Shown here: piece after piece, positions 1 to 64,000 of the stretch
Position numbering within the stretch: position 1 is the stretch's first letter
Layout: each line of letters starts with the position of its first letter
NCBI GenBank assembly: GCA_019119995.1
Contig: DWVY01000012.1
Span: 1 to 64,000 of the forward strand
From: Candidatus Mediterraneibacter faecavium
GTDB lineage: Bacteria; Bacillota; Clostridia; Lachnospirales; Lachnospiraceae
Direction: 5' to 3'
Length of the DNA: 64,000 nt
Position numbers and translations under genes: made by a program
The notes under the pieces: model-generated
What the model was told of the DNA's origin: nothing
What the model saw: the letters and a program-made list of their open reading frames with translations, nothing else
The model's database searches: none

Positions 1-348
1 GAAGCGATCAAAGAGTTATCAGTATTAGAGTTAAACGAGCTTGTAAAAGCTTGTGAAGAAGAGTTCGGCGTATCTGCAGCAGCAGGCGTTGTAGTTGCAG
101 CAGCAGGCGGAGACGGAGCTGCAGCAGCAGAAGAGAAGGATGAGTTCGATGTAGAGCTCGTTTCTGCGGGAGCTTCTAAGGTTAAAGTTATCAAGGCTGT
201 ACGTGAGATCACAGGTCTTGGACTGAAAGAAGCAAAAGAGCTTGTTGACAACGCTCCGAAGGTAGTGAAAGAGGCTGTTTCCAAGGCAGAGGCTGAGGAG
301 ATCAAGGCTAAACTGGAAGAGCAGGGAGCAGAAGTCAACCTGAAATAA
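1..348 (+). CDS. rplL: 50S ribosomal protein L7/L12, C-terminal part
   Basis: The gene enters from the left edge already in frame, so the first few residues are missing. About 115 codons remain. They show an N-terminal dimerisation helix rich in Leu and Glu, an Ala/Gly-rich hinge at about residues 27-46, and the conserved globular C-terminal domain with the elements [19 protein letters not shown] and LVDNAP. L7/L12 forms the ribosomal stalk that recruits translation factors such as EF-Tu and EF-G, both encoded later in this window. The rplL-rpoB-rpoC order is the usual bacterial one. A strong intrinsic terminator follows at 371-405 and rpoBC has its own promoter, so the two transcription units are at least partly separate. 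Confidence 0.97.
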
Positions 349-370
349 TCGCCTTTGATGTGATGAGAGG

Positions 371-405
371 ACCGCAGAAGATAAAAATGCTTCTGCGGTT
401 TTTTG
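371..405 (+). terminator. Intrinsic terminator after rplL
   Basis: A perfect 10-bp stem (ACCGCAGAAG / CTTCTGCGGT) with a 9-nt A-rich loop is followed by a T run. It sits 22 nt after the rplL stop and ends or attenuates the L10-L12 transcript before rpoB. Confidence 0.9.
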
Positions 406-506
406 CTTTTGACACCGTTGAAGAGCAATTTGTATGCAGATTGTGGTGACATATCACATATAGAGAAAAAAGTCAAGAGAAAAATGATGAAACTCGTTAA
501 TTATTG

Positions 507-536
507 TTGACAACAAAAAGAGCTTTGTGGTATAGT
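507..536 (+). promoter_or_regulatory. Promoter for rpoBC
   Basis: TTGACA (507-512) and TATAGT (531-536) are separated by 18 nt. The predicted leader before rpoB is about 95 nt. The site lies in the 290-nt rplL-rpoB gap, downstream of the terminator. Confidence 0.8.
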
Positions 537-638
537 AAAAAATGCGCTATTATGGAAAGGTGTGCCATATTAGCGGCAGATATACTGTCGCAGGGCTCTT
601 TTCATATATACATTAAATGAATGAGGAGTGAAACGTCA

Positions 639-3600
639 ATGGAGAAAAACAGAATTCGTCCCATCAAAACCGGAAAAAGCTTCCGCATGAGCTATTCCAG
701 GCAAAAAGAAGTATTGGAGATGCCCAACCTCATTGAAGTTCAGAAGGATTCCTATCAGTGGTTCCTCGATGAAGGACTCAAAGAGGTCTTCGACGATATT
801 TCCCCGATCGCTGACTACAGCGGACATCTGAGTCTGGAATTTGTCGATTTTACGCTTTGTGAAGACGACGTGAAGTACACGATCGACGAGTGCAAAGAGC
901 GTGATGCGACTTACGCGGCGCCTCTGAAAGTCAGAGTAAGGCTTTATAATAAGGAAAATGATGAGATAAACGAACACGAGATCTTTATGGGAGATCTCCC
1001 GCTGATGACAAAGACGGGAACCTTTGTGATCAACGGCGCAGAGCGTGTTATCGTAAGCCAGCTTGTCCGCTCTCCGGGTATTTACTATGGAATTGCCCAT
1101 GACAAGCTCGGTAAGAAGCTCTATTCAGCTACCGTGATCCCGAACCGAGGCGCCTGGCTTGAATACGAGACAGACTCCAATGACGTTTTCTATGTGCGTG
1201 TTGACAGGACGAGGAAAGTACCGATCACAGTGCTCATCAGAGCGCTCGGAATCGGAACGAATGCCGAGATCATAGAGCTTTTTGGAGAAGAACCGAAGAT
1301 CCTTGCAAGCTTTGGAAAGGACACTGCTGAGAATTATCAGGAGGGTCTGCTTGAGCTGTACAAAAAGATCCGTCCGGGTGAGCCGCTTGCGGTAGACAGT
1401 GCGGAAAGTCTCATCACAAGCATGTTCTTCGACCCGCGCCGGTACGATCTCGCGAAAGTCGGCCGCTATAAATTTAATAAGAAACTGATGCTCAAGAACC
1501 GTGTCACAGGACAGATCCTCGCAGAGGATGTTGTGAGCCCGATCACCGGTGAGATCGTTGCGGAGAAAGGCACGAAGATCACCCGTGAGATCGCGGATGC
1601 GATCCAGAATTCCGCAGCTCCGTATCTGTGGGTAGAGGGAGAGGATGAGTCAAGGAACATCAAGATCCTTTCCAATATGATGGTGGATCTGGAGGCTGTC
1701 ACAGGCATTGATCCCCACGAAGTCGGCGTGAAGGAGCAGGTGTACTATCCGGTGCTGGCAGGCATCATCGAGGAGGCTGCCGGAGATATCGACGAGATGA
1801 AGAGCATGATCAGACGCGATATCCACGACCTGATTCCGAAGCATATTACCAAGGAGGATATCCTGGCTTCCATCAACTACAATATGCATCTTGAGTACGG
1901 CATGGGAAATGACGACGACATCGACCATCTGGGCAACAGACGTATCCGTGCGGTAGGAGAGCTTCTCCAGAACCAGTACAGGATCGGTCTTTCAAGACTG
2001 GAGAGAGTTGTTCGTGAGAGAATGACGACGCAGGATCAGGAGGGAATCTCTCCGCAGTCTCTGATCAACATCAAGCCGGTGACTGCAGCTGTGAAAGAGT
2101 TCTTCGGTTCCTCCCAGCTGTCCCAGTTCATGGATCAGAACAACCCGCTTGGTGAGCTGACCCATAAGAGACGTCTTTCAGCCCTCGGACCGGGCGGTCT
2201 GTCAAGAGACCGTGCAGGATTTGAGGTCCGCGACGTCCACTATTCACACTATGGAAGAATGTGTCCGATCGAGACCCCTGAGGGTCCGAACATCGGTCTG
2301 ATCAACTCCCTTGCGACCTATGCAAGGATCAATGAATACGGCTTTATCGAGGCGCCGTACCGGAAGATCGACAAGTCCGATCCGATGAACCCGCGTGTTA
2401 CGGATGAAGTTGTTTACATGACCGCCGATGAGGAAGACAACTATCATGTGGCTCAGGCGAATACGCCTCTTGATGAGGAAGGCCACTTCATTAACAAGAA
2501 CGTATCCGGTCGTTACCGCGAGGAGACGCAGGAGTACGAGAGAAATAAATTTGATTACATGGATGTGTCGCCGAAGATGGTATTCTCGGTGGCTACAGCC
2601 CTCATTCCGTTCCTTCAGAACGACGACGCGAACCGTGCGCTGATGGGATCCAACATGCAGCGTCAGGCGGTGCCGCTCCTCACGACAGAGGCTCCTGTCG
2701 TAGGAACAGGAATGGAAGTCAAGGCAGCAGTCGATTCCGGAGTCTGTGTTGTCGCAGAGGAAGCCGGAGTTGTGGAGAGCTCCACATCGACTGAGATCGT
2801 AGTAAAACACGATGACGGAACAAGAAAGTCATACAAGCTGACTAAGTTCCAGCGAAGCAACCAGAGCAACTGCTACAATCAGAGACCGATCGTTGACAAA
2901 GGCGAGAGAGTGGAGAAAGGACAGGTCATCGCAGACGGTCCGTCTACATCCGGCGGCGAGATGGCGCTTGGAAAGAACCCGCTGATCGGTTTCATGACCT
3001 GGGAAGGTTACAACTACGAGGATGCTGTCCTCTTAAGTGAGAGACTGGTTCAGGATGACGTCTATACTTCTGTCCATATCGAAGAGTATGAGGCAGAGGC
3101 CAGGGACACCAAGCTCGGACCGGAAGAGATCACCAGAGATATTCCGGGCGTTGGCGACGATGCGCTGAAAGATCTTGATGAGAGAGGAATCATCCGGATC
3201 GGAGCAGAAGTCCGCGCAGGGGATATTCTGGTCGGAAAAGTGACTCCGAAGGGAGAGACAGAGCTCACCGCTGAGGAGAGACTGCTCCGTGCGATCTTCG
3301 GCGAGAAGGCGCGCGAGGTAAGGGATACGTCCCTGAAGGTGCCGCACGGCGAGTACGGTATCGTAGTTGATGCCAAAGTATTCACAAGGGAGAACGGCGA
3401 CGAGCTGTCTCCGGGTGTGAACGAGTCTGTAAGAATTTACATTGCACAGAAGAGAAAGATCTCCGTCGGAGATAAGATGGCCGGACGTCACGGTAACAAG
3501 GGTGTCGTTTCCCGCGTGCTTCCGGTTGAGGATATGCCGTTCCTTCCGAACGGACGTCCGCTGGATATCGTGCTGAACCCGCTGGGCGTGCCGTCCCGTA

Positions 3601-4508
3601 TGAATATCGGACAGGTGCTCGAGATCCACTTAAGCCTTGCGGCGAAAGCCCTCGGATTCAACATCTCCACACCGGTATTCGACGGTGCGAACGAGAACGA
3701 TATCATGGATACACTTGATCTCGCCAATGATTATGTAAATCTTGAGTGGGATGAATTTGAGAAGAAACACGGCGAGGAACTTCTCCCGGAAGTGCTCCAG
3801 TATCTGTCTGACAACAGAGAGCACAGAAAGCTGTGGAAGGGCGTGCCGCTCTCCAGAGACGGAAAGGTACGTCTGCGTGACGGCCGTACGGGAGAATATT
3901 TCGACAGTCCGGTAACCATCGGACACATGCATTATCTGAAGCTGCATCATCTGGTAGACGACAAGATCCATGCCCGTTCTACCGGCCCGTACTCACTGGT
4001 AACGCAGCAGCCTCTGGGAGGAAAAGCCCAGTTCGGCGGACAGCGTTTCGGAGAGATGGAGGTATGGGCACTGGAGGCTTACGGTGCGTCGTATACTCTG
4101 CAGGAGATCCTGACAGTGAAGTCCGATGATGTTGTAGGACGTGTGAAAACATATGAGGCGATTATCAAAGGGGAGAATATCCCTGAGCCGGGTGTTCCGG
4201 AATCCTTCAAGGTGCTCTTGAAAGAGCTGCAGTCTCTTGCCCTGGATGTCCGCGTGCTCCGTGACGACAATACAGAAGTCGAGATCATGGAGAATGTGGA
4301 TTACGGCGAGACAGACCTGCGCCACATTATCGAAGGAGACAGGAAATACCGCGATGAGAATGAATCTTTCGGAGACCACGGATTCACCGAGCAGGAATTT
4401 GTCGGCGAGGAGCTCGCAGACGTAGAGCCTGAGGAAGAGCCGGATGACAGTGACTTCGGAGATGACGATATCAGTTTTGACGAGTACCCGGGTGATGAGG
4501 AAGAATAG
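639..4508 (+). CDS. rpoB: DNA-directed RNA polymerase subunit beta
   Basis: This is the beta subunit of core RNA polymerase, 1289 residues, a usual length for Clostridia. The start at 639 is chosen over an in-frame ATG at 621 because GAGGAG at 623-628 is correctly placed before 639 and homologues begin at MEKNRIRP. The rifampicin-binding segment is intact and wild type: D499, H509 and S514 stand where E. coli has D516, H526 and S531. The C-terminus is a long acidic tail (about residues 1255-1289, rich in Asp and Glu), which is lineage-variable. rpoC follows after 14 nt with a strong AGGAGG site, so the two are cotranscribed. Confidence 0.99.
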
Positions 4509-4522
4509 GAGGAGCCAATTCT

Positions 4523-7500
4523 ATGCCAAATAATAATGAACAACAATATCAACCGTTAACCTTTGATGCGATCAAGATCGGCCTGGCTTCACCGGAAAAG
4601 ATTCTTGAGTGGTCCAGAGGTGAAGTGACCAAGCCGGAAACGATCAACTACAGGACATTAAAGCCGGAGAAAGACGGTCTGTTCTGCGAGAGGATCTTCG
4701 GACCCAGCAAGGACTGGGAGTGCCACTGCGGTAAGTATAAGAAGATCCGTTATAAAGGTGTTGTGTGTGACCGCTGCGGCGTTGAGGTCACAAAGGCGAG
4801 TGTGCGCCGTGAGCGTATGGGGCACATCGCCCTGGCGGCGCCGGTATCTCATATCTGGTATTTCAAAGGCATCCCGAGCCGCATGGGACTGATCCTTGAT
4901 ATCTCACCAAGGACTCTGGAGAGAGTGCTGTACTTTGCTTCCTATATCGTGCTGGATAAGGGAGAGACAGATCTGCAGAACAAGCAGATCCTGTCTGAGG
5001 CGGAGTATCAGGAGCAGAAAGAGAAATGGGGCAGCGGCGCGTTCCGCGTAGGTATGGGCGCCGAGGCGATCAAGGAGCTGCTCGAGGCGATCGACCTTGA
5101 CAAGGAATACGATGAGCTGCAGAAGGCGCTTGAGAATGCGACGGGACAGAAGCGCGCAAGGATCGTGAAGCGCCTGGAAGTGGTGGAAGCATTCCGCGAG
5201 TCCGGCAACAGGCCGGAGTGGATGATCCTGACAGCGATCCCGGTGATCCCGCCCGATCTGCGTCCTATGGTACAGCTCGACGGCGGACGTTTTGCAACGT
5301 CTGACCTGAATGACCTGTACAGAAGGATCATCAACCGAAACAACCGTCTGAAGAGACTGCTTGAGCTGGGAGCGCCGGATATCATCGTGCGCAACGAGAA
5401 GCGTATGCTCCAGGAGGCAGTGGATGCTCTGATCGATAACGGCCGCCGCGGCCGTCCGGTCACAGGACCCGGAAACAGAGCTCTGAAATCTCTTTCAGAC
5501 ATGCTCAAAGGTAAGTCAGGACGTTTCCGTCAGAACCTGCTCGGAAAACGTGTCGACTATTCCGGACGTTCCGTTATCGTCGTAGGACCGGAGCTGAAGA
5601 TCTATCAGTGCGGTCTTCCGAAAGAGATGGCGATCGAGCTGTTCAAGCCGTTTGTTATGAAAGAGCTTGTTGCAAACGGAACAGCTCACAATATAAAGAA
5701 TGCAAAGAAAATGGTTGAGAGACTGCAGCCTGAGGTATGGGATGTGCTCGAGGAAGTGATCAAGGAGCATCCGGTCATGCTGAACCGTGCCCCCACGCTT
5801 CACAGACTGGGTATCCAGGCATTTGAGCCGATCCTTGTGGAAGGTAAAGCGATCAAGCTTCATCCCCTCGTTTGTACGGCATATAACGCCGACTTCGACG
5901 GAGACCAGATGGCTGTCCATGTACCGCTTTCCCAGGAGGCTCAGGCAGAGTGCCGTTTCCTGCTCCTCTCACCGAACAACCTGCTGAAACCGTCCGACGG
6001 AGGTCCGGTGGCTGTTCCTTCGCAGGATATGGTCCTCGGTATTTATTACCTGACACAGGTAAGACCCGGAGCCAAGGGCGAGGGAATGTTCTTTAAGAGC
6101 GTCAGCGAGGCGATCCTTGCATATGAGAACGGATACATCACACTGCATTCCCAGATCAAGGTGCGTGTGTCCAAGACAATGCCTGACGGAACAGTGAAGA
6201 CAGGAACGATCGATGCGACGCTCGGACGACTCCTGTTCAACGAGATCATTCCGCAGGATCTTGGATTTGTTGACAGAGAAGTAGAAGGAAATGAACTCCT
6301 CCTTGAAATTGATTTCCATGTAGGAAAGAAACAGCTGAAACAGATCCTCGAGAAGGTCATCAACACACACGGGGCAACACAGACGGCGGAAGTGCTGGAT
6401 GACGTAAAGGCAATCGGATATAAGTTCTCCACGAGAGCTGCCATGACGGTTTCTATCTCTGACATGACCGTGCCGCCGCAGAAGCCGCAGATGATCGAGG
6501 AAGCGCAGAATACAGTAGACAGGATCACAAAGAACTATAAGCGAGGACTCATCACAGAGGAAGAGCGTTACAAAGAGGTTGTGGAGACATGGAAGGCAAC
6601 TGACGATAAGCTGACAGACGCCCTGCTTTCCGGTCTTGATAAATACAATAACATCTTCATGATGGCGGATTCCGGAGCCCGTGGTTCTGACAAGCAGATC
6701 AAACAGCTTGCCGGTATGCGTGGTCTGATGGCTGATACGACAGGACGTACTATCGAGCTGCCGATCAAGTCCAACTTCCGTGAAGGTCTTGACGTACTGG
6801 AGTACTTCATGTCCGCTCATGGAGCTCGTAAGGGTCTGTCCGATACAGCGCTTCGTACAGCCGATTCCGGATATCTGACAAGACGTCTGGTCGATGTATC
6901 ACAGCAGCTGATCATCCACGATGCTGACTGCGTGGGACCGGATGAGGAGATTCCGGGAATGTATGTAAGTGCATTCATGGATGCAAATGAAGAGATCGAG
7001 AGCCTCCAGGATCGTATCACAGGACGTTTCTCCTGCGAGGACATCAAGGATAAAGAAGGCAATGTACTTGTCAAGGCGAACCATATGATCACACCGAGAC
7101 GTGCTGAGCGCGTGATCAAGAAAGGTGTGGATGAGAACGGTGAGCCGATCAGCAGAGTGAAGATCCGTACGATCCTTACCTGCAGATGCAAGAACGGTGT
7201 ATGTGCGAAGTGCTACGGAGCGAACATGGCGACCGGAGAAGTCGTTCAGGTCGGCGAGGCAGTAGGTATCGTGGCAGCGCAGTCTATCGGAGAGCCGGGT
7301 ACACAGCTTACCATGCGTACGTTCCATACCGGTGGAGTTGCCGGTGATGATATCACTCAGGGTCTTCCCCGTGTCGAGGAGCTTTTCGAGGCAAGAAAGC
7401 CGAAGGGACTTGCGATCATCACAGAGTTCGCCGGAAGAGCGACGATCAGCGATACAAAGAAAAAGCGCGAGGTCATCGTTACCAACGAAGAGACAGGCGA

Positions 7501-8242
7501 ATCAAAAGCATATCTTATTCCGTACGGATCACGTATCAAGATCCAGGACGGCGTGATGCTTGAGGCCGGAGACGAGCTTACAGAAGGTAGTGTGAATCCG
7601 CACGATATCCTGAAGATCAAGGGACTCCGTGCAGTTCAGGATTACATGCTCCGAGAGGTACAGCGTGTATATCGTCTTCAGGGTGTTGATATCAACGATA
7701 AGCATATCGAGGTCATCGTGCGCCAGATGCTGAAGAAGGTGCGTGTGGAGGAAAGAGGAGATTCTGATTTCCTTCCGGGTACAATGGTAGATGTGCTTGA
7801 GTTTGAGGATGTGAATAAACAGCTTGAGGCTGACGGACTGACTCCGGCAACAGGAGAGCAGATCATGCTTGGTATCACGAAGGCGTCACTTGCTACAGAT
7901 TCCTTCCTGTCGGCAGCATCCTTCCAGGAGACCACAAAGGTGCTGACTGAAGCTGCCATCAACGGAAAGGTTGACCATCTGGTAGGCCTGAAGGAAAACG
8001 TTATCATCGGTAAACATATCCCGGCTGGTACGGGTATGAAGAAATACCGCGATGTACGGCTGAACACAGATATAGAGATGGAGTCCGAGCTGGATCTGGA
8101 CGAGGAGATCAATCTGGATGAAGATGCGGATGTGGATGTTCCGGAGGCTGCAGAAGCTGAGGGAGCAGCACAGACAGAAGAGGCGGGAGCTGAGACTGAA
8201 GAAGCTCAGGAAGAAGCCGAGACTGTTACAACAGAAGAATAA
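4523..8242 (+). CDS. rpoC: DNA-directed RNA polymerase subunit beta'
   Basis: This is the beta' subunit, 1239 residues, carrying the catalytic centre. The active-site magnesium motif NADFDGD is at residues 455-461. The N-terminal zinc site (CHCGKYKK...CDRCG) is at about residues 71-91 and the second zinc site ([13 protein letters not shown]) is near residue 890. The last 50 residues are Glu/Ala-rich and low complexity. The start follows AGGAGGAG at 4507-4514, which overlaps the end of rpoB. Transcription ends at the hairpin at 8262-8308. Confidence 0.99.
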
Positions 8243-8261
8243 AAGCGAAAGCGGAAATAGA

Positions 8262-8308
8262 AAAGCTGCCGGCCAGTTATCGATCTGATAACTGACCGGC
8301 AGCTTTTT
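8262..8308. terminator. Bidirectional terminator between rpoC and kdpE-like gene
   Basis: A long stem of about 19 bp (AAAGCTGCCGG...CCGGCAGCTTT, with an inner AGTTAT/ATAACT part) is bordered by A and T runs on both sides. It can serve rpoC on the plus strand and the converging response-regulator operon on the minus strand. Confidence 0.9.
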
Positions 8309-8443
8309 AGCTTTTTGCCGTATCTTCCGGATATTCCTTTATCGGATGTTCCTTCATCGCCGCAGAAGCGGAGATGAAGCTCAGATAGAGAAATCAGCAA
8401 ATCAGCATTACCATTACAGTTTACAGCTGTCGGTTACAGCTGA

Positions 8444-9166
8444 CTATCCGGCTGACTGACTGTCCTCTTCATCCTCAGCCATTCTGTAGCCCACACCGAC
8501 CTCGGTGTAGATGTACTTCGGCTGGGCGGGATCGACTTCGATCTTCCGACGTATATTCGCCATATTGACCCGGAGGATTTTGTTGTCATCATCTGCATAG
8601 GGGCCCCACACATTGGACAATATAGTTGAATATGTGACTACCTTCCCGGAATTCTGTGCGAGAAAGGCAACGATCTTATATTCAATGGGCGTGAGATGGA
8701 CCGTGTCCTGACCGATCTTGAGCAGCCGCCTGGAAAAGTCAAGAGTCATCTCGCCGTGTCTGTATGGACGGATATAGAAAGTGCTGTCTGTCCTGAGCCG
8801 GTTGCTGTGCCGGAGGGATGCGCGGATACGCGCCAGCAGTTCAGAGGTCCCGAATGGTTTGGTGATATAGTCATCGGCGCCCAGATCCAGCGCCTGGACC
8901 TTCTCGTGTTCGGCAGTCCGGGCGGAAATGACGATGATCGGAGTGCTTGTCCAGGTGCGGACTTCACTTATGACCTTGTTTCCGCTCATATCCGGAAGTC
9001 CGAGATCCAGAAGGATGATATCAGGACACTGAGAGCGGATCAGGTCGAGCCCCTGCGTCCCAGTGTCCGCACAGAGCACGCGGTAGTCATGGCGCTTCAG
9101 CACCTTCCCCATAAAGGTCTGTATGTTCTTTTCGTCTTCAATGATCAGGACTGAGAATTTAGGCAT
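8444..9166 (-). CDS. kdpE: KdpE-like response regulator
   Basis: This is an OmpR/PhoB-class response regulator of 240 residues. The receiver domain (about 1-115) has the acidic pocket (IIEDE), the phospho-acceptor Asp in LLDLGLPD and the conserved Lys in TKPF. The winged-helix DNA-binding domain (about 135-230) ends in YIYTEVGVGYRM. Overall similarity is to KdpE, which controls high-affinity potassium uptake. It starts 6 nt after the sensor kinase stop, with AAGGAG upstream, so the two form one unit. No kdpFABC genes lie in the window, so the target genes cannot be stated; the Kdp name rests on family resemblance. Confidence 0.85.
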   Translation of the reverse strand: MPKFSVLIIEDEKNIQTFMGKVLKRHDYRVLCADTGTQGLDLIRSQCPDIILLDLGLPDMSGNKVISEVRTWTSTPIIVISARTAEHEKVQALDLGADDYITKPFGTSELLARIRASLRHSNRLRTDSTFYIRPYRHGEMTLDFSRRLLKIGQDTVHLTPIEYKIVAFLAQNSGKVVTYSTILSNVWGPYADDDNKILRVNMANIRRKIEVDPAQPKYIYTEVGVGYRMAEDEEDSQSAG

Positions 9167-9172
9167 GATAGA

Positions 9173-10237
9173 TCAGTTCTCCTTTTCTTTCGGAAGAGTA
9201 AAAATAAATTCTGCGCCTTTTTCACGGTTTTCGGCCCGGATCGTCCCTCCGTGCGCCTGAATGATCGTCCTGCAGATGGAAAGGCCGATCCCCATGCCGC
9301 GATGTCCGTCAGAGGTCTCAGCTGAGAGCTGCTGCCCCTCGAATATATGGGGAAGAGCGGAGCTGTCGATCCCTTTTCCATGGTCCCGGACAGAGAAAAC
9401 AACAAGCGCGTCTTCTTCGCGGATCGTCAAGTCGACAGGTTTTGTACTGCCCGAATGGACGACCGCATTCTCAAGAAGATTGATCAGCACCTGCTCGATC
9501 AGAGTGGGATCCATCGGAAGCATGAGAAAATCTGTGGGCATGGAAACACGGATGCGGACGTCCGGAAGACGTTTCTGCAGACGCCGGATCGCTTCAGAGA
9601 CAACCTCCTCCACTACTTCGGCAGATTTTTTGACTTTGTTGTCAGAAGTATCGTCGATCCGTGTGACAGTCAGAAGATTTTCCACCATATTTAGGAGCCA
9701 TTCGGAATCCTCTTTGATATTCGAGACAAGCTCCAGCCGGTCTGCCTCGGAAAGATCCCCGTAGTTCTCGAGGAACGAGGATGAGGAACCGATGATACTT
9801 GTCAGCGGCGTGCGCAGATCATGGGAGACGGCACGCAGCAGGTTCGCGCGAAGCTTCTCCCTGTCCGCCTCAGCCAGCTCTTTCTCCCTTTCAGCGATCG
9901 CGAGCCGCTGCTTTTTCAGGGCAGTGGTCGTGGCGCTGGTGATCAGGGAGATCGCGAGCATGCCGATAAAATTCACAGGATATCCTGTGAGGGAAAAATC
10001 TATCCTGAAATACGGATAGGAGAAGAAATAATTTACAGCGACGACACAAAACAGTGCCGTCGCTATTCCATAGAAATATCCGGTTGTCTTCAGCGCAATA
10101 AGGATCAGTGCAAGAATATAGATAACGGTAATATTCGAAGGATTCTTATTGCCAAAGTGAAAAAAGCAAAAGGATAATCCAGTTGCTGCTGCAAGCAGTA
10201 TTACAGTAAATAAAACATCAGAAAAAATTCTTTTCAT
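9173..10237 (-). CDS. kdpD: KdpD-like sensor histidine kinase lacking the N-terminal Kdp domains
   Basis: This membrane histidine kinase has 354 residues. Four closely spaced membrane segments occupy about residues 5-110 and match the membrane part of KdpD. Then come a HisKA domain with the phospho-acceptor His in AVSHDLRTPLTS (about residue 140) and an ATPase domain with N (NLLENAVVHS), G1 (VRDHGKGID) and G2 (GMGIGLSI) boxes. Full-length KdpD is about 900 residues and begins with a KdpD domain and a USP domain; both are absent here. The start is 22 nt after the prs stop without a clear ribosome binding site, suggesting cotranscription and perhaps translational coupling. Short KdpD forms exist in Firmicutes, so this need not be a broken gene. 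Confidence 0.85.
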   Translation of the reverse strand: MKRIFSDVLFTVILLAAATGLSFCFFHFGNKNPSNITVIYILALILIALKTTGYFYGIATALFCVVAVNYFFSYPYFRIDFSLTGYPVNFIGMLAISLITSATTTALKKQRLAIAEREKELAEADREKLRANLLRAVSHDLRTPLTSIIGSSSSFLENYGDLSEADRLELVSNIKEDSEWLLNMVENLLTVTRIDDTSDNKVKKSAEVVEEVVSEAIRRLQKRLPDVRIRVSMPTDFLMLPMDPTLIEQVLINLLENAVVHSGSTKPVDLTIREEDALVVFSVRDHGKGIDSSALPHIFEGQQLSAETSDGHRGMGIGLSICRTIIQAHGGTIRAENREKGAEFIFTLPKEKEN

Positions 10238-10259
10238 AAACAGTCATTAGATCAGCTGA

Positions 10260-11444
10260 TCAGATCGGCTCTCCGTTTTTGTATTTCCGAACGACATTCT
10301 GGATCCTCTCGTTAGGACTCAGGATAGAGCTGATCGAACCGTCGTGATTCAGCGTGTCGATGATCAGAGCGATGTATTTGCTCATATCGCAGTTGATATA
10401 GTACGGTTTGGACAGAAGCTCCGGAGTCTGATAGATCAGATTGGTCGTCAGGATTCCCGTAATGATGCCGTCTTCATATGCTTTGTCAAATTTTTCCATA
10501 CCATTCGTAAACAGTCCGAAGGTTGCGGCCGCAAAGATGCGATTCGCTTTTCTGCGCTTCAGCTCTGTCGCAACTTCGATCATGCTGTCTCCGGAGGAGA
10601 TCATATCGTCGATGATGATGACATCCTTGCCTTCCACAGAACTTCCAAGAAATTCATGTGCGACGATGGGGTTGCGTCCGTCTACGATACGAGTGTAATC
10701 ACGGCGTTTGTAGAACATTCCCATGTCCAGTCCGAGCACATTCGCAAGATAAACGGCACGGTTTGTTCCGCCCTCGTCAGGGCTGATCGCCATCATGTGA
10801 TCGCTGTCGATCTGAAGATCCTTCACGGTGCGGAGCAGACCTTTGATAAACTGATAGGTGGGCTTCACAGTCTCGAAGCCGCTGAGCGGGATAGCATTCT
10901 GTACTCTCGGGTCATGTGCGTCGAATGTGATGATGTTGTCTACGCCCATGCGGACGAGCTCCTGAAGTGCGAGAGCGCAGTCCAGAGATTCACGGGAACT
11001 TCTCTTGTGCTGACGGCTCTCATAGAGGAAAGGCATGATGACGTTGACACGGCGTCCCTTTCCGCCGACAGCGGCAATGATCCTTTTCAGATTCTGGAAA
11101 TGATCGTCAGGCGACATATGATTCGTGTTTCCTGTCAGAGAATAGGTTACACTGTAATTGCAGACATCTACCATCACGTAGAGATCTTTTCCGCGGACAG
11201 ACTCGGAGATGATGCCTTTTGCCTCTCCGGAACCAAAACGCGGAACCTCTGCGTTGACAAGAAAAGTATCCTTCTCATATCCGGCGAAAGCGATGTCGTC
11301 TCTGTGCTCGTTCCCGCTTTCGTGGCGCCATTTGACGAGATAATCATCAACCTTTTTCCCGAGTTCCTCGCATCCGGTGAGGGCGATAAGCCCGAGACTT
11401 CCGACCGGAATGTTTTCTAAGATTCGTTCTGTTCGACGTAACAT
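10260..11444 (-). CDS. prs: Ribose-phosphate pyrophosphokinase (PRPP synthetase), long clostridial form
   Basis: This enzyme makes phosphoribosyl pyrophosphate from ribose-5-phosphate and ATP for nucleotide, His and Trp synthesis. It has 394 residues, longer than the usual 310-320. Recognisable parts are the flexible-loop region with SRQHKRSSRESLD, the metal-binding segment FDAHDPRVQ, and the PRPP-binding loop DVIIIDDMISSGDS (about residues 270-283). The start at 11444 is supported by AGGGAGGA six bases upstream, so the gene overlaps the end of dnaC by 28 nt. Its place in an operon with helicase-loading genes links nucleotide supply to replication, but that reading is inference. Confidence 0.93.
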   Translation of the reverse strand: MLRRTERILENIPVGSLGLIALTGCEELGKKVDDYLVKWRHESGNEHRDDIAFAGYEKDTFLVNAEVPRFGSGEAKGIISESVRGKDLYVMVDVCNYSVTYSLTGNTNHMSPDDHFQNLKRIIAAVGGKGRRVNVIMPFLYESRQHKRSSRESLDCALALQELVRMGVDNIITFDAHDPRVQNAIPLSGFETVKPTYQFIKGLLRTVKDLQIDSDHMMAISPDEGGTNRAVYLANVLGLDMGMFYKRRDYTRIVDGRNPIVAHEFLGSSVEGKDVIIIDDMISSGDSMIEVATELKRRKANRIFAAATFGLFTNGMEKFDKAYEDGIITGILTTNLIYQTPELLSKPYYINCDMSKYIALIIDTLNHDGSISSILSPNERIQNVVRKYKNGEPI

Positions 11445-12442
11445 GAGTGATCCTCCCTGTGTTCTAATTTTTTCTTGATACGTATATCATCACCGATTAT
11501 CTTCAACAGAGTATAGCTGCTCGTGATCCTGGAGAAGGACCGTTCGGTGTAGAGATCGGCGAGCGACTCCAGCGAGAGATTTGTTGAGATGATCGTTGAC
11601 TTCTTGTCCAGCAGCCTTTCATTGATGCAGGTAAAAAACTGGGATGCAATAAAGGCGTTCGTGTACTCACTGCCCAGGTCATCGATGATCAGAAGATCGC
11701 AGCTGAAGATATATTCATACATATTGCGCGCGTCCACATCCTTTTTATCAAAGGCTGTCTGGGCGAGCGCATTGAACAGCTGCGGTGCAGAAAAGTAGAG
11801 GACAGAGAACTCCTTATCCATGATCTCCCTCGCGATGCAGGTTGAGAGATAAGTCTTGCCTACACCTACGTCTCCGTAGAAGAAGAGATTATGGAATTCG
11901 CTGCCGAATGTATCGATAAACTGATGGCAGATCCTGAGCGTATCCTGCATGATGGCACGCGCAGAGCGCCCAGTCTTTTTATCATAATAAGAAGCAGAGT
12001 AAAAATCAAGCCTGAAATTTCTGAAATCCGCGTCAGCAGGAAGCTCTTTCATATTGGACTGTTCGTAGAGGAGGCGGATGATCGCCTTCTTAAAGCAATG
12101 ACATTTCTGGTTCCCGATATATCCGGTATCTCTGCAGTCGCTGCACTCATACACAGGTTCCAGATAGTCCTCCGGGAAACCGGCAGAGACGAGAAGGTCC
12201 TTTTTGCTGCTGCGGAGGATGGCGAGCTCTTCTTTCAGTGAAGAGATGGCTTTGTCATCCCCGTTGAGCAGTTTCTTCCCATACTGTACGGAAAGGATGG
12301 AAATAGACTCGTCCAGAGCCTTGAACTCCGGAAGCTTTTTATATACCTCCTCATAGCGGGCCGTCTGTATATCATGGCTTCTGAGCTGTTTCCTTTCATA
12401 GTCCCGCATGATAGCATAGTACTGTGAGTTCTTTAGTCCCAT
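11417..12442 (-). CDS. dnaC: DnaC/DnaI-type replicative helicase loader
   Basis: This AAA+ ATPase of 341 residues loads the replicative helicase. An N-terminal helical part is followed by a zinc-finger-like segment (CSDCRDTGYIGNQKCHC, about residues 118-134). The ATPase core has Walker A GDVGVGKTYLS, Walker B LLIIDDLG and a sensor region STNLS. AAGGAG lies 8 nt before the ATG. It sits 15 nt after dnaD and overlaps prs. The dnaD-dnaI pairing is typical of Firmicutes. The symbol dnaI would be equally acceptable. Confidence 0.92.
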   Translation of the reverse strand: MGLKNSQYYAIMRDYERKQLRSHDIQTARYEEVYKKLPEFKALDESISILSVQYGKKLLNGDDKAISSLKEELAILRSSKKDLLVSAGFPEDYLEPVYECSDCRDTGYIGNQKCHCFKKAIIRLLYEQSNMKELPADADFRNFRLDFYSASYYDKKTGRSARAIMQDTLRICHQFIDTFGSEFHNLFFYGDVGVGKTYLSTCIAREIMDKEFSVLYFSAPQLFNALAQTAFDKKDVDARNMYEYIFSCDLLIIDDLGSEYTNAFIASQFFTCINERLLDKKSTIISTNLSLESLADLYTERSFSRITSSYTLLKIIGDDIRIKKKLEHREDHSCYVEQNES

Positions 12443-12457
12443 GAAGCAAACTCCTTT

Positions 12458-13537
12458 TTAATTACTGTTTAACAACTGTTCCTCAAGAGAGTCCATATCA
12501 TAACTGCGTCTTTCAAAATTATTCAGATTTCTGGTCACTGCTTTCGATTTTGCAGCCGCCGACCTGCGCGCTGCAGCTGAGCGTTCCTTCTGATATGCCT
12601 CATCCAGGGCGTCAATGTCCGTAAGATGACGGATATTATTATTGTGCCACTTTGTCAGGATCGAATCCGCGTATTCAAAGCTGGGCTGATGAGTGGCAGA
12701 GATCGTCCTGCGGCAGGCCTCCTGGATGATTTCTGAAGTAAAGCCGTAGTCCTCCGCCCATTTCTTTATATATGCGAGTTCTGAGGAAGCGGGGCCTCTG
12801 TTCTTGATCCCGAAGGCGTTCAGTACGGTAAAGCAGTTCCTGTTGTAGGATGCGGACTGCTCGCGGGCCTGGGAAACAGTTTCGATCCCGCTGTCAGCCC
12901 AGGAAAGAGCGACTTTCTGAATATAATGCATGCTCTTGTGGCCGTTCTCCACGCAGGTCTCGATCAGATATTCGATCAGGTCTGCGGACATGTGGAGCGT
13001 GTCATAGAAGTAGGTGATCGCATCCACATCCGTACGGGTCAGCGTCTTCCCGAGATACTGTTCCGCGATGAAAAGAAGAGACTTCAGCTCTTTCTGAGCG
13101 CGGAATGTATCGATCGGCACAGCCTTGGCTGTGGATACCGGGGGCTCCGGAGCAGAGGACTGTGCCTCACGGAGCGGAGCGGGGGACTGGACCGGAGCCT
13201 GAGCGGGAGCCCCGGAAGTCTTTGCCGCATTCTGTGACAGCCCGGTCTTCTGCAGTTCGATCCCGGCGATCCTGCCGTCCGCGTCCTTCTCCAGTCGAAG
13301 AAGCCCTTCTGTCTCCCAGTAGCGGAAAGCCCGGAGGATATCGTTCTCCGTATTGTTCAGGCAGTCGGCTATCATTGAGATGGTAAGAGAAGAGCATGGG
13401 TCGTCGAGATGGCGCAGAAGGAAAAGATATACTTTTACAAACTCGCCGTTCGCATTTACCATGTAGTTGTCAATAAAGTCATTCGGCAGCAGTGTCGCGT
13501 TCGTCTGACATCTGTTTTTTAAAGTTAATGTTTTCAT
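12458..13537 (-). CDS. dnaD: DnaD-domain replication initiation protein
   Basis: This protein has 359 residues. The N-terminal winged-helix part (about 10-85) holds a segment like other DnaB/DnaD proteins (IADCLNNTENDILRAFRYWETEGLL). A Pro/Ala-rich linker (about 105-135) follows, then two DnaD-type helical domains at about 155-220 and 225-310; the second contains YIKKWAEDYGFTSEII. Such proteins remodel DNA and recruit the helicase loader encoded next. The first gene of the dnaD-dnaC-prs-kdpDE run, it has an upstream region carrying repeated DnaA-box-like sites at 13744-13796. Confidence 0.9.
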   Translation of the reverse strand: MKTLTLKNRCQTNATLLPNDFIDNYMVNANGEFVKVYLFLLRHLDDPCSSLTISMIADCLNNTENDILRAFRYWETEGLLRLEKDADGRIAGIELQKTGLSQNAAKTSGAPAQAPVQSPAPLREAQSSAPEPPVSTAKAVPIDTFRAQKELKSLLFIAEQYLGKTLTRTDVDAITYFYDTLHMSADLIEYLIETCVENGHKSMHYIQKVALSWADSGIETVSQAREQSASYNRNCFTVLNAFGIKNRGPASSELAYIKKWAEDYGFTSEIIQEACRRTISATHQPSFEYADSILTKWHNNNIRHLTDIDALDEAYQKERSAAARRSAAAKSKAVTRNLNNFERRSYDMDSLEEQLLNSN

Positions 13538-13847
13538 ACTGATTCTGTCCTACTTTCTGTCACGGTCCGGCTGATCCCGCCGGGTAATACTGCAAAGCTG
13601 ATACCAGTGTGCTGTCGCTTTGTCTTCTGTGTCCATAATAGAAGGGCACATCATTGGGATGACATGCCCTTTGTGATTGTGCTCATTATAACATCTAATG
13701 ATAGTGTTAAAAAGCATTTTCTCGTGGGTAAATCCCGCTTTTTTGTAGATAACTCTGTGCAGAAAGTGTGGATAACTCTGTTGAAAATATGGATAAATGC
13801 GGAATTCTCGTGCAGAACCGGCGTTTTTCGGCGGTCTCCGAGGTGGA
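13538..13847. other. 310-nt gap between murC and dnaD
   Basis: This gene-free stretch holds the DnaA-box array (13744-13796), a likely -10 element for dnaD read on the minus strand (TATAAT at 13690-13685), and a stem-loop at 13643-13670 (AGGGCA...TGCCCT) that would lie in the dnaD leader. No coding sequence is visible. Confidence 0.6.
13744..13796 (-). promoter_or_regulatory. Cluster of three iterated DnaA-box-like sites
   Basis: Read on the minus strand the sites are TTATCCATA, TTATCCACA and TTATCTACA. The middle one (13767-13775) matches the DnaA consensus exactly and each outer one has one mismatch. All point the same way, with starts 21 and 23 nt apart. The two boxes at 13744 and 13767 also share flanking sequence (GATAACTCTGT on the plus strand). 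They lie 55-110 nt upstream of the predicted dnaD -10 element, consistent with DnaA control or titration. Confidence 0.7.
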
Positions 13848-15224
13848 TTACTTTACCAGGTCCTCACCTACGGTGACGATATCGCCGGCGCCCATGGTGA
13901 GCAGAAGATCACCCGGTCTGCAGTTCTCTTTTAAAAATGTCTCTATTTCGCCGAAGCTGGGGAAGTAGTGTGAATCTGTCCCGAGCTTTGCGGTTTCCTC
14001 CGCCAGGTCAGCGGAAGAGATCCCCAGCGTGTCTGTCTCTCTGGCGGCATAAATATCTGCCAGGATGAGATGATCCGCATGGGAGAGGGCCTCGGCAAAT
14101 TCGTGGAAAAATGCCTTTGTACGTGTATAAGTATGAGGCTGGAACACGCACCATACATCATTGTGAGGATAGTGCTGCGCAGCCTTCAGGGTGGCTTTGA
14201 TCTCGGTCGGGTGGTGGGCATAGTCATCTACCACGGTCACACCGTTGAAGGTGCCCTTGTACTCAAAGCGTCTGTCTGTGCCGCTGAAGGAGAGAAGACC
14301 TTTCTTGATCGTCTCCATCGGGATGTCCAGAAGCTCTGCCACTGCGATGGCGGCGAGTGCGTTGGAGACATTGTGATCCCCTGTTACGGACAGAGCGATG
14401 TGATCTGTTTTTTCTCCGTGTTTTACCAGGTCAAAAGAAACATGCCCTTCTTCATTATAAGTGATATTGGCCGAACTGTAGTCAAAATCAGGAGAGGAGC
14501 CGTATGTGACAACGCTGCAGTCAAGTCCGCTGTAAATCTCCGGGTAATCCTTGATCTCTCCGTTTATAACAAGCGTGCCGTCGGACGGAAGGAGCGCTGC
14601 AAACTGATGGAAGGAGTGTCGGATATCTTCCAGATCCTTGAAGAAATCCAGGTGGTCTTCTTCAATATTCAGTATCACACTGATCTTCGGGAAGAAGTGA
14701 AGGAAACTGTTCGTGTACTCGCAGGCTTCTGTGAGGAAAGTTTCGGAACTGCCGACGCGGATATTGCCGCCGATGGCCTTGAGGATTCCTCCAACGGAGA
14801 TCGTGGGATCCAGGTTCCCTTCCAGAAGGATATGGGAGATCATGGAAGTCGTTGTAGTCTTTCCGTGAGTTCCGGATACAGCGATCGGAGTGTCGTAGTT
14901 CTTCATGAGCTGTCCGAGAAGTTCCGCTCTTGTCAGCATCGGGATCTTGCGGGCGACCGCTTCGATCAGTTCAGGATTCGTTCTGCTGATCGCTGCCGTA
15001 TATACGATACAGTCGATATCATCCGTGATATTTTCCGCTTTCTGCCCGTAGCAGATACGTGCGCCCTCCGATGCCAGCTTTCTGGTCAGGGGGGACTCCT
15101 TTGCATCAGAACCGGATACGGTAAAGCCCTCTTCGAGAAGTATTTCTGCAAGTCCGCTCATACTGATGCCGCCGATGCCGATAAAATGAATGTGGATCGG
15201 TTTCTGAAAATCAATCTTATACAT
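13848..15224 (-). CDS. murC: UDP-N-acetylmuramate--L-alanine ligase
   Basis: This cytoplasmic Mur ligase (458 residues) adds L-Ala to UDP-MurNAc in peptidoglycan synthesis. The N-terminal Rossmann part has IHFIGIGGISMSGLAE, the ATP loop is GTHGKTTTT (about residues 110-118), and the C-terminal part has DDYAHHPTEI and QPHTYTR. An in-frame ATG exists 42 nt upstream (15266), but only 15224 has a purine-rich site (AAAAGGGG) at a proper distance and homologues begin at MYKIDF. It stands alone, 310 nt before dnaD on the same strand. Confidence 0.96.
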   Translation of the reverse strand: MYKIDFQKPIHIHFIGIGGISMSGLAEILLEEGFTVSGSDAKESPLTRKLASEGARICYGQKAENITDDIDCIVYTAAISRTNPELIEAVARKIPMLTRAELLGQLMKNYDTPIAVSGTHGKTTTTSMISHILLEGNLDPTISVGGILKAIGGNIRVGSSETFLTEACEYTNSFLHFFPKISVILNIEEDHLDFFKDLEDIRHSFHQFAALLPSDGTLVINGEIKDYPEIYSGLDCSVVTYGSSPDFDYSSANITYNEEGHVSFDLVKHGEKTDHIALSVTGDHNVSNALAAIAVAELLDIPMETIKKGLLSFSGTDRRFEYKGTFNGVTVVDDYAHHPTEIKATLKAAQHYPHNDVWCVFQPHTYTRTKAFFHEFAEALSHADHLILADIYAARETDTLGISSADLAEETAKLGTDSHYFPSFGEIETFLKENCRPGDLLLTMGAGDIVTVGEDLVK

Positions 15225-15493
15225 TGCGCATGCCCCTTTTTTCTCTTTATTTGCTACTGTTCCCATTTGAAACTCCGTGCGCAGGCATCTCCGCGGCGGT
15301 GAAGCGCCCCGGGGCCGTGCTTTGTGGCGAGTCTGCTCATGTTAACAGTAATTTTAAAAAAAATTAAAGCAGTTTTGTCATAAACCTGTCTTATCTTTTA
15401 TATTATACTATATATGGTAAAAATTAAAAGCAGTTCTTTTTGTCTGAATTTCACAAAAAGCTGAAAAAAAACGCAAAAAAATTGTAAAAATTA

Positions 15494-15521
15494 TTGGCTA
15501 AAGAAAAATATATGGTATAAT
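15494..15521 (+). promoter_or_regulatory. Promoter for glgCD
   Basis: TTGGCT and TATAAT (15516-15521) are separated by 16 nt, giving a short leader before the glgC site TGAGGTGA. The surrounding 250 nt (15302-15552) is very A/T rich, with no other feature seen. Confidence 0.6.
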
Positions 15522-15552
15522 GAATGAAACCAACTAGAAATGAGGTGACGCA

Positions 15553-16827
15553 ATGTTTAAAAAGGAAATGATTGCCATGCTGTTGGCGGGCGGACAGGGC
15601 AGTCGGTTGGGAGTCCTTACTGCAAAGGTTGCAAAACCTGCTGTGGCTTTTGGCGGTAAGTACCGTATTATTGATTTTCCGCTTAGTAACTGTATTAATT
15701 CAGGCATTGATACTGTCGGAGTACTTACACAGTATCAGCCTTTGCGTCTGAACACACACATCGGGATCGGCATTCCGTGGGATCTGGATCGAAATGTGGG
15801 AGGAGTTTCGATTCTGCCGCCCTATGAGAAGAGCTCGAACAGTGAGTGGTATACGGGTACTGCGAATGCGATCTATCAGAATATGAATTATATGGAGACA
15901 TATAATCCGGATTATGTTCTGATCCTCTCCGGCGACCATATCTATAAGATGGATTATGAAGTAATGCTGGATTATCATAAGGCGAATAAGGCAGACGTCA
16001 CGATCGCGGCAATGCCAGTTCCGATTGAGGAGGCGAGCCGTTTCGGAATCGTCGTGGCGGACAGCGACGGGAAGATCCAGAAGTTCGAGGAGAAACCGGA
16101 ACACCCGAGCAGCAATCTGGCGTCGATGGGAATCTACATCTTCAGCTGGCCGGTGCTCAGGGATGCGCTTCTGGCGCTGAAGGATCAGCCGAACTGTGAT
16201 TTTGGAAAGCATGTTATTCCGTACTGTCATGAAAAGGGAGACAGGCTGTTTGCATATGAGTACAACGGCTACTGGAAGGACGTAGGCACGCTCAGTTCAT
16301 ACTGGGAGGCCAACATGGAACTGATCGATATTATCCCGGAATTTAATCTTTATGAAGAATTCTGGAAGATTTATACGAACAGCGCGAATATTCCACCTCA
16401 GTATATCGCGGAGCAGGGCGTAGTAGACAGATGCATCATAAGCAATGGTTCGGAAATCTACGGTGAAGTCCACAGTTCAGTGCTGGGAGGCAGCGTAATG
16501 ATCGGAAAAGGAAGCGTGGTGCGTGATTCGATCATCATGCAGGGCGTTACGATCGGTGAGAACTGTGTGATCGATAAGGCGATCATAGCGGAGGACACAG
16601 TGGTCGGCGATAACACAGTCATCGGAGTGGGAAGTGAGGTCCCGAATAAGATGAAACCGAATATATACAGCGGAGGACTGGCGACGATCGGTGAGAATTC
16701 AGTGATCCCTGCGGGAGTTCAGATTGGAAAGAACACGGCGGTCAGCGGCGTTACGGTGGCGGAGGATTATCCCGACGGCGTGCTGGCGAGCGGAGAAACA
16801 TTGATAAAGGCAGGTGACAGAGTATGA
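15553..16827 (+). CDS. glgC: Glucose-1-phosphate adenylyltransferase
   Basis: The enzyme forms ADP-glucose from glucose-1-phosphate and ATP, the committed step of glycogen synthesis. It has 424 residues. The nucleotidyltransferase domain begins with the intact signature [11 protein letters not shown] and the substrate segment [23 protein letters not shown] lies near residue 180. The C-terminal third is a left-handed beta-helix of hexapeptide repeats, the allosteric and oligomerisation part. It overlaps glgD by 4 nt (ATGA), so the two subunits are made together. Confidence 0.96.
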
Positions 16828-17942
16828 GAGCGGTAGGTATTATCTTAGCGGGCGGCAACAGCAGGAAGATGAAAGAGCTGACAACGAGGCGCGCAGTAGC
16901 GGCGATGCCGGTTGCCGGAAGCTACAGGGCGATTGATTTTGCACTCAGCAATATGACGAATTCTCATATTCAGAAGGTCGCGGTCCTGACACAGTATAAT
17001 GCCCGTTCCCTGAATGAACATCTGAATTCTTCCAAGTGGTGGGATTTCGGAAGAAAGCAGGGCGGACTGTACGTGTTCACGCCGACGATCACTGCCGATA
17101 ACGGCTACTGGTATAGAGGAACCGCGGATGCGATCTATCAGAATCTGGATTTCCTCCGGAAATGTCATGAGCCGTACGTGATCATCACATCGGGCGACGC
17201 GGTCTATAAGCTGGATTATAATAAGGTGCTGGAATATCATATCGCGAAGAAGGCGGATATCACAGTCGTCTGCAAGGAACTGGAGCCGGGAGACGATGCG
17301 ACCCGATTCGGCACGGTCCGCATGAACGAGTCCAGCAGGATTGAAGAGTTCGAGGAGAAGCCGATGGTGGCACATTCTCATACGATCTCCACCGGTATCT
17401 ATGTGATCCGAAGAAGACAGCTCATCGACCTGGTAGAGCACTGTGCGGAGGAAGAGAGACACGATTTTGTAAATGATATTCTGATCCGGTATAAGAATCT
17501 AAAAAAAATATATGGATATAAGATCAACAGTTACTGGAGCAATATTGCAACCGTAGACGCATATTATAGGACAAATATGGATTTCCTGAAACCTGAAGTG
17601 CGGAATTACTTTTTCAGAGAGCTTCCGAGCGTGTATTCAAAGGTGAGCGATCAGCCGCCGGCAAAATATAATCCGGGCGCAGTCGTGAAGAACAGCCTTG
17701 TCGGAAGCGGAAGCATTATTAACGGCACGATAGAGAATTCAGTGATCTTTAAGAAAGTTTTTGTGGGAAATAATTGTGTGATCAAGAATTCCATCATCCT
17801 GAACGATGTATATCTTGGAGACAACACGTACATTGAGAACTGTATTGTTGAGAGCCGGGATACGATCAGGGCAAATACAAGGCACGTTGGTGAGAACGGC
17901 GTAAAAGTAGTAGTTGAGAAAAACGAACGATATGCATTATAA
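16824..17942 (+). CDS. glgD: GlgD subunit of ADP-glucose pyrophosphorylase
   Basis: This GlgC paralogue has 372 residues. It keeps the fold, including [20 protein letters not shown] and C-terminal hexapeptide repeats, but the nucleotide-binding signature is degenerate ([11 protein letters not shown] in place of GGxGxRLxxLT). In Firmicutes GlgD is a non-catalytic or weakly active partner that raises GlgC activity in a mixed tetramer. It is translationally coupled to glgC and followed 47 nt later by spoVG. Confidence 0.93.
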
Positions 17943-17989
17943 CCGGCGGGCCGGAGATAGTGCGGAGGGAGAAAGGAGATCAGGAGAGT

Positions 17990-18277
17990 ATGCAGATTAC
18001 TGATGTACGCGTACGGAAAGTCGCAAAAGAGGGGAAGCTTAAGGCTGTTGTTTCTATCACGATCGATGATGAATTTGTTGTTCACGATATTAAGGTGATA
18101 GAGGGAGAGAAAGGTTTATTTATCGCAATGCCGAGCAAGAAAGCGCTGGACGGCGAGTACCGCGATATCGCGCACCCAATCAATTCAGGTACAAGAGAGA
18201 GGATCCAGACTACGATCCTTCAGAAATATGAGGAATCTCTGGCGGAAGAGCCGGAAATGGTCGTTGACGGGATGTGA
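17990..18277 (+). CDS. spoVG: Septation/sporulation regulator SpoVG
   Basis: This small nucleic-acid-binding protein (95 residues) starts [11 protein letters not shown] and contains the conserved FIAMPSKK and DIAHPIN segments. SpoVG affects asymmetric septation and many regulons in Firmicutes. The start at 17990 is preferred over an in-frame ATG at 17960 because homologues begin at MQITD and purine-rich sequence (AAAGGAG, AGGAGAG) precedes it. The terminator at 18328-18375 follows. It supports a spore-forming host. Confidence 0.96.
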
Positions 18278-18327
18278 ATGAGGCGGCAGGAAGAAGAACG
18301 ATAGAATAATTGAACAGTGAACATAAG

Positions 18328-18375
18328 GAGCGCCGCGGCGGGTGGTTTACCACTTTGGATGCGGCGCTCATTTTC
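18328..18375 (+). terminator. Terminator after spoVG
   Basis: GAGCGCCGC (18328-18336) pairs with GCGGCGCTC (18361-18369), with an inner GGTGG/CCAC stem, followed by ATTTT. It ends the glgC-glgD-spoVG unit before the converging pseudouridine synthase gene. Confidence 0.7.
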
Positions 18376-18438
18376 TGCACGGTGCAGATCAGGGAAATGC
18401 TGAGACAAGGAGCAGGCCGGGGGACGGAGTCCGGGGGT

Positions 18439-19107
18439 TCATGGCAGCTCAAAGTGCATGGGACGGTGATCCGACGGGTGGAGAAATTCCAGCCTGTATG
18501 CGCAGAGTTTCAGCGGCCCAGGGGCCGCCGTGCCGCCGTACTTCCTGTCTCCGGCCAGAGGGCATCCGAGATGCGACATCTGTACCCGGATCTGATGATG
18601 GCGTCCTGTATCGAGCCGGATCTCAACTAGAGAATATACTGTCCCGTTCTCATTGCGCGTCCCGGTCACACGGTAATGGAGCCTGGCGGCTTTTGCCCCG
18701 GGAGTCTCTTTTGTGCAGACACGGGATGTGTTGGTCTTTCCGTCCTTTACGAGATAATCTTCCAGATCAGCTTCCGGAGGAGCGGGAATGCCGCAAACCT
18801 CTGCGCGGTAATATTTCCCAAAACCGGAAGAGGTGAGCTGGCGGTTCAGATCCTTTGCTGCTTCCGGTGTCTTTGCGAATACGAGGAGTCCTTCCACAGG
18901 CTGATCGAGCCGGTGGATGACGGCAAGATAGGGAGGCCTCCCCTGAGAAACGGATTTCCCCGGGAGACCGGAGCGTGCTCCTGCAAGATGATTTTTGAGG
19001 ATGCTGACCAGGTCCGGCGTGCTGACGCGGCTGGTCTGGACGGGGATTCCGGCGGGCTTGTGGCAGACGATGATCTGCCTGTCTTCATAGATGATCCTGG
19101 GTTTCAT
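18439..19107 (-). CDS. RluA-family RNA pseudouridine synthase
   Basis: This 222-residue protein belongs to the RluA/RluD class, which convert uridine to pseudouridine in rRNA or tRNA. The catalytic Asp is in HRLDQP (about residue 68), a variant of the usual HRLDR. Further family marks are GKYYRAEVCG, the substrate loop RLDTGRHHQIRVQMSHLG and GDRKYGG. No S4 domain is present, so it is the short form. The start follows AGGAAAGG. Its RNA target cannot be read from sequence. Confidence 0.9.
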   Translation of the reverse strand: MKPRIIYEDRQIIVCHKPAGIPVQTSRVSTPDLVSILKNHLAGARSGLPGKSVSQGRPPYLAVIHRLDQPVEGLLVFAKTPEAAKDLNRQLTSSGFGKYYRAEVCGIPAPPEADLEDYLVKDGKTNTSRVCTKETPGAKAARLHYRVTGTRNENGTVYSLVEIRLDTGRHHQIRVQMSHLGCPLAGDRKYGGTAAPGPLKLCAYRLEFLHPSDHRPMHFELP

Positions 19108-19362
19108 TTTCCTGATTCCTTTCCTGGTTAATTACTGTTCACGCTAAACTGCTGGACTGCCGCCGCATGCGTGGTCGCCGCGCTGACATGCGCCCGCTTT
19201 GCGCTTCCTGCTGAGACTGCTTATGAGGGCGGCAGCAGTGGGTTTTATTCGCGCTTATGGACAGTAACCTTTCTTATCCGGTATTCTTGACTTTTGATGT
19301 CGTTCAGACTAAACTGATTATCATATAAAAGATCATTCAGGTCAAGCGCAAGGAGGAAATCC

Positions 19363-20586
19363 ATGGTTAATAATGAGTGGGAACGATTTGGAGACGAGAT
19401 ACGACGGACAATACAGAATGCAGTGGATTCCCGGGATTTCAGCAGACTTAATCAGACCATAGCAGATACAGTGAACCAGGCTGTCGACAATGTGTCGCGG
19501 GGGATCCGAAACGGCGGCTGGTATCGGGAAAATCCGATGAACAGAAACGGGGGCGAAAGTATGCCGGGGGGACCGCAGACAGGCCGTCCGCAGGGGACGC
19601 CCTCAGAGATGAGGCCGGTAAAGCAGAACCTCTATCTAAAAGGGACTACGACGAAGATCGGCGGAGCCTTTCTTGCCGCTACAGGATATATTTTCGGGAT
19701 CGGGACGCTGGTGCTTCTGCTCGTCGCAGCGGCGGCAGCTGTGACCGGCGGATGGGGAACGATGCTGACCGCAGGAGTCGCGGCCCTTGGCGTTTTTACC
19801 CTTGTCTTTGGCTGGATGGCGGGGACAGGGACAAGCATGGTGTGCAGTGTGGGGCGCTTCAGAAAATATCTGAGTGTTCTTAAGGATAGAGAATACTGTG
19901 ATGTGAAAGAGCTGGCGCAGAAAACAGGACGTTCTGTCAAGTCGGTGGTCAAGGACCTGAAGAAAATGATCCGGAAGGGATGGTTCCGGCAGGGGCATCT
20001 GGATGACCAGGGGACCTGTCTGATGGTCAGCGACGAGGCGTACCGTCAATATACCGGACTGATGGAGCGCATGAGACGGGAGAAGGCGGAGCAGGAAGCA
20101 GCGGCGGAGAAGGCAAGGCAGGAGTATTCAAAGCTGTCTCCGGAGATACAGAAGATCGTCCGCACCGGGGATGAATATGTGAGAAAGATCCGGGAGGCGA
20201 ACGACGCGATCCCAGGTGAAGAGATCTCGGCGAAGATCTCGAGGATGGAGACGCTTGTGGACCGTATTTTCGACCGTGTAGAGCAGAACCCGGAATCAGT
20301 GGACGATATCCGGAAGCTGATGGAGTATTATCTTCCGACGACGATAAAACTGCTGGAGGCATATGAAGATCTCGACTCCCAGCCTGTCCAGGGAGAAAAT
20401 ATTATTTCATCGAAAAAGGAGATCGAGAAGACGCTGGATACACTCAACACTGCTTTCGAGAAGCTGCTGGACGACCTGTTCCAGGACACGGCATGGGATG
20501 TGTCATCGGACATCTCGGTGCTGAACATGATGCTTGCCCAGGAGGGACTTACAGAGGACGGTCTTACCGGAAAAAAGAAAAACTAG
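19363..20586 (+). CDS. xpaC: XpaC-like 5-bromo-4-chloroindolyl phosphate hydrolysis protein
   Basis: This 407-residue protein has an N-terminal amphipathic region (about 1-85), two membrane segments at about 100-150 (Ala/Val/Leu-rich, around VLLLVAAAAAVTGG) and a helical, Lys/Glu-rich C-terminal domain that matches the XpaC family. A winged-helix-like stretch (VKELAQKTGRSVKSVVKDLKKM) lies near residue 190. The biochemical role of XpaC is poorly defined despite its name. It is followed 78 nt later by telA, the common pairing of these genes, which suggests envelope stress or toxic-anion functions. Confidence 0.8.
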   Translation: MVNNEWERFGDEIRRTIQNAVDSRDFSRLNQTIADTVNQAVDNVSRGIRNGGWYRENPMNRNGGESMPGGPQTGRPQGTPSEMRPVKQNLYLKGTTTKIGGAFLAATGYIFGIGTLVLLLVAAAAAVTGGWGTMLTAGVAALGVFTLVFGWMAGTGTSMVCSVGRFRKYLSVLKDREYCDVKELAQKTGRSVKSVVKDLKKMIRKGWFRQGHLDDQGTCLMVSDEAYRQYTGLMERMRREKAEQEAAAEKARQEYSKLSPEIQKIVRTGDEYVRKIREANDAIPGEEISAKISRMETLVDRIFDRVEQNPESVDDIRKLMEYYLPTTIKLLEAYEDLDSQPVQGENIISSKKEIEKTLDTLNTAFEKLLDDLFQDTAWDVSSDISVLNMMLAQEGLTEDGLTGKKKN

Positions 20587-20664
20587 AATGCTGTCCGGCA
20601 GATAATCAGAATGATCGCGCAGAAGTGAGCTGCGCATTGTATAAAATCACGGAGGAATGAAAAA

Positions 20665-21804
20665 ATGAGCAATGAATTTGAAGATCTGAGCACAACGCCC
20701 ACGCTGACCCTGGACCCGTTCCAGACTCAGGAAGAGAAGAAACCGCCGGTTGAGGCGGAGAAGCAGGAACCGGCACTGGATGAGAGTATCCTCACTGAGG
20801 AAGAGCGGAAGACGGTGGATGAGTTTGCAAAGCAGATCGATCTTACGAATTCCGCGATGGTGCTGCAGTACGGAGCGGGGACGCAGAAAAAGATGGCTGA
20901 TTTCTCAGAGGCTGCCCTGGAAAACGTAAAGTCCAAGGATCTCGGCGAAGTGGGAGAGCTCCTGAGCGGCGTGGTAAAAGAACTCAGGGACTTTGATGAA
21001 GAAGAGGAAAAGGGGTTTTTCGGATTCTTTAAGAAGGCTTCCGGCAGGATCGAATCCATGAAGGCGAAGTATGCCAAGGCGGAGGCAAATGTCAATGAGA
21101 TCGTAAAAGTGCTGGAGAAGCACCAGGTACAGCTAATGAAGGATACTGCTCTGCTGGACAAGATGTATGAGCTGAACCTTACTTATTTTAAAGAGCTGTC
21201 CATGTATATCCTTGCGGGAAAGAAGAAGCTGCAGGAAGTGCGGAGCACCCGGCTGGCGGAACTTACAGACAGGGCGCAGGCTTCCGGGCTGCCGGAGGAT
21301 GCGCAGGCGGCAAAAGATCTTGACTCCATGTGCGAGCGTTTTGAAAAGAAGATCCATGACCTGGAGCTGACCAGGATGATCTCCATCCAGACAGCACCTC
21401 AGATCCGCCTTGTGCAGAATAATGATACACTGATGGTAGAGAAGATCCAGTCCACGATCGTGAATACGATCCCGCTGTGGAAGAGCCAGATGGTACTTGC
21501 GCTGGGAGTAGAGCACTCCACACAGGCGGCGGAGGCACAGCGCAAGGTGACGGACATGACGAACGAGTTGCTCAGAAAGAATGCGGAGAAGCTGAAGATG
21601 GCGACCGTCGAGACCGCGAAAGAATCGGAGCGCGGCATCGTGGATATGGAGACGCTGAAGGCAACGAATGAATCTCTGATCTCCACCCTGGACGAAGTGA
21701 TGAATATTCAGAGAGAAGGCAGACAGAAACGCAGGGAGGCAGAGGCTGAGCTGCAGAATATGGAGCAGGAGCTGAAGAATAAATTGCTGGAGATCCGCGG
21801 ATGA
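20665..21804 (+). CDS. telA: TelA-family toxic anion resistance protein
   Basis: This 379-residue, almost wholly helical, soluble protein has the TelA/KlaA features: conserved N-terminal FAKQIDL, the central KYAKAEANVNEIVKVLEKHQ coiled region, and the late segment with TNELLRKNAEKLK. TelA proteins are linked to tellurite and cell-wall antibiotic tolerance; mechanism is unknown. It forms a pair with the XpaC-like gene. The proS promoter starts four bases after its stop. Confidence 0.9.
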   Translation: MSNEFEDLSTTPTLTLDPFQTQEEKKPPVEAEKQEPALDESILTEEERKTVDEFAKQIDLTNSAMVLQYGAGTQKKMADFSEAALENVKSKDLGEVGELLSGVVKELRDFDEEEEKGFFGFFKKASGRIESMKAKYAKAEANVNEIVKVLEKHQVQLMKDTALLDKMYELNLTYFKELSMYILAGKKKLQEVRSTRLAELTDRAQASGLPEDAQAAKDLDSMCERFEKKIHDLELTRMISIQTAPQIRLVQNNDTLMVEKIQSTIVNTIPLWKSQMVLALGVEHSTQAAEAQRKVTDMTNELLRKNAEKLKMATVETAKESERGIVDMETLKATNESLISTLDEVMNIQREGRQKRREAEAELQNMEQELKNKLLEIRG

Positions 21805-21807
21805 TTC

Positions 21808-21836
21808 TTGACAACGGCTGTGTTTTTCGTTAGAAT
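21808..21836 (+). promoter_or_regulatory. Promoter for the proS T-box transcript
   Basis: TTGACA (21808-21813) and TAGAAT (21831-21836) are separated by 17 nt, directly after the telA stop and before the T-box leader. Confidence 0.85.
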
Positions 21837-22122
21837 CACAGATAGTTCCGGTCTGGATCGGAAACTGTGCGATGAACGGGATTAGTATATAGGAAGGAAT
21901 GCCACAGAGAGGAGGCGGCTGGTGAGAGCCTCCGCAGGACACTATAGAACCGGCCCGGGAGCTTCCGCATGAAAGTGCGGCGCAGGTCTGCGTTAGAGAC
22001 AGAAGAGTGAACGACATATGCGCGGCTTTCAGACGGGCATGTGGAGTTAATTAGGGTGGTACCGCCGAGAGATTCGGTCCCTTGTTTTCAGGGACTGAAT
22101 GTCCCGGCGTTTTGTTTTTTTT
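21837..22122 (+). promoter_or_regulatory. T-box leader controlling proS (Pro specifier CCG)
   Basis: The leader has the stem I elements AGTA, AGAGAGG and GGTGAGAG. A GAA trinucleotide (21947-21949) is followed directly by CCG (21950-21952), the same layout as GAA-TAC in the tyrS T-box of this window. That makes CCG the specifier codon, read by proline tRNA. The T-box motif AGGGTGGTACCGC is at 22053-22065 and a terminator hairpin with a long T run follows (about 22071-22122). Uncharged tRNA-Pro would stabilise the antiterminator and switch on proS. Confidence 0.92.
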
Positions 22123-22220
22123 ATTCCATAGGAAATTGTTTTTCTATGAAATAAAATGTTCCGCGAGGATCGCACTGCGGCGGATTGGAGGATGCCGCCT
22201 GTGCGACCCACCGCAGGCGG

Positions 22221-22247
22221 AGAATCCTGCAGAGCAGGATTCTTTTT
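22221..22247 (+). terminator. Second terminator-like hairpin in the proS leader
   Basis: AGAATCCTGC (22221-22230) pairs perfectly with GCAGGATTCT (22234-22243), followed by T5. It lies after the T-box terminator and 30 nt before the proS start, an odd place for an unconditional terminator. A preceding stem (TCGCAC...GTGCGA, about 22168-22206) could make it conditional. Confidence 0.55.
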
Positions 22248-22277
22248 ATAGTATTGTATTGGAAAAGGAGAAGGAAA

Positions 22278-23720
22278 ATGGCAAAGGAAAAGAAGCTGGT
22301 ACAGTCGATTACTTCCAGAGATGAAGATTTCGCGCAGTGGTATACAGATGTTGTGCGCGAGGCGAAGCTGTGCGATTATTCAGGCGTAAAAGGCTGCCTG
22401 AACTATCTGCCGAACGGATATGCGATCTGGGAGAACATCCAGGCAGATCTGGACAGAAGATTCAAGGAGACAGGAGTGGAGAATGTCTATCTTCCTGTCC
22501 TGATCCCGGAGAGCCTGCTGCAGAAAGAGAAGGACCATATCGAGGGATTCGCTCCTGAGGTCGCATGGGTCACCCATGGAGGAATGGAACAGCTCCAGGA
22601 GCGATTCTGTATCCGTCCTACATCTGAGACTCTGTTCTGCGATGTGTGGAGCAAGACGGTTCAGTCCTACCGCGATCTTCCGAAAGTGTGGAATCAGTGG
22701 TGCTCTGTGCTCCGCTGGGAGAAGACGACAAGACCGTTCCTGCGTTCCAGAGAGTTCCTCTGGCAGGAAGGACATACGATCCATGCCACATACGAAGAGG
22801 CGGAAGAGCGGACTAAGATGATGTGGGAAGTGTACAAGAGCTTTGTCGAGGAAGATCTGGCGATCCCGGTCGTTGCGGGAAGAAAGACAGAGAGCGAAAA
22901 GTTCGCAGGCGCCCAGGATACTTACACGATCGAGGCGCTGATGCATGACGGACAGGCGCTGCAGTCTGCGACCAGTCATTTCTTCGGAAATGCATTCCCG
23001 GATGCCTTCAATATTAAATATGCAGATAAGAACAATGAGCTCCACAGTGTCTACGAGACTTCATGGGGACTGTCAACAAGGATCATAGGAGCGATCATCA
23101 TGGTACACGGCGATGACAGCGGACTGGTGCTCCCGCCGAGAATCGCTCCGGTACAGACAAGAGTCATCCCGGTCGCACAGCACAAGGAGGGTGTCCTGGA
23201 GAAGGCGAACGAACTGCTTGAAGCACTGAAGGCAGCAGGCTACCGGGCGAAGATCGATGATTCCGAGAAGAGCCCGGGATGGAAGTTCAGCGAGCAGGAG
23301 ATGCTTGGAATCCCGACCCGTATCGAGATCGGACCGAAGGATATCGAGAACGGACAGGTTGTAGTCGTACGCAGGGATACCAGAGAGAAGATTGTTGTGC
23401 CGATGGATGAGATCACAGTGAAGCTGGGTGAGATCCTGGAGACGATCCAGAAGGATCTGTATGCGAAGGCAAAAGATTTCCTTGATTCCCACATCAGCAC
23501 GGCAGTCACGATGGATGAGATGAAAGAGGCTGTCCAGAACAGAAAAGGCTTCGTGAAAGCAATGTGGTGCGGCGAGGAAGCATGCGAGGATGAGATCAAG
23601 GCTCAGACCGGAGGGGTGACATCCAGATGTATCCCGATGGAGGAGGAACATCTCTCTGATGTGTGCGTCTGCTGCGGAAAGCCGGCGAAGCATATGGTTT
23701 ACTGGGGAAGAGCATATTAA
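22278..23720 (+). CDS. proS: Prolyl-tRNA synthetase, short (class 3) form
   Basis: This enzyme charges tRNA-Pro. At 480 residues, with no editing insertion, it is the archaeal/eukaryal-like ProRS found in many Clostridia rather than the 570-residue bacterial form. Class II motifs are visible: motif 2 near [19 protein letters not shown] and motif 3 toward [17 protein letters not shown]. The C-terminal zinc-binding part has WCGEEACE and VCVCCGKPA. The start at 22278 follows AGGAGAAGGA; an upstream in-frame ATG at 22185 would read through the hairpin region and is rejected. Confidence 0.97.
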
Positions 23721-23736
23721 TACTTTGACTTGATGC

Positions 23737-23772
23737 AAAGAGCAGGATCCGGAAAGCGGACCTGCTCTTTTT
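23737..23772 (+). terminator. Terminator after proS
   Basis: AAAGAGCAGG (23737-23746) pairs with CCTGCTCTTT (23761-23770), followed by TT. Confidence 0.85.
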
Positions 23773-23898
23773 CAGCCGGAATTTGTATCTGCGTATCTCC
23801 GGCAAGTCCGAAGGAGGAGCGGCGGGCAGGCCGTATTAAACAATCTGGGGATTTAGCGCTGCACCCGTCAAATCCGGATTAAATCTTTGAAAAATCCC

Positions 23899-23927
23899 TT
23901 GACATCCGAAAATAAACGTAATAAACT
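23899..23927 (+). promoter_or_regulatory. Promoter of the str operon
   Basis: TTGACA (23899-23904) and TAAACT (23922-23927) have a 17-nt spacer. The leader before rpsL is about 115 nt. The rest of the 23773-24049 gap shows no coding sequence. Confidence 0.75.
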
Positions 23928-24049
23928 AATCTAGCGTGCATGAAAATGAGGCGTTGTTTTTGTGCGCGGAAAGGATAATGACAAGATTATCCGCAGCCCC
24001 TTGTGACATAAGTCATGAGGTAACGAATAATTCATAGGAGGTGAAAGAA

Positions 24050-24472
24050 ATGCCAACATTTAACCAGTTAGTTAGAAAAGGACGTCAGACTTCTGAGAAG
24101 AAATCTACAGCACCGGCACTTCAGAAAGGATACAACTCTCTGAGAAAACGTGCGACGAACACATCTTCACCGCAGAAGAGAGGTGTGTGCACAGCTGTTA
24201 AGACAGCTACACCGAAGAAGCCTAACTCAGCTCTGAGAAAGATCGCCAGAGTTCGTCTCTCTAACGGAATCGAAGTAACAAGCTACATCCCGGGCGAAGG
24301 ACACAACCTTCAGGAGCACAGCGTTGTTATGATCCGTGGAGGAAGAGTTAAGGACCTGCCGGGTACAAGATACCACATCATCCGTGGTACGCTTGATACA
24401 GCAGGTGTTGCTAAGAGAAGACAGGCGCGTTCTAAATACGGCGCTAAGAGACCGAAAGACGCGAAGAAGTAA
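24050..24472 (+). CDS. rpsL: 30S ribosomal protein S12
   Basis: S12 (140 residues) sits at the decoding centre. It starts [11 protein letters not shown], after AGGAGGTGA; an upstream GTG in frame (24041) lies inside the ribosome binding site. The two streptomycin-related lysines are wild type, in [11 protein letters not shown] and GRVKDLPG. rpsG normally follows closely but here is 320 nt away. Confidence 0.98.
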
Positions 24473-25263
<791 letters not shown>

Positions 25264-25284
25264 TTATCTTAGGAGGAAAAAATC

Positions 25285-27402
25285 TTGGCTGGAAGAGAAT
25301 ATCCATTAGAGAGAACCAGAAATATCGGTATCATGGCGCATATCGATGCGGGTAAGACAACGCTTACAGAGCGTATTCTTTACTATACCGGTGTTAACTA
25401 TAAGATTGGTGATACTCATGAGGGTACTGCTACCATGGACTGGATGGAGCAGGAGCAGGAGAGAGGTATCACGATTACCTCAGCAGCTACGACATGTCAC
25501 TGGACTTTGGAAGAGAAGACAAAACCGAAGCCGGGTGCACTTGAGCATCGTATCAATATCATCGATACTCCGGGACACGTTGACTTTACCGTAGAGGTTG
25601 AGCGTTCACTTCGTGTACTGGACGGAGCCGTAGGTGTTTTCTGTGCAAAGGGCGGTGTTGAGCCTCAGTCAGAGAACGTTTGGCGCCAGGCAGACACATA
25701 CAATGTACCGAGAATGGCTTTCATCAATAAGATGGACATTCTTGGAGCTGATTTCTACAATGCAGTAGATCAGATCAAAACAAGACTTGGAAAAAATGCA
25801 ATCTGTCTTCAGCTTCCGATCGGAAAAGAAGACGAATTCAAGGGTATCATCGACCTGTTCGAGATGCAGGCGTATATCTACAATGACGAGAAGGGTGACG
25901 ACATCTCAGTTACAGATATTCCGGAAGAGATGAAGGATGAGGCTGAGCTGTATCACACAGAGCTTGTAGAGAAGGTCTGCGAATTGGACGACGACCTTAT
26001 GATGGAATACCTCGAGGGTGAGGAGCCGTCAGTAGACGCAATGAAAGCAGTACTGAGAAAAGCAACATGCGAGTGTACAGCTGTTCCGGTATGCTGCGGT
26101 TCTGCTTACAGAAACAAAGGTGTTCAGAAGCTTCTGGACGCAATCCTTGAATATATGCCTGCTCCGACAGACATCCCGGCAATCAAGGGTGTTGACGAGG
26201 ACGGCAACGAGGTGGAAAGACACTCATCAGACGATGAGCCGTTCTCCGCTCTTGTGTTCAAGATCATGACAGACCCGTTCGTTGGTAAGCTCGCTTACTT
26301 CAGAGTTTACTCAGGAACTGTAAATTCCGGTTCCTACGTACTGAACGCTACAAAGAATAAGAAGGAGCGTGTAGGACGTATCCTTCAGATGCATGCGAAT
26401 AAGAGACATGAGCTGGATAAGGTTTATTCAGGAGATATCGCTGCAGCGATCGGATTTAAGTTCTCCACAACAGGAGATACGATCTGTGACGAGCAGCATC
26501 CGGTAATCCTTGAGTCCATGGAATTCCCGGATCCGGTTATCGAGCTCGCGATCGAGCCGAAGACAAAGGCTTCCCAGGGCAAACTTGGAGAGTCCCTTGC
26601 AAAACTGGCAGAGGAAGACCCGACATTCCGCGCGCACACTGATCCGGAGACGGGCCAGACGATCATCGCCGGAATGGGTGAGCTCCATCTTGAGATCATC
26701 GTAGACAGACTTCTGCGTGAGTTCAAGGTAGAGGCGAATGTAGGTGCACCTCAGGTTGCTTACAAAGAGACGATCACAAAGCCGGCAGATATCGACAGCA
26801 AATATGCTAAGCAGTCCGGTGGACGTGGACAGTACGGACACTGTAAAGTTAAATTTGAGCCAATGGATGCGAATGGAGAGGAGACATACTCCTTCGAGTC
26901 TACTGTTGTCGGCGGATCTATTCCGAAAGAGTATATCCCGGCTGTAGACGAAGGTATCCAGGACGCTATGAAGTCCGGTATCCTCGGCGGATTCCCGGTA
27001 GTAGGCGTTCACGCAAACTGCTACGACGGATCCTACCATGAGGTCGACTCTTCCGAGATGGCGTTCCATATCGCAGGTTCCCTTGCATTCAAGGATGCTA
27101 TGAAACAGGGAGCTCCGGTACTGCTTGAGCCTATCATGAAGGTTGAGGTAACAATGCCGGAAGAGTATATGGGTGATATCATCGGAGACCTGAACTCCCG
27201 CCGCGGACGTATCGAGGGTATGGATGATCTCGGCGGCGGAAAGATCGTACGCGCGTTCGTTCCGCTTTCAGAGATGTTCGGATACTCTACAGACCTTCGT
27301 TCCAGAACACAGGGACGCGGTAACTACTCTATGTTCTTCGAGAGATACGAGCAGGTGCCGAAGTCTGTACAGGAAAAAGTATTATCCAATAAAAATGCGT
27401 AA
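25285..27402 (+). CDS. fusA: Translation elongation factor G, TTG start
   Basis: EF-G (705 residues) is the GTPase driving ribosomal translocation. The GTPase domain has AHIDAGKTT, the DTPGH motif and NKMD; domains II-V follow. The initiation codon is TTG (25285), with AGGAGG at 25271-25276; no ATG lies nearby in frame before the conserved [24 protein letters not shown] start on a highly expressed gene may set its level relative to rpsG and tuf. Confidence 0.98.
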
Positions 27403-27417
27403 ATCGCAGAAAAAGGC

Positions 27418-27446
27418 TTGAAAAACGGCTAAGTTTGAAATATAAT
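27418..27446 (+). promoter_or_regulatory. Separate promoter for tuf, inside an inverted repeat
   Basis: TTGAAA (27418-27423) and TATAAT (27441-27446) have a 17-nt spacer. The -10 lies between the arms of a 9-bp perfect inverted repeat, CGGCTAAGT (27426-27434) and ACTTAGCCG (27450-27458). No T run follows, so it is not a usual terminator. Confidence 0.75.
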
Positions 27447-27522
27447 CAGACTTAGCCGGGTAAAATCGAAACCAGAAATATGCCCGTACTAGCGGGCGCA
27501 GATTTAAGGAGGATTATTCAAA

Positions 27523-28716
27523 ATGGCAAAAGCTAAATTTGAAAGAACAAAACCGCATTGTAATATCGGTACTATCGGCCACGTTGACCACGGTAAAACA
27601 ACTCTTACAGCTGCTATTACTAAAGTACTTTCTCACAGAGTATCTGGTAACGCAGAGGTTGCTTTCGATAACATCGACAAGGCTCCGGAAGAGAGAGAGC
27701 GTGGAATCACGATCTCTACAGCTCACGTTGAGTATGAGACAGAGAAACGTCACTATGCACACGTTGACTGCCCGGGACATGCCGACTACGTTAAGAACAT
27801 GATCACAGGTGCTGCTCAGATGGACGGCGCTATCCTCGTAGTTGCTGCAACAGACGGTGTTATGGCTCAGACAAAAGAGCACATCCTTCTGTCCCGCCAG
27901 GTTAACGTTCCGTACATCGTTGTATTCATGAACAAATGTGATATGGTAGACGATGAGGAGCTGCTTGAGCTCGTAGAGATGGAGATCCGTGAGGTTCTCA
28001 ACGAGTATGAGTTCCCGGGAGATGACACACCGGTTATCCAGGGTTCAGCTCTGAAAGCTCTCGAAGATCCGGACGGACCGTGGGGAGACAAGATCATGGA
28101 GCTTATGGACGCTGTTGACGAGTGGATCCCGACTCCGGAGCGTGACACAGACAAACCGTTCCTGATGCCGGTAGAGGACGTATTCTCTATCACAGGACGT
28201 GGTACTGTTGCTACAGGTAGAGTAGAGCGTGGTACACTTCACATCTCTGATGAAGTTGAGATCATCGGTATCCATGAGGATGTTAAGAAGACAGTTGTAA
28301 CAGGTATCGAGATGTTCCGTAAGCTGCTCGACGAGGCTCGTGCAGGTGATAACATCGGTGCTCTGCTCCGTGGTATTCAGAGAACAGAGATTGAAAGAGG
28401 ACAGTGTCTGATCAAACCGGGTACTGTTACATGCCATACAAAATTCACAGCTCAGGTATACGTCCTGACAAAAGACGAGGGTGGCCGTCATACACCGTTC
28501 TTCAACAACTACCGTCCGCAGTTCTACTTCAGAACAACAGACGTAACAGGTGTCTGCGAGCTTCCGGAAGGCACAGAAATGTGCATGCCTGGAGATCACG
28601 TTACAATGACAGTTGAACTGATTCACCCGGTACCGATGGAGGAAGGTCTGAGATTCGCTATCCGTGAGGGTGGACGTACAGTAGGATCAGGTACAGTTGC
28701 TTCCATCGTTGAGTAA
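27523..28716 (+). CDS. tuf: Translation elongation factor Tu
   Basis: EF-Tu (397 residues) delivers aminoacyl-tRNA to the ribosome. The GTP-binding motifs are [17 protein letters not shown] and NKCD; the effector region has ERERGITIS. The beta-barrel domains II and III follow. AAGGAGG precedes the ATG. A strong terminator follows at 28740-28770. Confidence 0.99.
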
Positions 28717-28739
28717 TAACAGAATATTGATGCAGATAC

Positions 28740-28770
28740 AACCCCAGAGACTTCGGTTTCTGGGGTTTTG
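28740..28770 (+). terminator. Terminator after tuf
   Basis: AACCCCAGA and TCTGGGGTT pair, extended by a G-T pair and AC/GT, with a TTCG loop and a T tail. It ends the str operon; accessory genes begin after it. Confidence 0.95.
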
Positions 28771-28854
28771 TAGTATGTAAAATAATTAAGAAATCGGTAA
28801 AGTAATAGAGAAAATATAGATAGCTACATCCGTAAAGAAAGATAGATTGAATTA

Positions 28855-28883
28855 TTGACACCTTATATGACACCACATATAAT
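28855..28883 (+). promoter_or_regulatory. Consensus promoter and operator candidate for the hicAB locus
   Basis: TTGACA (28855-28860) and TATAAT (28878-28883) with a 17-nt spacer are a perfect sigma-A match. CTTATAT (28862-28868) and ATATAAG (28882-28888) form an inverted repeat around the -10, a plausible binding site for the HicB C-terminal DNA-binding domain. Confidence 0.8.
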
Positions 28884-28896
28884 ATAAGCAGGAGGT

Positions 28897-29001
28897 ATGC
28901 CAATTACAATACCTAAGCACGAACCAATTAAAAAAGTGTATGTAGAAATGGTAAGGCAGATAGTGGAAAGTGAGGCGAGCAATGATGAAAACGCTGGATG
29001 A
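28897..29001 (+). pseudogene. hicA: Remnant of a HicA/YcfA-type toxin (C-terminal 34 codons)
   Basis: The reading frame MPITIPKHEPIKKVYVEMVR continues to a stop at 28999-29001 and overlaps hicB by about 20 nt, as hicA genes usually do. The ITIPKH segment resembles the last strand of the HicA/YcfA fold. The usual start, the catalytic His strand (GSHxxF-like) and the first half of the roughly 60-85-residue toxin are missing; a stop lies just upstream. The ATG directly abuts GGAGGT, too close for normal initiation. The assignment rests on position and a short motif, so it is tentative. Confidence 0.5.
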
Positions 29002-29347
29002 TTATATGGCAATGTCCTATCGTATGGAAATTGTAGAAGACAAAGATGAAGGTGGCTTTGTAGTGTCCTATCCGGATTTGCCCGGCTGCATTACCTGTGG
29101 CGAGACAGTGGAAAGTGCGGTGGCAAACGCATTGGATGCCAAAAAAGTATGGCTTGAGGCAGCCCTTGAAGAGGGAGTGGAAATCCATGAACCGGACAGT
29201 TTGGAAAATTATTCCGGACAGTTCAAATTAAGAATGCCGCGAAGTCTGCATAGATTACTGGCAGAGCATTCTCAGAGAGAGGGAATAAGCATGAATCAAT
29301 ATTGTGTATATCTTCTTTCCAGAAATGACGCAGTATTTTCCAAATAG
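28982..29347 (+). CDS. hicB: HicB-family antitoxin
   Basis: This protein has 121 residues from the ATG at 28982. The N-terminal HicB fold (about 10-70) has the typical FVVSYPDLPGCITCGETVESA. The C-terminal ribbon-helix-helix (about 78-112: FKLRMPRSLHRLLAEHSQREGISMNQYCVYLL) binds operator DNA. HicB normally neutralises the mRNA-cleaving toxin HicA; here hicA upstream is only a fragment, so HicB looks orphaned. An in-frame GTG at 28970 is less likely than 28982/28985. A hairpin terminator follows. Confidence 0.88.
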   Translation: MMKTLDDYMAMSYRMEIVEDKDEGGFVVSYPDLPGCITCGETVESAVANALDAKKVWLEAALEEGVEIHEPDSLENYSGQFKLRMPRSLHRLLAEHSQREGISMNQYCVYLLSRNDAVFSK

Positions 29348-29366
29348 TGGATGCTGTCATTAACAG

Positions 29367-29411
29367 AACCCAACATAGATCTCAATGATGGAGACTGTGT
29401 TGGGTTTTGTA
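29367..29411 (+). terminator. Terminator after hicB
   Basis: AACCCAACA and TGTTGGGTT arms, with a partly paired interior, are followed by TTT. Confidence 0.75.
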
Positions 29412-29531
29412 TTTTCGGCTTATCTGAATCCTTCCGCTTTAGTTAAGAAGGCACCGGACCGCCCAGTATAAATGCAAAGCAGAAGAAAATTATCAAGAAC
29501 GTCAGAAATAATATCATTACAGTAGATGAGA

Positions 29532-29567
29532 AAGTTATTTTGATACATCAAAATAACTTCGCTTTTT
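29532..29567. terminator. Perfect 13-bp inverted repeat with T run
   Basis: AAGTTATTTTGAT (29532-29544) and ATCAAAATAACTT (29547-29559) are separated by two bases and followed by CGCTTTTTT. It has no obvious gene directly upstream and isolates the next promoter. Confidence 0.7.
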
Positions 29568-29664
29568 TGTCATTTATTCTAACCTTTTTATGAGAATGAA
29601 CTGACGGAAAGTGGAGCGATAGAAAAAACATAGAAAAAACAGACTAACTTTCGTGAATAAGTGA

Positions 29665-29695
29665 TTGACAAAAATATTCCGGGGGGGGGTATAAT
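29665..29695 (+). promoter_or_regulatory. Promoter with a G9 tract in the spacer (candidate phase-variable)
   Basis: TTGACA (29665-29670) and TATAAT (29690-29695) are both perfect, but the spacer is 19 nt and includes nine consecutive G (29681-29689). Loss of two G would give the optimal 17 nt. Homopolymer slippage could therefore switch the downstream surface gene, as shown for the porA promoter of Neisseria meningitidis. Confidence 0.8.
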
Positions 29696-29744
29696 TAGGT
29701 TCGGATAAATTTACCATCATTTATGCATGAAAGGAAAAAGAGAT

Positions 29745-32003
29745 ATGAAGAAAGGGAGAAAGATAATTGCTGCGGCAGCAGTACTGTCGTTGATTATGGG
29801 GATGCCGGTACGAGCTGCGGGCAATAGCGGAACGACACGGGATTTAGATGATTATGCAAACCTGTCAGTTGATGGAATATACATAGTCAGAAACGGAGAA
29901 CTGACAGGTGAGATGCCTGAAAATGTCAGTTATGATCTGCAGACCAATGTGCTTACACTCGATGATTATGTATCGACGCCTGATGCAGACACTTATGCGG
30001 GAATATCTTGCTTAAATATGGGTGAGGAATTTGTGATTCGCTTTGAGGGGGAGAATTCAATCACTGTACCGTCAGGTCAATTTAACTATAATGGGATTGT
30101 CTACGGAAGCTCCCTGACATTAGAAGGACCGGGAAGCCTGAACATATCGAATGTTGAGGGAGTGGGTATAGGATACAGAGAAGGTCTGACTATTGACGGT
30201 TGTACGATAAATATAACAGGAGCTCCGTCGGGAGAGAAAATGTTCTATGGTATAAATGGGGACTATACGTATACAACAGAAGCTGTTATCAATGATTCAG
30301 AAATTAATATCAGTTGCAGCAAGCCGAGCGGATCAGAGGCTTCAAATGCAGGGATAGATGTTCAGGCAGGAAACCTCACGGTACAGAATTCGGATATATC
30401 GATTAATCTTACAAATGGTAATATTTTTGGCTTAGCAGTCGGGTATACCAGAAGCGACGACACTGTTCTGGGTGGAACTGTCAGCATAGATGGTTCGGTG
30501 ATCAGATGCATTACGTCTACAGATATGCTTGACTTAGGAGATTACTATAATCATAATATGTATTTTTATAATATGAATAATGCTGATCAGCTTCATTATT
30601 ATACAAGTACGGACAATTCTTTTATAGAAAAAAGTTTCGATGAGACGTTTAGCCATAAGTACAATGCATATCCGGATCGCTATGATTCCAATACGAATAC
30701 GGTTATCTCGTCTACACCGCTTTCTGAGTATTGTAATCATCAGTGGGATGAAGGCGCGGTGACAACAGAGTCAACATGTGAAGAACCGGGGGAGAAGACA
30801 TATACATGTGCTCTTTGCGGTGAGACGAAGACAGAAGAAATTGCGGCTCTTGGACATACATGGGGCGAATGGACTGTGATCAAAGAGGCGGAATGTGCAG
30901 TGGATGGCGCACAGATCAGAACATGCAGCCTTTGCAATAAGACAGAAACCGAGTCCATCCCTCAGCTCGGACATGATTTTGTGATCGAGGTTGTGAAAGA
31001 GCCGACCTGTATGGATCCGGGGGAACAGCATAAAACCTGTTCAAGGTGCGGGCTGGTAATTGAGAATGAGCCGATTCCGGCAACAGGACATGACTATGAG
31101 TGGGTAGTTGAAAAGGAAGCAACATTCCATGAGGATGGTATAAGAAAAGGGACATGCAGCAACTGCGGTGATGTGATCACGGAAAGGATTCCGATGTTAA
31201 GCGAGTCGCATGAACATGATTTTAGTGGAAGAGAAGAAATCATCAAGCCTGCTACATGTACAGAAGTAGGAACAAAATACATTTACTGTACAGAACCAGA
31301 ATGCGGAGAATACATTCCGGAGATAATCCCGATGACAGCACATACACCGGGTGAATGGGAAACAGTAAAAGAAGCAACCTGTTCGGAAAACGGACTGGAA
31401 GAGAGAAACTGCACGGTTTGTGGCAATGTAATAGAAACACGCGTAACAGATACCCTTCCGCATACATATGACGAATGGGTGGTAACGGTTGAGCCTACAT
31501 GTACGGAAGCAGGAGTGGAGTCGGCATCGTGCACGGTGTGCGGAGAGACTGCCGTCAGAGGAATTAATCCTCTTGGTCATGATTTCGCAGAGTGGGATGT
31601 GACAAAAGAAGCGTCATGCACAGCGGACGGGGAAGAGACATCAACATGCGCGCGCTGCGGTGAGGTAAGCAGCCGAGTGATCGAAGCGGAAGGACATTCC
31701 TACGGTGAATGGGAGATCGTGAAAGAACCGACTCTTACGGAGGCAGGAGAACGTCAGACTGTATGCTCTGTATGTGGAGATGTAAAAACAGAGACGATGC
31801 CGAAACTGTCTGAACTGCAGCCGACTGTGCCGGATGGCGGATCAGGAAATGCAGATGCGGATAATAATGGGGCAGCCGCATCCGATACAAAGAGTGATAA
31901 TCCTCAGTCGCCGCAGACGGGCGATTCGGCTCCGATCGCACTGTGTGCCTTGGTAGTGGCAGTATCGGCAGGGGCGATCGTTGTGACAGCCAGAAAAAGA
32001 TAA
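29745..32003 (+). CDS. Cell-wall-anchored surface protein with nine CxxC repeats
   Basis: The 752-residue protein begins with a signal peptide (KKGRKIIAAAAVLSLIMGMPVRAAG). Residues about 35-325 are rich in Gly, Asn, Ile and Thr and look like a right-handed beta-helix (runs such as LTIDGCTINITG). From Cys330 there are nine repeats of 42-50 residues of the form H-x-[WYF]...C...G...C-x-x-C; a few lack a Cys. The end has a Ser/Asn/Asp linker, a sortase-type SPQTG motif (722-726), a hydrophobic segment and ARKR. The start at 29745 has AAGGA nine bases upstream; 29727 is less likely. Ligand or substrate is unknown; adhesion is a reasonable guess. Its promoter carries the G9 tract. Confidence 0.88.
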   Translation: MKKGRKIIAAAAVLSLIMGMPVRAAGNSGTTRDLDDYANLSVDGIYIVRNGELTGEMPENVSYDLQTNVLTLDDYVSTPDADTYAGISCLNMGEEFVIRFEGENSITVPSGQFNYNGIVYGSSLTLEGPGSLNISNVEGVGIGYREGLTIDGCTINITGAPSGEKMFYGINGDYTYTTEAVINDSEINISCSKPSGSEASNAGIDVQAGNLTVQNSDISINLTNGNIFGLAVGYTRSDDTVLGGTVSIDGSVIRCITSTDMLDLGDYYNHNMYFYNMNNADQLHYYTSTDNSFIEKSFDETFSHKYNAYPDRYDSNTNTVISSTPLSEYCNHQWDEGAVTTESTCEEPGEKTYTCALCGETKTEEIAALGHTWGEWTVIKEAECAVDGAQIRTCSLCNKTETESIPQLGHDFVIEVVKEPTCMDPGEQHKTCSRCGLVIENEPIPATGHDYEWVVEKEATFHEDGIRKGTCSNCGDVITERIPMLSESHEHDFSGREEIIKPATCTEVGTKYIYCTEPECGEYIPEIIPMTAHTPGEWETVKEATCSENGLEERNCTVCGNVIETRVTDTLPHTYDEWVVTVEPTCTEAGVESASCTVCGETAVRGINPLGHDFAEWDVTKEASCTADGEETSTCARCGEVSSRVIEAEGHSYGEWEIVKEPTLTEAGERQTVCSVCGDVKTETMPKLSELQPTVPDGGSGNADADNNGAAASDTKSDNPQSPQTGDSAPIALCALVVAVSAGAIVVTARKR

Positions 32004-32049
32004 TCGCCTCTGTCTCTGTCAGAATTTGCCCATTACTGCTCCCAACTTG

Positions 32050-32078
32050 TTTACAAAGTCATAGCAGCTGATTATAAT
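32050..32078 (+). promoter_or_regulatory. Promoter for the lipoprotein gene
   Basis: TTTACA (32050-32055) and TATAAT (32073-32078) with a 17-nt spacer lie in the gap after the surface-protein gene. Confidence 0.75.
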
Positions 32079-32143
32079 GAAAATACAGAAGCAGATGTTC
32101 GTTCAAACAACATGAAAATGGTCAAAGGAAAGGGGGCGGCCTG

Positions 32144-32917
32144 ATGAAGAAAAGAATGATCTGTGCGGTATTGCTCGTAAGCAGCCTTGCTGTTTTATCA
32201 GCATGTGGGAACAAGGTTGAGAATGCGGAAAAAGTAAGTGATACGGAAACACAGTCTTCAAACGACAGTGTTCCGGAATGGCTGGAAAGTTTCTACAACA
32301 GCAGCTATGAATACCGGAAGAGTACAACTGTATTAGAAAATGATATTGAGGATACGATTGCTGTTGTAGAGGGGAAAGTTGCAGCTTCTCCGTATAAAGA
32401 GTATGTAAAGATCGTCGAACCGGCCGGATCGGCATGGTCAGAAGCATGGTTCTATGGCGACGGAGACGAGATCAATGCGATCTTGAATACAGAAAACGGT
32501 TATGTCCGACAGGATACAAGACGTTCTTATCCTTACGGACAAGGCAGCGAGCTGTCCCTGTCAAAAGACCGCACGGAAGAATACAACGGTATATCCTGCG
32601 ATGTCTATACGGCGGAGTATACAGTCGACCTTGCAGAAGAGATCAATCAGGAAGTGGGAGAGACGATAATAACAGAACCGATTACAGCGGTCATATCACA
32701 GGAATATTATGTCGATCCGGAACAGGATCAGCTTCTATGTATGATCACGGATTCAACAGACCGTCAGGGAAAAACAGAGATTGCCAACAGGGTCATGAAT
32801 GACAATATTACGGCGGAAGAGGCGCAAAAGCTGGTTTCTGTTGATGAAGTGACGAAAGAAAAGCTGGAGATTCTCTCTTATGATGATTCTCTGGAAATAG
32901 AGATTCCGGAGATTTAG
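32144..32917 (+). CDS. Predicted lipoprotein of unknown function
   Basis: This 257-residue protein has a lipoprotein signal: KKRMICAVLLVSSLAVLSAC, with the acylated Cys at about residue 21. The mature part is acidic, mixed alpha/beta and contains paired regions (YEYRKSTTVLEND...YVDPEQDQLLCMITDS) reminiscent of outer-surface lipoproteins that bind lipids or peptides, but I cannot name a family. AAAGGGGG precedes the ATG. It has its own promoter and shares a bidirectional terminator with the converging sigma-factor operon. Confidence 0.8.
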   Translation: MKKRMICAVLLVSSLAVLSACGNKVENAEKVSDTETQSSNDSVPEWLESFYNSSYEYRKSTTVLENDIEDTIAVVEGKVAASPYKEYVKIVEPAGSAWSEAWFYGDGDEINAILNTENGYVRQDTRRSYPYGQGSELSLSKDRTEEYNGISCDVYTAEYTVDLAEEINQEVGETIITEPITAVISQEYYVDPEQDQLLCMITDSTDRQGKTEIANRVMNDNITAEEAQKLVSVDEVTKEKLEILSYDDSLEIEIPEI

Positions 32918-32933
32918 AAGAAAATCGATTTAC

Positions 32934-32998
32934 AAAAAAGTAAAGCTATTTTGAAACACCCAATGAGCATATCACAAAATAGCTTTACTTTTTTGAAA
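32934..32998. terminator. Bidirectional terminator, 20-bp perfect stem
   Basis: AAAAAAGTAAAGCTATTTTG (32934-32953) pairs with its exact complement at 32975-32994. It serves the lipoprotein gene and the opposing minus-strand gene. Confidence 0.9.
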
Positions 32999-33006
32999 TT
33001 ATTCCG

Positions 33007-33588
33007 TTATCTTACATATATTTTCCCTTCCATCAGTGAAATGGGATCAGAACTTGCACCTATGAGGCAGATATAATATTCCCCGTCCTGTTCGGCTGTG
33101 AGTTCATATTTTAAATCCAGTTCTCTTAAGGAAGTGTCACTTTTTCTCATCAATGTGTTATTAAAGACATAGTAAAATCCTACGCACTGACCTTTATCCG
33201 GAGTCACGGCGTTGATCTCGGAAGGATATTCCGTGCTTTCAAATACAAGTGTCTCACCTTTCTTCAGATGCCACCCGCTCCCATCCTCTTTTGTAAAGAT
33301 GACCATGACGCCATTGTCGAAGATGATCTCCGGGGTAGTGCAGGAATTGCCGTTTTCCTTGACGGCGAAGTGCGTGACGGAATGCGGGAGCGGGAAAGGC
33401 TCGTTCGTACCGGCAGCGGGCTCTATATCTTTTATGATGTCGGTTCCTTTGATTTTCTCTCTGACAGCTGTTATTGTGTTGTCTGGTGAATAATTTTCCG
33501 GATGTATGGGGGACTGCTCTGCCTGAGATAAGAGTTTTCCGGCGTCTTCTGCGATCATGTCAAACAGATCATAATAACTGACTTTCAT
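33007..33588 (-). CDS. Unknown protein cotranscribed with an ECF sigma factor
   Basis: This 193-residue soluble protein has no signal peptide or membrane segment. The start at 33588 (MKVSYYDLFDMI) follows AAAGGGG; the frame is open further upstream but only within the sigma gene. It overlaps the sigma-factor gene by 20 nt. Partners of ECF sigma factors are often anti-sigma factors, but the usual membrane helix or zinc-binding anti-sigma motif is not visible. I do not recognise the family. It may be a cytoplasmic regulator or a co-regulated effector. Confidence 0.75.
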   Translation of the reverse strand: MKVSYYDLFDMIAEDAGKLLSQAEQSPIHPENYSPDNTITAVREKIKGTDIIKDIEPAAGTNEPFPLPHSVTHFAVKENGNSCTTPEIIFDNGVMVIFTKEDGSGWHLKKGETLVFESTEYPSEINAVTPDKGQCVGFYYVFNNTLMRKSDTSLRELDLKYELTAEQDGEYYICLIGASSDPISLMEGKIYVR

Positions 33589-34129
33589 AATTAAAACCCC
33601 TTTCTTCCAATATTTTTCTGAATTTTCTGCGGCTTCTCTGCAGACGGCTTTTGACAGTCGGAAGAGGCTGGCCGGATTCATCGGCAATCACCTGAATTGT
33701 CTTGTCCTGAAAATAAAACTTAAGCAGGACCATCTGCTCTTCGGGCTCCAGTTCCTTTAATGCGGATAAGATCATGCTCCTGAGTTCGATCTGATGAAAG
33801 TGGTCAGGAACTTCTCCTAAGATATCTTCCTCAAGAGGGCAGGTGTGTCGTAATTTTTTCTTTTCCGTGAGCGCGGTGTTCCTTGCAAGGGCGCCAATGT
33901 ATGATTTTAAACTGTTTTCCTGCCCGGCCTTGATGTGGTCCGCATTTTCCCAAAGCCGGAAAAAGATATCGTTGATCACGCTCTGGATATCTGTCTGATC
34001 TGCCTGACCATACAGGATCCTGCATACGATCGATGCAACGTACTGATGAAACAGACGGATGATCTCTTCCAGAGCTTTCTGGTCTTTCTTCTTTAACCGA
34101 TGGATCAGTTCAAGCTCTTTTGCATTCAT
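33569..34129 (-). CDS. ECF-type RNA polymerase sigma factor
   Basis: This sigma-70 family protein has 186 residues. Region 2 (about 22-95) contains DIQSVINDIFFRLWENAD and the SLKSYIGALARNTALTEKKK segment. Region 4 (about 120-175) has the helix-turn-helix LEPEEQMVLLKFYFQDKTIQVIADE...LPTVKSRLQRSRRKFRKIL. It lacks regions 1 and 3, as ECF factors do. GAGGAGG precedes the ATG. The downstream gene overlaps by 20 nt and probably acts with it; target promoters are unknown. Confidence 0.9.
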   Translation of the reverse strand: MNAKELELIHRLKKKDQKALEEIIRLFHQYVASIVCRILYGQADQTDIQSVINDIFFRLWENADHIKAGQENSLKSYIGALARNTALTEKKKLRHTCPLEEDILGEVPDHFHQIELRSMILSALKELEPEEQMVLLKFYFQDKTIQVIADESGQPLPTVKSRLQRSRRKFRKILEERGFNYESQLL

Positions 34130-34281
34130 GATTCTCGCCTCCTCTTTAACTATATATACTGTTTTTGGGACAGAAAAGATGCAAATCCAGAAGAAGAATA
34201 ATTCTTCCCGTAGTCGAACATACTATACCCGTATCTGGCATATGGCGGACAATGATGCAGAGCGGCGGGTGTGTATGTGAA

Positions 34282-35172
34282 ATGAGCGCTAAGAAAACAT
34301 TTTTGGGGTTAAAAGGAAGATTTGATTATGAGATTCTTCTATGGGATCTTCTCTACGACATTGCCGGCAGTATCCTCTACGCTGCCGGCATTTATACCTT
34401 TGCGGGCAATGCGGGATTCGCTCCGGGCGGCGTATCGGGACTGGCGCTGATCCTGAATCACCTTCTTTCGCTGCCCGTTGGGACGGTAACGCTTCTGTTT
34501 AATATCCCTCTTGTTATTATCAGCTATAAGGCGGTCGGACGGCGGCTTCTGATCAAAAGTGCGAAGACGATGGTGATCTCTTCGATGTTTCTCGATGTGA
34601 TATTTCCTTATATACCGATGTATGCGGGCAGCAGGCTGATGGCGGCTCTCTGTTCGGGCGTGTTTATGGGAGCCGGGATGGCGCTCTTTTATCTACGGGG
34701 ATCGTCATCGGGAGGGATCGACTTTCTGGCTCTGACGATCAAGAAGAAAAAACCTCATATGACGATAGGGGTAATCACACTTCTGATTGATCTTGTGGTT
34801 ATACTGCTCGGTTGGCCGGTGTTCGGCGATGTGGATGCGGTGCTCTACGGAGTGGCGTCTACAGGCGTCTCTACGATCGTGATCGACAAGATCTTATACG
34901 GTACGGGCGCCGGGACGCTGGCGGTCATCATAACAGGGAGAGGCGCAGAAGTCGCAGTGAAGATCGGTGAAAATGTAAGACGCGGCGTCACGGCGATCCC
35001 GGCATCCGGAGCATATACCGGTATGCACAGGGATGTTCTCCTCTGCGCCTGTTCAAAAGCGGAAGCCTATCTGGTCAAAAGCACCGTGCAGGAGACGGAT
35101 GCGCAGGCTTTTCTCATGTTTACCGAGACGAGCGAGGTGTTCGGCGAAGGATTTAAGCGTGAGATGAAATAA
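34282..35172 (+). CDS. YitT-family membrane protein
   Basis: This protein has five to six predicted membrane segments in the first 200 residues, including the family-typical FAPGGVSGLALILNHL and RGSSSGGIDFLAL, followed by a soluble C-terminal DUF2179 domain (about 215-290). With the start at 34282 it has 296 residues, the usual length. The frame is open upstream to 34165, but that stretch (Arg/Ile-rich) does not look like family sequence. No strong ribosome binding site precedes 34282, so the start is uncertain. Transport role is presumed; substrate unknown. Confidence 0.85.
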   Translation: MSAKKTFLGLKGRFDYEILLWDLLYDIAGSILYAAGIYTFAGNAGFAPGGVSGLALILNHLLSLPVGTVTLLFNIPLVIISYKAVGRRLLIKSAKTMVISSMFLDVIFPYIPMYAGSRLMAALCSGVFMGAGMALFYLRGSSSGGIDFLALTIKKKKPHMTIGVITLLIDLVVILLGWPVFGDVDAVLYGVASTGVSTIVIDKILYGTGAGTLAVIITGRGAEVAVKIGENVRRGVTAIPASGAYTGMHRDVLLCACSKAEAYLVKSTVQETDAQAFLMFTETSEVFGEGFKREMK

Positions 35173-35240
35173 AAAGATGTTGTGGAAATATACAAAAATC
35201 AAAGATATATATCACAAAGATTGCTTAATATATACAAATA

Positions 35241-35257
35241 TGATAGTATAACTATCA
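35241..35257. promoter_or_regulatory. Palindromic operator candidate before the TetR-led operon
   Basis: TGATAGT-ATA-ACTATCA is a perfect 17-bp palindrome 28 nt before the tetR start, overlapping a TATAAC hexamer. A TetR dimer could bind here and repress its own operon. Confidence 0.65.
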
Positions 35258-35285
35258 GAAGCAAGCTTTGGAAGGAGTACGAAAA

Positions 35286-35960
35286 ATGAGAGAATCTGCG
35301 GCGCGGATGCGCAGGACACAGTACCGTGCGCAGAAGATTCTTGAAGCGGCGATGGCGCTTTTCTGTGAGAAGGGCATAGAGGAAACTTCGATCGAAGAGA
35401 TCGCAGAAAAGGCGGGGGTCGGAAGCGCAACGATATACCGGTACTATGAGACAAAAGCCCGGCTTGCGATCCAGAGCGGCGCGGCATATTGGAGAAAGAT
35501 CGCAGGGAAATATCTGGATGTCACGGAGATAAAAGGCTATTCTGATATGACCGGGCGGGAACAGCTTGAGTGTATCATGGATGCGCTGGTCGTGATATTT
35601 GAGCAGGAAAGAGGTTTTCTCAAATATCTTCAGGAATTTGAAGTGTTTGTGCGCAGGTATAAGATTGACATGGAACGGTTGGCAGAGTATGAAGAGAGTA
35701 TCATGAGCCTGAAACCGAGAGTGACTGACGCACTGGAGAAAGGGCAGCAGGACGGTACGCTTTCTTTCGAATGGTCGCCCAATGAAGTATGCTATTCCCT
35801 TGCGCATACGGCTTTCGGAGTGATGAAGCGGTTCGCGTGGAACGGAAGCATGTTGGAGCTGGACAGTCAGGTGGAACTGGTCCTTCAGGTGAAGATCGCC
35901 GTAAAGCTGCTGATCCGGGGGCTTGCAGGAGAGGAGCGGGATAATGTACAAAATATATGA
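35286..35960 (+). CDS. TetR-family transcriptional regulator
   Basis: This regulator has 224 residues. The N-terminal helix-turn-helix (about 15-60) reads ILEAAMALFCEKGIEETSIEEIAEKAGVGSATIYRYYETKARL in pieces typical of TetR; the C-terminal helical domain would bind a ligand. ATG at 35286 follows AAGGAGT. It overlaps hypB by 17 nt, so it is the first gene of the unit running to 41918. The palindrome at 35241-35257 is its probable operator. The inducer is unknown; a metal or redox signal would fit the downstream genes but is only a guess. Confidence 0.92.
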   Translation: MRESAARMRRTQYRAQKILEAAMALFCEKGIEETSIEEIAEKAGVGSATIYRYYETKARLAIQSGAAYWRKIAGKYLDVTEIKGYSDMTGREQLECIMDALVVIFEQERGFLKYLQEFEVFVRRYKIDMERLAEYEESIMSLKPRVTDALEKGQQDGTLSFEWSPNEVCYSLAHTAFGVMKRFAWNGSMLELDSQVELVLQVKIAVKLLIRGLAGEERDNVQNI

Positions 35961-36615
35961 GATCAAGAAAAGAATCTTTGACGACAATGACCAGGAGGCG
36001 GACAAGGTAAGAAAAGAGTTAAAAGAAGACGGAACATTTCTTATCAATCTTATGTCATCGCCCGGCGGCGGGAAGACGACGACCCTTAAGAGAACGATTG
36101 ATGCGTTAAAGGACGAGATGCGCATCGGCGTCATGGAGGCGGACATCGACAGCGCTGTGGATGCGGACGCCATCAGTGAGACGGGGGCAAAGGTGATCCA
36201 GTTACATACCGGCGGCATGTGCCATCTGGATGCGGATATGACAAGGCAGGGACTGGAGGAGCTGGGGACGGAAGATATCGATCTTGCCATACTGGAAAAT
36301 GTAGGAAATCTCGTATGCCCGGCAGAGTTCGATACCGGAGCGGTGAAGAATGTGATGATCTTAAGTGTGCCGGAGGGGGATGATAAACCGCTGAAATATC
36401 CGCTGATGTTTCAGGTATCCCACTGCCTGCTGATCAATAAGATCGACGCACTGTCCTGCTTTGATTTTGACTTCGACGCATGCAGGGAGCGGGTGCTGCG
36501 GCTGAACCCGGATATGAAGATCATCCCGGTCTCTGCGAAGACGGGCGAGGGGATGGAAGAGTGGTACGGCTGGATAAGAGAACAGGTAAAGGAATGGAAG
36601 GAGGCGGATAAATGA
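35944..36615 (+). CDS. hypB: HypB-type nickel-incorporation GTPase
   Basis: This 223-residue SIMIBI-class GTPase delivers nickel during metalloenzyme maturation. The P-loop is SPGGGKTT (G41-G43, K44, T45). The metal site shared between HypB dimers is intact: C93-H94 in GMCHLDADM and C125 in ENVGNLVCPAEF. NKID and VSAKTGEG complete the GTPase. The optional N-terminal CxxCGC and His-rich metal stores of other HypB proteins are absent. The start at 35944 lies inside the end of tetR, and its stop overlaps the next ATG (ATGA). No NiFe hydrogenase or urease genes are nearby. Confidence 0.93.
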   Translation: MYKIYEIKKRIFDDNDQEADKVRKELKEDGTFLINLMSSPGGGKTTTLKRTIDALKDEMRIGVMEADIDSAVDADAISETGAKVIQLHTGGMCHLDADMTRQGLEELGTEDIDLAILENVGNLVCPAEFDTGAVKNVMILSVPEGDDKPLKYPLMFQVSHCLLINKIDALSCFDFDFDACRERVLRLNPDMKIIPVSAKTGEGMEEWYGWIREQVKEWKEADK

Positions 36616-39410
36616 GTGAAGAGAGAAAACTGATCCTGAAACTGGGGCAGATGATCACAGACCGGATCGGGCATAAGGTGACGGTGGACGACCCCGAGTA
36701 CTGGGGGCTTGCAGAAGTACTTACCGACGAGATGGCGGAAGTATGTCTGTCCATGAAAGTCAGAAAGCCGATGACACTGGAGCAGATCGCGAAGAAGTCG
36801 GGGAAAGACAAGGCGAGAGTGCAGCAGCTCCTTGACGAGATGTCCGTGATCGGCATGATCGAGTACAACTGGGAAAATGAGGACAGACATAAACAATACG
36901 TGCTCCCCATGTTCGTGCCCGGCTGCGCGGAGTTTATGATGATGAACAAGAAGCAGACCGAGGAGCATCCGGTGCTGGCGGATTTCTTTGAAAACATGTC
37001 CCGGCTGCCGCTTGAGAAGGTCACGCCTATGGTGCCGCCCGGAGGATCGGGCATCGGCATGCATGTGATCCCGGTAGAGAAGGCGATCCCGGCGCATCAG
37101 CAGTCGGCGAGTGTGGAGCATATCTCCCACTGGCTGAAGAAATATCAGGACAAATATGCGGTAGGGGCATGCTCCTGCCGCCGGCAGCAGACCATGCGCG
37201 GCGAGGGGTGCGGAGAGATCGAGGGCGACCTGTGCATCGGCGTGGGTGACATGGCAGACTATCTCGTGGAGACGGGAAAAGGGCGCTACATAGATCTGGA
37301 CGAGGTGATGGAGATACTCGAACGCGCCGAGAGGAACGGCTTTGTACACCAGATCACCAACATCGACGGCGAGAATAAGATATTTGCCATCTGCAACTGT
37401 GCGCCCGGCGTGTGCAATGGCCTGCGGACTTCGCAGCTTTTCAATACTCCGAATATGTCGCGTTCTGCATACAGGGCGCATGTGGAGAAAGAAAAATGCG
37501 TTGCCTGCGGAAAGTGCGTGGAGGTCTGTCCCGTGGGCGCGGCGAAGCTGGGGCAGAAGCTCTGTACGAAGCACGGCGAGATCAAATACCCGAAAGCGCT
37601 GCTCCCGGATGCGGAGAAGTGGGGAAGAGACAAGTGGGATTCGGACTATAAGGATCATGCCAAGATCAACTGTTACGAGACGGGGACATCGCCGTGCAAG
37701 ACAGCCTGTCCGGCTCATCTTGCGGTGCAGGGATATATTAAGATGGCGGCGGAAGGCAGATATATGGACGCCTTGAAGCTCATCAAACAGGACAATCCGT
37801 TCCCGGCTGTGTGCGGCGCGATCTGCAACCGCCGGTGCGAAGATGCGTGTACGAGAGGAACTGTCGATAAAGCGGTCGCCATCGATGAGATCAAGAAGTT
37901 TATCGCTGAGAAAGAGCTCCATGAGGAGCACCGCTATGTCCCGCTCTGCGAAAATCATGAGGGAAAACAGTTTGAGCAGAAGATCGCGGTCATCGGCGCA
38001 GGCCCGGCGGGAATGTCAGCGGCATATTATCTGCGGACAAAAGGGTATCCGGTGACAGTATTTGAAAAGGAAAAAAGACCGGGCGGTATGCTGCTCAACG
38101 GGATCCCGTCATTTCGGTTGGAGAAATCAGTCATCGAGGCGGAGATCGATGTGCTCCGTCAGATGGACGTGGAGTTCCGGTGCGGCGTGGAAGTTGGAAA
38201 AGATGTTACGATCCCGCAGCTCAGAGAACAAGGTTACAAGGCATTCTATGTGGCTGTGGGCGCGCAGGGAGGAAGAAAGGCGAGAGTTCCTGGCGAGGAC
38301 GCGGAGGGCGTCCAGACCGGAGTGGATTTCCTGAGGAAGATCAACCTTGCGGAAGAGACTGTCATGTCAGCGGATCATGCGGATGACCCGGGAAGTGTGG
38401 ACAGCCCGGACAATGCGGACAGACCCGGTAGCGGAAAAGTGCCGGATTGTGAAAAGTTTCCAGCTGATGTGAGGCTTCACGGGCGGACCGTTGTGATCGG
38501 CGGCGGCAATGTAGCCATTGACGTGGCGAGGACGGCGCTTCGCTCCGGCTCTGAGAGTGTGGGCATGTACTGTCTGGAGTCTCCGGCGGAGATGCCGGCT
38601 GCTGCAGACGAAGTGGCGGAAGCGCGCGAAGAGGGAATCGTGGTCTGGAACGGCTGGGGTCCGAAAGAGATCCTGACAGACAATGGAAAAGTCAGGGGGA
38701 TCGTCCTGAAGAAATGCGTTTCCGTATTCGATGCAGAAGGAAGATTTGCACCCGTGTACGACGAAGACGACTGTATCACAGTGGAGTGCGAGAATGTCAT
38801 TCTCTCTATAGGACAATCTATCTGTTGGGGCGAACTTCTGAAAGATACGGCTGTAGAGTTTAACCGGAACGGGACTGCCAAGGCTGACCCGGTGACCTAT
38901 CAGACGAAAGAGCCGGATATCTTCGTGGGCGGCGACGTATATACAGGCCCGAAATTTGCCATCGACGCGATCGCGGCGGGTAAGCAGGGATGCGAGTCCA
39001 TCCACCGCTTTGTGCACAAAGGGCATTCACTGACGCTGGGACGCGACCTGCGGCAGTTCATCGAGCTGGATAAGGACAGTGCCGTAATAGAAGAGTTCGA
39101 CAACGCAAAACGCCAGATCCCGGGAAAGAAAGCGGGCATTGCAAAAGAGAGTTTCCGTGACCTGCGCTCTACATTTACAGAGGAGCAGGTGAAGACGGAG
39201 GCGGCAAGATGTCTCGGATGCGGGGCGACGGTCGTGGATGAGAACAAGTGCATCGGCTGCGGCCTGTGTACGACGCGATGCGAGTTCGACGCCATTCATT
39301 TAAGCCGCGACCTGCCGGAGATGAGCACGATGCGCAAAGCCGAGGATAAGCTGAAGGGAATCCTTCCCTATGCGCTCAAACGGGCTATCAAGATCAAGAT
39401 GAAGAAATAG
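36612..39410 (+). CDS. Large GltD-like flavin/iron-sulfur oxidoreductase with an N-terminal regulatory-like domain
   Basis: This protein has 932 residues in modular order. Residues about 20-110 look like a winged helix (TLEQIAKKSGKDKARVQQLLDEMS). Residues about 185-280 are Cys-rich (GACSCRRQ, GCGEIEGDLC, CNCAPGVCNG). A 4Fe-4S motif C296-C299-C302-C306 follows. From C362 the GltD-type part begins: Cys-rich helical entry (CKTACPAH...CGAICNRRCEDAC), FAD site IGAGPAGMSAAYYL (G462) and NAD(P)H site VIGGGNVAIDVARTALR (G630). A 35-residue Asp/Pro/Ser-rich linker sits at about 590-620. The C-terminus has more Cys ligands (C867; C880-C883-C886-C890). It should pass electrons between NAD(P)H and an unknown partner. 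It is coupled to hypB. Confidence 0.88.
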   Translation: MSEERKLILKLGQMITDRIGHKVTVDDPEYWGLAEVLTDEMAEVCLSMKVRKPMTLEQIAKKSGKDKARVQQLLDEMSVIGMIEYNWENEDRHKQYVLPMFVPGCAEFMMMNKKQTEEHPVLADFFENMSRLPLEKVTPMVPPGGSGIGMHVIPVEKAIPAHQQSASVEHISHWLKKYQDKYAVGACSCRRQQTMRGEGCGEIEGDLCIGVGDMADYLVETGKGRYIDLDEVMEILERAERNGFVHQITNIDGENKIFAICNCAPGVCNGLRTSQLFNTPNMSRSAYRAHVEKEKCVACGKCVEVCPVGAAKLGQKLCTKHGEIKYPKALLPDAEKWGRDKWDSDYKDHAKINCYETGTSPCKTACPAHLAVQGYIKMAAEGRYMDALKLIKQDNPFPAVCGAICNRRCEDACTRGTVDKAVAIDEIKKFIAEKELHEEHRYVPLCENHEGKQFEQKIAVIGAGPAGMSAAYYLRTKGYPVTVFEKEKRPGGMLLNGIPSFRLEKSVIEAEIDVLRQMDVEFRCGVEVGKDVTIPQLREQGYKAFYVAVGAQGGRKARVPGEDAEGVQTGVDFLRKINLAEETVMSADHADDPGSVDSPDNADRPGSGKVPDCEKFPADVRLHGRTVVIGGGNVAIDVARTALRSGSESVGMYCLESPAEMPAAADEVAEAREEGIVVWNGWGPKEILTDNGKVRGIVLKKCVSVFDAEGRFAPVYDEDDCITVECENVILSIGQSICWGELLKDTAVEFNRNGTAKADPVTYQTKEPDIFVGGDVYTGPKFAIDAIAAGKQGCESIHRFVHKGHSLTLGRDLRQFIELDKDSAVIEEFDNAKRQIPGKKAGIAKESFRDLRSTFTEEQVKTEAARCLGCGATVVDENKCIGCGLCTTRCEFDAIHLSRDLPEMSTMRKAEDKLKGILPYALKRAIKIKMKK

Positions 39411-39457
39411 AATAGTGCCGCAGTATGCAGGCAAAGGCGGGCTATCAAGAAGAAAAC

Positions 39458-39802
39458 ATGCATGAATTAGGGATTATAGTACATATCACAAAGACGCTGC
39501 AGAGTGTAGCGGAAGAAAATCATTTAAAAGAGATCGCTTCTGTCACGTTGGAAGTGGGAGAAGTGAGCTCCATTGTCCCGGATTATCTGACGGACTGCTG
39601 GCAGTATTACCGGAAGAAATTCCCGCTGATCGAACACGCAGAGATGCGGATCGAGATGATGCCGGCAGTCACGTACTGCGAGTCATGCGAGAAGACGTAT
39701 CCTACGGTAGAGTACGGGCGGCAGTGTCCGCACTGCGGAAGCTGGGAGACTTATCTAGTGACCGGGGATGAATGTAATATCCGGGAGATCGAAGCACAGT
39801 GA
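39458..39802 (+). CDS. hypA: HypA-type nickel chaperone
   Basis: This 114-residue protein starts MHELGI; the invariant His2 that binds nickel fixes the start at 39458 rather than the in-frame ATG at 39425. The zinc site is C74-x2-C77 and C90-x2-C93. The family segment GEVSSIVPDYLTDCWQYY (usual form GxLsgVvPexLxfaf) is present. HypA works with HypB to load nickel. It lies 47 nt after the oxidoreductase gene, separated from hypB by that gene, an unusual arrangement. Confidence 0.92.
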   Translation: MHELGIIVHITKTLQSVAEENHLKEIASVTLEVGEVSSIVPDYLTDCWQYYRKKFPLIEHAEMRIEMMPAVTYCESCEKTYPTVEYGRQCPHCGSWETYLVTGDECNIREIEAQ

Positions 39803-39918
39803 CAGGCGGCGGGTGCAGCGTTCCGTAATGAACTTCCGTAATGGATCGGCAGACGGTCCGGACGATCGGAAACGCAGCGCTATAATGCTGCCGGAGAGAA
39901 AAAAAGGGGGTTATATTT

Positions 39919-40968
39919 ATGTTGTTTCACGTATACGGTTCAGAGGCTGTACCGCAATGGATCGCCATGCTGGGTGTGTTGGCGGCGCTGATCCTGCTGA
40001 ATGAATTTGCAAGGAGGACGAAAGCCGGAGGGATCATCATGTTCTTTGTCATCCCGGCTGCGCTGACCGTTTATTTCATCGCCATCGCCGTAGGAGCGGG
40101 GATGGGCGCGCAGTGGGCGCTGGAGAATCAGACGCATGTGTATATGAACGGCTGGTTCCACTACGCGAAGCTGTACGCATCGCTGGCGGGCTGTATCGGG
40201 TTCATGATGATCAAGTACGAGTGGGGCATCGGGAAGACGCACTGGTTCAAGGCGTATCCGTTCGTGATCGTTGCCATCAACATCCTGATCGCCGTGGCAA
40301 GCGACTTTGAGTCCGCCATCAACGGCTGGTATTCCTGGTGGCTGTCTTCCGAGGATGTGTGGCTGTTCGGAGGATGGCACAATGTGTTCAACGGCCTTGC
40401 CGGCATCATCAATATCTTCTGTATGACAGGCTGGTGGGCGGTCTATTCCTCGAAAGACAAGAAAGACATGATCTGGCCGGATATGATCTGGGTATATATC
40501 ATTGTGTATGATATCTGGAATTTTGCCTATACATACAACTGTCTGCCGACACACTCATGGTTCTGCGGGATCGCGCTCCTGCTGGCGCCGACGATCGCGG
40601 CGCTTCTGTGGAACAAGGGCGGATGGATCATGAACCGTGCGAATACACTCTGTATCTGGTGTATGTTCGCCCAGGTATTCCCGCTCTTCCAGGAGACGCT
40701 CTCCGACGGGACGCAGATCTTCCCGTGGGCAACGCTTCCGAAGCTTTATGCGGACGGCACGCTGAACGGCATCACTGCGGGCGGCAGCGCGAATGCGGAT
40801 CCGACGATGATGACGGTGGTGAGCGTGCTTGCCCTTGTGACAAATATCATCGCGCTGGCGTACATCATTTACGTGTCCGTAAAGAGGAAGAGAAATCCGT
40901 ACAAGAACGAAGTGTTTACAGAGTTCAAGTACTATAAAGACGCAGCGGCGAGAGCCGAGATCAAATGA
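39919..40968 (+). CDS. Polytopic Trp-rich membrane protein (DUF5692-like)
   Basis: This 349-residue protein has about eight to nine predicted membrane helices and a basic cytoplasmic tail. It is very rich in Trp and aromatic residues (INGWYSWWLSSEDVWLFGGW; IWVYIIVYDIWNFAYTYN). Candidate metal or heme ligands inside or near the membrane are His in NGWFHYAK, GGWHNVFNG and LPTHSWFCG, and Cys in CIWCMF. I recall this as a family of unknown function resembling DUF5692; that label is from memory. GGGGG lies eight bases before the ATG. It is the likely membrane partner of the oxidoreductase. Confidence 0.75.
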   Translation: MLFHVYGSEAVPQWIAMLGVLAALILLNEFARRTKAGGIIMFFVIPAALTVYFIAIAVGAGMGAQWALENQTHVYMNGWFHYAKLYASLAGCIGFMMIKYEWGIGKTHWFKAYPFVIVAINILIAVASDFESAINGWYSWWLSSEDVWLFGGWHNVFNGLAGIINIFCMTGWWAVYSSKDKKDMIWPDMIWVYIIVYDIWNFAYTYNCLPTHSWFCGIALLLAPTIAALLWNKGGWIMNRANTLCIWCMFAQVFPLFQETLSDGTQIFPWATLPKLYADGTLNGITAGGSANADPTMMTVVSVLALVTNIIALAYIIYVSVKRKRNPYKNEVFTEFKYYKDAAARAEIK

Positions 40969-40988
40969 AGATAAAGGAAGAAGATGAC

Positions 40989-41918
40989 ATGGGAAAGAGA
41001 TATCTGGATTGTACAGCGTCAGAGATAGCAAAAATGAACGGAAGAGAGCTGGTCGAGGCTATAGCGGGGAGCGAGGGGCGCGTCCTCATGTGTGAAACGA
41101 TAGGGGCGGTGCGCCCTATGCTGGGAGATGTGACGAACGCGGAGTTCGCAGCGTCCATGGGCGCCGACCTTCTGGTCCTTAACCTGTTCGATGTGAATGA
41201 ACCGCTGATTCTGGGGCTTCCGGACGTGGCGCCCGCAGATACAGTCCGGGAAGTGAAGCGGCTGACCGGAAGGGCGGTGGGGATCAATCTGGAACCCCTC
41301 GAGCCGGATGTGGAAAGCTCGGTGGAGACAAATGAGGAGTGGAAGCTTACGTCGGGGCGTGCGGCAACCGTGGAAAATGCCCGCAAAGCCATTGAGATGG
41401 GAGTGGATTTTATCGTGCTCACGGGGAATCCGGGAGTGGGCGTGACGAACAGGGCGATCATCCATACGCTCAGGAATTTCAGAAAAGAGTTCGGCGATCA
41501 GGTGATGCTGACCGCGGGCAAGATGCATGCGGCGGGGATCCTCTCGGAGAGCGGGGAGAATATCATTACGGAAGAGGATGTGAGGGCATTCGCGGGAGCG
41601 GGTGCGGACGTCATCCTTATGCCGGCGCCGGGAACTGTACCCGGCATTACCACAGAATATGTGCGGAAGCTGGTATCCTGTGCGCATAAACTGGGGAAAC
41701 TGACACTCACTGCCATCGGCACGTCTCAGGAGGGCGCGGATACAGCCACGATCCGGGAAATCGCCCTTATGTGCAAGATGACGGGGACGGACCTGCATCA
41801 TCTCGGGGATTCCGGCTATGTGGGCATGGCGCTCCCGGAGAATATCCTGGAATACGGGAAAGTGATCCGGGGCGTGAGACATACCTATCACCGGATGGCG
41901 GCGTCGATCAACCGGTAA
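40989..41918 (+). CDS. TIM-barrel-like enzyme of unknown specificity
   Basis: This protein has 309 residues from the ATG at 40989, preceded by AAAGGAAG; an earlier ATG at 40965 overlaps the previous stop (ATGA) and could also be used. Alternating strand and helix segments suggest a (beta/alpha)8 barrel: GRVLMCETIG, GADLLVLNLFDVN, AVGINLEP, GVDFIVLTGNPGVGV, VMLTAGKMH, GADVILMPAPGTVPG, LTLTAIGTSQEGAD, and a late Asp/His site MTGTDLHHLGDSGY. It recalls PEP mutase-like or DUF7916 proteins, but I cannot assign a reaction. It is the last gene of the TetR-led operon. Confidence 0.7.
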   Translation: MGKRYLDCTASEIAKMNGRELVEAIAGSEGRVLMCETIGAVRPMLGDVTNAEFAASMGADLLVLNLFDVNEPLILGLPDVAPADTVREVKRLTGRAVGINLEPLEPDVESSVETNEEWKLTSGRAATVENARKAIEMGVDFIVLTGNPGVGVTNRAIIHTLRNFRKEFGDQVMLTAGKMHAAGILSESGENIITEEDVRAFAGAGADVILMPAPGTVPGITTEYVRKLVSCAHKLGKLTLTAIGTSQEGADTATIREIALMCKMTGTDLHHLGDSGYVGMALPENILEYGKVIRGVRHTYHRMAASINR

Positions 41919-41938
41919 TTATAGAAGGGATATATTCT

Positions 41939-42004
41939 ATCCCCCTGGACAGAGGAACAAGCGGACATGCAGGCATATCCGTTTGACTCGCTGTCCAGGG
42001 GGAT
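41939..42004. repeat. Long palindromic hairpin without T run
   Basis: ATCCCCCTGGACAG (41939-41952) pairs with CTGTCCAGGGGGAT (41991-42004). Inside, CGGACATG and CATATCCG pair too, leaving a 4-nt apical loop. It lies 20 nt after the preceding stop. Lack of a T run argues against a plain terminator. Confidence 0.8.
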
Positions 42005-42011
42005 CTGACTG

Positions 42012-42128
42012 TCAGAAACGCCGTATAATCCTGCAGGGATTTCCTCCTGCGACACTGTTCTCCGGGATGGAGCGTGTGACCACGCTGCCGGCGCCGATGA
42101 CGCTGTTCTCCTTCTTTAAGGCGTCTCG
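42012..42128 (-). pseudogene. C-terminal fragment of a hexapeptide acetyltransferase (NodL/LacA/Maa type)
   Basis: Read on the minus strand, 38 codons end at 42012 and include [16 protein letters not shown] and [12 protein letters not shown], the unmistakable end of maltose/galactoside-type O-acetyltransferases. Everything upstream is missing; a stop occurs at 42129-42131. The gene is dead. Confidence 0.8.
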
Positions 42129-42660
42129 CTATATCAACTCATGTTCCAGGCAATAATAATAAACTCCGTCCCGTGCAACGTGTCCGCACACTTCGTCTGC
42201 GACCTCTTTCAAATCCTCAGAAGCATTTGCCATTGCAATGCCGGTTCCAACAGTCTGCAGCATTTCGATGTCATTATTGCCGTCCCCAAAAGCGACCGCC
42301 TCATCCGCTTTCAGGCGGTAATATTCCAGTACTCTTTGGATTGCGGCTCCTTTTCCGCCATTTGCCGGGATAATATCGACTGCACGATCCCACCATGCTG
42401 CTATTCTGGCGCCGTGCACATCGTTCATTATCAAAGGATATTCCTCTTTATAACACCCCAGCATGATCTGATAGATTTCTTTTTGCAGCATTCTCAAGTA
42501 ATTTCTGGATGTCGTTATGCGGGATGGGATTACTGAATAATATCTGCCCGGTATTAAAACAGTAAGAGCCGTTAAATGTCAGGAAAACATCAAATTCGAT
42601 TCCGGGAAAATGCGGCAGTTCCAGCGGTGATCTTCCTGTGGCAGCAGGAAGAAAAATTGT
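42129..42660 (-). pseudogene. Broken Cof-type HAD-superfamily phosphatase
   Basis: Two frames on the minus strand carry parts of one protein. About 42490-42660 reads LPAATGRSPLELPHF and FDVFLTFNGSYCFNTGQI, the region after the first HAD motif. 42129-42497 reads NGGKGAAIQRVLEYY and VAFGDGNNDIEMLQTVGTG, the last motif. The initial DxD motif, most of the cap domain and frame continuity are lost, with the shift near an A5 run around 42490. It is next to another fragment, so this is a decayed segment. Confidence 0.8.
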
Positions 42661-42687
42661 CCCAAAGACAGTCCGGCGATACGCCGC

Positions 42688-42927
42688 TCAGCAGTCGCCG
42701 GCATAATAACTTACAACAGCCAGGTAGTCTTTCGGCTCTTCAAAAAACAGAGTGAGAGGCAGGCTCTTTCCGTTCTTCTGGTATTGCTTTGCAAGCTCAT
42801 GCTGGACGCCATACTGCCTGGTGATATTGACTTTTGCTCCGTCGGGGGCAAGCATGGAAACATGCCCCCTGCACTGATTGATCGTATCAAGAAAACCGGT
42901 CAAGTTCAAAATGTTCACCTTTATCAT
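42688..42927 (-). CDS. Small conserved-looking protein of unknown function
   Basis: This protein has 79 residues, mixed alpha/beta (KVNILNLTGFLDTINQC...KDYLAVVSYYAGDC). AGGAGGT is ideally placed before the ATG at 42927; an ATG at 42936 is too close to it. I recall similar short proteins ending in YYAGDC in gut Firmicutes, sometimes given unreliable names, but I assign no function. It lies between the HAD pseudogene and the AraC-type gene, all on the minus strand. Confidence 0.7.
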   Translation of the reverse strand: MIKVNILNLTGFLDTINQCRGHVSMLAPDGAKVNITRQYGVQHELAKQYQKNGKSLPLTLFFEEPKDYLAVVSYYAGDC

Positions 42928-43004
42928 CACATACACCTCCTGATAGTTCGTTTTCTTTACTATCAGTATAATGCCTGTGAGATGAACATAATATCTCTAT
43001 CACG

Positions 43005-43922
43005 TCAATTTATGTTCTTATCCTGCCATTTACAGCGGTACTGGCGCGGCGTATAACCTGTGGCCTCACGGAAAACCTTTCCGAAATAGCTTGAATTTCC
43101 CATGCCGCAGGCGATCCCCACTTCTGTGACCGGCGCCTGGCTTTCTGCCAGCATCCGGCATGCGGTCTGGATGCGGTAACTCCTGATATAGTCTACAGGC
43201 GTCATGTGCAAATGATTCTGGAAGACTCTGTAACATTCTCTTTCGCTTAGAAATACAGCCGAAGCAAGCTCCCGGACCGAAATCTTTTCGGCGTAATGTT
43301 CATGGACGTATACCATCATGCCTTTTACCTTGCCATCTGCGATCTGCCCGGTCTGCGATCTCTCTTTCAGCAATGGAGCGCACATCTGAAACAGTTCGAT
43401 CCATATCCGGGACAGCGCTTCCCGGATCTTGAACTCGTAGCCCGGTTCTTGTTCGGATAATGTGAATGCAGACCGGATCAGCTCGATGACTGCAGCCTGT
43501 TCCGGTTCATCCGGTGACAGCGCGATCAATTCGATCTGTGACGCCGTAACGATGGGAGAGATATACTTTTGTTCGATCAGACTGCCGTGCGATCCTGCCA
43601 GCAGCAGAGGGTCAAAGATATGCAGCAGCTGGATGTTGTCCTCTGCGCGTGTCAAAACCTGGGTCTTGTGCAGTACATTTGCATTTACCATTCCGGCTGA
43701 GCCGGCAGGAAAGACTAAATTTTTATGCGGCGTGTAATAGTTCAGTCCGCCGCTTTTCATATAGAACAGTTCAATCGCGTTATGCCAGTGCCACGGCGCA
43801 AAAGGCTCCGGGTAGGAATTCAATTCCGCCCGTGAAGCAAGGTACGGAAAGTCGGGCGTATCATACGGAAGATTTTCTTCCTTGCTGCCGGCTTGATATT
43901 CAATGCCCCGGATAATTTTCAT
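43005..43922 (-). CDS. AraC-family transcriptional regulator
   Basis: This 305-residue regulator has an N-terminal cupin-like ligand domain (about 35-110: PWHWHNAIELFYMKSGGLNYY, PAGSAGMVNANVLHKTQ), a helical middle part, and a C-terminal double helix-turn-helix (about 205-300: KISVRELASAVFLSERECYRVFQ, and ITEVGIACGMGN-like VTEVGIACGMGNSSYFGKVF). The ATG at 43922 has GGGAGGTGG upstream and is preferred over 43952. The His-rich pocket suggests a sugar ligand. No sugar genes are adjacent, so the target is unknown. Confidence 0.92.
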   Translation of the reverse strand: MKIIRGIEYQAGSKEENLPYDTPDFPYLASRAELNSYPEPFAPWHWHNAIELFYMKSGGLNYYTPHKNLVFPAGSAGMVNANVLHKTQVLTRAEDNIQLLHIFDPLLLAGSHGSLIEQKYISPIVTASQIELIALSPDEPEQAAVIELIRSAFTLSEQEPGYEFKIREALSRIWIELFQMCAPLLKERSQTGQIADGKVKGMMVYVHEHYAEKISVRELASAVFLSERECYRVFQNHLHMTPVDYIRSYRIQTACRMLAESQAPVTEVGIACGMGNSSYFGKVFREATGYTPRQYRCKWQDKNIN

Positions 43923-44029
43923 GTGACCACCTCCCGAACTGAATTGTATCATACAGGAGCGATAAATGCATTTAAAACAATTGACATTGCGCCAAAGAGG
44001 CGGGCGGTGGCCGCTTTGTCAGGGAAGTC

Positions 44030-44058
44030 TTGCAAAATCTCCGCCAATGCCGTACAAT
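44030..44058 (+). promoter_or_regulatory. Promoter for the ECF transporter operon
   Basis: TTGCAA (44030-44035) and TACAAT (44053-44058) with a 17-nt spacer. Confidence 0.65.
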
Positions 44059-44100
44059 AAAATGCAATGTTAACGGAAATATGCATCGGGAGGAGCAGCC

Positions 44101-44958
44101 ATGCCGACAGAGATGATACAGGCGGAGAAACTGATCTATGAATATGACAAGCGGGATGAAGAGGGCAATATCATCGGAGCAGAGCGCGCGATAGACGGCG
44201 TGGACATCGATGTGTCTGCCGGTTCATTTGTGGCTATACTGGGACATAACGGTTCCGGCAAATCCACGCTTGCCAAGCATATGAACGCGATCCTCGTCCC
44301 CACGGGCGGAACGATGTGGGTGGACGGGAGAGATACGAAAGATCCGGATGAACTGTGGAATGTGCGCCAGACTGCGGGGATGGTATTCCAGAATCCGGAC
44401 AACCAGATCATCGGCACTGTGGTCGAGGAGGACGTGGGATTCGGCCCGGAGAACCTGGGAGTGCCCACGGACGAGATCTGGCAGCGGGTGGAGGAGAGCC
44501 TGAAAGCGGTCGGGATGCTCGACCGGCGCAAGGATTCGCCGAATAAGCTCTCCGGCGGACAGAAGCAGCGCGTGGCGATCGCGGGCGTCCTTGCCATGGA
44601 GCCGAAGTGTATCGTGCTGGACGAGCCCACCGCCATGCTGGATCCCAACGGAAGAAAAGAAGTGATCCGGGCGGTGGAGGAACTCCGTAAGAAAAAGCAT
44701 GTTACGGTTATCCTGATCACACATTATATGGAAGAAGTGATAGATGCGGATCAGGTATTTGTCATGGACGGCGGACATATCGTGATGCACGGGACTCCGC
44801 GGGAGATATTCAGCCGTGTGGACGAGCTGAAATCATACCGGATGGATGTGCCGCAGGTGACGATGCTTGCGGAAGAGTTAAGGAAACGGGGATTAGATCT
44901 TCCGAAAGGGATCCTCAGAAGAGAAGAGTTGTTGGAGGCATTATGTCGATTGCGTTAG
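44101..44958 (+). CDS. ecfA1: ECF transporter ATPase A1
   Basis: One of two ATPases of the energizing module shared by many vitamin and metal-ion S components. It has 285 residues, with Walker A GHNGSGKST, Q-loop FQNPDNQI, signature LSGGQKQR and Walker B CIVLDEPTAMLDP. The FGPENLG segment and the C-terminal PQVTMLAEELRKRG are typical of EcfA. It overlaps ecfA2 by 16 nt. Confidence 0.96.
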   Translation: MPTEMIQAEKLIYEYDKRDEEGNIIGAERAIDGVDIDVSAGSFVAILGHNGSGKSTLAKHMNAILVPTGGTMWVDGRDTKDPDELWNVRQTAGMVFQNPDNQIIGTVVEEDVGFGPENLGVPTDEIWQRVEESLKAVGMLDRRKDSPNKLSGGQKQRVAIAGVLAMEPKCIVLDEPTAMLDPNGRKEVIRAVEELRKKKHVTVILITHYMEEVIDADQVFVMDGGHIVMHGTPREIFSRVDELKSYRMDVPQVTMLAEELRKRGLDLPKGILRREELLEALCRLR

Positions 44959-45791
44959 AACATGTAAGTTATGTATACAGCCCAGGGACGGCTTATGAAA
45001 AGCATGCGTTAAAGGACGTGAGCTTTGAGATCCCGCAGGGGCAGTTTGTGGGGATCATCGGGCATACCGGATCGGGAAAGTCCACGCTGATCCAGCATCT
45101 GAACGGTCTGGTCCGGGCGACGTCCGGCAGGGTGGTCTATGAAGGGCAGAACATTTATGATGAGGAATATAATATGCGCGCCCTGCGAAGCCAGGTGGGG
45201 CTTGTGTTCCAGTACCCGGAGTACCAGCTCTTCGAGGTGGATGTGATAAGCGACGTCTGTTTCGGGCCGAAGAATCAGGGGCTGTCACCGGAAGAATGTG
45301 AGAAGAACGCGCGGGAAGCGCTTGAACTGGTGGGATTTCCGGAGAAATACTATAAGCAGTCGCCCTTTGAACTGTCGGGCGGACAGAAGAGAAGAGTGGC
45401 GATCGCGGGCGTGCTCGCAATGAAGCCGAAAGTACTGATCCTGGATGAGCCGACAGCGGGGCTTGACCCGAAAGGAAGAGACGAGATCCTCGATCAGGTG
45501 GAGAAGCTGCACAAAGAGACAGGGATGACTGTCATTCTGGTTTCCCACAGCATGGAGGATATCGCGCGGTATGTGGAGCGCATCATCGTCATGAATCATG
45601 GTGAGAAGATGCTGGACGGTACGCCCAAAGAGGTGTTCCGTCATTATAAAGAGCTTGAGAAAGTGGGGCTTGCCGCGCCGCAGGTGACATATGTGATGCA
45701 CGGCCTGAAAGAGCGTGGATTTGATGTTTCACCGGACGCCACAACGATCGAAGAGGCTGCGGACGAGATCATGAGGGCTCTTAAGGGCTGA
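44943..45791 (+). CDS. ecfA2: ECF transporter ATPase A2
   Basis: This second ATPase (282 residues) pairs with EcfA1. It has Walker A GHTGSGKST, Q-loop FQYPEYQLFE, signature LSGGQKRR and Walker B LILDEPTAGLDP. The FGPKNQGLS segment marks the EcfA2 class. The start lies inside ecfA1, indicating coupled synthesis of the heterodimer. Confidence 0.96.
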   Translation: MSIALEHVSYVYSPGTAYEKHALKDVSFEIPQGQFVGIIGHTGSGKSTLIQHLNGLVRATSGRVVYEGQNIYDEEYNMRALRSQVGLVFQYPEYQLFEVDVISDVCFGPKNQGLSPEECEKNAREALELVGFPEKYYKQSPFELSGGQKRRVAIAGVLAMKPKVLILDEPTAGLDPKGRDEILDQVEKLHKETGMTVILVSHSMEDIARYVERIIVMNHGEKMLDGTPKEVFRHYKELEKVGLAAPQVTYVMHGLKERGFDVSPDATTIEEAADEIMRALKG

Positions 45792-45821
45792 GGGTAAGTT
45801 CGCAGATACAGAGGAGATATT

Positions 45822-46646
45822 ATGATCAGAGATATAACAATCGGACAGTATTATCCGGCGCAGAGCCGGATACACAGACTGGATCCCAGGGTGAAGATCG
45901 TCTGCACCCTGCTTTTCCTTGTGTCCCTTTTCATACAGAACAGTCTGCTGGGTTATGTGATTGCGACGATCTACCTGGGGGCTGTGATCAGGCTGTCGAA
46001 AGTGCCGCTGAAATATATCGTGAAAGGTCTGAAGCCGATCGTGATCCTGCTTTTGTTTACCGTGGTGATGAACCTGTTCCTTACCCGGGACGGGGAGACA
46101 CTCGTGCATTTCCGGATCTTTACGATCACGGAAGGCGGTCTGCGCACATCGGTGTTTATGGCGGTGCGGCTGATGTATCTTGTGGCAGGCTCGTCGATCA
46201 TGACATTTACCACGTCACCCAACGGACTGACCGACGGGATGGAGAAGCTGCTCCATCCGCTCAATAAGCTGAATGTGCCGGTCCATGAAGTGGCGATGAT
46301 GATGTCCATCGCACTGCGTTTCATTCCGATCCTGCTGGAAGAGACGGATAAGATCATGAAAGCACAGCAGGCGAGGGGCGCCGACTTTGAGAGCGGAAAC
46401 ATTATCCAGAGGGCAAAGGCTATGGTGCCGATCCTCGTGCCGCTGTTCGTGTCCGCGTTCCGCAGGGCGAACGATCTGGCAATGGCCATGGAATCCCGCT
46501 GCTATCACGGCGGGGAGGGGCGGACGAAGATGAAGCCGCTCCGGTATAAGGGCAGAGATCGGATCGCATATATTTTGACCTTGATCTATCTTGTTGTGAT
46601 ATTCGTAGCTGGAAGGTTCGTTCCCTTTAAATTGTGGATCTTCTAA
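45822..46646 (+). CDS. ecfT: ECF transporter transmembrane protein T
   Basis: EcfT (274 residues) links the ATPases to interchangeable substrate-binding S components. It has five or six membrane segments and the two coupling motifs with Ala-Arg-Gly type sequence (QQARGADFE near residue 185, and MAMESRCYHGGEGRTK near 225). The start follows GAGGAGA, 30 nt after ecfA2. Confidence 0.95.
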   Translation: MIRDITIGQYYPAQSRIHRLDPRVKIVCTLLFLVSLFIQNSLLGYVIATIYLGAVIRLSKVPLKYIVKGLKPIVILLLFTVVMNLFLTRDGETLVHFRIFTITEGGLRTSVFMAVRLMYLVAGSSIMTFTTSPNGLTDGMEKLLHPLNKLNVPVHEVAMMMSIALRFIPILLEETDKIMKAQQARGADFESGNIIQRAKAMVPILVPLFVSAFRRANDLAMAMESRCYHGGEGRTKMKPLRYKGRDRIAYILTLIYLVVIFVAGRFVPFKLWIF

Positions 46647-46692
46647 GCGGAGAGAGTTGATCTGTATCCGCTTGGGGACAGGCTGAATGTTG

Positions 46693-46733
46693 ATCGGGGA
46701 CGTAGTAAAACCCGGTTTTACTACGTCCCCGAT
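46693..46733. repeat. Dispersed palindrome, copy 1
   Basis: Two perfect 20-bp arms (ATCGGGGACGTAGTAAAACC and its complement) flank a single C. The element ends 11 nt before the truA start, just upstream of its GGAGG. Copies 2 and 3 are at 52929 and 59297. Confidence 0.92.
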
Positions 46734-46744
46734 TGGAGGTTATC

Positions 46745-47491
46745 ATGCGTAGAATTAAGTTTACCGTCGCCTACGACGGCACTGACTACTGCGGCTGGCA
46801 GATACAGCCGAACGGGATTACGGTAGAGGAAGTGTTAAACCGTGCGCTTTCGCGGCTGACAAGAGAGGAGATCCGGGTCACCGGAGCCAGCCGGACGGAT
46901 GCGGGCGTGCATGCGAGGGGCAACGTGGCTGTTTTTGATACTTCATCTTCTATTCCGCCTGAGCGTTTCGCCTATGCGGTGAATGCGCTCCTCCCGGAAG
47001 ACATCGCGGTGGTAAGTTCGGAAGAAGTCCCGGAAAGCTGGCATCCGAGATACCAGACTTCGGTCAAGACTTATGAATACCGTATCCTGAACCGCGAGAT
47101 GCCGGATCCGCTCAGAAGGAAGTATACATGGCATGTGTCATTTCCGCTGGATATCGACAAGATGAGAGAAGCGGCGGAGTACCTGAAAGGGGAGCACGAC
47201 TTCCGGAGTTTCTGCAGTATCCATACCGGGGCTAAGACTACAGTGCGGACAGTCTATGCGCTGGACATAGAGAAAACGGGCGATGAAATTGTGATCCGCA
47301 TCAGCGGAAACGGATTCCTCTACAATATGGTGCGCATCATCGCTGGTACTCTGGCAGAAGCGGGACGAGGGTTCAGAGCGCCGGATAGTGTGAAGAAGAT
47401 ACTTGAAGCAGAAGAACGGGAAAAGTCAGGGGCTACGGCTCCGCCACAGGGGCTTGTGCTTGACAGTATCAGGTACGGGGAAGCCCCTTAA
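46745..47491 (+). CDS. truA: tRNA pseudouridine(38-40) synthase
   Basis: TruA (248 residues) modifies uridines 38-40 in the anticodon arm of tRNAs. The catalytic Asp is in ASRTDAGVHARGN (about residue 52). Other marks are FTVAYDGTDYCGWQIQ, YEYRI, and GNGFLYNMVRIIAGTL. The ATG at 46745 follows GGAGG; a TTG at 46733 is in frame but sits in the palindrome's end. The ecfA1-ecfA2-ecfT-truA order is common in Firmicutes; rplM-rpsI do not follow here. Confidence 0.96.
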   Translation: MRRIKFTVAYDGTDYCGWQIQPNGITVEEVLNRALSRLTREEIRVTGASRTDAGVHARGNVAVFDTSSSIPPERFAYAVNALLPEDIAVVSSEEVPESWHPRYQTSVKTYEYRILNREMPDPLRRKYTWHVSFPLDIDKMREAAEYLKGEHDFRSFCSIHTGAKTTVRTVYALDIEKTGDEIVIRISGNGFLYNMVRIIAGTLAEAGRGFRAPDSVKKILEAEEREKSGATAPPQGLVLDSIRYGEAP

Positions 47492-47584
47492 CAGCTCAGT
47501 CCGCGCCATTCGTAAAACCGCACTTTGTGCTTAGTGCGGCTGCCGCCGCTGTTTTCCTCATTTACAGGCGCTCAACTCATCTGA

Positions 47585-47632
47585 ATGTCAGTGAACGGAT
47601 TCTTATGCGAGCATAAATCCGTTCACTGACAT
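47585..47632. repeat. Perfect 16-bp hairpin without T run
   Basis: ATGTCAGTGAACGGAT (47585-47600) pairs with ATCCGTTCACTGACAT (47617-47632), extended inward by TATGC/GCATA and outward with a bulge. It is unlike the GGGGACGTAGT family and has no T run on either side. Confidence 0.85.
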
Positions 47633-47681
47633 CAGAAGGCTGAACTGTCACAAAGTTTCTGATTTGGAAACCGGCTAAAGC

Positions 47682-47710
47682 TTGACAAAAAACAGGCTTG
47701 TTGCTACTAT
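47682..47710 (+). promoter_or_regulatory. Promoter for nagBA
   Basis: TTGACA (47682-47687) and TACTAT (47705-47710), 17-nt spacer. Confidence 0.85.
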
Positions 47711-47728
47711 TAAACGTAGTGAAAGGTT

Positions 47729-47807
47729 GGATTGTTACTTCCAGGAGGCAAAACCAGATTTTCAGGAGATGAAGTATGTTTTCGTACCTGAAAATCTGGT
47801 TTTTTTG
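47729..47807 (+). promoter_or_regulatory. LicT/BglG-type antiterminator (RAT) overlapping a terminator, nagBA leader
   Basis: The RAT-like stretch (47729-47755) begins GGATTGTTACT and ends GGCAAAACC. Its last bases are the first bases of a 15-bp terminator stem, AACCAGATTTTCAGG (47752-47766) with CCTGAAAATCTGGTT (47787-47801), followed by T. Binding of the LicT-like protein encoded at 49953 would block the terminator and allow nagBA expression. Confidence 0.9.
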
Positions 47808-47862
47808 TTACTGATGAAGCAGAAGACCGTCTATTTTGAGCAGCATGAAGGAGGAAGAGAAA

Positions 47863-48603
47863 ATGATGAGAATCTATGAAACAGCAAACTATGAGGAAAT
47901 GAGCAGGAAAGCTGCCAATATCCTGTCAGCGCAGGTGATCTTAAAGCCGGACTGTGTGCTGGGACTGGCAACGGGTTCCACGCCGATCGGTACATACGAC
48001 CAGCTCGTCGAATGGTATGAGAAAGGGGATCTTGATTTCTCAGAAGTAAAGACCGTGAACCTGGACGAGTACAGAGGGCTGACACGGGACAATGATCAGA
48101 GCTACTACTATTTCATGCATGAGCATCTGTTCGACCGCGTGAATATCGACCCTGCGAATACGAATGTACCGGACGGAACGGAACCGGATGCGGAAAAAGA
48201 GTGCGACAGATATGAGAAGCTGATCGACTCCATGGGAGGCATTGATATCCAGCTGCTTGGCCTGGGGCACAACGGGCACATCGGATTTAATGAGCCGGAC
48301 AGTTCATTTGCAAAGAAGACACATTGTGTGGATCTGACAGAGAGTACGATCGAGGCGAATAAGAGATTCTTTGCATCTGCGGATGAAGTTCCGCGCCAGG
48401 CATATACTATGGGTATCGGAACGATCATGAAGGCAAAGAAGATCCTGCTTGTTGTAAATGGAGAGGCGAAGGCTGATATTGTCGCAAAAGCATTTTTCGG
48501 GCCGGTGACACCGGAAGTGCCGGCTTCGATACTCCAGCTTCATAATGATGTTGTTATTGTTGCGGACAAGGCGGCTCTCTCCAAGATACCGGCTCAGGCA
48601 TAA
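47863..48603 (+). CDS. nagB: Glucosamine-6-phosphate deaminase
   Basis: NagB (246 residues) converts glucosamine-6-phosphate to fructose-6-phosphate and ammonia. Conserved parts are LGLATGSTPIGTY, VNLDEYRGL, and the active-site LLGLGHNGHIGFNEP. The ATG at 47863 (or 47866) follows AGGAGG; the frame is open further upstream but without a ribosome binding site. Together with nagA 32 nt downstream it forms the catabolic unit for amino sugars imported by the PTS genes at 50.8-52.9 kb. Confidence 0.97.
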   Translation: MMRIYETANYEEMSRKAANILSAQVILKPDCVLGLATGSTPIGTYDQLVEWYEKGDLDFSEVKTVNLDEYRGLTRDNDQSYYYFMHEHLFDRVNIDPANTNVPDGTEPDAEKECDRYEKLIDSMGGIDIQLLGLGHNGHIGFNEPDSSFAKKTHCVDLTESTIEANKRFFASADEVPRQAYTMGIGTIMKAKKILLVVNGEAKADIVAKAFFGPVTPEVPASILQLHNDVVIVADKAALSKIPAQA

Positions 48604-48635
48604 ATGCGGATCGTCAGACTAAGGGGGTACGGATC

Positions 48636-49751
48636 ATGAGGATCAAAAACGTAAAGGTATATACAGAAGATAAGAAATTCATTCCGGGCGAGGTGAGCGT
48701 GAGTGGCGGAAAGTTTTCTGCTGATCCTGCAGACGACGGAGAAGTGCTGGACGGTGAAGGCTGCTATATGATCCCGGGACTGGTAGATATCCATTTCCAC
48801 GGATGTGTTGGGGATGATTTCTGTGATGCAAAAGAAGAGGGCATCGCCAATATGGCAAAATATGAGGCTTCCGTCGGTGTCACATCGATCTGCCCGGCGA
48901 CAATGACACTTTCCGAAGAGGAACTCCACAACATCATGAAGACAGCCGGCGCCTACAGCGGGACTGAAGGTGCAAAGCTGGTCGGGATCAATATGGAAGG
49001 CCCTTTTATCAGCGAGAAAAAGAAAGGGGCGCAGGCGGCGAAATATATCAGAAAATGTGATGCGGATCTTTTCCGGAAACTTCAGGAGGAATCCGGCGGC
49101 CTGATCAAACTCGTCGATATTGCCCCTGAAAATGACGGGGCGTTGGAGTTTATCCGCGAGGTAAAAGATGAAGTCGTGATATCGATCGCCCATACGGTGG
49201 CTGATTATGACGCGGCTTCGAAAGCGTTGGCGGAAGGGGCAAGCCATGTGACGCATCTCTATAATGCGATGCCGCCGCTTAATCACAGAGAGCCGGGAGT
49301 GATCGGAGCAGCCCGTGATGATGAGAAGTGCCATGTGGAGCTGATCTGCGACGGAGTCCATATCCATCCGTCTGTCGTGCGTGCGACATTTGCAATGTTC
49401 GGAGCAGACAGAGTGATCCTGATCAGCGACAGTATGAGGGCGACCGGACTTACGGACGGACAGTATACACTTGGCGGACAGGATGTATTTGTAAAAGGAC
49501 CGAAAGCGACACTGGCTGACGGGACGATCGCCGGCTCAGCGACAGACCTTATGGGATGTATGCGTGTGGCGGTACAGAAAATGGGGATCCCGCTGGAGGA
49601 CGCTGTAGGATGTGCGACAGTGAATCCTGCAAAAGAGATCGGGATCTATGATCACTGCGGTAGTATCACGCCGGGAAAAGATGCGGACTTTGTTCTGCTT
49701 GATGAAGAACTGAATGTGAAGGCTGTGTATATAAACGGTAAAAAGCAGTGA
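48636..49751 (+). CDS. nagA: N-acetylglucosamine-6-phosphate deacetylase
   Basis: NagA (371 residues) removes acetate from GlcNAc-6-phosphate, giving the NagB substrate. It is an amidohydrolase barrel with the metal-site segments VDIHFHGC, NMEGPFIS, SIAHTVADY and HLYNAMPPL, and the catalytic Asp in LISDSMRATG. GGGGG precedes the ATG. No terminator hairpin is obvious before the licT promoter. Confidence 0.97.
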   Translation: MRIKNVKVYTEDKKFIPGEVSVSGGKFSADPADDGEVLDGEGCYMIPGLVDIHFHGCVGDDFCDAKEEGIANMAKYEASVGVTSICPATMTLSEEELHNIMKTAGAYSGTEGAKLVGINMEGPFISEKKKGAQAAKYIRKCDADLFRKLQEESGGLIKLVDIAPENDGALEFIREVKDEVVISIAHTVADYDAASKALAEGASHVTHLYNAMPPLNHREPGVIGAARDDEKCHVELICDGVHIHPSVVRATFAMFGADRVILISDSMRATGLTDGQYTLGGQDVFVKGPKATLADGTIAGSATDLMGCMRVAVQKMGIPLEDAVGCATVNPAKEIGIYDHCGSITPGKDADFVLLDEELNVKAVYINGKKQ

Positions 49752-49801
49752 TAAATTAATAAACAAAAAATAAATTGTATAAACAAAAAATAAAAAACAG
49801 A

Positions 49802-49830
49802 TTGACTTTGACCGGTGAATCTGGTATATT
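49802..49830 (+). promoter_or_regulatory. Promoter for the licT-PTS unit
   Basis: TTGACT (49802-49807) and TATATT (49825-49830), 17-nt spacer. Confidence 0.8.
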
Positions 49831-49853
49831 GTTAACAATAAGTAAATACAGCA

Positions 49854-49936
49854 GGATTGTTACTGTATGGCAGGCAAAACCAAATTTTGTAAACATAACG
49901 TTTACGGGTATGTTTATGAAGTTTGGTTTTTTTGTC
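49854..49936 (+). promoter_or_regulatory. LicT/BglG-type RAT and terminator in the licT leader
   Basis: The RAT (49854-49881) begins GGATTGTTACTG and ends GGCAGGCAAAACC, close to the consensus of the LicT/SacY class. It overlaps a terminator (AACCAAATTTT...TTTGGTTTTTTT, about 49878-49936). It gives autoregulation of the antiterminator and PTS genes. Confidence 0.92.
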
Positions 49937-49952
49937 TCCTGAAAGGATCAAT

Positions 49953-50789
49953 ATGCAAATAGAAAAGGTAATTAATAATAATATCGTTTCTGCGTTTGAT
50001 GACACAGGGAGAGAAGTTGTTGTAATGGGCAGGGGGCTGGGATTCGGAGTACGGCCGGGACAGTCTGTTGATGAAAAGAAAGTAGAAAAGGTATTCCGGA
50101 TCAAGAGCCGGGACACAGCGGATCAGTTAAAAGAACTTCTCGCAGACATGCCGCTTGAGAGAGCGCAGATCTCGGCAGATATCATTGCTTTTGCAAAAAG
50201 TAATCTGAACCTGAAGCTGAATCAGAGTATTTACGTAACGCTGACAGACCATATCAATTTTACGATCGACCGTTTCGAGCAGGGGATTAATCTGCAGAAC
50301 GCCCTGCTGTGGGAGATTAAAAGATTCTATCCCCATGAGTTTGATCTCGGACGATATGCCCTGAAACTGATCAAAGAACGGCTCGATGTGGAACTGCCGG
50401 AGGATGAAGCGGGATTTATCGCAATGCATTTTGTAAATGCGGAATATGGGACGAACATACGGGATGCGTTCCGTTTCCCGAACCAGCTCAAAGATATCCT
50501 GGAAATTACCAGCGATGAACTGGGGATCGTTCTCGATGAGCGGACGCTGCATTATGAACGTTTTGTAACGCATCTGAAATTTCTTCTCCAGAGGGTATAC
50601 CGCAGAGAACTCCTGCCGAATGAGGAGAACGAACTGGCGGAACTGATGCGCACGAAATATCCGAAAGAGTATGCCTGCAGCTGCAAGATAGCCGAGTATA
50701 TAGAGGAGAATACAGACTGCAGACTTTCCGGGGAGGAAGTCATGTATCTTGCGATCCATATCAGGCGGGTAACTATGGCAGAAGATTAG
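49953..50789 (+). CDS. licT: LicT/BglG-family transcriptional antiterminator
   Basis: This RNA-binding antiterminator has 278 residues. The CAT domain (1-55: MQIEKVINNNIVSAFDD, VVVMGRGLGFGV) binds the RAT RNA. Two PRD domains follow (about 65-170 and 175-278) with the regulatory His in TDHINFTIDRF, FIAMHFVNAE, HYERFVTHLKF and YLAIHIRRV, which the PTS phosphorylates. Two RAT sites in this window (47729, 49854) define its likely regulon as nagBA plus its own PTS. The GlcNAc link comes from those neighbours; GlcT would be an alternative name. Confidence 0.93.
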   Translation: MQIEKVINNNIVSAFDDTGREVVVMGRGLGFGVRPGQSVDEKKVEKVFRIKSRDTADQLKELLADMPLERAQISADIIAFAKSNLNLKLNQSIYVTLTDHINFTIDRFEQGINLQNALLWEIKRFYPHEFDLGRYALKLIKERLDVELPEDEAGFIAMHFVNAEYGTNIRDAFRFPNQLKDILEITSDELGIVLDERTLHYERFVTHLKFLLQRVYRRELLPNEENELAELMRTKYPKEYACSCKIAEYIEENTDCRLSGEEVMYLAIHIRRVTMAED

Positions 50790-50827
50790 GAGACAGTTGT
50801 TGATCGATGTCGTGAAGAAAGGAGAAA

Positions 50828-51310
50828 ATGATGTTTAACTTATTCAAAAAAAAGGAAAAGAAACACATGGTCGGATCTCCGGCAAAGGGAAAAGCGGTAT
50901 CGCTGAAAGAAGTAAATGACCCTACATTTGCGGAGGAGATGCTCGGAAAAGGAGCGGCGGTCATTCCGGAGGAAGGAAAGATATATGCCCCGGCGGACGG
51001 TGAGATCGGGATGGTGTTCGATACGCTTCATGCAATCAGTATGACGACAGACTTCGGCGCCGAGCTGCTGATCCATGTCGGGCTTGATACAGTCAAGATG
51101 AAAGGCGACGGCTTCACCGGACACGTAAAAGCTGGCGATCATGTGAAGAAAGGGGACCTGCTTCTTGAGGTCGATCTCGAAAAGGTAAAAGCCGCAGGGT
51201 ATGACACGATCACACCTGTGCTTGTCTGCAATACACAGGATTACGCGTCTGTAGAAGGGATCGAGTCCGCTCATGTCAACGCGGGAGACGACCTGATCGA
51301 ACTATCATAA
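50828..51310 (+). CDS. PTS sugar transporter subunit IIA, glucose family
   Basis: This free-standing EIIA-Glc type domain has 160 residues. The phospho-His is H83 in LLIHVGLDTV; the other active-site His is in DTLHAIS. PADGEIGMV and GDLLLEVDL are family marks. ATG at 50828 or 50831, after AGGAG. It supplies phosphate to the EIIBC next door, which has no fused IIA domain. Confidence 0.95.
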   Translation: MMFNLFKKKEKKHMVGSPAKGKAVSLKEVNDPTFAEEMLGKGAAVIPEEGKIYAPADGEIGMVFDTLHAISMTTDFGAELLIHVGLDTVKMKGDGFTGHVKAGDHVKKGDLLLEVDLEKVKAAGYDTITPVLVCNTQDYASVEGIESAHVNAGDDLIELS

Positions 51311-51426
51311 AAAGAGGCGGGCTGCGAAGAGGCAGACGCCTGTCAAAGTGATTTTAACCGGGATGCCCGGTTGAAATAGAAAAAGGGATTATGGCGAGAG
51401 TCAAAAATAAGGAGGGAATTATTTAA

Positions 51427-52899
51427 ATGAAGTATTTACAGAAATTAGGTAAAGCATTAATGCTTCCTGTTGCTGTGCTTCCGATCTGTGGTATCCTCAT
51501 GGGTATCGGATATGCTCTTTGTCCGGCGACAATGCAGGGCGGTGAAGTAACAGGAATCGTTCAGCAGATCGGTTACTATCTGGTGAAAGCTGGCGGCGCC
51601 CTGATCGACAATATGGCGATCCTGTTTGCGATCGGTATCGGCGTTGGCCTGGCGGATGAGAATGACGGTACAGGCGGTCTGGCAGCCCTTGTTTCCTGGC
51701 TGATGATCACAAACCTGCTGGCAACAGCAAACGTAACAGTCATCATGCCGTCTATTGCTGAGAATGCTGATGCAACTCTTGCATTTGACAAGATCGCAAA
51801 CCCGTTCATCGGTATTCTTGCCGGCGTGATCGGCGGTGTCTGCTACAACAAGTTTAAGGGCACAAAACTTCCGGACTGGCTGTCATTCTTCAGTGGCAAA
51901 CGTTCCGTTGCTATCGTAGCCGGAGTTGTTTCTATCATTGTATCCGTAGTGCTGCTCTTTGTATGGCCGATCCTCTTCGGCGCACTCGTTGCACTGGGCG
52001 AAGGCATTGCAAAACTCGATGCAGTTGGAGCCGGACTGTATGCATTCTTCAACAGACTGCTCATCCCGTTCGGTCTGCACCATGCACTGAACAACGTATT
52101 CTGGTTTGATACCATCGGCCTCGGCGACCTGACTCATTTCTGGGCAGGCGAGACATCTGCAGATGTAACATGGAGCCTTGGTATGTATATGTCAGGATTC
52201 TTCCCGTGTATGATGTTTGGTATCCCGGGTGCTGCACTGGCAATGGTCCACACAGCAAAGAGCAACAAGAAAAAAGTTGCGATCGGTCTCCTGAGCTCCG
52301 CAGCTATCGCAGCATTTGTCTGTGGTGTTACTGAGCCGTTCGAGTTCGGTTTCATGTTCCTTGCACCGGTTCTGTACGTGATCTACGCACTGCTTTACGC
52401 GATCTTCACAGTGATCACCGTGCTGGTCGGCTTCCGTGCAGGATTCAGCTTCTCGGCTGGTCTGACTGACCTTGTATTCTCCGCTTCCCTTCCGGCAGCG
52501 GCAAATACATGGATGATCATCCCGCTTGGTATCGCTGCGTTTATCGTGTTCTACGTTGTATTCCGCTTCGCGATCGTGAAATTCGATCTGAAGACACCGG
52601 GACGCGAGGATGACGATAACACAGAGGCAGAGAAGAGCGTAGTCCTTTCAAACGATAACTTCACAGAAGTTGCTAAGATCGTTCTGGAAGGCGTCGGCGG
52701 AAAAGAGAACGTTACATCCATTGATAACTGTATTACAAGACTTCGCCTTGAGATCAAGGATTACACAAAGGTTGATGAGAAAAAGATCAAATCTGCGGGA
52801 GTTGCAGGTGTGATCCGCCCGGGCAAGAACTCCGTACAGGTTATCGTAGGAACAAAAGTACAGTTCGTTGCAGACGAATTCAAGAAACTCTGCAAATAA
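51427..52899 (+). CDS. nagE: PTS N-acetylglucosamine-type transporter subunit IIBC
   Basis: This membrane permease has 490 residues. The IIC domain (about 1-390) has around ten membrane segments with family sequences such as LPVAVLPICGILMGIGYAL, PFGLHHALNNVFWFD and GVTEPFEFGFMFLAP. The IIB domain (about 410-490) has the phospho-Cys C435 in SIDNCITRLRLE. NagE-type specificity for N-acetylglucosamine is inferred from sequence and from nagBA under the same RNA switch. AAGGAGGG precedes the ATG. Confidence 0.93.
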   Translation: MKYLQKLGKALMLPVAVLPICGILMGIGYALCPATMQGGEVTGIVQQIGYYLVKAGGALIDNMAILFAIGIGVGLADENDGTGGLAALVSWLMITNLLATANVTVIMPSIAENADATLAFDKIANPFIGILAGVIGGVCYNKFKGTKLPDWLSFFSGKRSVAIVAGVVSIIVSVVLLFVWPILFGALVALGEGIAKLDAVGAGLYAFFNRLLIPFGLHHALNNVFWFDTIGLGDLTHFWAGETSADVTWSLGMYMSGFFPCMMFGIPGAALAMVHTAKSNKKKVAIGLLSSAAIAAFVCGVTEPFEFGFMFLAPVLYVIYALLYAIFTVITVLVGFRAGFSFSAGLTDLVFSASLPAAANTWMIIPLGIAAFIVFYVVFRFAIVKFDLKTPGREDDDNTEAEKSVVLSNDNFTEVAKIVLEGVGGKENVTSIDNCITRLRLEIKDYTKVDEKKIKSAGVAGVIRPGKNSVQVIVGTKVQFVADEFKKLCK

Positions 52900-52928
52900 A
52901 TCAAAACAATAATAATCCCTTTTGAGTG

Positions 52929-52973
52929 CGGTTGGGGACGTAGTGAAATCCGGTTTTACTACGTCCCCAACCG
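52929..52973. repeat. Dispersed palindrome, copy 2
   Basis: Arms of 22 nt (CGGTTGGGGACGTAGT...) around a central C. The two arm differences both keep G-U pairing in RNA. The right flank (TTTTGCCCTGTCCCTGATCG) is shared with the right arm of copy 3. It lies after nagE. Confidence 0.9.
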
Positions 52974-53015
52974 TGTTTTGCCCTGTCCCTGATCGGCGTT
53001 TTTCCAAGAAGCGGC

Positions 53016-53044
53016 TTGACAAACTCCGGTATATACGCTAATAT
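53016..53044 (+). promoter_or_regulatory. Promoter for the tyrS T-box transcript
   Basis: TTGACA (53016-53021) and TAATAT (53039-53044), 17-nt spacer. Confidence 0.85.
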
Positions 53045-53059
53045 CACCATATGATTTAT

Positions 53060-53350
53060 CATGAAAACAGGCAGTGAAGAGAAGAAGTAGCAGGTATAGG
53101 AGAAGACAGAAAGCAGCCGGATGATGAGAGGCGCGTGATACCGTATCTGCGAATACATCTCGGAGCTCCGCACCGAAAGCGCTGACAGGCGCCGGCATCG
53201 GGGATGCGCGGCGGGAGGCGAGTAGGCTGCGGCGTAGTGGCGCACGTTACCGCGTCCGAATGAGGCCGGGAGGGAGTAATCTTCCGGTGAATTAAGGTGG
53301 TACCACGGTTATATTCGTCCTTATTGCGGAAGCAGTAAGGGCGTTCTTTT
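53060..53350 (+). promoter_or_regulatory. T-box leader controlling tyrS (Tyr specifier TAC)
   Basis: GAA (53151-53153) is followed by the specifier TAC (53154-53156). The T-box motif AAGGTGGTACCACGG is at 53294-53308. The terminator (CGTCCTTA...TAAGGGCG plus T run) spans 53316-53350. It senses uncharged tRNA-Tyr. Confidence 0.94.
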
Positions 53351-53459
53351 GTTTTACGGGGGCGTTGCTCTCTGTGAAGCTGGAATGATTTCCGGGATAC
53401 GCGCTTGCTCGAAGCGTATGATGAAGATCAGTAAAAAAGCAGAGAAGGAGAAAGAAAAG

Positions 53460-54683
53460 ATGGGAATTTATGAAGAACTGCAGGCACGCGGGCTGATCGC
53501 CCAGGTAACGGATGAGGAGGAGATCAGAGATCTTGTCAATAACGGAAAAGCGGTATTTTATATCGGGTTCGACCCGACGGCGGACAGCCTTCATGTCGGG
53601 CACTTTATGGCGCTGTGCCTTATGAAGCGCCTTCAGGAAGCGGGGAATAAGCCGATCGCCCTTATCGGAGGCGGTACAGGATATATCGGCGATCCTTCCG
53701 GAAGAACGGATATGAGGAGCATGATGACGCCGGAGCAGATCCAGCACAACTGCGACTGCTTCAAGAAGCAGATGAGCAAGTTTATTGATTTTTCTGAAGG
53801 CAAAGCCCTTATGGTAAACAATGCGGACTGGCTTCTGGATCTGAATTATATCGAACTTCTCCGCGAAGTGGGGCCGCATTTTTCTGTCAATCGTATGCTG
53901 ACTGCCGAGTGCTACAAGCAGAGGATGGAAAGAGGATTGAGCTTCCTTGAGTTCAACTACATGATCATGCAGGCGTATGATTTCTACGCACTGTTCCAGA
54001 AATACGGCTGCAACCTGCAGTTCGGAGGAGATGACCAGTGGAGCAACATGCTGGCGGGAACAGAGCTGATCCGCCGCAAGCTTGGCAAGGATGCGGGGGC
54101 TATGACGATCACGCTTCTTCTGAACTCCGAAGGAAAGAAGATGGGCAAGACTCAGTCTGGCGCTGTGTGGCTTGATCCTGAGAAGACGTCTCCGTTTGAA
54201 TTCTACCAGTACTGGAGAAATGTAGGTGACGCGGATGTGCTCAAATGCATCCGTATGCTGACCTTCCTTCCGCTGGAAGAGATCGACAAGATGGATTCAT
54301 GGGAAGGCGCTCAGCTCAATACGGCAAAAGAGATCCTTGCTTACGAGCTGACGAAGCTGGTACACGGCGAGGAAGAGGCGAAGAAAGCACAGGAAAGCGC
54401 CCGCGCTCTGTTCAGTAAAGGAAATGCGGCGGAGATGCCGACGACAGAACTGACAGAGGATGATTTTGTTGACGGCAGCGTCGATATCCTGACGATGCTT
54501 GTGAGAGCCGGACTTGTTCCTTCCAAATCCGAGGCGAGACGCGCGGTGCAGCAGGGCGGCACGTCTGTTGACGGAGAGAAAGTGACGGATATCAAAGCTG
54601 TATTCGCGAAGGATGCATTCGCGGGAGAAGGGCTGATCCTGAAAAAAGGAAAGAAGAACTTCCACAGACTGATCCTGAAATAG
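53460..54683 (+). CDS. tyrS: Tyrosyl-tRNA synthetase
   Basis: TyrS (407 residues) charges tRNA-Tyr. The class I motifs are DSLHVGHFM (HIGH-like) and KMGKTQSG (KMSKS-like). An S4 RNA-binding domain is at the C-terminus (about 345-400: [22 protein letters not shown]). The start at 53460 follows GAAGGAGAAAG; the long open frame upstream to 53349 belongs to the leader. Control is by the T-box above. Confidence 0.97.
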
Positions 54684-54740
54684 TATTTTTATTAATGAAG
54701 CTATTGAACGAAAGTTATGCACAAATATATGTGATGCAGC

Positions 54741-54779
54741 AACGGGGCGCATCTGCTTGTTAAAGCAGCGCTCCGTTTT
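54741..54779 (+). terminator. Terminator after tyrS
   Basis: AACGG-GCGC...GCTT / AAGC...GCGC-CCGTT stem with short internal mismatches, followed by TTTT. Confidence 0.8.
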
Positions 54780-54842
54780 CTGCAAAATAAAGAAATGAAA
54801 TAAAAGAGAATATGAGGCAGAAGCAGCAGGAGGAAAATTGAC

Positions 54843-56072
54843 ATGAGTATGAATCAGACGCCGATGTCCGAACGGGTGCACATCGGATTCTTTGGGAAAC
54901 GAAATGCAGGAAAATCCAGTGTTATGAATGCTGTGACGGGGCAGGATCTGGCAGTGGTATCGGAAGTGAAAGGGACGACGACCGACCCGGTATATAAATC
55001 TATGGAACTTTTGCCGTTGGGACCGGTCGTGATGATGGACACTCCGGGGATCGACGACGAGGGAGAACTGGGGAGCCTGCGTGTAAAGAAGAGCTATCAG
55101 GTGCTGAATAAGACGGATGTGGCAGTGCTTGTGATCGATGGAGCAGTCGGCGCGTCAGAAGAAGACATGGCCTTGCTTGAGCGGATCAGGAAAAAGGATA
55201 TTCCGTTTGTGGTAGTTATTAATAAGAAAGAACTCTCAGATAAAGAAATGGAGGAAAATGTAAGACAGTCCTTGTCCCTGGACGACAGCCAACTCGCCTT
55301 TGTGAGCGCTGCGACTGGGGAAGGTATTTATGGATTAAAAGAAAAGATCGCTGCGGTCGCAGCCGCGGAAGAGCCTGAAAAATACCTTGTGAGGGATCTG
55401 CTCGATCCATCGGATGTCGCGGTGCTTGTTGTGCCGATCGATTCCGCCGCGCCTAAGGGCAGGCTGATCCTGCCCCAGCAGCAGACCATCCGGGATATCC
55501 TGGAAGCGGGCGCGATCTCAGTTGTGGTAAAAGAGACAGAGTTAAAAGATGCACTGGAAAAGCTGGGGACAAAACCGAAGATGGTGATCACGGACAGTCA
55601 GGCATTCGCGCAGGTGGCGGCCGATACACCGGATGACATCCTGCTGACTTCTTTCTCCATATTAATGGCACGTTATAAAGGAAATCTCGAACAGGCGGTG
55701 CGTGGCGTGACTGCCCTTGACAGTCTGGAGGACGGGGATACTGTGCTGATCAGCGAAGGCTGCACCCATCACAGACAGTGCGATGACATCGGAACAGTAA
55801 AGATCCCGAGATGGATCAGAGAATATACCGGCGGGAAAGAAATCCGGATCGAGACGACGTCAGGCACTGAGTTCCCGGATGACCTGACAAAGTATAAACT
55901 GATCATCCACTGCGGCGGCTGTATGCTGAACGAAAGAGAAATGAAGTACCGGTTAAGCTGCGCGGCAGATCAGGGAGTACCGATGACAAACTACGGAATC
56001 ATGATCGCATATGTAAAAGGGATATTGAAACGGAGCGTGGAAACATTTCCGGAAATCTACAAAATGCTGTGA
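54843..56072 (+). CDS. hydF: [FeFe]-hydrogenase maturation GTPase HydF
   Basis: HydF (409 residues) is the scaffold that receives and transfers the diiron part of the [FeFe]-hydrogenase H-cluster. The N-terminal GTPase has P-loop GKRNAGKSS (G18-S26), DTPGIDD and NKKE. A dimerisation domain follows, then the C-terminal iron-sulfur domain with C307-x-H309 and H356-C357-x2-C360. hydE, hydG and the hydrogenase are not in the window. It shows the host uses [FeFe] hydrogenase, which does not need HypA/HypB. Confidence 0.96.
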   Translation: MSMNQTPMSERVHIGFFGKRNAGKSSVMNAVTGQDLAVVSEVKGTTTDPVYKSMELLPLGPVVMMDTPGIDDEGELGSLRVKKSYQVLNKTDVAVLVIDGAVGASEEDMALLERIRKKDIPFVVVINKKELSDKEMEENVRQSLSLDDSQLAFVSAATGEGIYGLKEKIAAVAAAEEPEKYLVRDLLDPSDVAVLVVPIDSAAPKGRLILPQQQTIRDILEAGAISVVVKETELKDALEKLGTKPKMVITDSQAFAQVAADTPDDILLTSFSILMARYKGNLEQAVRGVTALDSLEDGDTVLISEGCTHHRQCDDIGTVKIPRWIREYTGGKEIRIETTSGTEFPDDLTKYKLIIHCGGCMLNEREMKYRLSCAADQGVPMTNYGIMIAYVKGILKRSVETFPEIYKML

Positions 56073-56140
56073 AATTCGTGTTTGTTTAAGAGATGCCGCT
56101 ACAACAGCAAAGATATAATGACTGAATAAGGGACGCGGAA

Positions 56141-56313
56141 AAGGATGATGCTGCAACGCTGTGCCGACCCGCTTTACATCATCCCTCGAATCCATGTAAC
56201 GCGGGATGAAAATGCTCGTCCACTGGAACTCGCATTTCCATCCCGCTAACATGGAGAACGAGGTGTATTCGGAACGCTCCATGTCGATGCACAGCTTATG
56301 CAGCATCATCCTT
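56141..56313. repeat. Cloverleaf-like palindromic element of about 173 nt
   Basis: Outer arms AAGGATGATGCTGCA (56141-56155) and its exact complement (56299-56313) are extended inward by GCTGTGC/GCACAGC and outward by GCGG/CCGC. Inside are three further hairpins: CCCGCTTTACAT/ATGTAACGCGGG, GCGGGATG.AAATGC/GCATTT.CATCCCGC, and ACATGGAG/CTCCATGT. Hairpins 1 and 2 share the GCGGG arm, so alternative folds are possible. Confidence 0.8.
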
Positions 56314-56539
56314 TACCGCTGTCTTATCCGGCAGATATAAAACAGACAAGCAGAACCAGAAATCTCCATAACCGGAAACGGTTCACCATTTATTAAAAAC
56401 AGCAGTCCCTAAGACAGCATCTTTTTCGATACAGTTCCCCTTTCGGCGCGGTTTATCTAATTCCGTGATTGCCGGGGAGATACTTCCGATTGGATAAGCG
56501 CAGAAAATCTGTCGGATACAGCCCCTTTGATGAACCTTT

Positions 56540-56750
56540 CGGGACGGGCGGGGATAGGATGCTGACGGTGACTGTGGAAGGGGATTAGAGATAGTTCAAG
56601 CCCGTGGTGCGGCGTTAATCCGGGAAAGGATGTTGTCTGAACGAAGTGAGTTCTTCCTTTCCCGGATTGTTTTTAGCCGTATCACGGGCTTGTTACTATC
56701 TCTTATTCCCTGTAACCGGAGCCGGAAGCATCCTATCCCCACCTGTCCCG
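56540..56750. repeat. Giant imperfect hairpin of about 211 nt
   Basis: The outer 24-nt arms (56540-56563 and 56727-56750, GGGGATAGGATGCT core) differ at two sites, both wobble-compatible. Further in, AGAGATAGT/ACTATCTCT, AAGCCCGTG/CACGGGCTT and the perfect 14-bp AATCCGGGAAAGGA (56617-56630) with its complement (56655-56668) pair, leaving a 24-nt apical loop that itself has GAAC/GTTC. Confidence 0.85.
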
Positions 56751-56828
56751 ATAACGTGGATCAACATATTGTATCCGATTGATTTTCGGATGTTTTATTC
56801 GCGAAGTATCTCGCCGGCAAACACGAAT

Positions 56829-57116
56829 TTATTTCTGATGCTTTTTGAATATGGAACTGGTCATCCTTACTGTCCTGTCTATCTGCTCCTGTTCTTCTTT
56901 GGTCTTTCCTTTTTTTAAAATCTCAAGGATAAGGGCTACTTCATCCGGGGAAAAACTGATTCCCTGTTTGTTGGCGCTGGTGATCAGTGCAAGCATGACG
57001 GGAGCGAGATCACGGCCGGATTTGCCGGAAGTTTTTTCAGCCGCCATCCGTATCAGGTCCAGCTTTGCCGGATCTATATTCTTCATTGCCGGATTGTTCA
57101 TCCATTCGTTGCCCAT
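56829..57116 (-). CDS. Small helical protein of unknown function
   Basis: This 95-residue, soluble, helical protein (NNPAMKNIDPAKLDLIRMAAE...SFSPDEVALILEILKKGK...IFKKHQ) belongs to a type I recall in many Clostridia without known function. The ATG at 57116 has AAAGGAG at correct distance; an ATG at 57125 overlaps that site. It begins inside the preceding gene, overlapping it by 80 nt in another frame. Confidence 0.75.
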   Translation of the reverse strand: MGNEWMNNPAMKNIDPAKLDLIRMAAEKTSGKSGRDLAPVMLALITSANKQGISFSPDEVALILEILKKGKTKEEQEQIDRTVRMTSSIFKKHQK

Positions 57117-57600
57117 CGGTTTCATCTCCTTTCTCTGCGCTGTCAGAAGTCTGCAGAAACATATCGCTGTACATCCGGAACATCTCCTGCTGCTCAGGCG
57201 CGAGCATGCCGGTGAGAAGCTCCATGGGATCAAAGGTCGAACTGTTTCCTTCCGCGTTTTCCTGTGAGGTCTGCATCATCTCCATGACAGACATCATTTC
57301 CCTTATATTCATGATCATATCGAGCATGGAAGCTTCGCGCGGCTTTAGATACGGCCGGAAACTGTTTAACATATCGACAAGGGAATGGGGGCTGTCTTCG
57401 GGGATCGTCTGAGCCTGCAGGCCGCCATGTGTTCGGAAGAGGCGGAATGTTTCTCTCAATTCTATAAATTTGACCATGCCTGCCAGCACACGCCGCTCTG
57501 ATACAGGGGCATAGGGAATGAGCAGCTTGATCATCTGGAGTTCCGGTGTGGTGACAAGCTCATCGAAAGGGGTCATTAATCCGGGTTCCACTTTATCCAT
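57037..57600 (-). CDS. Unknown protein upstream of and overlapping the small helical protein
   Basis: This 187-residue protein is helical and Met-rich (MLDMIMNIREMMSVMEMMQ) with a hydrophilic, disordered tail (about 150-187) that lies over the start of the next gene. AGGAG precedes the ATG at 57600 by about ten bases. No family recognised; it probably acts with its downstream partner, with which it is coupled. Confidence 0.75.
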   Translation of the reverse strand: MDKVEPGLMTPFDELVTTPELQMIKLLIPYAPVSERRVLAGMVKFIELRETFRLFRTHGGLQAQTIPEDSPHSLVDMLNSFRPYLKPREASMLDMIMNIREMMSVMEMMQTSQENAEGNSSTFDPMELLTGMLAPEQQEMFRMYSDMFLQTSDSAEKGDETDGQRMDEQSGNEEYRSGKAGPDTDGG

Positions 57601-57809
57601 TCCTAAGGGGCTCCTGCACATAGCGTTGTAAATATATATGTTGCCTTGGATAGAAATATGAATTTTGGGAAAGCTCTATAGATGAAAAACTATGATCCTG
57701 TATGCGTAATTTTGGCAAAAAAGTGCAGGATTCATAAAATAATATTAGTATCAGTTCAATGACTGGACTGATATCAATTTAAGAAGCAGAGAGAAAGGAA
57801 GGAACGGAT

Positions 57810-57965
57810 TTGACAAGGAAGCTGATCATTGATGGAAATGCGGTTTACGAGATCGATGAGGAATGTATGTTGAAGAATCGTGTGGATGATGCTGTACAAG
57901 AAAAAGAGAAAAGGAAAAAGAATGCCGGGTGTGAGCCTGGAAAGAAAAGAGACCAGATGAACTGA
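57810..57965 (+). CDS. Possible 51-residue protein with TTG start
   Basis: The frame (TTG at 57810) reads MTRKLIIDGNAVYEIDEEC and ends in a Lys/Arg-rich tail. AAAGGAAGGA lies upstream at proper distance. The short acidic-basic layout resembles small proteins of unknown function in related bacteria. The frame is real but expression is unproven. Confidence 0.5.
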   Translation: MTRKLIIDGNAVYEIDEECMLKNRVDDAVQEKEKRKKNAGCEPGKKRDQMN

Positions 57966-57972
57966 TCCCCCT

Positions 57973-58001
57973 AAAAATGCCTGCCCCGTATGAGGGCAGG
58001 C
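57973..58001 (-). terminator. Terminator for the Cys/Gly-rich miniprotein gene
   Basis: On the minus strand GCCTGCCC and GGGCAGGC pair around a 7-nt loop and are followed by ATTTTT. Confidence 0.8.
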
Positions 58002-58038
58002 GTTATAAGTTTCAGGTATTATCTGCTGTTTTGTCAGA

Positions 58039-58251
58039 TCAGCATCCGCAGCCGTTGCTGCCGAATCCGCCGCAGCAGCAGAGCAGCAGGATGATCCAGA
58101 GGCAGCTGTCGTTTCCGCAGCCATTGCCGCCGAATCCATTTCCGCCACAGCCGCCGCAGCAGCAGAGCAGGAGAATGATCCACAGGCATGAAGACATTCC
58201 GTTACCGTTGTCGCATCCACATCCACAGTTTGTAGCAGTTAAATCACTCAT
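58039..58251 (-). CDS. Cys/Gly-rich small membrane-like protein
   Basis: This 70-residue protein has 18 Cys and many Gly. A unit of about 25 residues is duplicated: SSCLWIILLLCCCGGCGGNG and DSCLWIILLLCCCGGFGSNG. Each unit has a short hydrophobic stretch (LWIILLLCCC) and a Gly-Asn-Cys-rich tail, similar in style to small spore-coat or membrane proteins of Firmicutes. GGAGG precedes the ATG and a terminator follows, so it is a real, monocistronic gene. Function unknown. Confidence 0.8.
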   Translation of the reverse strand: MSDLTATNCGCGCDNGNGMSSCLWIILLLCCCGGCGGNGFGGNGCGNDSCLWIILLLCCCGGFGSNGCGC

Positions 58252-58379
58252 TTTAAATCCTCCAGTTGGGTTATTATTTACAGTTCTATATTATGCAGGC
58301 GCCTGAAAAGTGTGATTCAGGTACAAAGGCAATGCTCTGTGAATATTCTGATTAAAAAGGAAACTATTTTCAGATCATC

Positions 58380-59294
58380 ATGAAATGGGTAAAACAATCA
58401 GTAAGCTATTGGTGCGAAGATATATTGACGGGAAAATATACGGGAAACGGGATATGCACTGCGATATTGGACACCGGTATCGCACGGCATCCAGACCTGA
58501 AAAAACGTATTATTACATTTAAAAATTTTACTGGTAAAGCAGCGGAGGATATCTGCAGCGACGACAGCGGACACGGGACACACGTGGCGGGGATCCTGGC
58601 AGGTGACGGGAAAGTTTCATCAGGATTGTACGCAGGGATGGCTCCGGGATCGGATCTTGTTGTAGGAAAAGTACTGGACCGGGAGGGAAACGGCAATGTT
58701 GAAGATGTGTTGAAAGGAATTGACTGGGTTCTAAAAAATCGAGAACATTTTCAAGTGCGTATCGTAAACATTTCGATCGGGACTCAGCCGGATCTTGCAC
58801 AGAAGCAGAAACGGCTTTTTCTGGAAGCGGTCGAAGAATTGTGGGACAGGGGACTGGTTGTTGTCGTATCTGCAGGAAATTACGGACCGGGGGAAGGGAC
58901 AGTCGCAGTTCCGGGAAACAGCCGCAAAGTCATCACGGTAGGCGTGCCGGACACAGATATACGCTCTACTTCCCGGCGCAAGAATAATATAAATTATTCC
59001 GGGCGGGGGCCGACAGGCGCCTGTGTGGTGAAACCGGATGTCTTTGCGCCGGGCACGGGGATCATAAGCTGCAATGCACGGTACGGGCGCCCCGGCGAAC
59101 ACCCTTATATAATGAAGACAGGGACTTCGATGGCGACGCCGGTCGTATCCGGGGCGGTTGCCTGTCTCCTGTCAAAATATCCGGATATGACCAATGTGGA
59201 AGTGAAATTGAAGCTCAGAGACTCGTGTGTGAAAAGCCCGGGAACCGGGGCGGGATGGGGACTTTTAAATGTAGAGAAGCTGATGAAAGCATAA
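58380..59294 (+). CDS. Subtilisin-like (S8) serine protease, probably intracellular
   Basis: This 304-residue protease has the full catalytic set: D31 (ILDTGIA), H65 (SGHGTHVAG), oxyanion N167 (SAGNYGPG) and S250 (GTSMATPVVSG). There is no signal peptide and only about 20 residues before the catalytic core, so it resembles intracellular subtilases such as IspA without a long propeptide. The ATG lacks a well-spaced ribosome binding site. It lies beside spore-coat-like small proteins; a role late in growth or sporulation is a guess. Confidence 0.93.
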   Translation: MKWVKQSVSYWCEDILTGKYTGNGICTAILDTGIARHPDLKKRIITFKNFTGKAAEDICSDDSGHGTHVAGILAGDGKVSSGLYAGMAPGSDLVVGKVLDREGNGNVEDVLKGIDWVLKNREHFQVRIVNISIGTQPDLAQKQKRLFLEAVEELWDRGLVVVVSAGNYGPGEGTVAVPGNSRKVITVGVPDTDIRSTSRRKNNINYSGRGPTGACVVKPDVFAPGTGIISCNARYGRPGEHPYIMKTGTSMATPVVSGAVACLLSKYPDMTNVEVKLKLRDSCVKSPGTGAGWGLLNVEKLMKA

Positions 59295-59296
59295 AA

Positions 59297-59375
59297 AGGG
59301 ACAGGGCAAAGTCGGGTTGGGGACGTAGTAAATTCCGGTTTTACTACGTCCCCAACCCGACTTTGCCCTGTCCCT
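59297..59375. repeat. Dispersed palindrome, copy 3 (extended)
   Basis: 39-nt arms (59297-59335 and 59337-59375) around a single C, with only two non-complementary sites. The core GGGGACGTAGTAAA is shared with copies 1 and 2; the outer part AGGGACAGGGCAAAGTCGGG is added. It begins two bases after the protease stop and ends 25 nt before the ylxM promoter. Confidence 0.93.
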
Positions 59376-59399
59376 GATCGCACTGTCAAGAAAAAATCC

Positions 59400-59428
59400 T
59401 TGACAGCCCATCTCCTTTCGTGTATGAT
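59400..59428 (+). promoter_or_regulatory. Promoter for ylxM-ffh
   Basis: TTGACA (59400-59405) and TATGAT (59423-59428), 17-nt spacer. The leader would be only about 10 nt. Confidence 0.85.
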
Positions 59429-59444
59429 AACCAAGGTGACTGTG

Positions 59445-59795
59445 ATGAATAAGATTTTAGAACAGGCTTTATTGTATGATTTTTACGGTGAACTTCTCAC
59501 CACGCACCAGAAAGAAGTCTATGAGCAGTTTATCCTCGAGGATCTTTCTCTGAGTGAGATCGCGGAGAGCGCGGGCATCAGCCGTCAGGGGGTACATGAC
59601 CTGATCCGGCGGTGTCAGAAGTCGCTGGAGGGATATGAGAATAAACTTCATCTGGTGGAACGGTTTCTCTCAGTAAAGGAAAAGGTCGGACAGATCGATG
59701 AGATTTTAGGCGAGTGGGAGAGAGAGAAGAAAGATCCGGAAGAGATCGTGAAGAGGATCCGAAGGATCTCGGATGCGATCATTGAAGAATTATAG
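59445..59795 (+). CDS. ylxM: YlxM/p13-type DNA-binding protein of the SRP operon
   Basis: This 116-residue protein has a sigma-region-4-like helix-turn-helix (about 20-60: YEQFILEDLSLSEIAESAGISRQGVHDLIRR) followed by a coiled region. YlxM regularly precedes ffh in Firmicutes and Mollicutes and is thought to aid SRP function or regulation. The start at 59445 follows AAGGTGA and fits the promoter position; an upstream in-frame ATG at 59400 overlaps the promoter. Confidence 0.92.
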   Translation: MNKILEQALLYDFYGELLTTHQKEVYEQFILEDLSLSEIAESAGISRQGVHDLIRRCQKSLEGYENKLHLVERFLSVKEKVGQIDEILGEWEREKKDPEEIVKRIRRISDAIIEEL

Positions 59796-59808
59796 AGGGA
59801 TAATATAA

Positions 59809-61173
59809 ATGGCATTTGACAGTTTAACTGAGAAACTACAGAATGTATTCAGAAACCTGCGCAGCAAAGGGCGCCTTACCGAGGATGACGTGAAAGCCGC
59901 GCTGAAAGAAGTCAAGATGGCTCTTCTTGAGGCGGACGTTAACTTCAAGGTTGTGAAAGGCTTCATCAAAGATGTGCAGGAGCGGGCGGTCGGACAGGAT
60001 GTGATGAACGGACTGAATCCGGGGCAGATGGTGATCAAGATCGTAAATGAAGAACTGGTCAGGCTGATGGGTTCTGAGACGACGGAGATCAAGCTCCAAC
60101 CGGGAAGCGCTATGACTGTTATCATGATGGCAGGTCTTCAGGGCGCCGGTAAGACGACGACTACCGCAAAGCTGGCGGGAAAGTTTAAATTAAAAGGGAA
60201 AAAGCCGCTTCTTGTGGCGTGTGACGTCTATCGTCCCGCAGCGATCAAACAGCTGCAGATCAACGGAGAGAAGCAGGGCGTGGAAGTGTTTTCCATGGGA
60301 GACAAGAACCGGCCGGCGGATATCGCAAAGGCTGCCGTACAGCACGCCGCAAAGAATAATAACAATATCGTGATCCTTGATACAGCCGGGCGTCTTCACA
60401 TTGACGAGGATATGATGGCAGAGCTCCAGGAGATCAAAGAGGCTGTGGAAGTCCACCAGACGATCCTTGTTGTGGACGCTATGACCGGTCAGGATGCAGT
60501 GAATGTGGCAGGAACATTTAACGATAAGATCGGGATAGACGGCGTCATCGTGACCAAGCTGGACGGTGATACAAGGGGCGGCGCCGCACTCTCCATCAAG
60601 GCGGTGACAGGGTGCCCGATCCTCTATGTCGGCATGGGCGAGAAGCTTTCAGATCTGGAACAGTTCTATCCGGACCGGATGGCGTCGCGGATCCTCGGCA
60701 TGGGTGATGTGCTTACCCTGATCGAGAAAGCCGGCGCAGAGCTTGACGAAGAGAAAGCCCTCAAGATGGCGGACAAGATGAAGAAAGCCCAGTTTGATTT
60801 CAACGATTATCTGGACAGTATGGAGCAGATGCGTAAGATGGGCGGCCTGTCCAGCATCATGAGTATGATGCCCGGGCTTGGAGGACTTGGCGGAAAGGCG
60901 GGCAAACTGCCTGACCTTGATTCCGAGGAGAATGAAAAGAAGATGGCGAGGATGGAGGCAATGATCCATTCCATGACGCCGGAAGAGCGGAGCAATCCGG
61001 ACCTTCTGAATCCGTCAAGAAAGCACCGCATCGCGCGGGGTGCAGGGGTTGACATCTCAGAAGTTAACCGTATGGTGAAGCAGTTCAACGAATCCAGGAA
61101 GATGATGAAGAAACTTCCCGGAATGATGGGCGGCAAAGGTGGCAAAAGGGGCAGGTTCAGGCTTCCCTTTTAA
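59809..61173 (+). CDS. ffh: Signal recognition particle protein Ffh
   Basis: Ffh (454 residues) binds signal peptides and SRP RNA for cotranslational targeting. The N domain is followed by the GTPase G domain (GLQGAGKTTT, DTAGR, TKLDGD) and the Met-rich M domain (about 300-450: MEQMRKMGGLSSIMSMMPG, SRKHRIARGAG). It lies 13 nt after ylxM. Confidence 0.98.
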   Translation: MAFDSLTEKLQNVFRNLRSKGRLTEDDVKAALKEVKMALLEADVNFKVVKGFIKDVQERAVGQDVMNGLNPGQMVIKIVNEELVRLMGSETTEIKLQPGSAMTVIMMAGLQGAGKTTTTAKLAGKFKLKGKKPLLVACDVYRPAAIKQLQINGEKQGVEVFSMGDKNRPADIAKAAVQHAAKNNNNIVILDTAGRLHIDEDMMAELQEIKEAVEVHQTILVVDAMTGQDAVNVAGTFNDKIGIDGVIVTKLDGDTRGGAALSIKAVTGCPILYVGMGEKLSDLEQFYPDRMASRILGMGDVLTLIEKAGAELDEEKALKMADKMKKAQFDFNDYLDSMEQMRKMGGLSSIMSMMPGLGGLGGKAGKLPDLDSEENEKKMARMEAMIHSMTPEERSNPDLLNPSRKHRIARGAGVDISEVNRMVKQFNESRKMMKKLPGMMGGKGGKRGRFRLPF

Positions 61174-61270
61174 CACATAGATCATGCCGGATGCGGCCGG
61201 CTGCATATGCGGCGGGGCGGACGGCAGAAGCAACAAACAATAAGAAAAATAAATTTAAGAGGTGAAAGAA

Positions 61271-61516
61271 ATGGCAGTAAAAATCAGATTAAGAAGAATG
61301 GGACAGAAGAAGGCTCCTTTTTATAGAATCGTTGTAGCTGATTCAAGGTCCCCTAGAGACGGAAGATTCATCGAGGAGATCGGAACATATGATCCGAACT
61401 GCGATCCGAGCGCGATCAAAGTTGATGAGGAAGCAGCTAAGAAATGGCTCAACAACGGTGCTCAGCCGACAGAAGTTGTAGGAAAGATCTTCAAGGCAGC
61501 AGGCATCGAGAAATAA
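61271..61516 (+). CDS. rpsP: 30S ribosomal protein S16
   Basis: S16 (81 residues) starts [24 protein letters not shown] in pieces typical of the family. GAGGTGAAAG precedes the ATG at 61271; the in-frame codon at 61262 is part of that site. The ffh-rpsP-KH-rimM-trmD-rplS order is the standard Firmicute arrangement. Confidence 0.98.
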
Positions 61517-61542
61517 GTTGACTTCGCGGAGGTGCGCGTAAG

Positions 61543-61770
61543 ATGAAAGAATTAGTTGAAGTTATCGCAAAAGCACTGGTAGACCATCCGGAGGAAGTCT
61601 CTGTAAATGAGAAGCAGGAGGGCCGTACTACGGTGCTTGAACTCCACGTTGCCGAAGGCGATATGGGGAAAGTGATCGGCAAACAGGGCCGTATCGCGAA
61701 AGCGCTCCGCTCCGTTGTAAAAGCGGCGGCAGCAAAAGAAGATAAAAGAGTTGTTGTCGATATCGTCTAA
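61543..61770 (+). CDS. khpA: KH-domain RNA-binding protein KhpA
   Basis: This 75-residue protein is one KH domain with the GxxG loop in VIGKQGRIAKALRSVVKAAA. KhpA pairs with KhpB (Jag) in Gram-positive cells to bind RNA and influence division. It sits between rpsP and rimM as usual. Confidence 0.96.
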   Translation: MKELVEVIAKALVDHPEEVSVNEKQEGRTTVLELHVAEGDMGKVIGKQGRIAKALRSVVKAAAAKEDKRVVVDIV

Positions 61771-61786
61771 ATGATATCGAAACAAA

Positions 61787-61835
61787 GAGAAAGAGGGACA
61801 GTTTTCCGATCTGGAGAGTCTGCCCCTTTCTTTTT
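61787..61835 (+). terminator. Terminator or attenuator between khpA and rimM
   Basis: GAAAGAGGGACAG pairs imperfectly with CTGCCCCTTTC, followed by TTTTT. It may lower expression of rimM-trmD relative to rpsP. Confidence 0.6.
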
Positions 61836-61925
61836 CCTGAATATGGAGTAGACAGTCCTCTGCATTTCAGATGCGTGAGTCATGGGATGACAAGAAAGAC
61901 AGAAAACAGAAAGGAAGCGGAAGAA

Positions 61926-62429
61926 ATGGAACAGTTTCTCCAAGTGGGAGTGATTTCTTCTACACACGGTATCCGGGGAGAGGTCAAGGTATTTCCGACA
62001 ACGGACGATCCGGCCCGGTACAAAAAATTGAAAAAAGTGCTTCTGGACACGGGAAAGGAGCGGCTTGAACTGGAGATCCAGTCTGTAAAATTTTTCAAGC
62101 AGTTCGTGATCGTGAAATTCAAAGGCATTGATAATATAAATGATGTGGAAAGATACAAAGGAAAGCCCCTTCTGGTAGCCAGAGAGGATGCGGTGAAGCT
62201 TGAAAATGATGAATATTATATCGCCGATCTGATCGGGATGGAAGTGTATACCGAAGAGGGGCGGTTCGGCGTCCTCAGAGACGTCATGGAGACAGGGGCA
62301 AATGAAGTCTATATCATTGATTCCGATGAGCACGGAGAAGTGCTTGTCCCCGCGATCAGGCAGTGTATCCGTGATGTGGACGTGGAGACAAAGACGATGA
62401 AGATCCATCTGTTGGACGGATTGGTATAA
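61926..62429 (+). CDS. rimM: 16S rRNA processing protein RimM
   Basis: RimM (167 residues) helps 30S maturation and binds S19. It has the N-terminal GVISSTHGIRGEVKVFP barrel and the C-terminal PRC-type domain (IADLIGMEVYTEEG, VLVPAIRQCI). The start at 61926 follows AAGGAAG; the frame is open back to 61875, in a poorly conserved Lys/Glu-rich lead. Confidence 0.95.
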   Translation: MEQFLQVGVISSTHGIRGEVKVFPTTDDPARYKKLKKVLLDTGKERLELEIQSVKFFKQFVIVKFKGIDNINDVERYKGKPLLVAREDAVKLENDEYYIADLIGMEVYTEEGRFGVLRDVMETGANEVYIIDSDEHGEVLVPAIRQCIRDVDVETKTMKIHLLDGLV

Positions 62430-62441
62430 GAGGAGCGGAAG

Positions 62442-63437
62442 ATGATGAATTTTCATATACTTACTTTATTTCCGGAGATGGTGATGAACGGCCTGAATAC
62501 TAGCATTATCGGACGTGCTGTCAATGCGGGGCATTTGTCCATTGAGGCGGTGGATATCCGTGACTATGCATTCAACAAGCATCAGAGCGTAGATGATTAT
62601 CCGTACGGCGGAGGGGCAGGAATGCTTATGCAGGCGGAGCCGGTATATCTGGCTCACAAGGCCGTGGCGGAAGCGATACAGTCCCGCATATGCGACAGAA
62701 TGCAGGGCGAGGCGCCCGAAGAAACGCAGGCTGAGGCGTTCGAAGAAGCACAGGCTGAGGCGTTCAAAGAAGCGCAGGCAGTGGCGCCGGGAGAAGCGCA
62801 GGCTGAGGTGTTCGAAGAAGCACAGGCAGTGGCGCCGGGAGAAGCGCAGACTGAGACACCCGAAGAGGCGCAGACTGTGACGCCTGAAGAGGCACAGACA
62901 GCGGGAGAGGGAGGAAACAGCCCGGCGGGGAGACGTATCCGGACCGTATATCTGTCCCCTCAGGGCAGAGTCTTCGATCAGAAGATGGCTGAGGAACTTG
63001 CGCAGGAAGAAGATCTGATCCTGCTCTGTGGTCATTACGAGGGAATCGATGAACGTGTGCTCGAGGAGATCGTGACGGATTACGTCTCGATCGGGGATTA
63101 TGTACTTACCGGCGGAGAGCTTCCGGCAATGGTCATGGTGGACGCGATTTCGCGTCTGGTGCCGGGAGTGCTCCATAATGACGTGTCCGCAGAGTTTGAG
63201 TCTTTCCAGGACAATCTTCTGGAATATCCCCAGTATTCCAGACCGGAAGAATGGCATGGAAAGAAAGTACCGCCGGTCCTTCTGTCGGGACATCATGCCA
63301 ATATAGAGAAATGGCGCCGGGAGCAGTCTATCATCCGGACGTATGAGCGCAGGCCGGACCTGTTGGAGAAATGTGAACTTACAGAGAAAGAAAAGAAGTG
63401 GTTCCGGGAATGGCTGGAAGGAAAATTTGAGAAATAG
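62442..63437 (+). CDS. trmD: tRNA (guanine-N1)-methyltransferase with repeat insertion
   Basis: TrmD methylates G37 of tRNAs and prevents frameshifting. At 331 residues it is about 80 longer than usual. The SPOUT domain is complete: [13 protein letters not shown] (about 52-64), [39 protein letters not shown], then the C-terminal helical domain with [19 protein letters not shown]. The extra sequence is a Glu/Ala/Gln-rich tandem repeat (residues 90-153) inserted between the first helix pair and YLSPQGR, where other TrmD proteins have only a short loop. Frame and both flanks are intact, so the enzyme is probably functional. GAGGAG precedes the start. Confidence 0.95.
62709..62900 (+). repeat. 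In-frame minisatellite, eight 24-nt units, inside trmD
   Basis: Eight head-to-tail 24-nt units encode variants of EAFEEAQA and VAPGEAQA. Units differ at a few positions, so the array is not brand new, but units 4 and 6 are nearly identical and suggest unit exchange. Confidence 0.93.
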
Positions 63438-63440
63438 TAC

Positions 63441-63469
63441 TTGAAAATCCTGTAGAATTATGGTAAACT
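63441..63469 (+). promoter_or_regulatory. Promoter for rplS
   Basis: TTGAAA (63441-63446) and TAAACT (63464-63469), 17-nt spacer. The 75-nt leader before rplS may hold an L19-type autoregulatory structure, which I cannot confirm. Confidence 0.75.
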
Positions 63470-63550
63470 ACAACAGTTGTGAAAAGAAGAGCGATGGTCC
63501 TCTGGCACAGAAGGTGTTAAGAACGTCAAATATTAAGGAGGTCACACAAA

Positions 63551-63898
63551 ATGAACGAGATCATTAAGAAGATCGAAGCAGAGCAGTTAAAAGAGAATGT
63601 ACCGGAGTTTCATGTCGGCGATACCGTAAGAGTACACGCGAAGATCAAAGAGGGCAACCGCGAAAGGATCCAGGTATTCGAGGGAACAGTCCTGAAGAAA
63701 CAGGGCGGCGGAGCCAGAGCTACTTTTACAGTAAGAAAGACATCCAACGGGATCGGCGTTGAGAAGACATGGCCGCTTCACTCTCCGCATGTTGAAAAGG
63801 TAGAGGTTGTGCGCAGAGGTAAAGTAAGAAGAGCAAAACTGAACTACTTAAGAAAACGTGTCGGAAAAGCTGCAAAGGTAAAAGAATTAGTAAAATAG
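63551..63898 (+). CDS. rplS: 50S ribosomal protein L19
   Basis: L19 (115 residues) lies at the 30S-50S interface. Conserved parts are [33 protein letters not shown], and [28 protein letters not shown] precedes the ATG. A terminator follows. Confidence 0.98.
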
Positions 63899-63908
63899 TA
63901 ACCATGAG

Positions 63909-63945
63909 AGGGACAATTACAGATTTTGTATATTGTCCCTTTTTT
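63909..63945 (+). terminator. Terminator after rplS
   Basis: AGGGACAAT (63909-63917) pairs with ATTGTCCCT (63932-63940), followed by a T run. Confidence 0.9.
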
Positions 63946-63972
63946 GAATAATAAGGCTGATCTGGAGGAAGT

Positions 63973-64000
63973 ATGCAGGATTTGGATTTCCGCAGAAAGA
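63973..64000 (+). CDS. Start of the next gene, possibly signal peptidase I
   Basis: Nine codons (MQDLDFRRK) follow TGGAGGAAG and run off the window. In related genomes lepB commonly follows rplS, and a short charged N-terminus before a membrane helix would fit, but the sequence is too short to decide. Confidence 0.45.

Follow-up and report, generated by a model that had tools for sequence, protein, structure and literature searches.

The window, by which is meant the whole 64,000-nt stretch of DNA analysed here, carries a gene for a predicted surface protein whose promoter holds a run of nine G residues in its spacer. The features of the locus are as follows.

29665..29670, + strand: -35 box TTGACA, exact consensus, read directly from the sequence
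29671..29680, + strand: fixed, non-G part of the spacer, AAAATATTCC, 10 nt, with the same letters in orthologue G014
29681..29689, + strand: G9 tract, the proposed variable element, abutting the -10 box (total spacer 19 nt, 29671-29689)
29690..29695, + strand: -10 box TATAAT, exact consensus, read directly from the sequence
29745..32003, + strand: gene of the surface protein, 752 aa when translated from 29745, the likely start; the reading frame can open at 29727 (758 aa)
29745..29819, + strand: signal peptide of about 25 residues, called by inspection and with a crude hydrophobicity rule
29997..30407, + strand: sub-threshold Pfam match to the Cthe_2159 carbohydrate-binding family (17.3 bits against a cut-off of 25.8)
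30732..31820, + strand: nine Cys repeats, eight CxxC and one C-x4-C variant (the ninth recognised by eye); limits approximate
31911..31925, + strand: PQTGD sorting-type motif, followed by a hydrophobic stretch and a basic tail
32050-32078: promoter-like site of the lipoprotein-like gene, TTTACA-17-TATAAT
32144..32917, + strand: next gene, lipoprotein-like, 257 aa

The initial annotation had described two exact boxes around a 19-nt spacer with nine G, the only such run in the window, and a following gene for a secreted, sortase-type anchored protein with nine repeats. The letters and coordinates of the promoter are confirmed, the 64 kb contain no other run of seven or more G or C, and the signal peptide, the PQTGD motif with its hydrophobic tail and the repeats are all present. 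The gene is thus as described, but its start codon is likely to be the one at 29745 and not that at 29727, since a stretch resembling a ribosome-binding site precedes 29745 and the database copy of the protein has 752 aa. By its sequence the product is surface-exposed, as indicated by the signal peptide, the PQTGD motif and the sortases encoded in the genome (four matches above the Pfam cut-off). A protein search with residues 1-330 returned 19 proteins, none of them named; apart from its one sub-threshold match the window protein gave nothing above cut-off in Pfam, and no NCBIfam model, anchor models included, matched it. The lipoprotein-like gene is not necessarily under the control of any switch at the G tract, because it has a promoter-like site of its own. 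Upstream, a HicB-like antitoxin gene (28970-29347) adjoins the EF-Tu gene and has an exact promoter, TTGACA-17-TATAAT, at 28855-28883. An Rfam search of 29340-29760 with E-values up to 1 gave no match, and the predicted single-strand DNA fold of 29640-29745 is weak (z -1.73).

Long G runs are rare in this genome, and both of them lie in promoters. A search of both strands of the 2.84-Mb assembly found two runs of eight or more G, the G9 of the window and a G10. Scaled to the genome, a first-order Markov model of the window predicts about 40 such runs; since the model also over-predicts runs of 5-7, long G runs are generally depleted. The G10 run (contig C60, L009) forms part of the promoter TTGACA-AAACAATA-G10-TAAAAT (eight nucleotides plus ten G, spacing 18), 122 nt upstream of the gene for a secreted repeat protein of 897 aa. 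This protein, too, has PQTGD and a hydrophobic tail at its end, and it scores 17.6 bits with the NCBIfam model LPXTG_anchor (cut-off 15.9). Thus, at both loci the homopolymer lies between the -35 and -10 boxes, and this sharing of promoter position and gene class by the two long tracts is the strongest single argument against chance. In addition, none of 100 shuffles of the window contained the 31-nt motif even with up to three mismatches allowed. The genome has MutS (MutS_V matches), which generally lowers slippage rates; a third MutS_V match (G000:C33:5853-6392) contains an in-frame TAG, which the two stronger matches do not.

The tract can be followed into orthologous genes. A search of 58 Mediterraneibacter genomes with the first 330 residues as query gave matches in four, the window's own counted, and both other orthologues with an intact 5' end have the tract. 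In G014, where the protein is 56% identical, the 10-nt fixed part is identical and is followed by G11, giving a spacing of 21; in G005 (42% identical) the fixed part is GAATTC, followed by G10, and the spacing is 16. The homologue in G045 is 5'-truncated, its N-terminal part being absent, and no run of six or more G lies upstream of it. As read from the assemblies, the tract is retained among the orthologues, whilst its length (G9, G11, G10) and the spacing differ between species.

The same arrangement recurs well beyond these genes. Among the 58 genus genomes, 13 contain the pattern TTGACA-N(4-16)-G6+-TANNNT, at 18 sites in all, with none for a reversed-pattern control. Two of the 18 are probably chance matches, since they lie in a genome (G009) with 289 G8 tracts and have spacings of 11-12. 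Across the family Lachnospiraceae the G7+ form was found at 62 sites in 42 of 397 genomes (reversed control, two sites), and the poly-C equivalent at three sites in three of the 397 (reversed control, one). Matches with an exact TATAAT are fewer: 15 sites in 12 of the 397 family genomes, counted by hand, and two of 398 genomes in a phylum sample, one of these being the window's own. A wider scan of named genomes, not a random sample, gave at least 126 sites in at least 119 stretches (L057-L175). The matches listed are mainly from gut metagenome-assembled genomes of Clostridia and Bacilli, with others from Saccharibacteria, spirochaetes, a few environmental metagenome-assembled genomes and some isolates. 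The cultured isolates with the motif include Blautia luti MSK.16.34 and Streptococcus henryi DSM 19005. One point of the initial annotation changes, namely that such switching would be unusual for a gut Clostridium: the host is a Mediterraneibacter of the Lachnospiraceae, and the motif is present in 42 of the 397 genomes of that family and in other, mainly gut, lineages.

Several observations accompany these searches. The 289 G8 tracts of G009, one of which is L184, are spread over 3.3 Mb and divided 211 to 78 between the two strands; most genus genomes have about ten or fewer G8 tracts, and the second highest count is 19. In G031 (L203, near 1501) a G9 run, read by eye, lies within the first codons of a reading frame whose start resembles a signal peptide and is a candidate for a translational, frame-shift type of switch within Mediterraneibacter. 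In gut Bacilli, neighbouring or same-genome paralogues each have a poly-G promoter of their own (L099, L103, L112, L131 and the pair L069/L087), and some of their tracts are one G apart (G10 and G9 in L099; G9 in L069 and G10 in L087). The genome G269 (L054) has a G7 promoter in three identical copies on three contigs, which suggests a repeated element. A search of viral contigs for the window promoter, that is, the same DNA with another tract length, gave no matches. A similar motif occurs in 14 viral contigs; the only pair alike on both flanks (L243/L248) has equal tracts, G12 and G12, and in a pair alike upstream only (L250/L251) the tracts are G8 and G10 and the fixed parts differ.

The position of the tract within the spacer is closely constrained. 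When a gap of 1 to 8 nt was placed between the G6+ run and TATAAT, the 58 genus genomes gave four matches (reversed control, one), of which one was an abutting site re-read (L027) and three had only six G; abutment on the -10 box is thus a feature of the motif. The converse search, starting from G tracts without regard to promoters, took one G8+ tract per genome (n=29, G009 excluded, window included). TANNNT lies directly 3' of six of the 29, as against 1.35% at random positions (binomial 2e-6); the window is one of the six, and one of the two of these with an exact TTGACA at 15-21 nt. Of the 76 distinct genus and family sites, 56 have a fixed part of 8-10 nt and 59 a spacing of 16-20. In a further 11 the spacing is 11-14, too short for a normal promoter, and these are probably chance matches.

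Among the 126 matches listed in the wider scan, of at least that many sites, spacings from 14 to 21 nt are represented by 2, 14, 19, 7, 31, 37, 12 and 4 sites respectively, so that 120 have spacings of 15-20 and only seven have 17. Ordinary TTGACA/TATAAT promoters have a spacing of 17 in 14 of 24 cases in the wider-scan loci listed and in 23 of 30 in a genus control restricted to 16-19; these sets supersede an initial sample of only five sites. The deficit, seven of the 57 spacings of 16-18 in the matches listed, gives p 3e-4 against equal thirds, in a test devised after the first 86 sites had been viewed and then extended to the 126 listed. The gap is also present in the fixed part, which is 7, 8 or 9 nt long at 25, 10 and 42 of the sites listed. 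In the genus and family lists the spacings are displaced towards 18 and 19 (14 and 21 of the 76 sites); no clear gap is seen there, 16 and 17 having eight each. The shortage of 17-nt spacings in the wider scan suggests that promoters in their assembled, majority state usually depart from the optimum.

The genes behind these promoters are also of a particular kind. Judged by a crude rule based on hydrophobicity, the first reading frame downstream is secreted-looking at 30 of 44 poly-G promoters as against three of 24 ordinary TTGACA/TATAAT promoters of the genus (Fisher 1e-5); one of these three is clearly a false positive. The wider set gives, among matches listed, 71 of 103 and three of 19. 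The exceptions to the secreted class include flagellar and pilus genes. In two Mediterraneibacter genomes (G042, L018:1501-2045; G049, L020:1501-2079) the promoter TTGACA-ATCC(T/C)ATA-G9-TAAAAT, with a spacing of 17, lies upstream of flgB, and in L018 FliE-like and FliF-like frames follow flgB. This locus is a candidate phase-variable flagellar operon. In G232 (L055:3-1388) the gene behind a G9 promoter with a spacing of 18 encodes a type II/IV secretion ATPase that contains an MshEN domain, and is a candidate for a pilus or secretion gene under phase variation.

The best explanation, to which we give a probability of about 80%, is that the nine G form the variable part of a porA-like transcriptional phase-variation (contingency) promoter. 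Slipped-strand mispairing at replication would add or remove G residues in the tract and so alter the distance between the boxes. At the window promoter, the loss of one or two G would raise expression and a gain would lower it; by analogy with known systems, expression would be high at spacings of 17-18, low at 19 and shut off from 20 upwards. A low state is predicted for the promoter as assembled, because nine G give a spacing of 19, two above the genus-typical 17. The benefit would be surface heterogeneity towards host, phage or competitors. For the window promoter we infer the slippage within the strain, the transcriptional effect and the benefit alike; the tract length given here is that of a consensus assembly, in which mixed lengths are invisible. 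Weighing against this explanation are the presence of MutS, the equal tracts of the viral pair L243/L248, the truncated G045 homologue with no tract, and the 11 of 76 genus and family sites with spacings of 11-14. The proposal of the initial annotation, a candidate phase-variable promoter, is supported as the best reading of the sequence comparisons by the second copy in the same genome, the orthologues with G9, G11 and G10, the association with secreted genes and the avoidance of 17 nt.

Two features of the motif are not explained by spacing and may reflect contacts upstream of the -10 box or the mutational origin of the tract: its strand bias and the base preceding it, which is C in 83 of the 126 matches listed and A or T in the other 43. 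They leave some room for an unlikely alternative, in which the G residues upstream of the -10 box are a fixed tuning element that sets promoter strength through sigma contacts or spacer shape, with a species-stable length. In its favour are the preference for poly-G over poly-C (62 against three sites in 397 genomes) and the strict abutment on the -10 box, neither of which spacing alone demands, and the preceding C. It accords poorly with orthologue lengths of 9, 10 and 11 that give spacings of 16 to 21, with the range of 8 to 15 across the 126 matches listed, and with the mostly secreted products of the genes, which resemble those of known contingency loci. The same strand bias and preceding C can be taken to favour a slippage switch that does not act through box spacing, the tract length altering regulator binding or promoter opening as for opc and tprL, and mechanisms of this sort are described in PMC7864442. 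Here, however, exact boxes with the tract wholly between them reproduce the geometry of porA and tp0126, and spacings cluster at 15-20 nt among the matches listed, so that this possibility is somewhat less likely again. A tract that is neutral or due to chance, or one introduced as an artefact of assembly (spurious poly-G, for instance), would fit the sites at contig ends (e.g. L014, L048, L054, L176) and the short spacings in the lists, but is highly improbable given a window tract about 29 kb inside a 99-kb contig, reversed controls of none in 58 genus genomes and two sites in 397 family genomes, and the motif in cultured isolates.

Several simpler readings are rejected. Chance is made unlikely by the shuffles, the count of two runs in the genome, the reversed controls and the TANNNT enrichment, and a sequencing artefact by the internal contig position and the isolates with the motif. 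That any G/C tract would suffice is contradicted by the three poly-C sites in 397 genomes, that a tract anywhere in the spacer would do by the offset search in 58 genomes, and a peculiarity of one strain by the genus, family and wider scans.

A broader proposal extends the porA-like switch from the window to the other genomes. Poly-G spacer switches would be a widespread and often multi-locus system of gut commensals (Lachnospiraceae, other Clostridia and gut Bacilli, with cases in Saccharibacteria and spirochaetes), controlling wall-anchored proteins, lipoproteins and, in two Mediterraneibacter species, a flagellar basal-body operon. The fixed part would have evolved so that the commonest tract, nine G, misses 17 nt, leaving the promoter low by default with one or two slippage steps needed to turn it on. 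We regard the odds on this proposal as about even. Slippage-driven expression switches of such a kind are best known from pathogens. If poly-G promoters do switch, abundant gut bacteria generate surface diversity through simple slippage, and this would have consequences for strain typing, for recognition by the immune system, for susceptibility to phage and for how metagenomes are read. The general question of whether commensals evolve contingency loci tuned to a low default would then become testable.

The mechanism itself is already known; among the titles and abstract openings listed from the open-access literature, the search yielded no description of poly-G promoters in Lachnospiraceae and no account of a spread of the mechanism among gut commensals. 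For gut commensals, phase variation is mostly treated as a matter of promoter inversion; a 2025 review (PMC11868660) notes a confinement of multi-locus phase-variable genomes to pathogens, which may stem from database bias.

The closest parallel is porA of Neisseria meningitidis, a surface-protein gene with a poly-G tract between its -35 and -10 boxes, for which PMC3639595 reports high expression with 11 G, about 2-fold lower with 10 G and 13-fold lower with 9 G. However, porA encodes a porin of a Gram-negative pathogen, its switching is proven where that of the window promoter is proposed, and the porA variants tested fall short of the best spacing, whilst the window tract gives 19, above 17. 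The poly-G tract of Treponema pallidum tp0126 is likewise between the boxes, with transcription best at a spacing of 17 (PMC7864442), although this is an OmpW homologue of a spirochaete pathogen and was tested experimentally. A further parallel is HPT_37 of the Gram-positive commensal Cutibacterium (Propionibacterium) acnes, a homopolymer placed by inference between the -10 and -35 boxes, with five or seven residues and expression differing between two strains; it differs in being poly-C at a metabolic gene, and its length change is judged by the authors to be slow and not active (PMC4746626). The pilus switch of Bifidobacterium breve shares with the switch proposed for the window a gut Gram-positive host, homopolymer replication slippage and a sortase-dependent surface structure, but appears to act on the reading frame of pilus genes and not on a promoter spacer (PMC9187656). 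Finally, the invertible promoters of gut bacteria (cited in PMC11868660) also provide promoter-level phase variation of commensal surface genes, by site-specific inversion in place of slippage.
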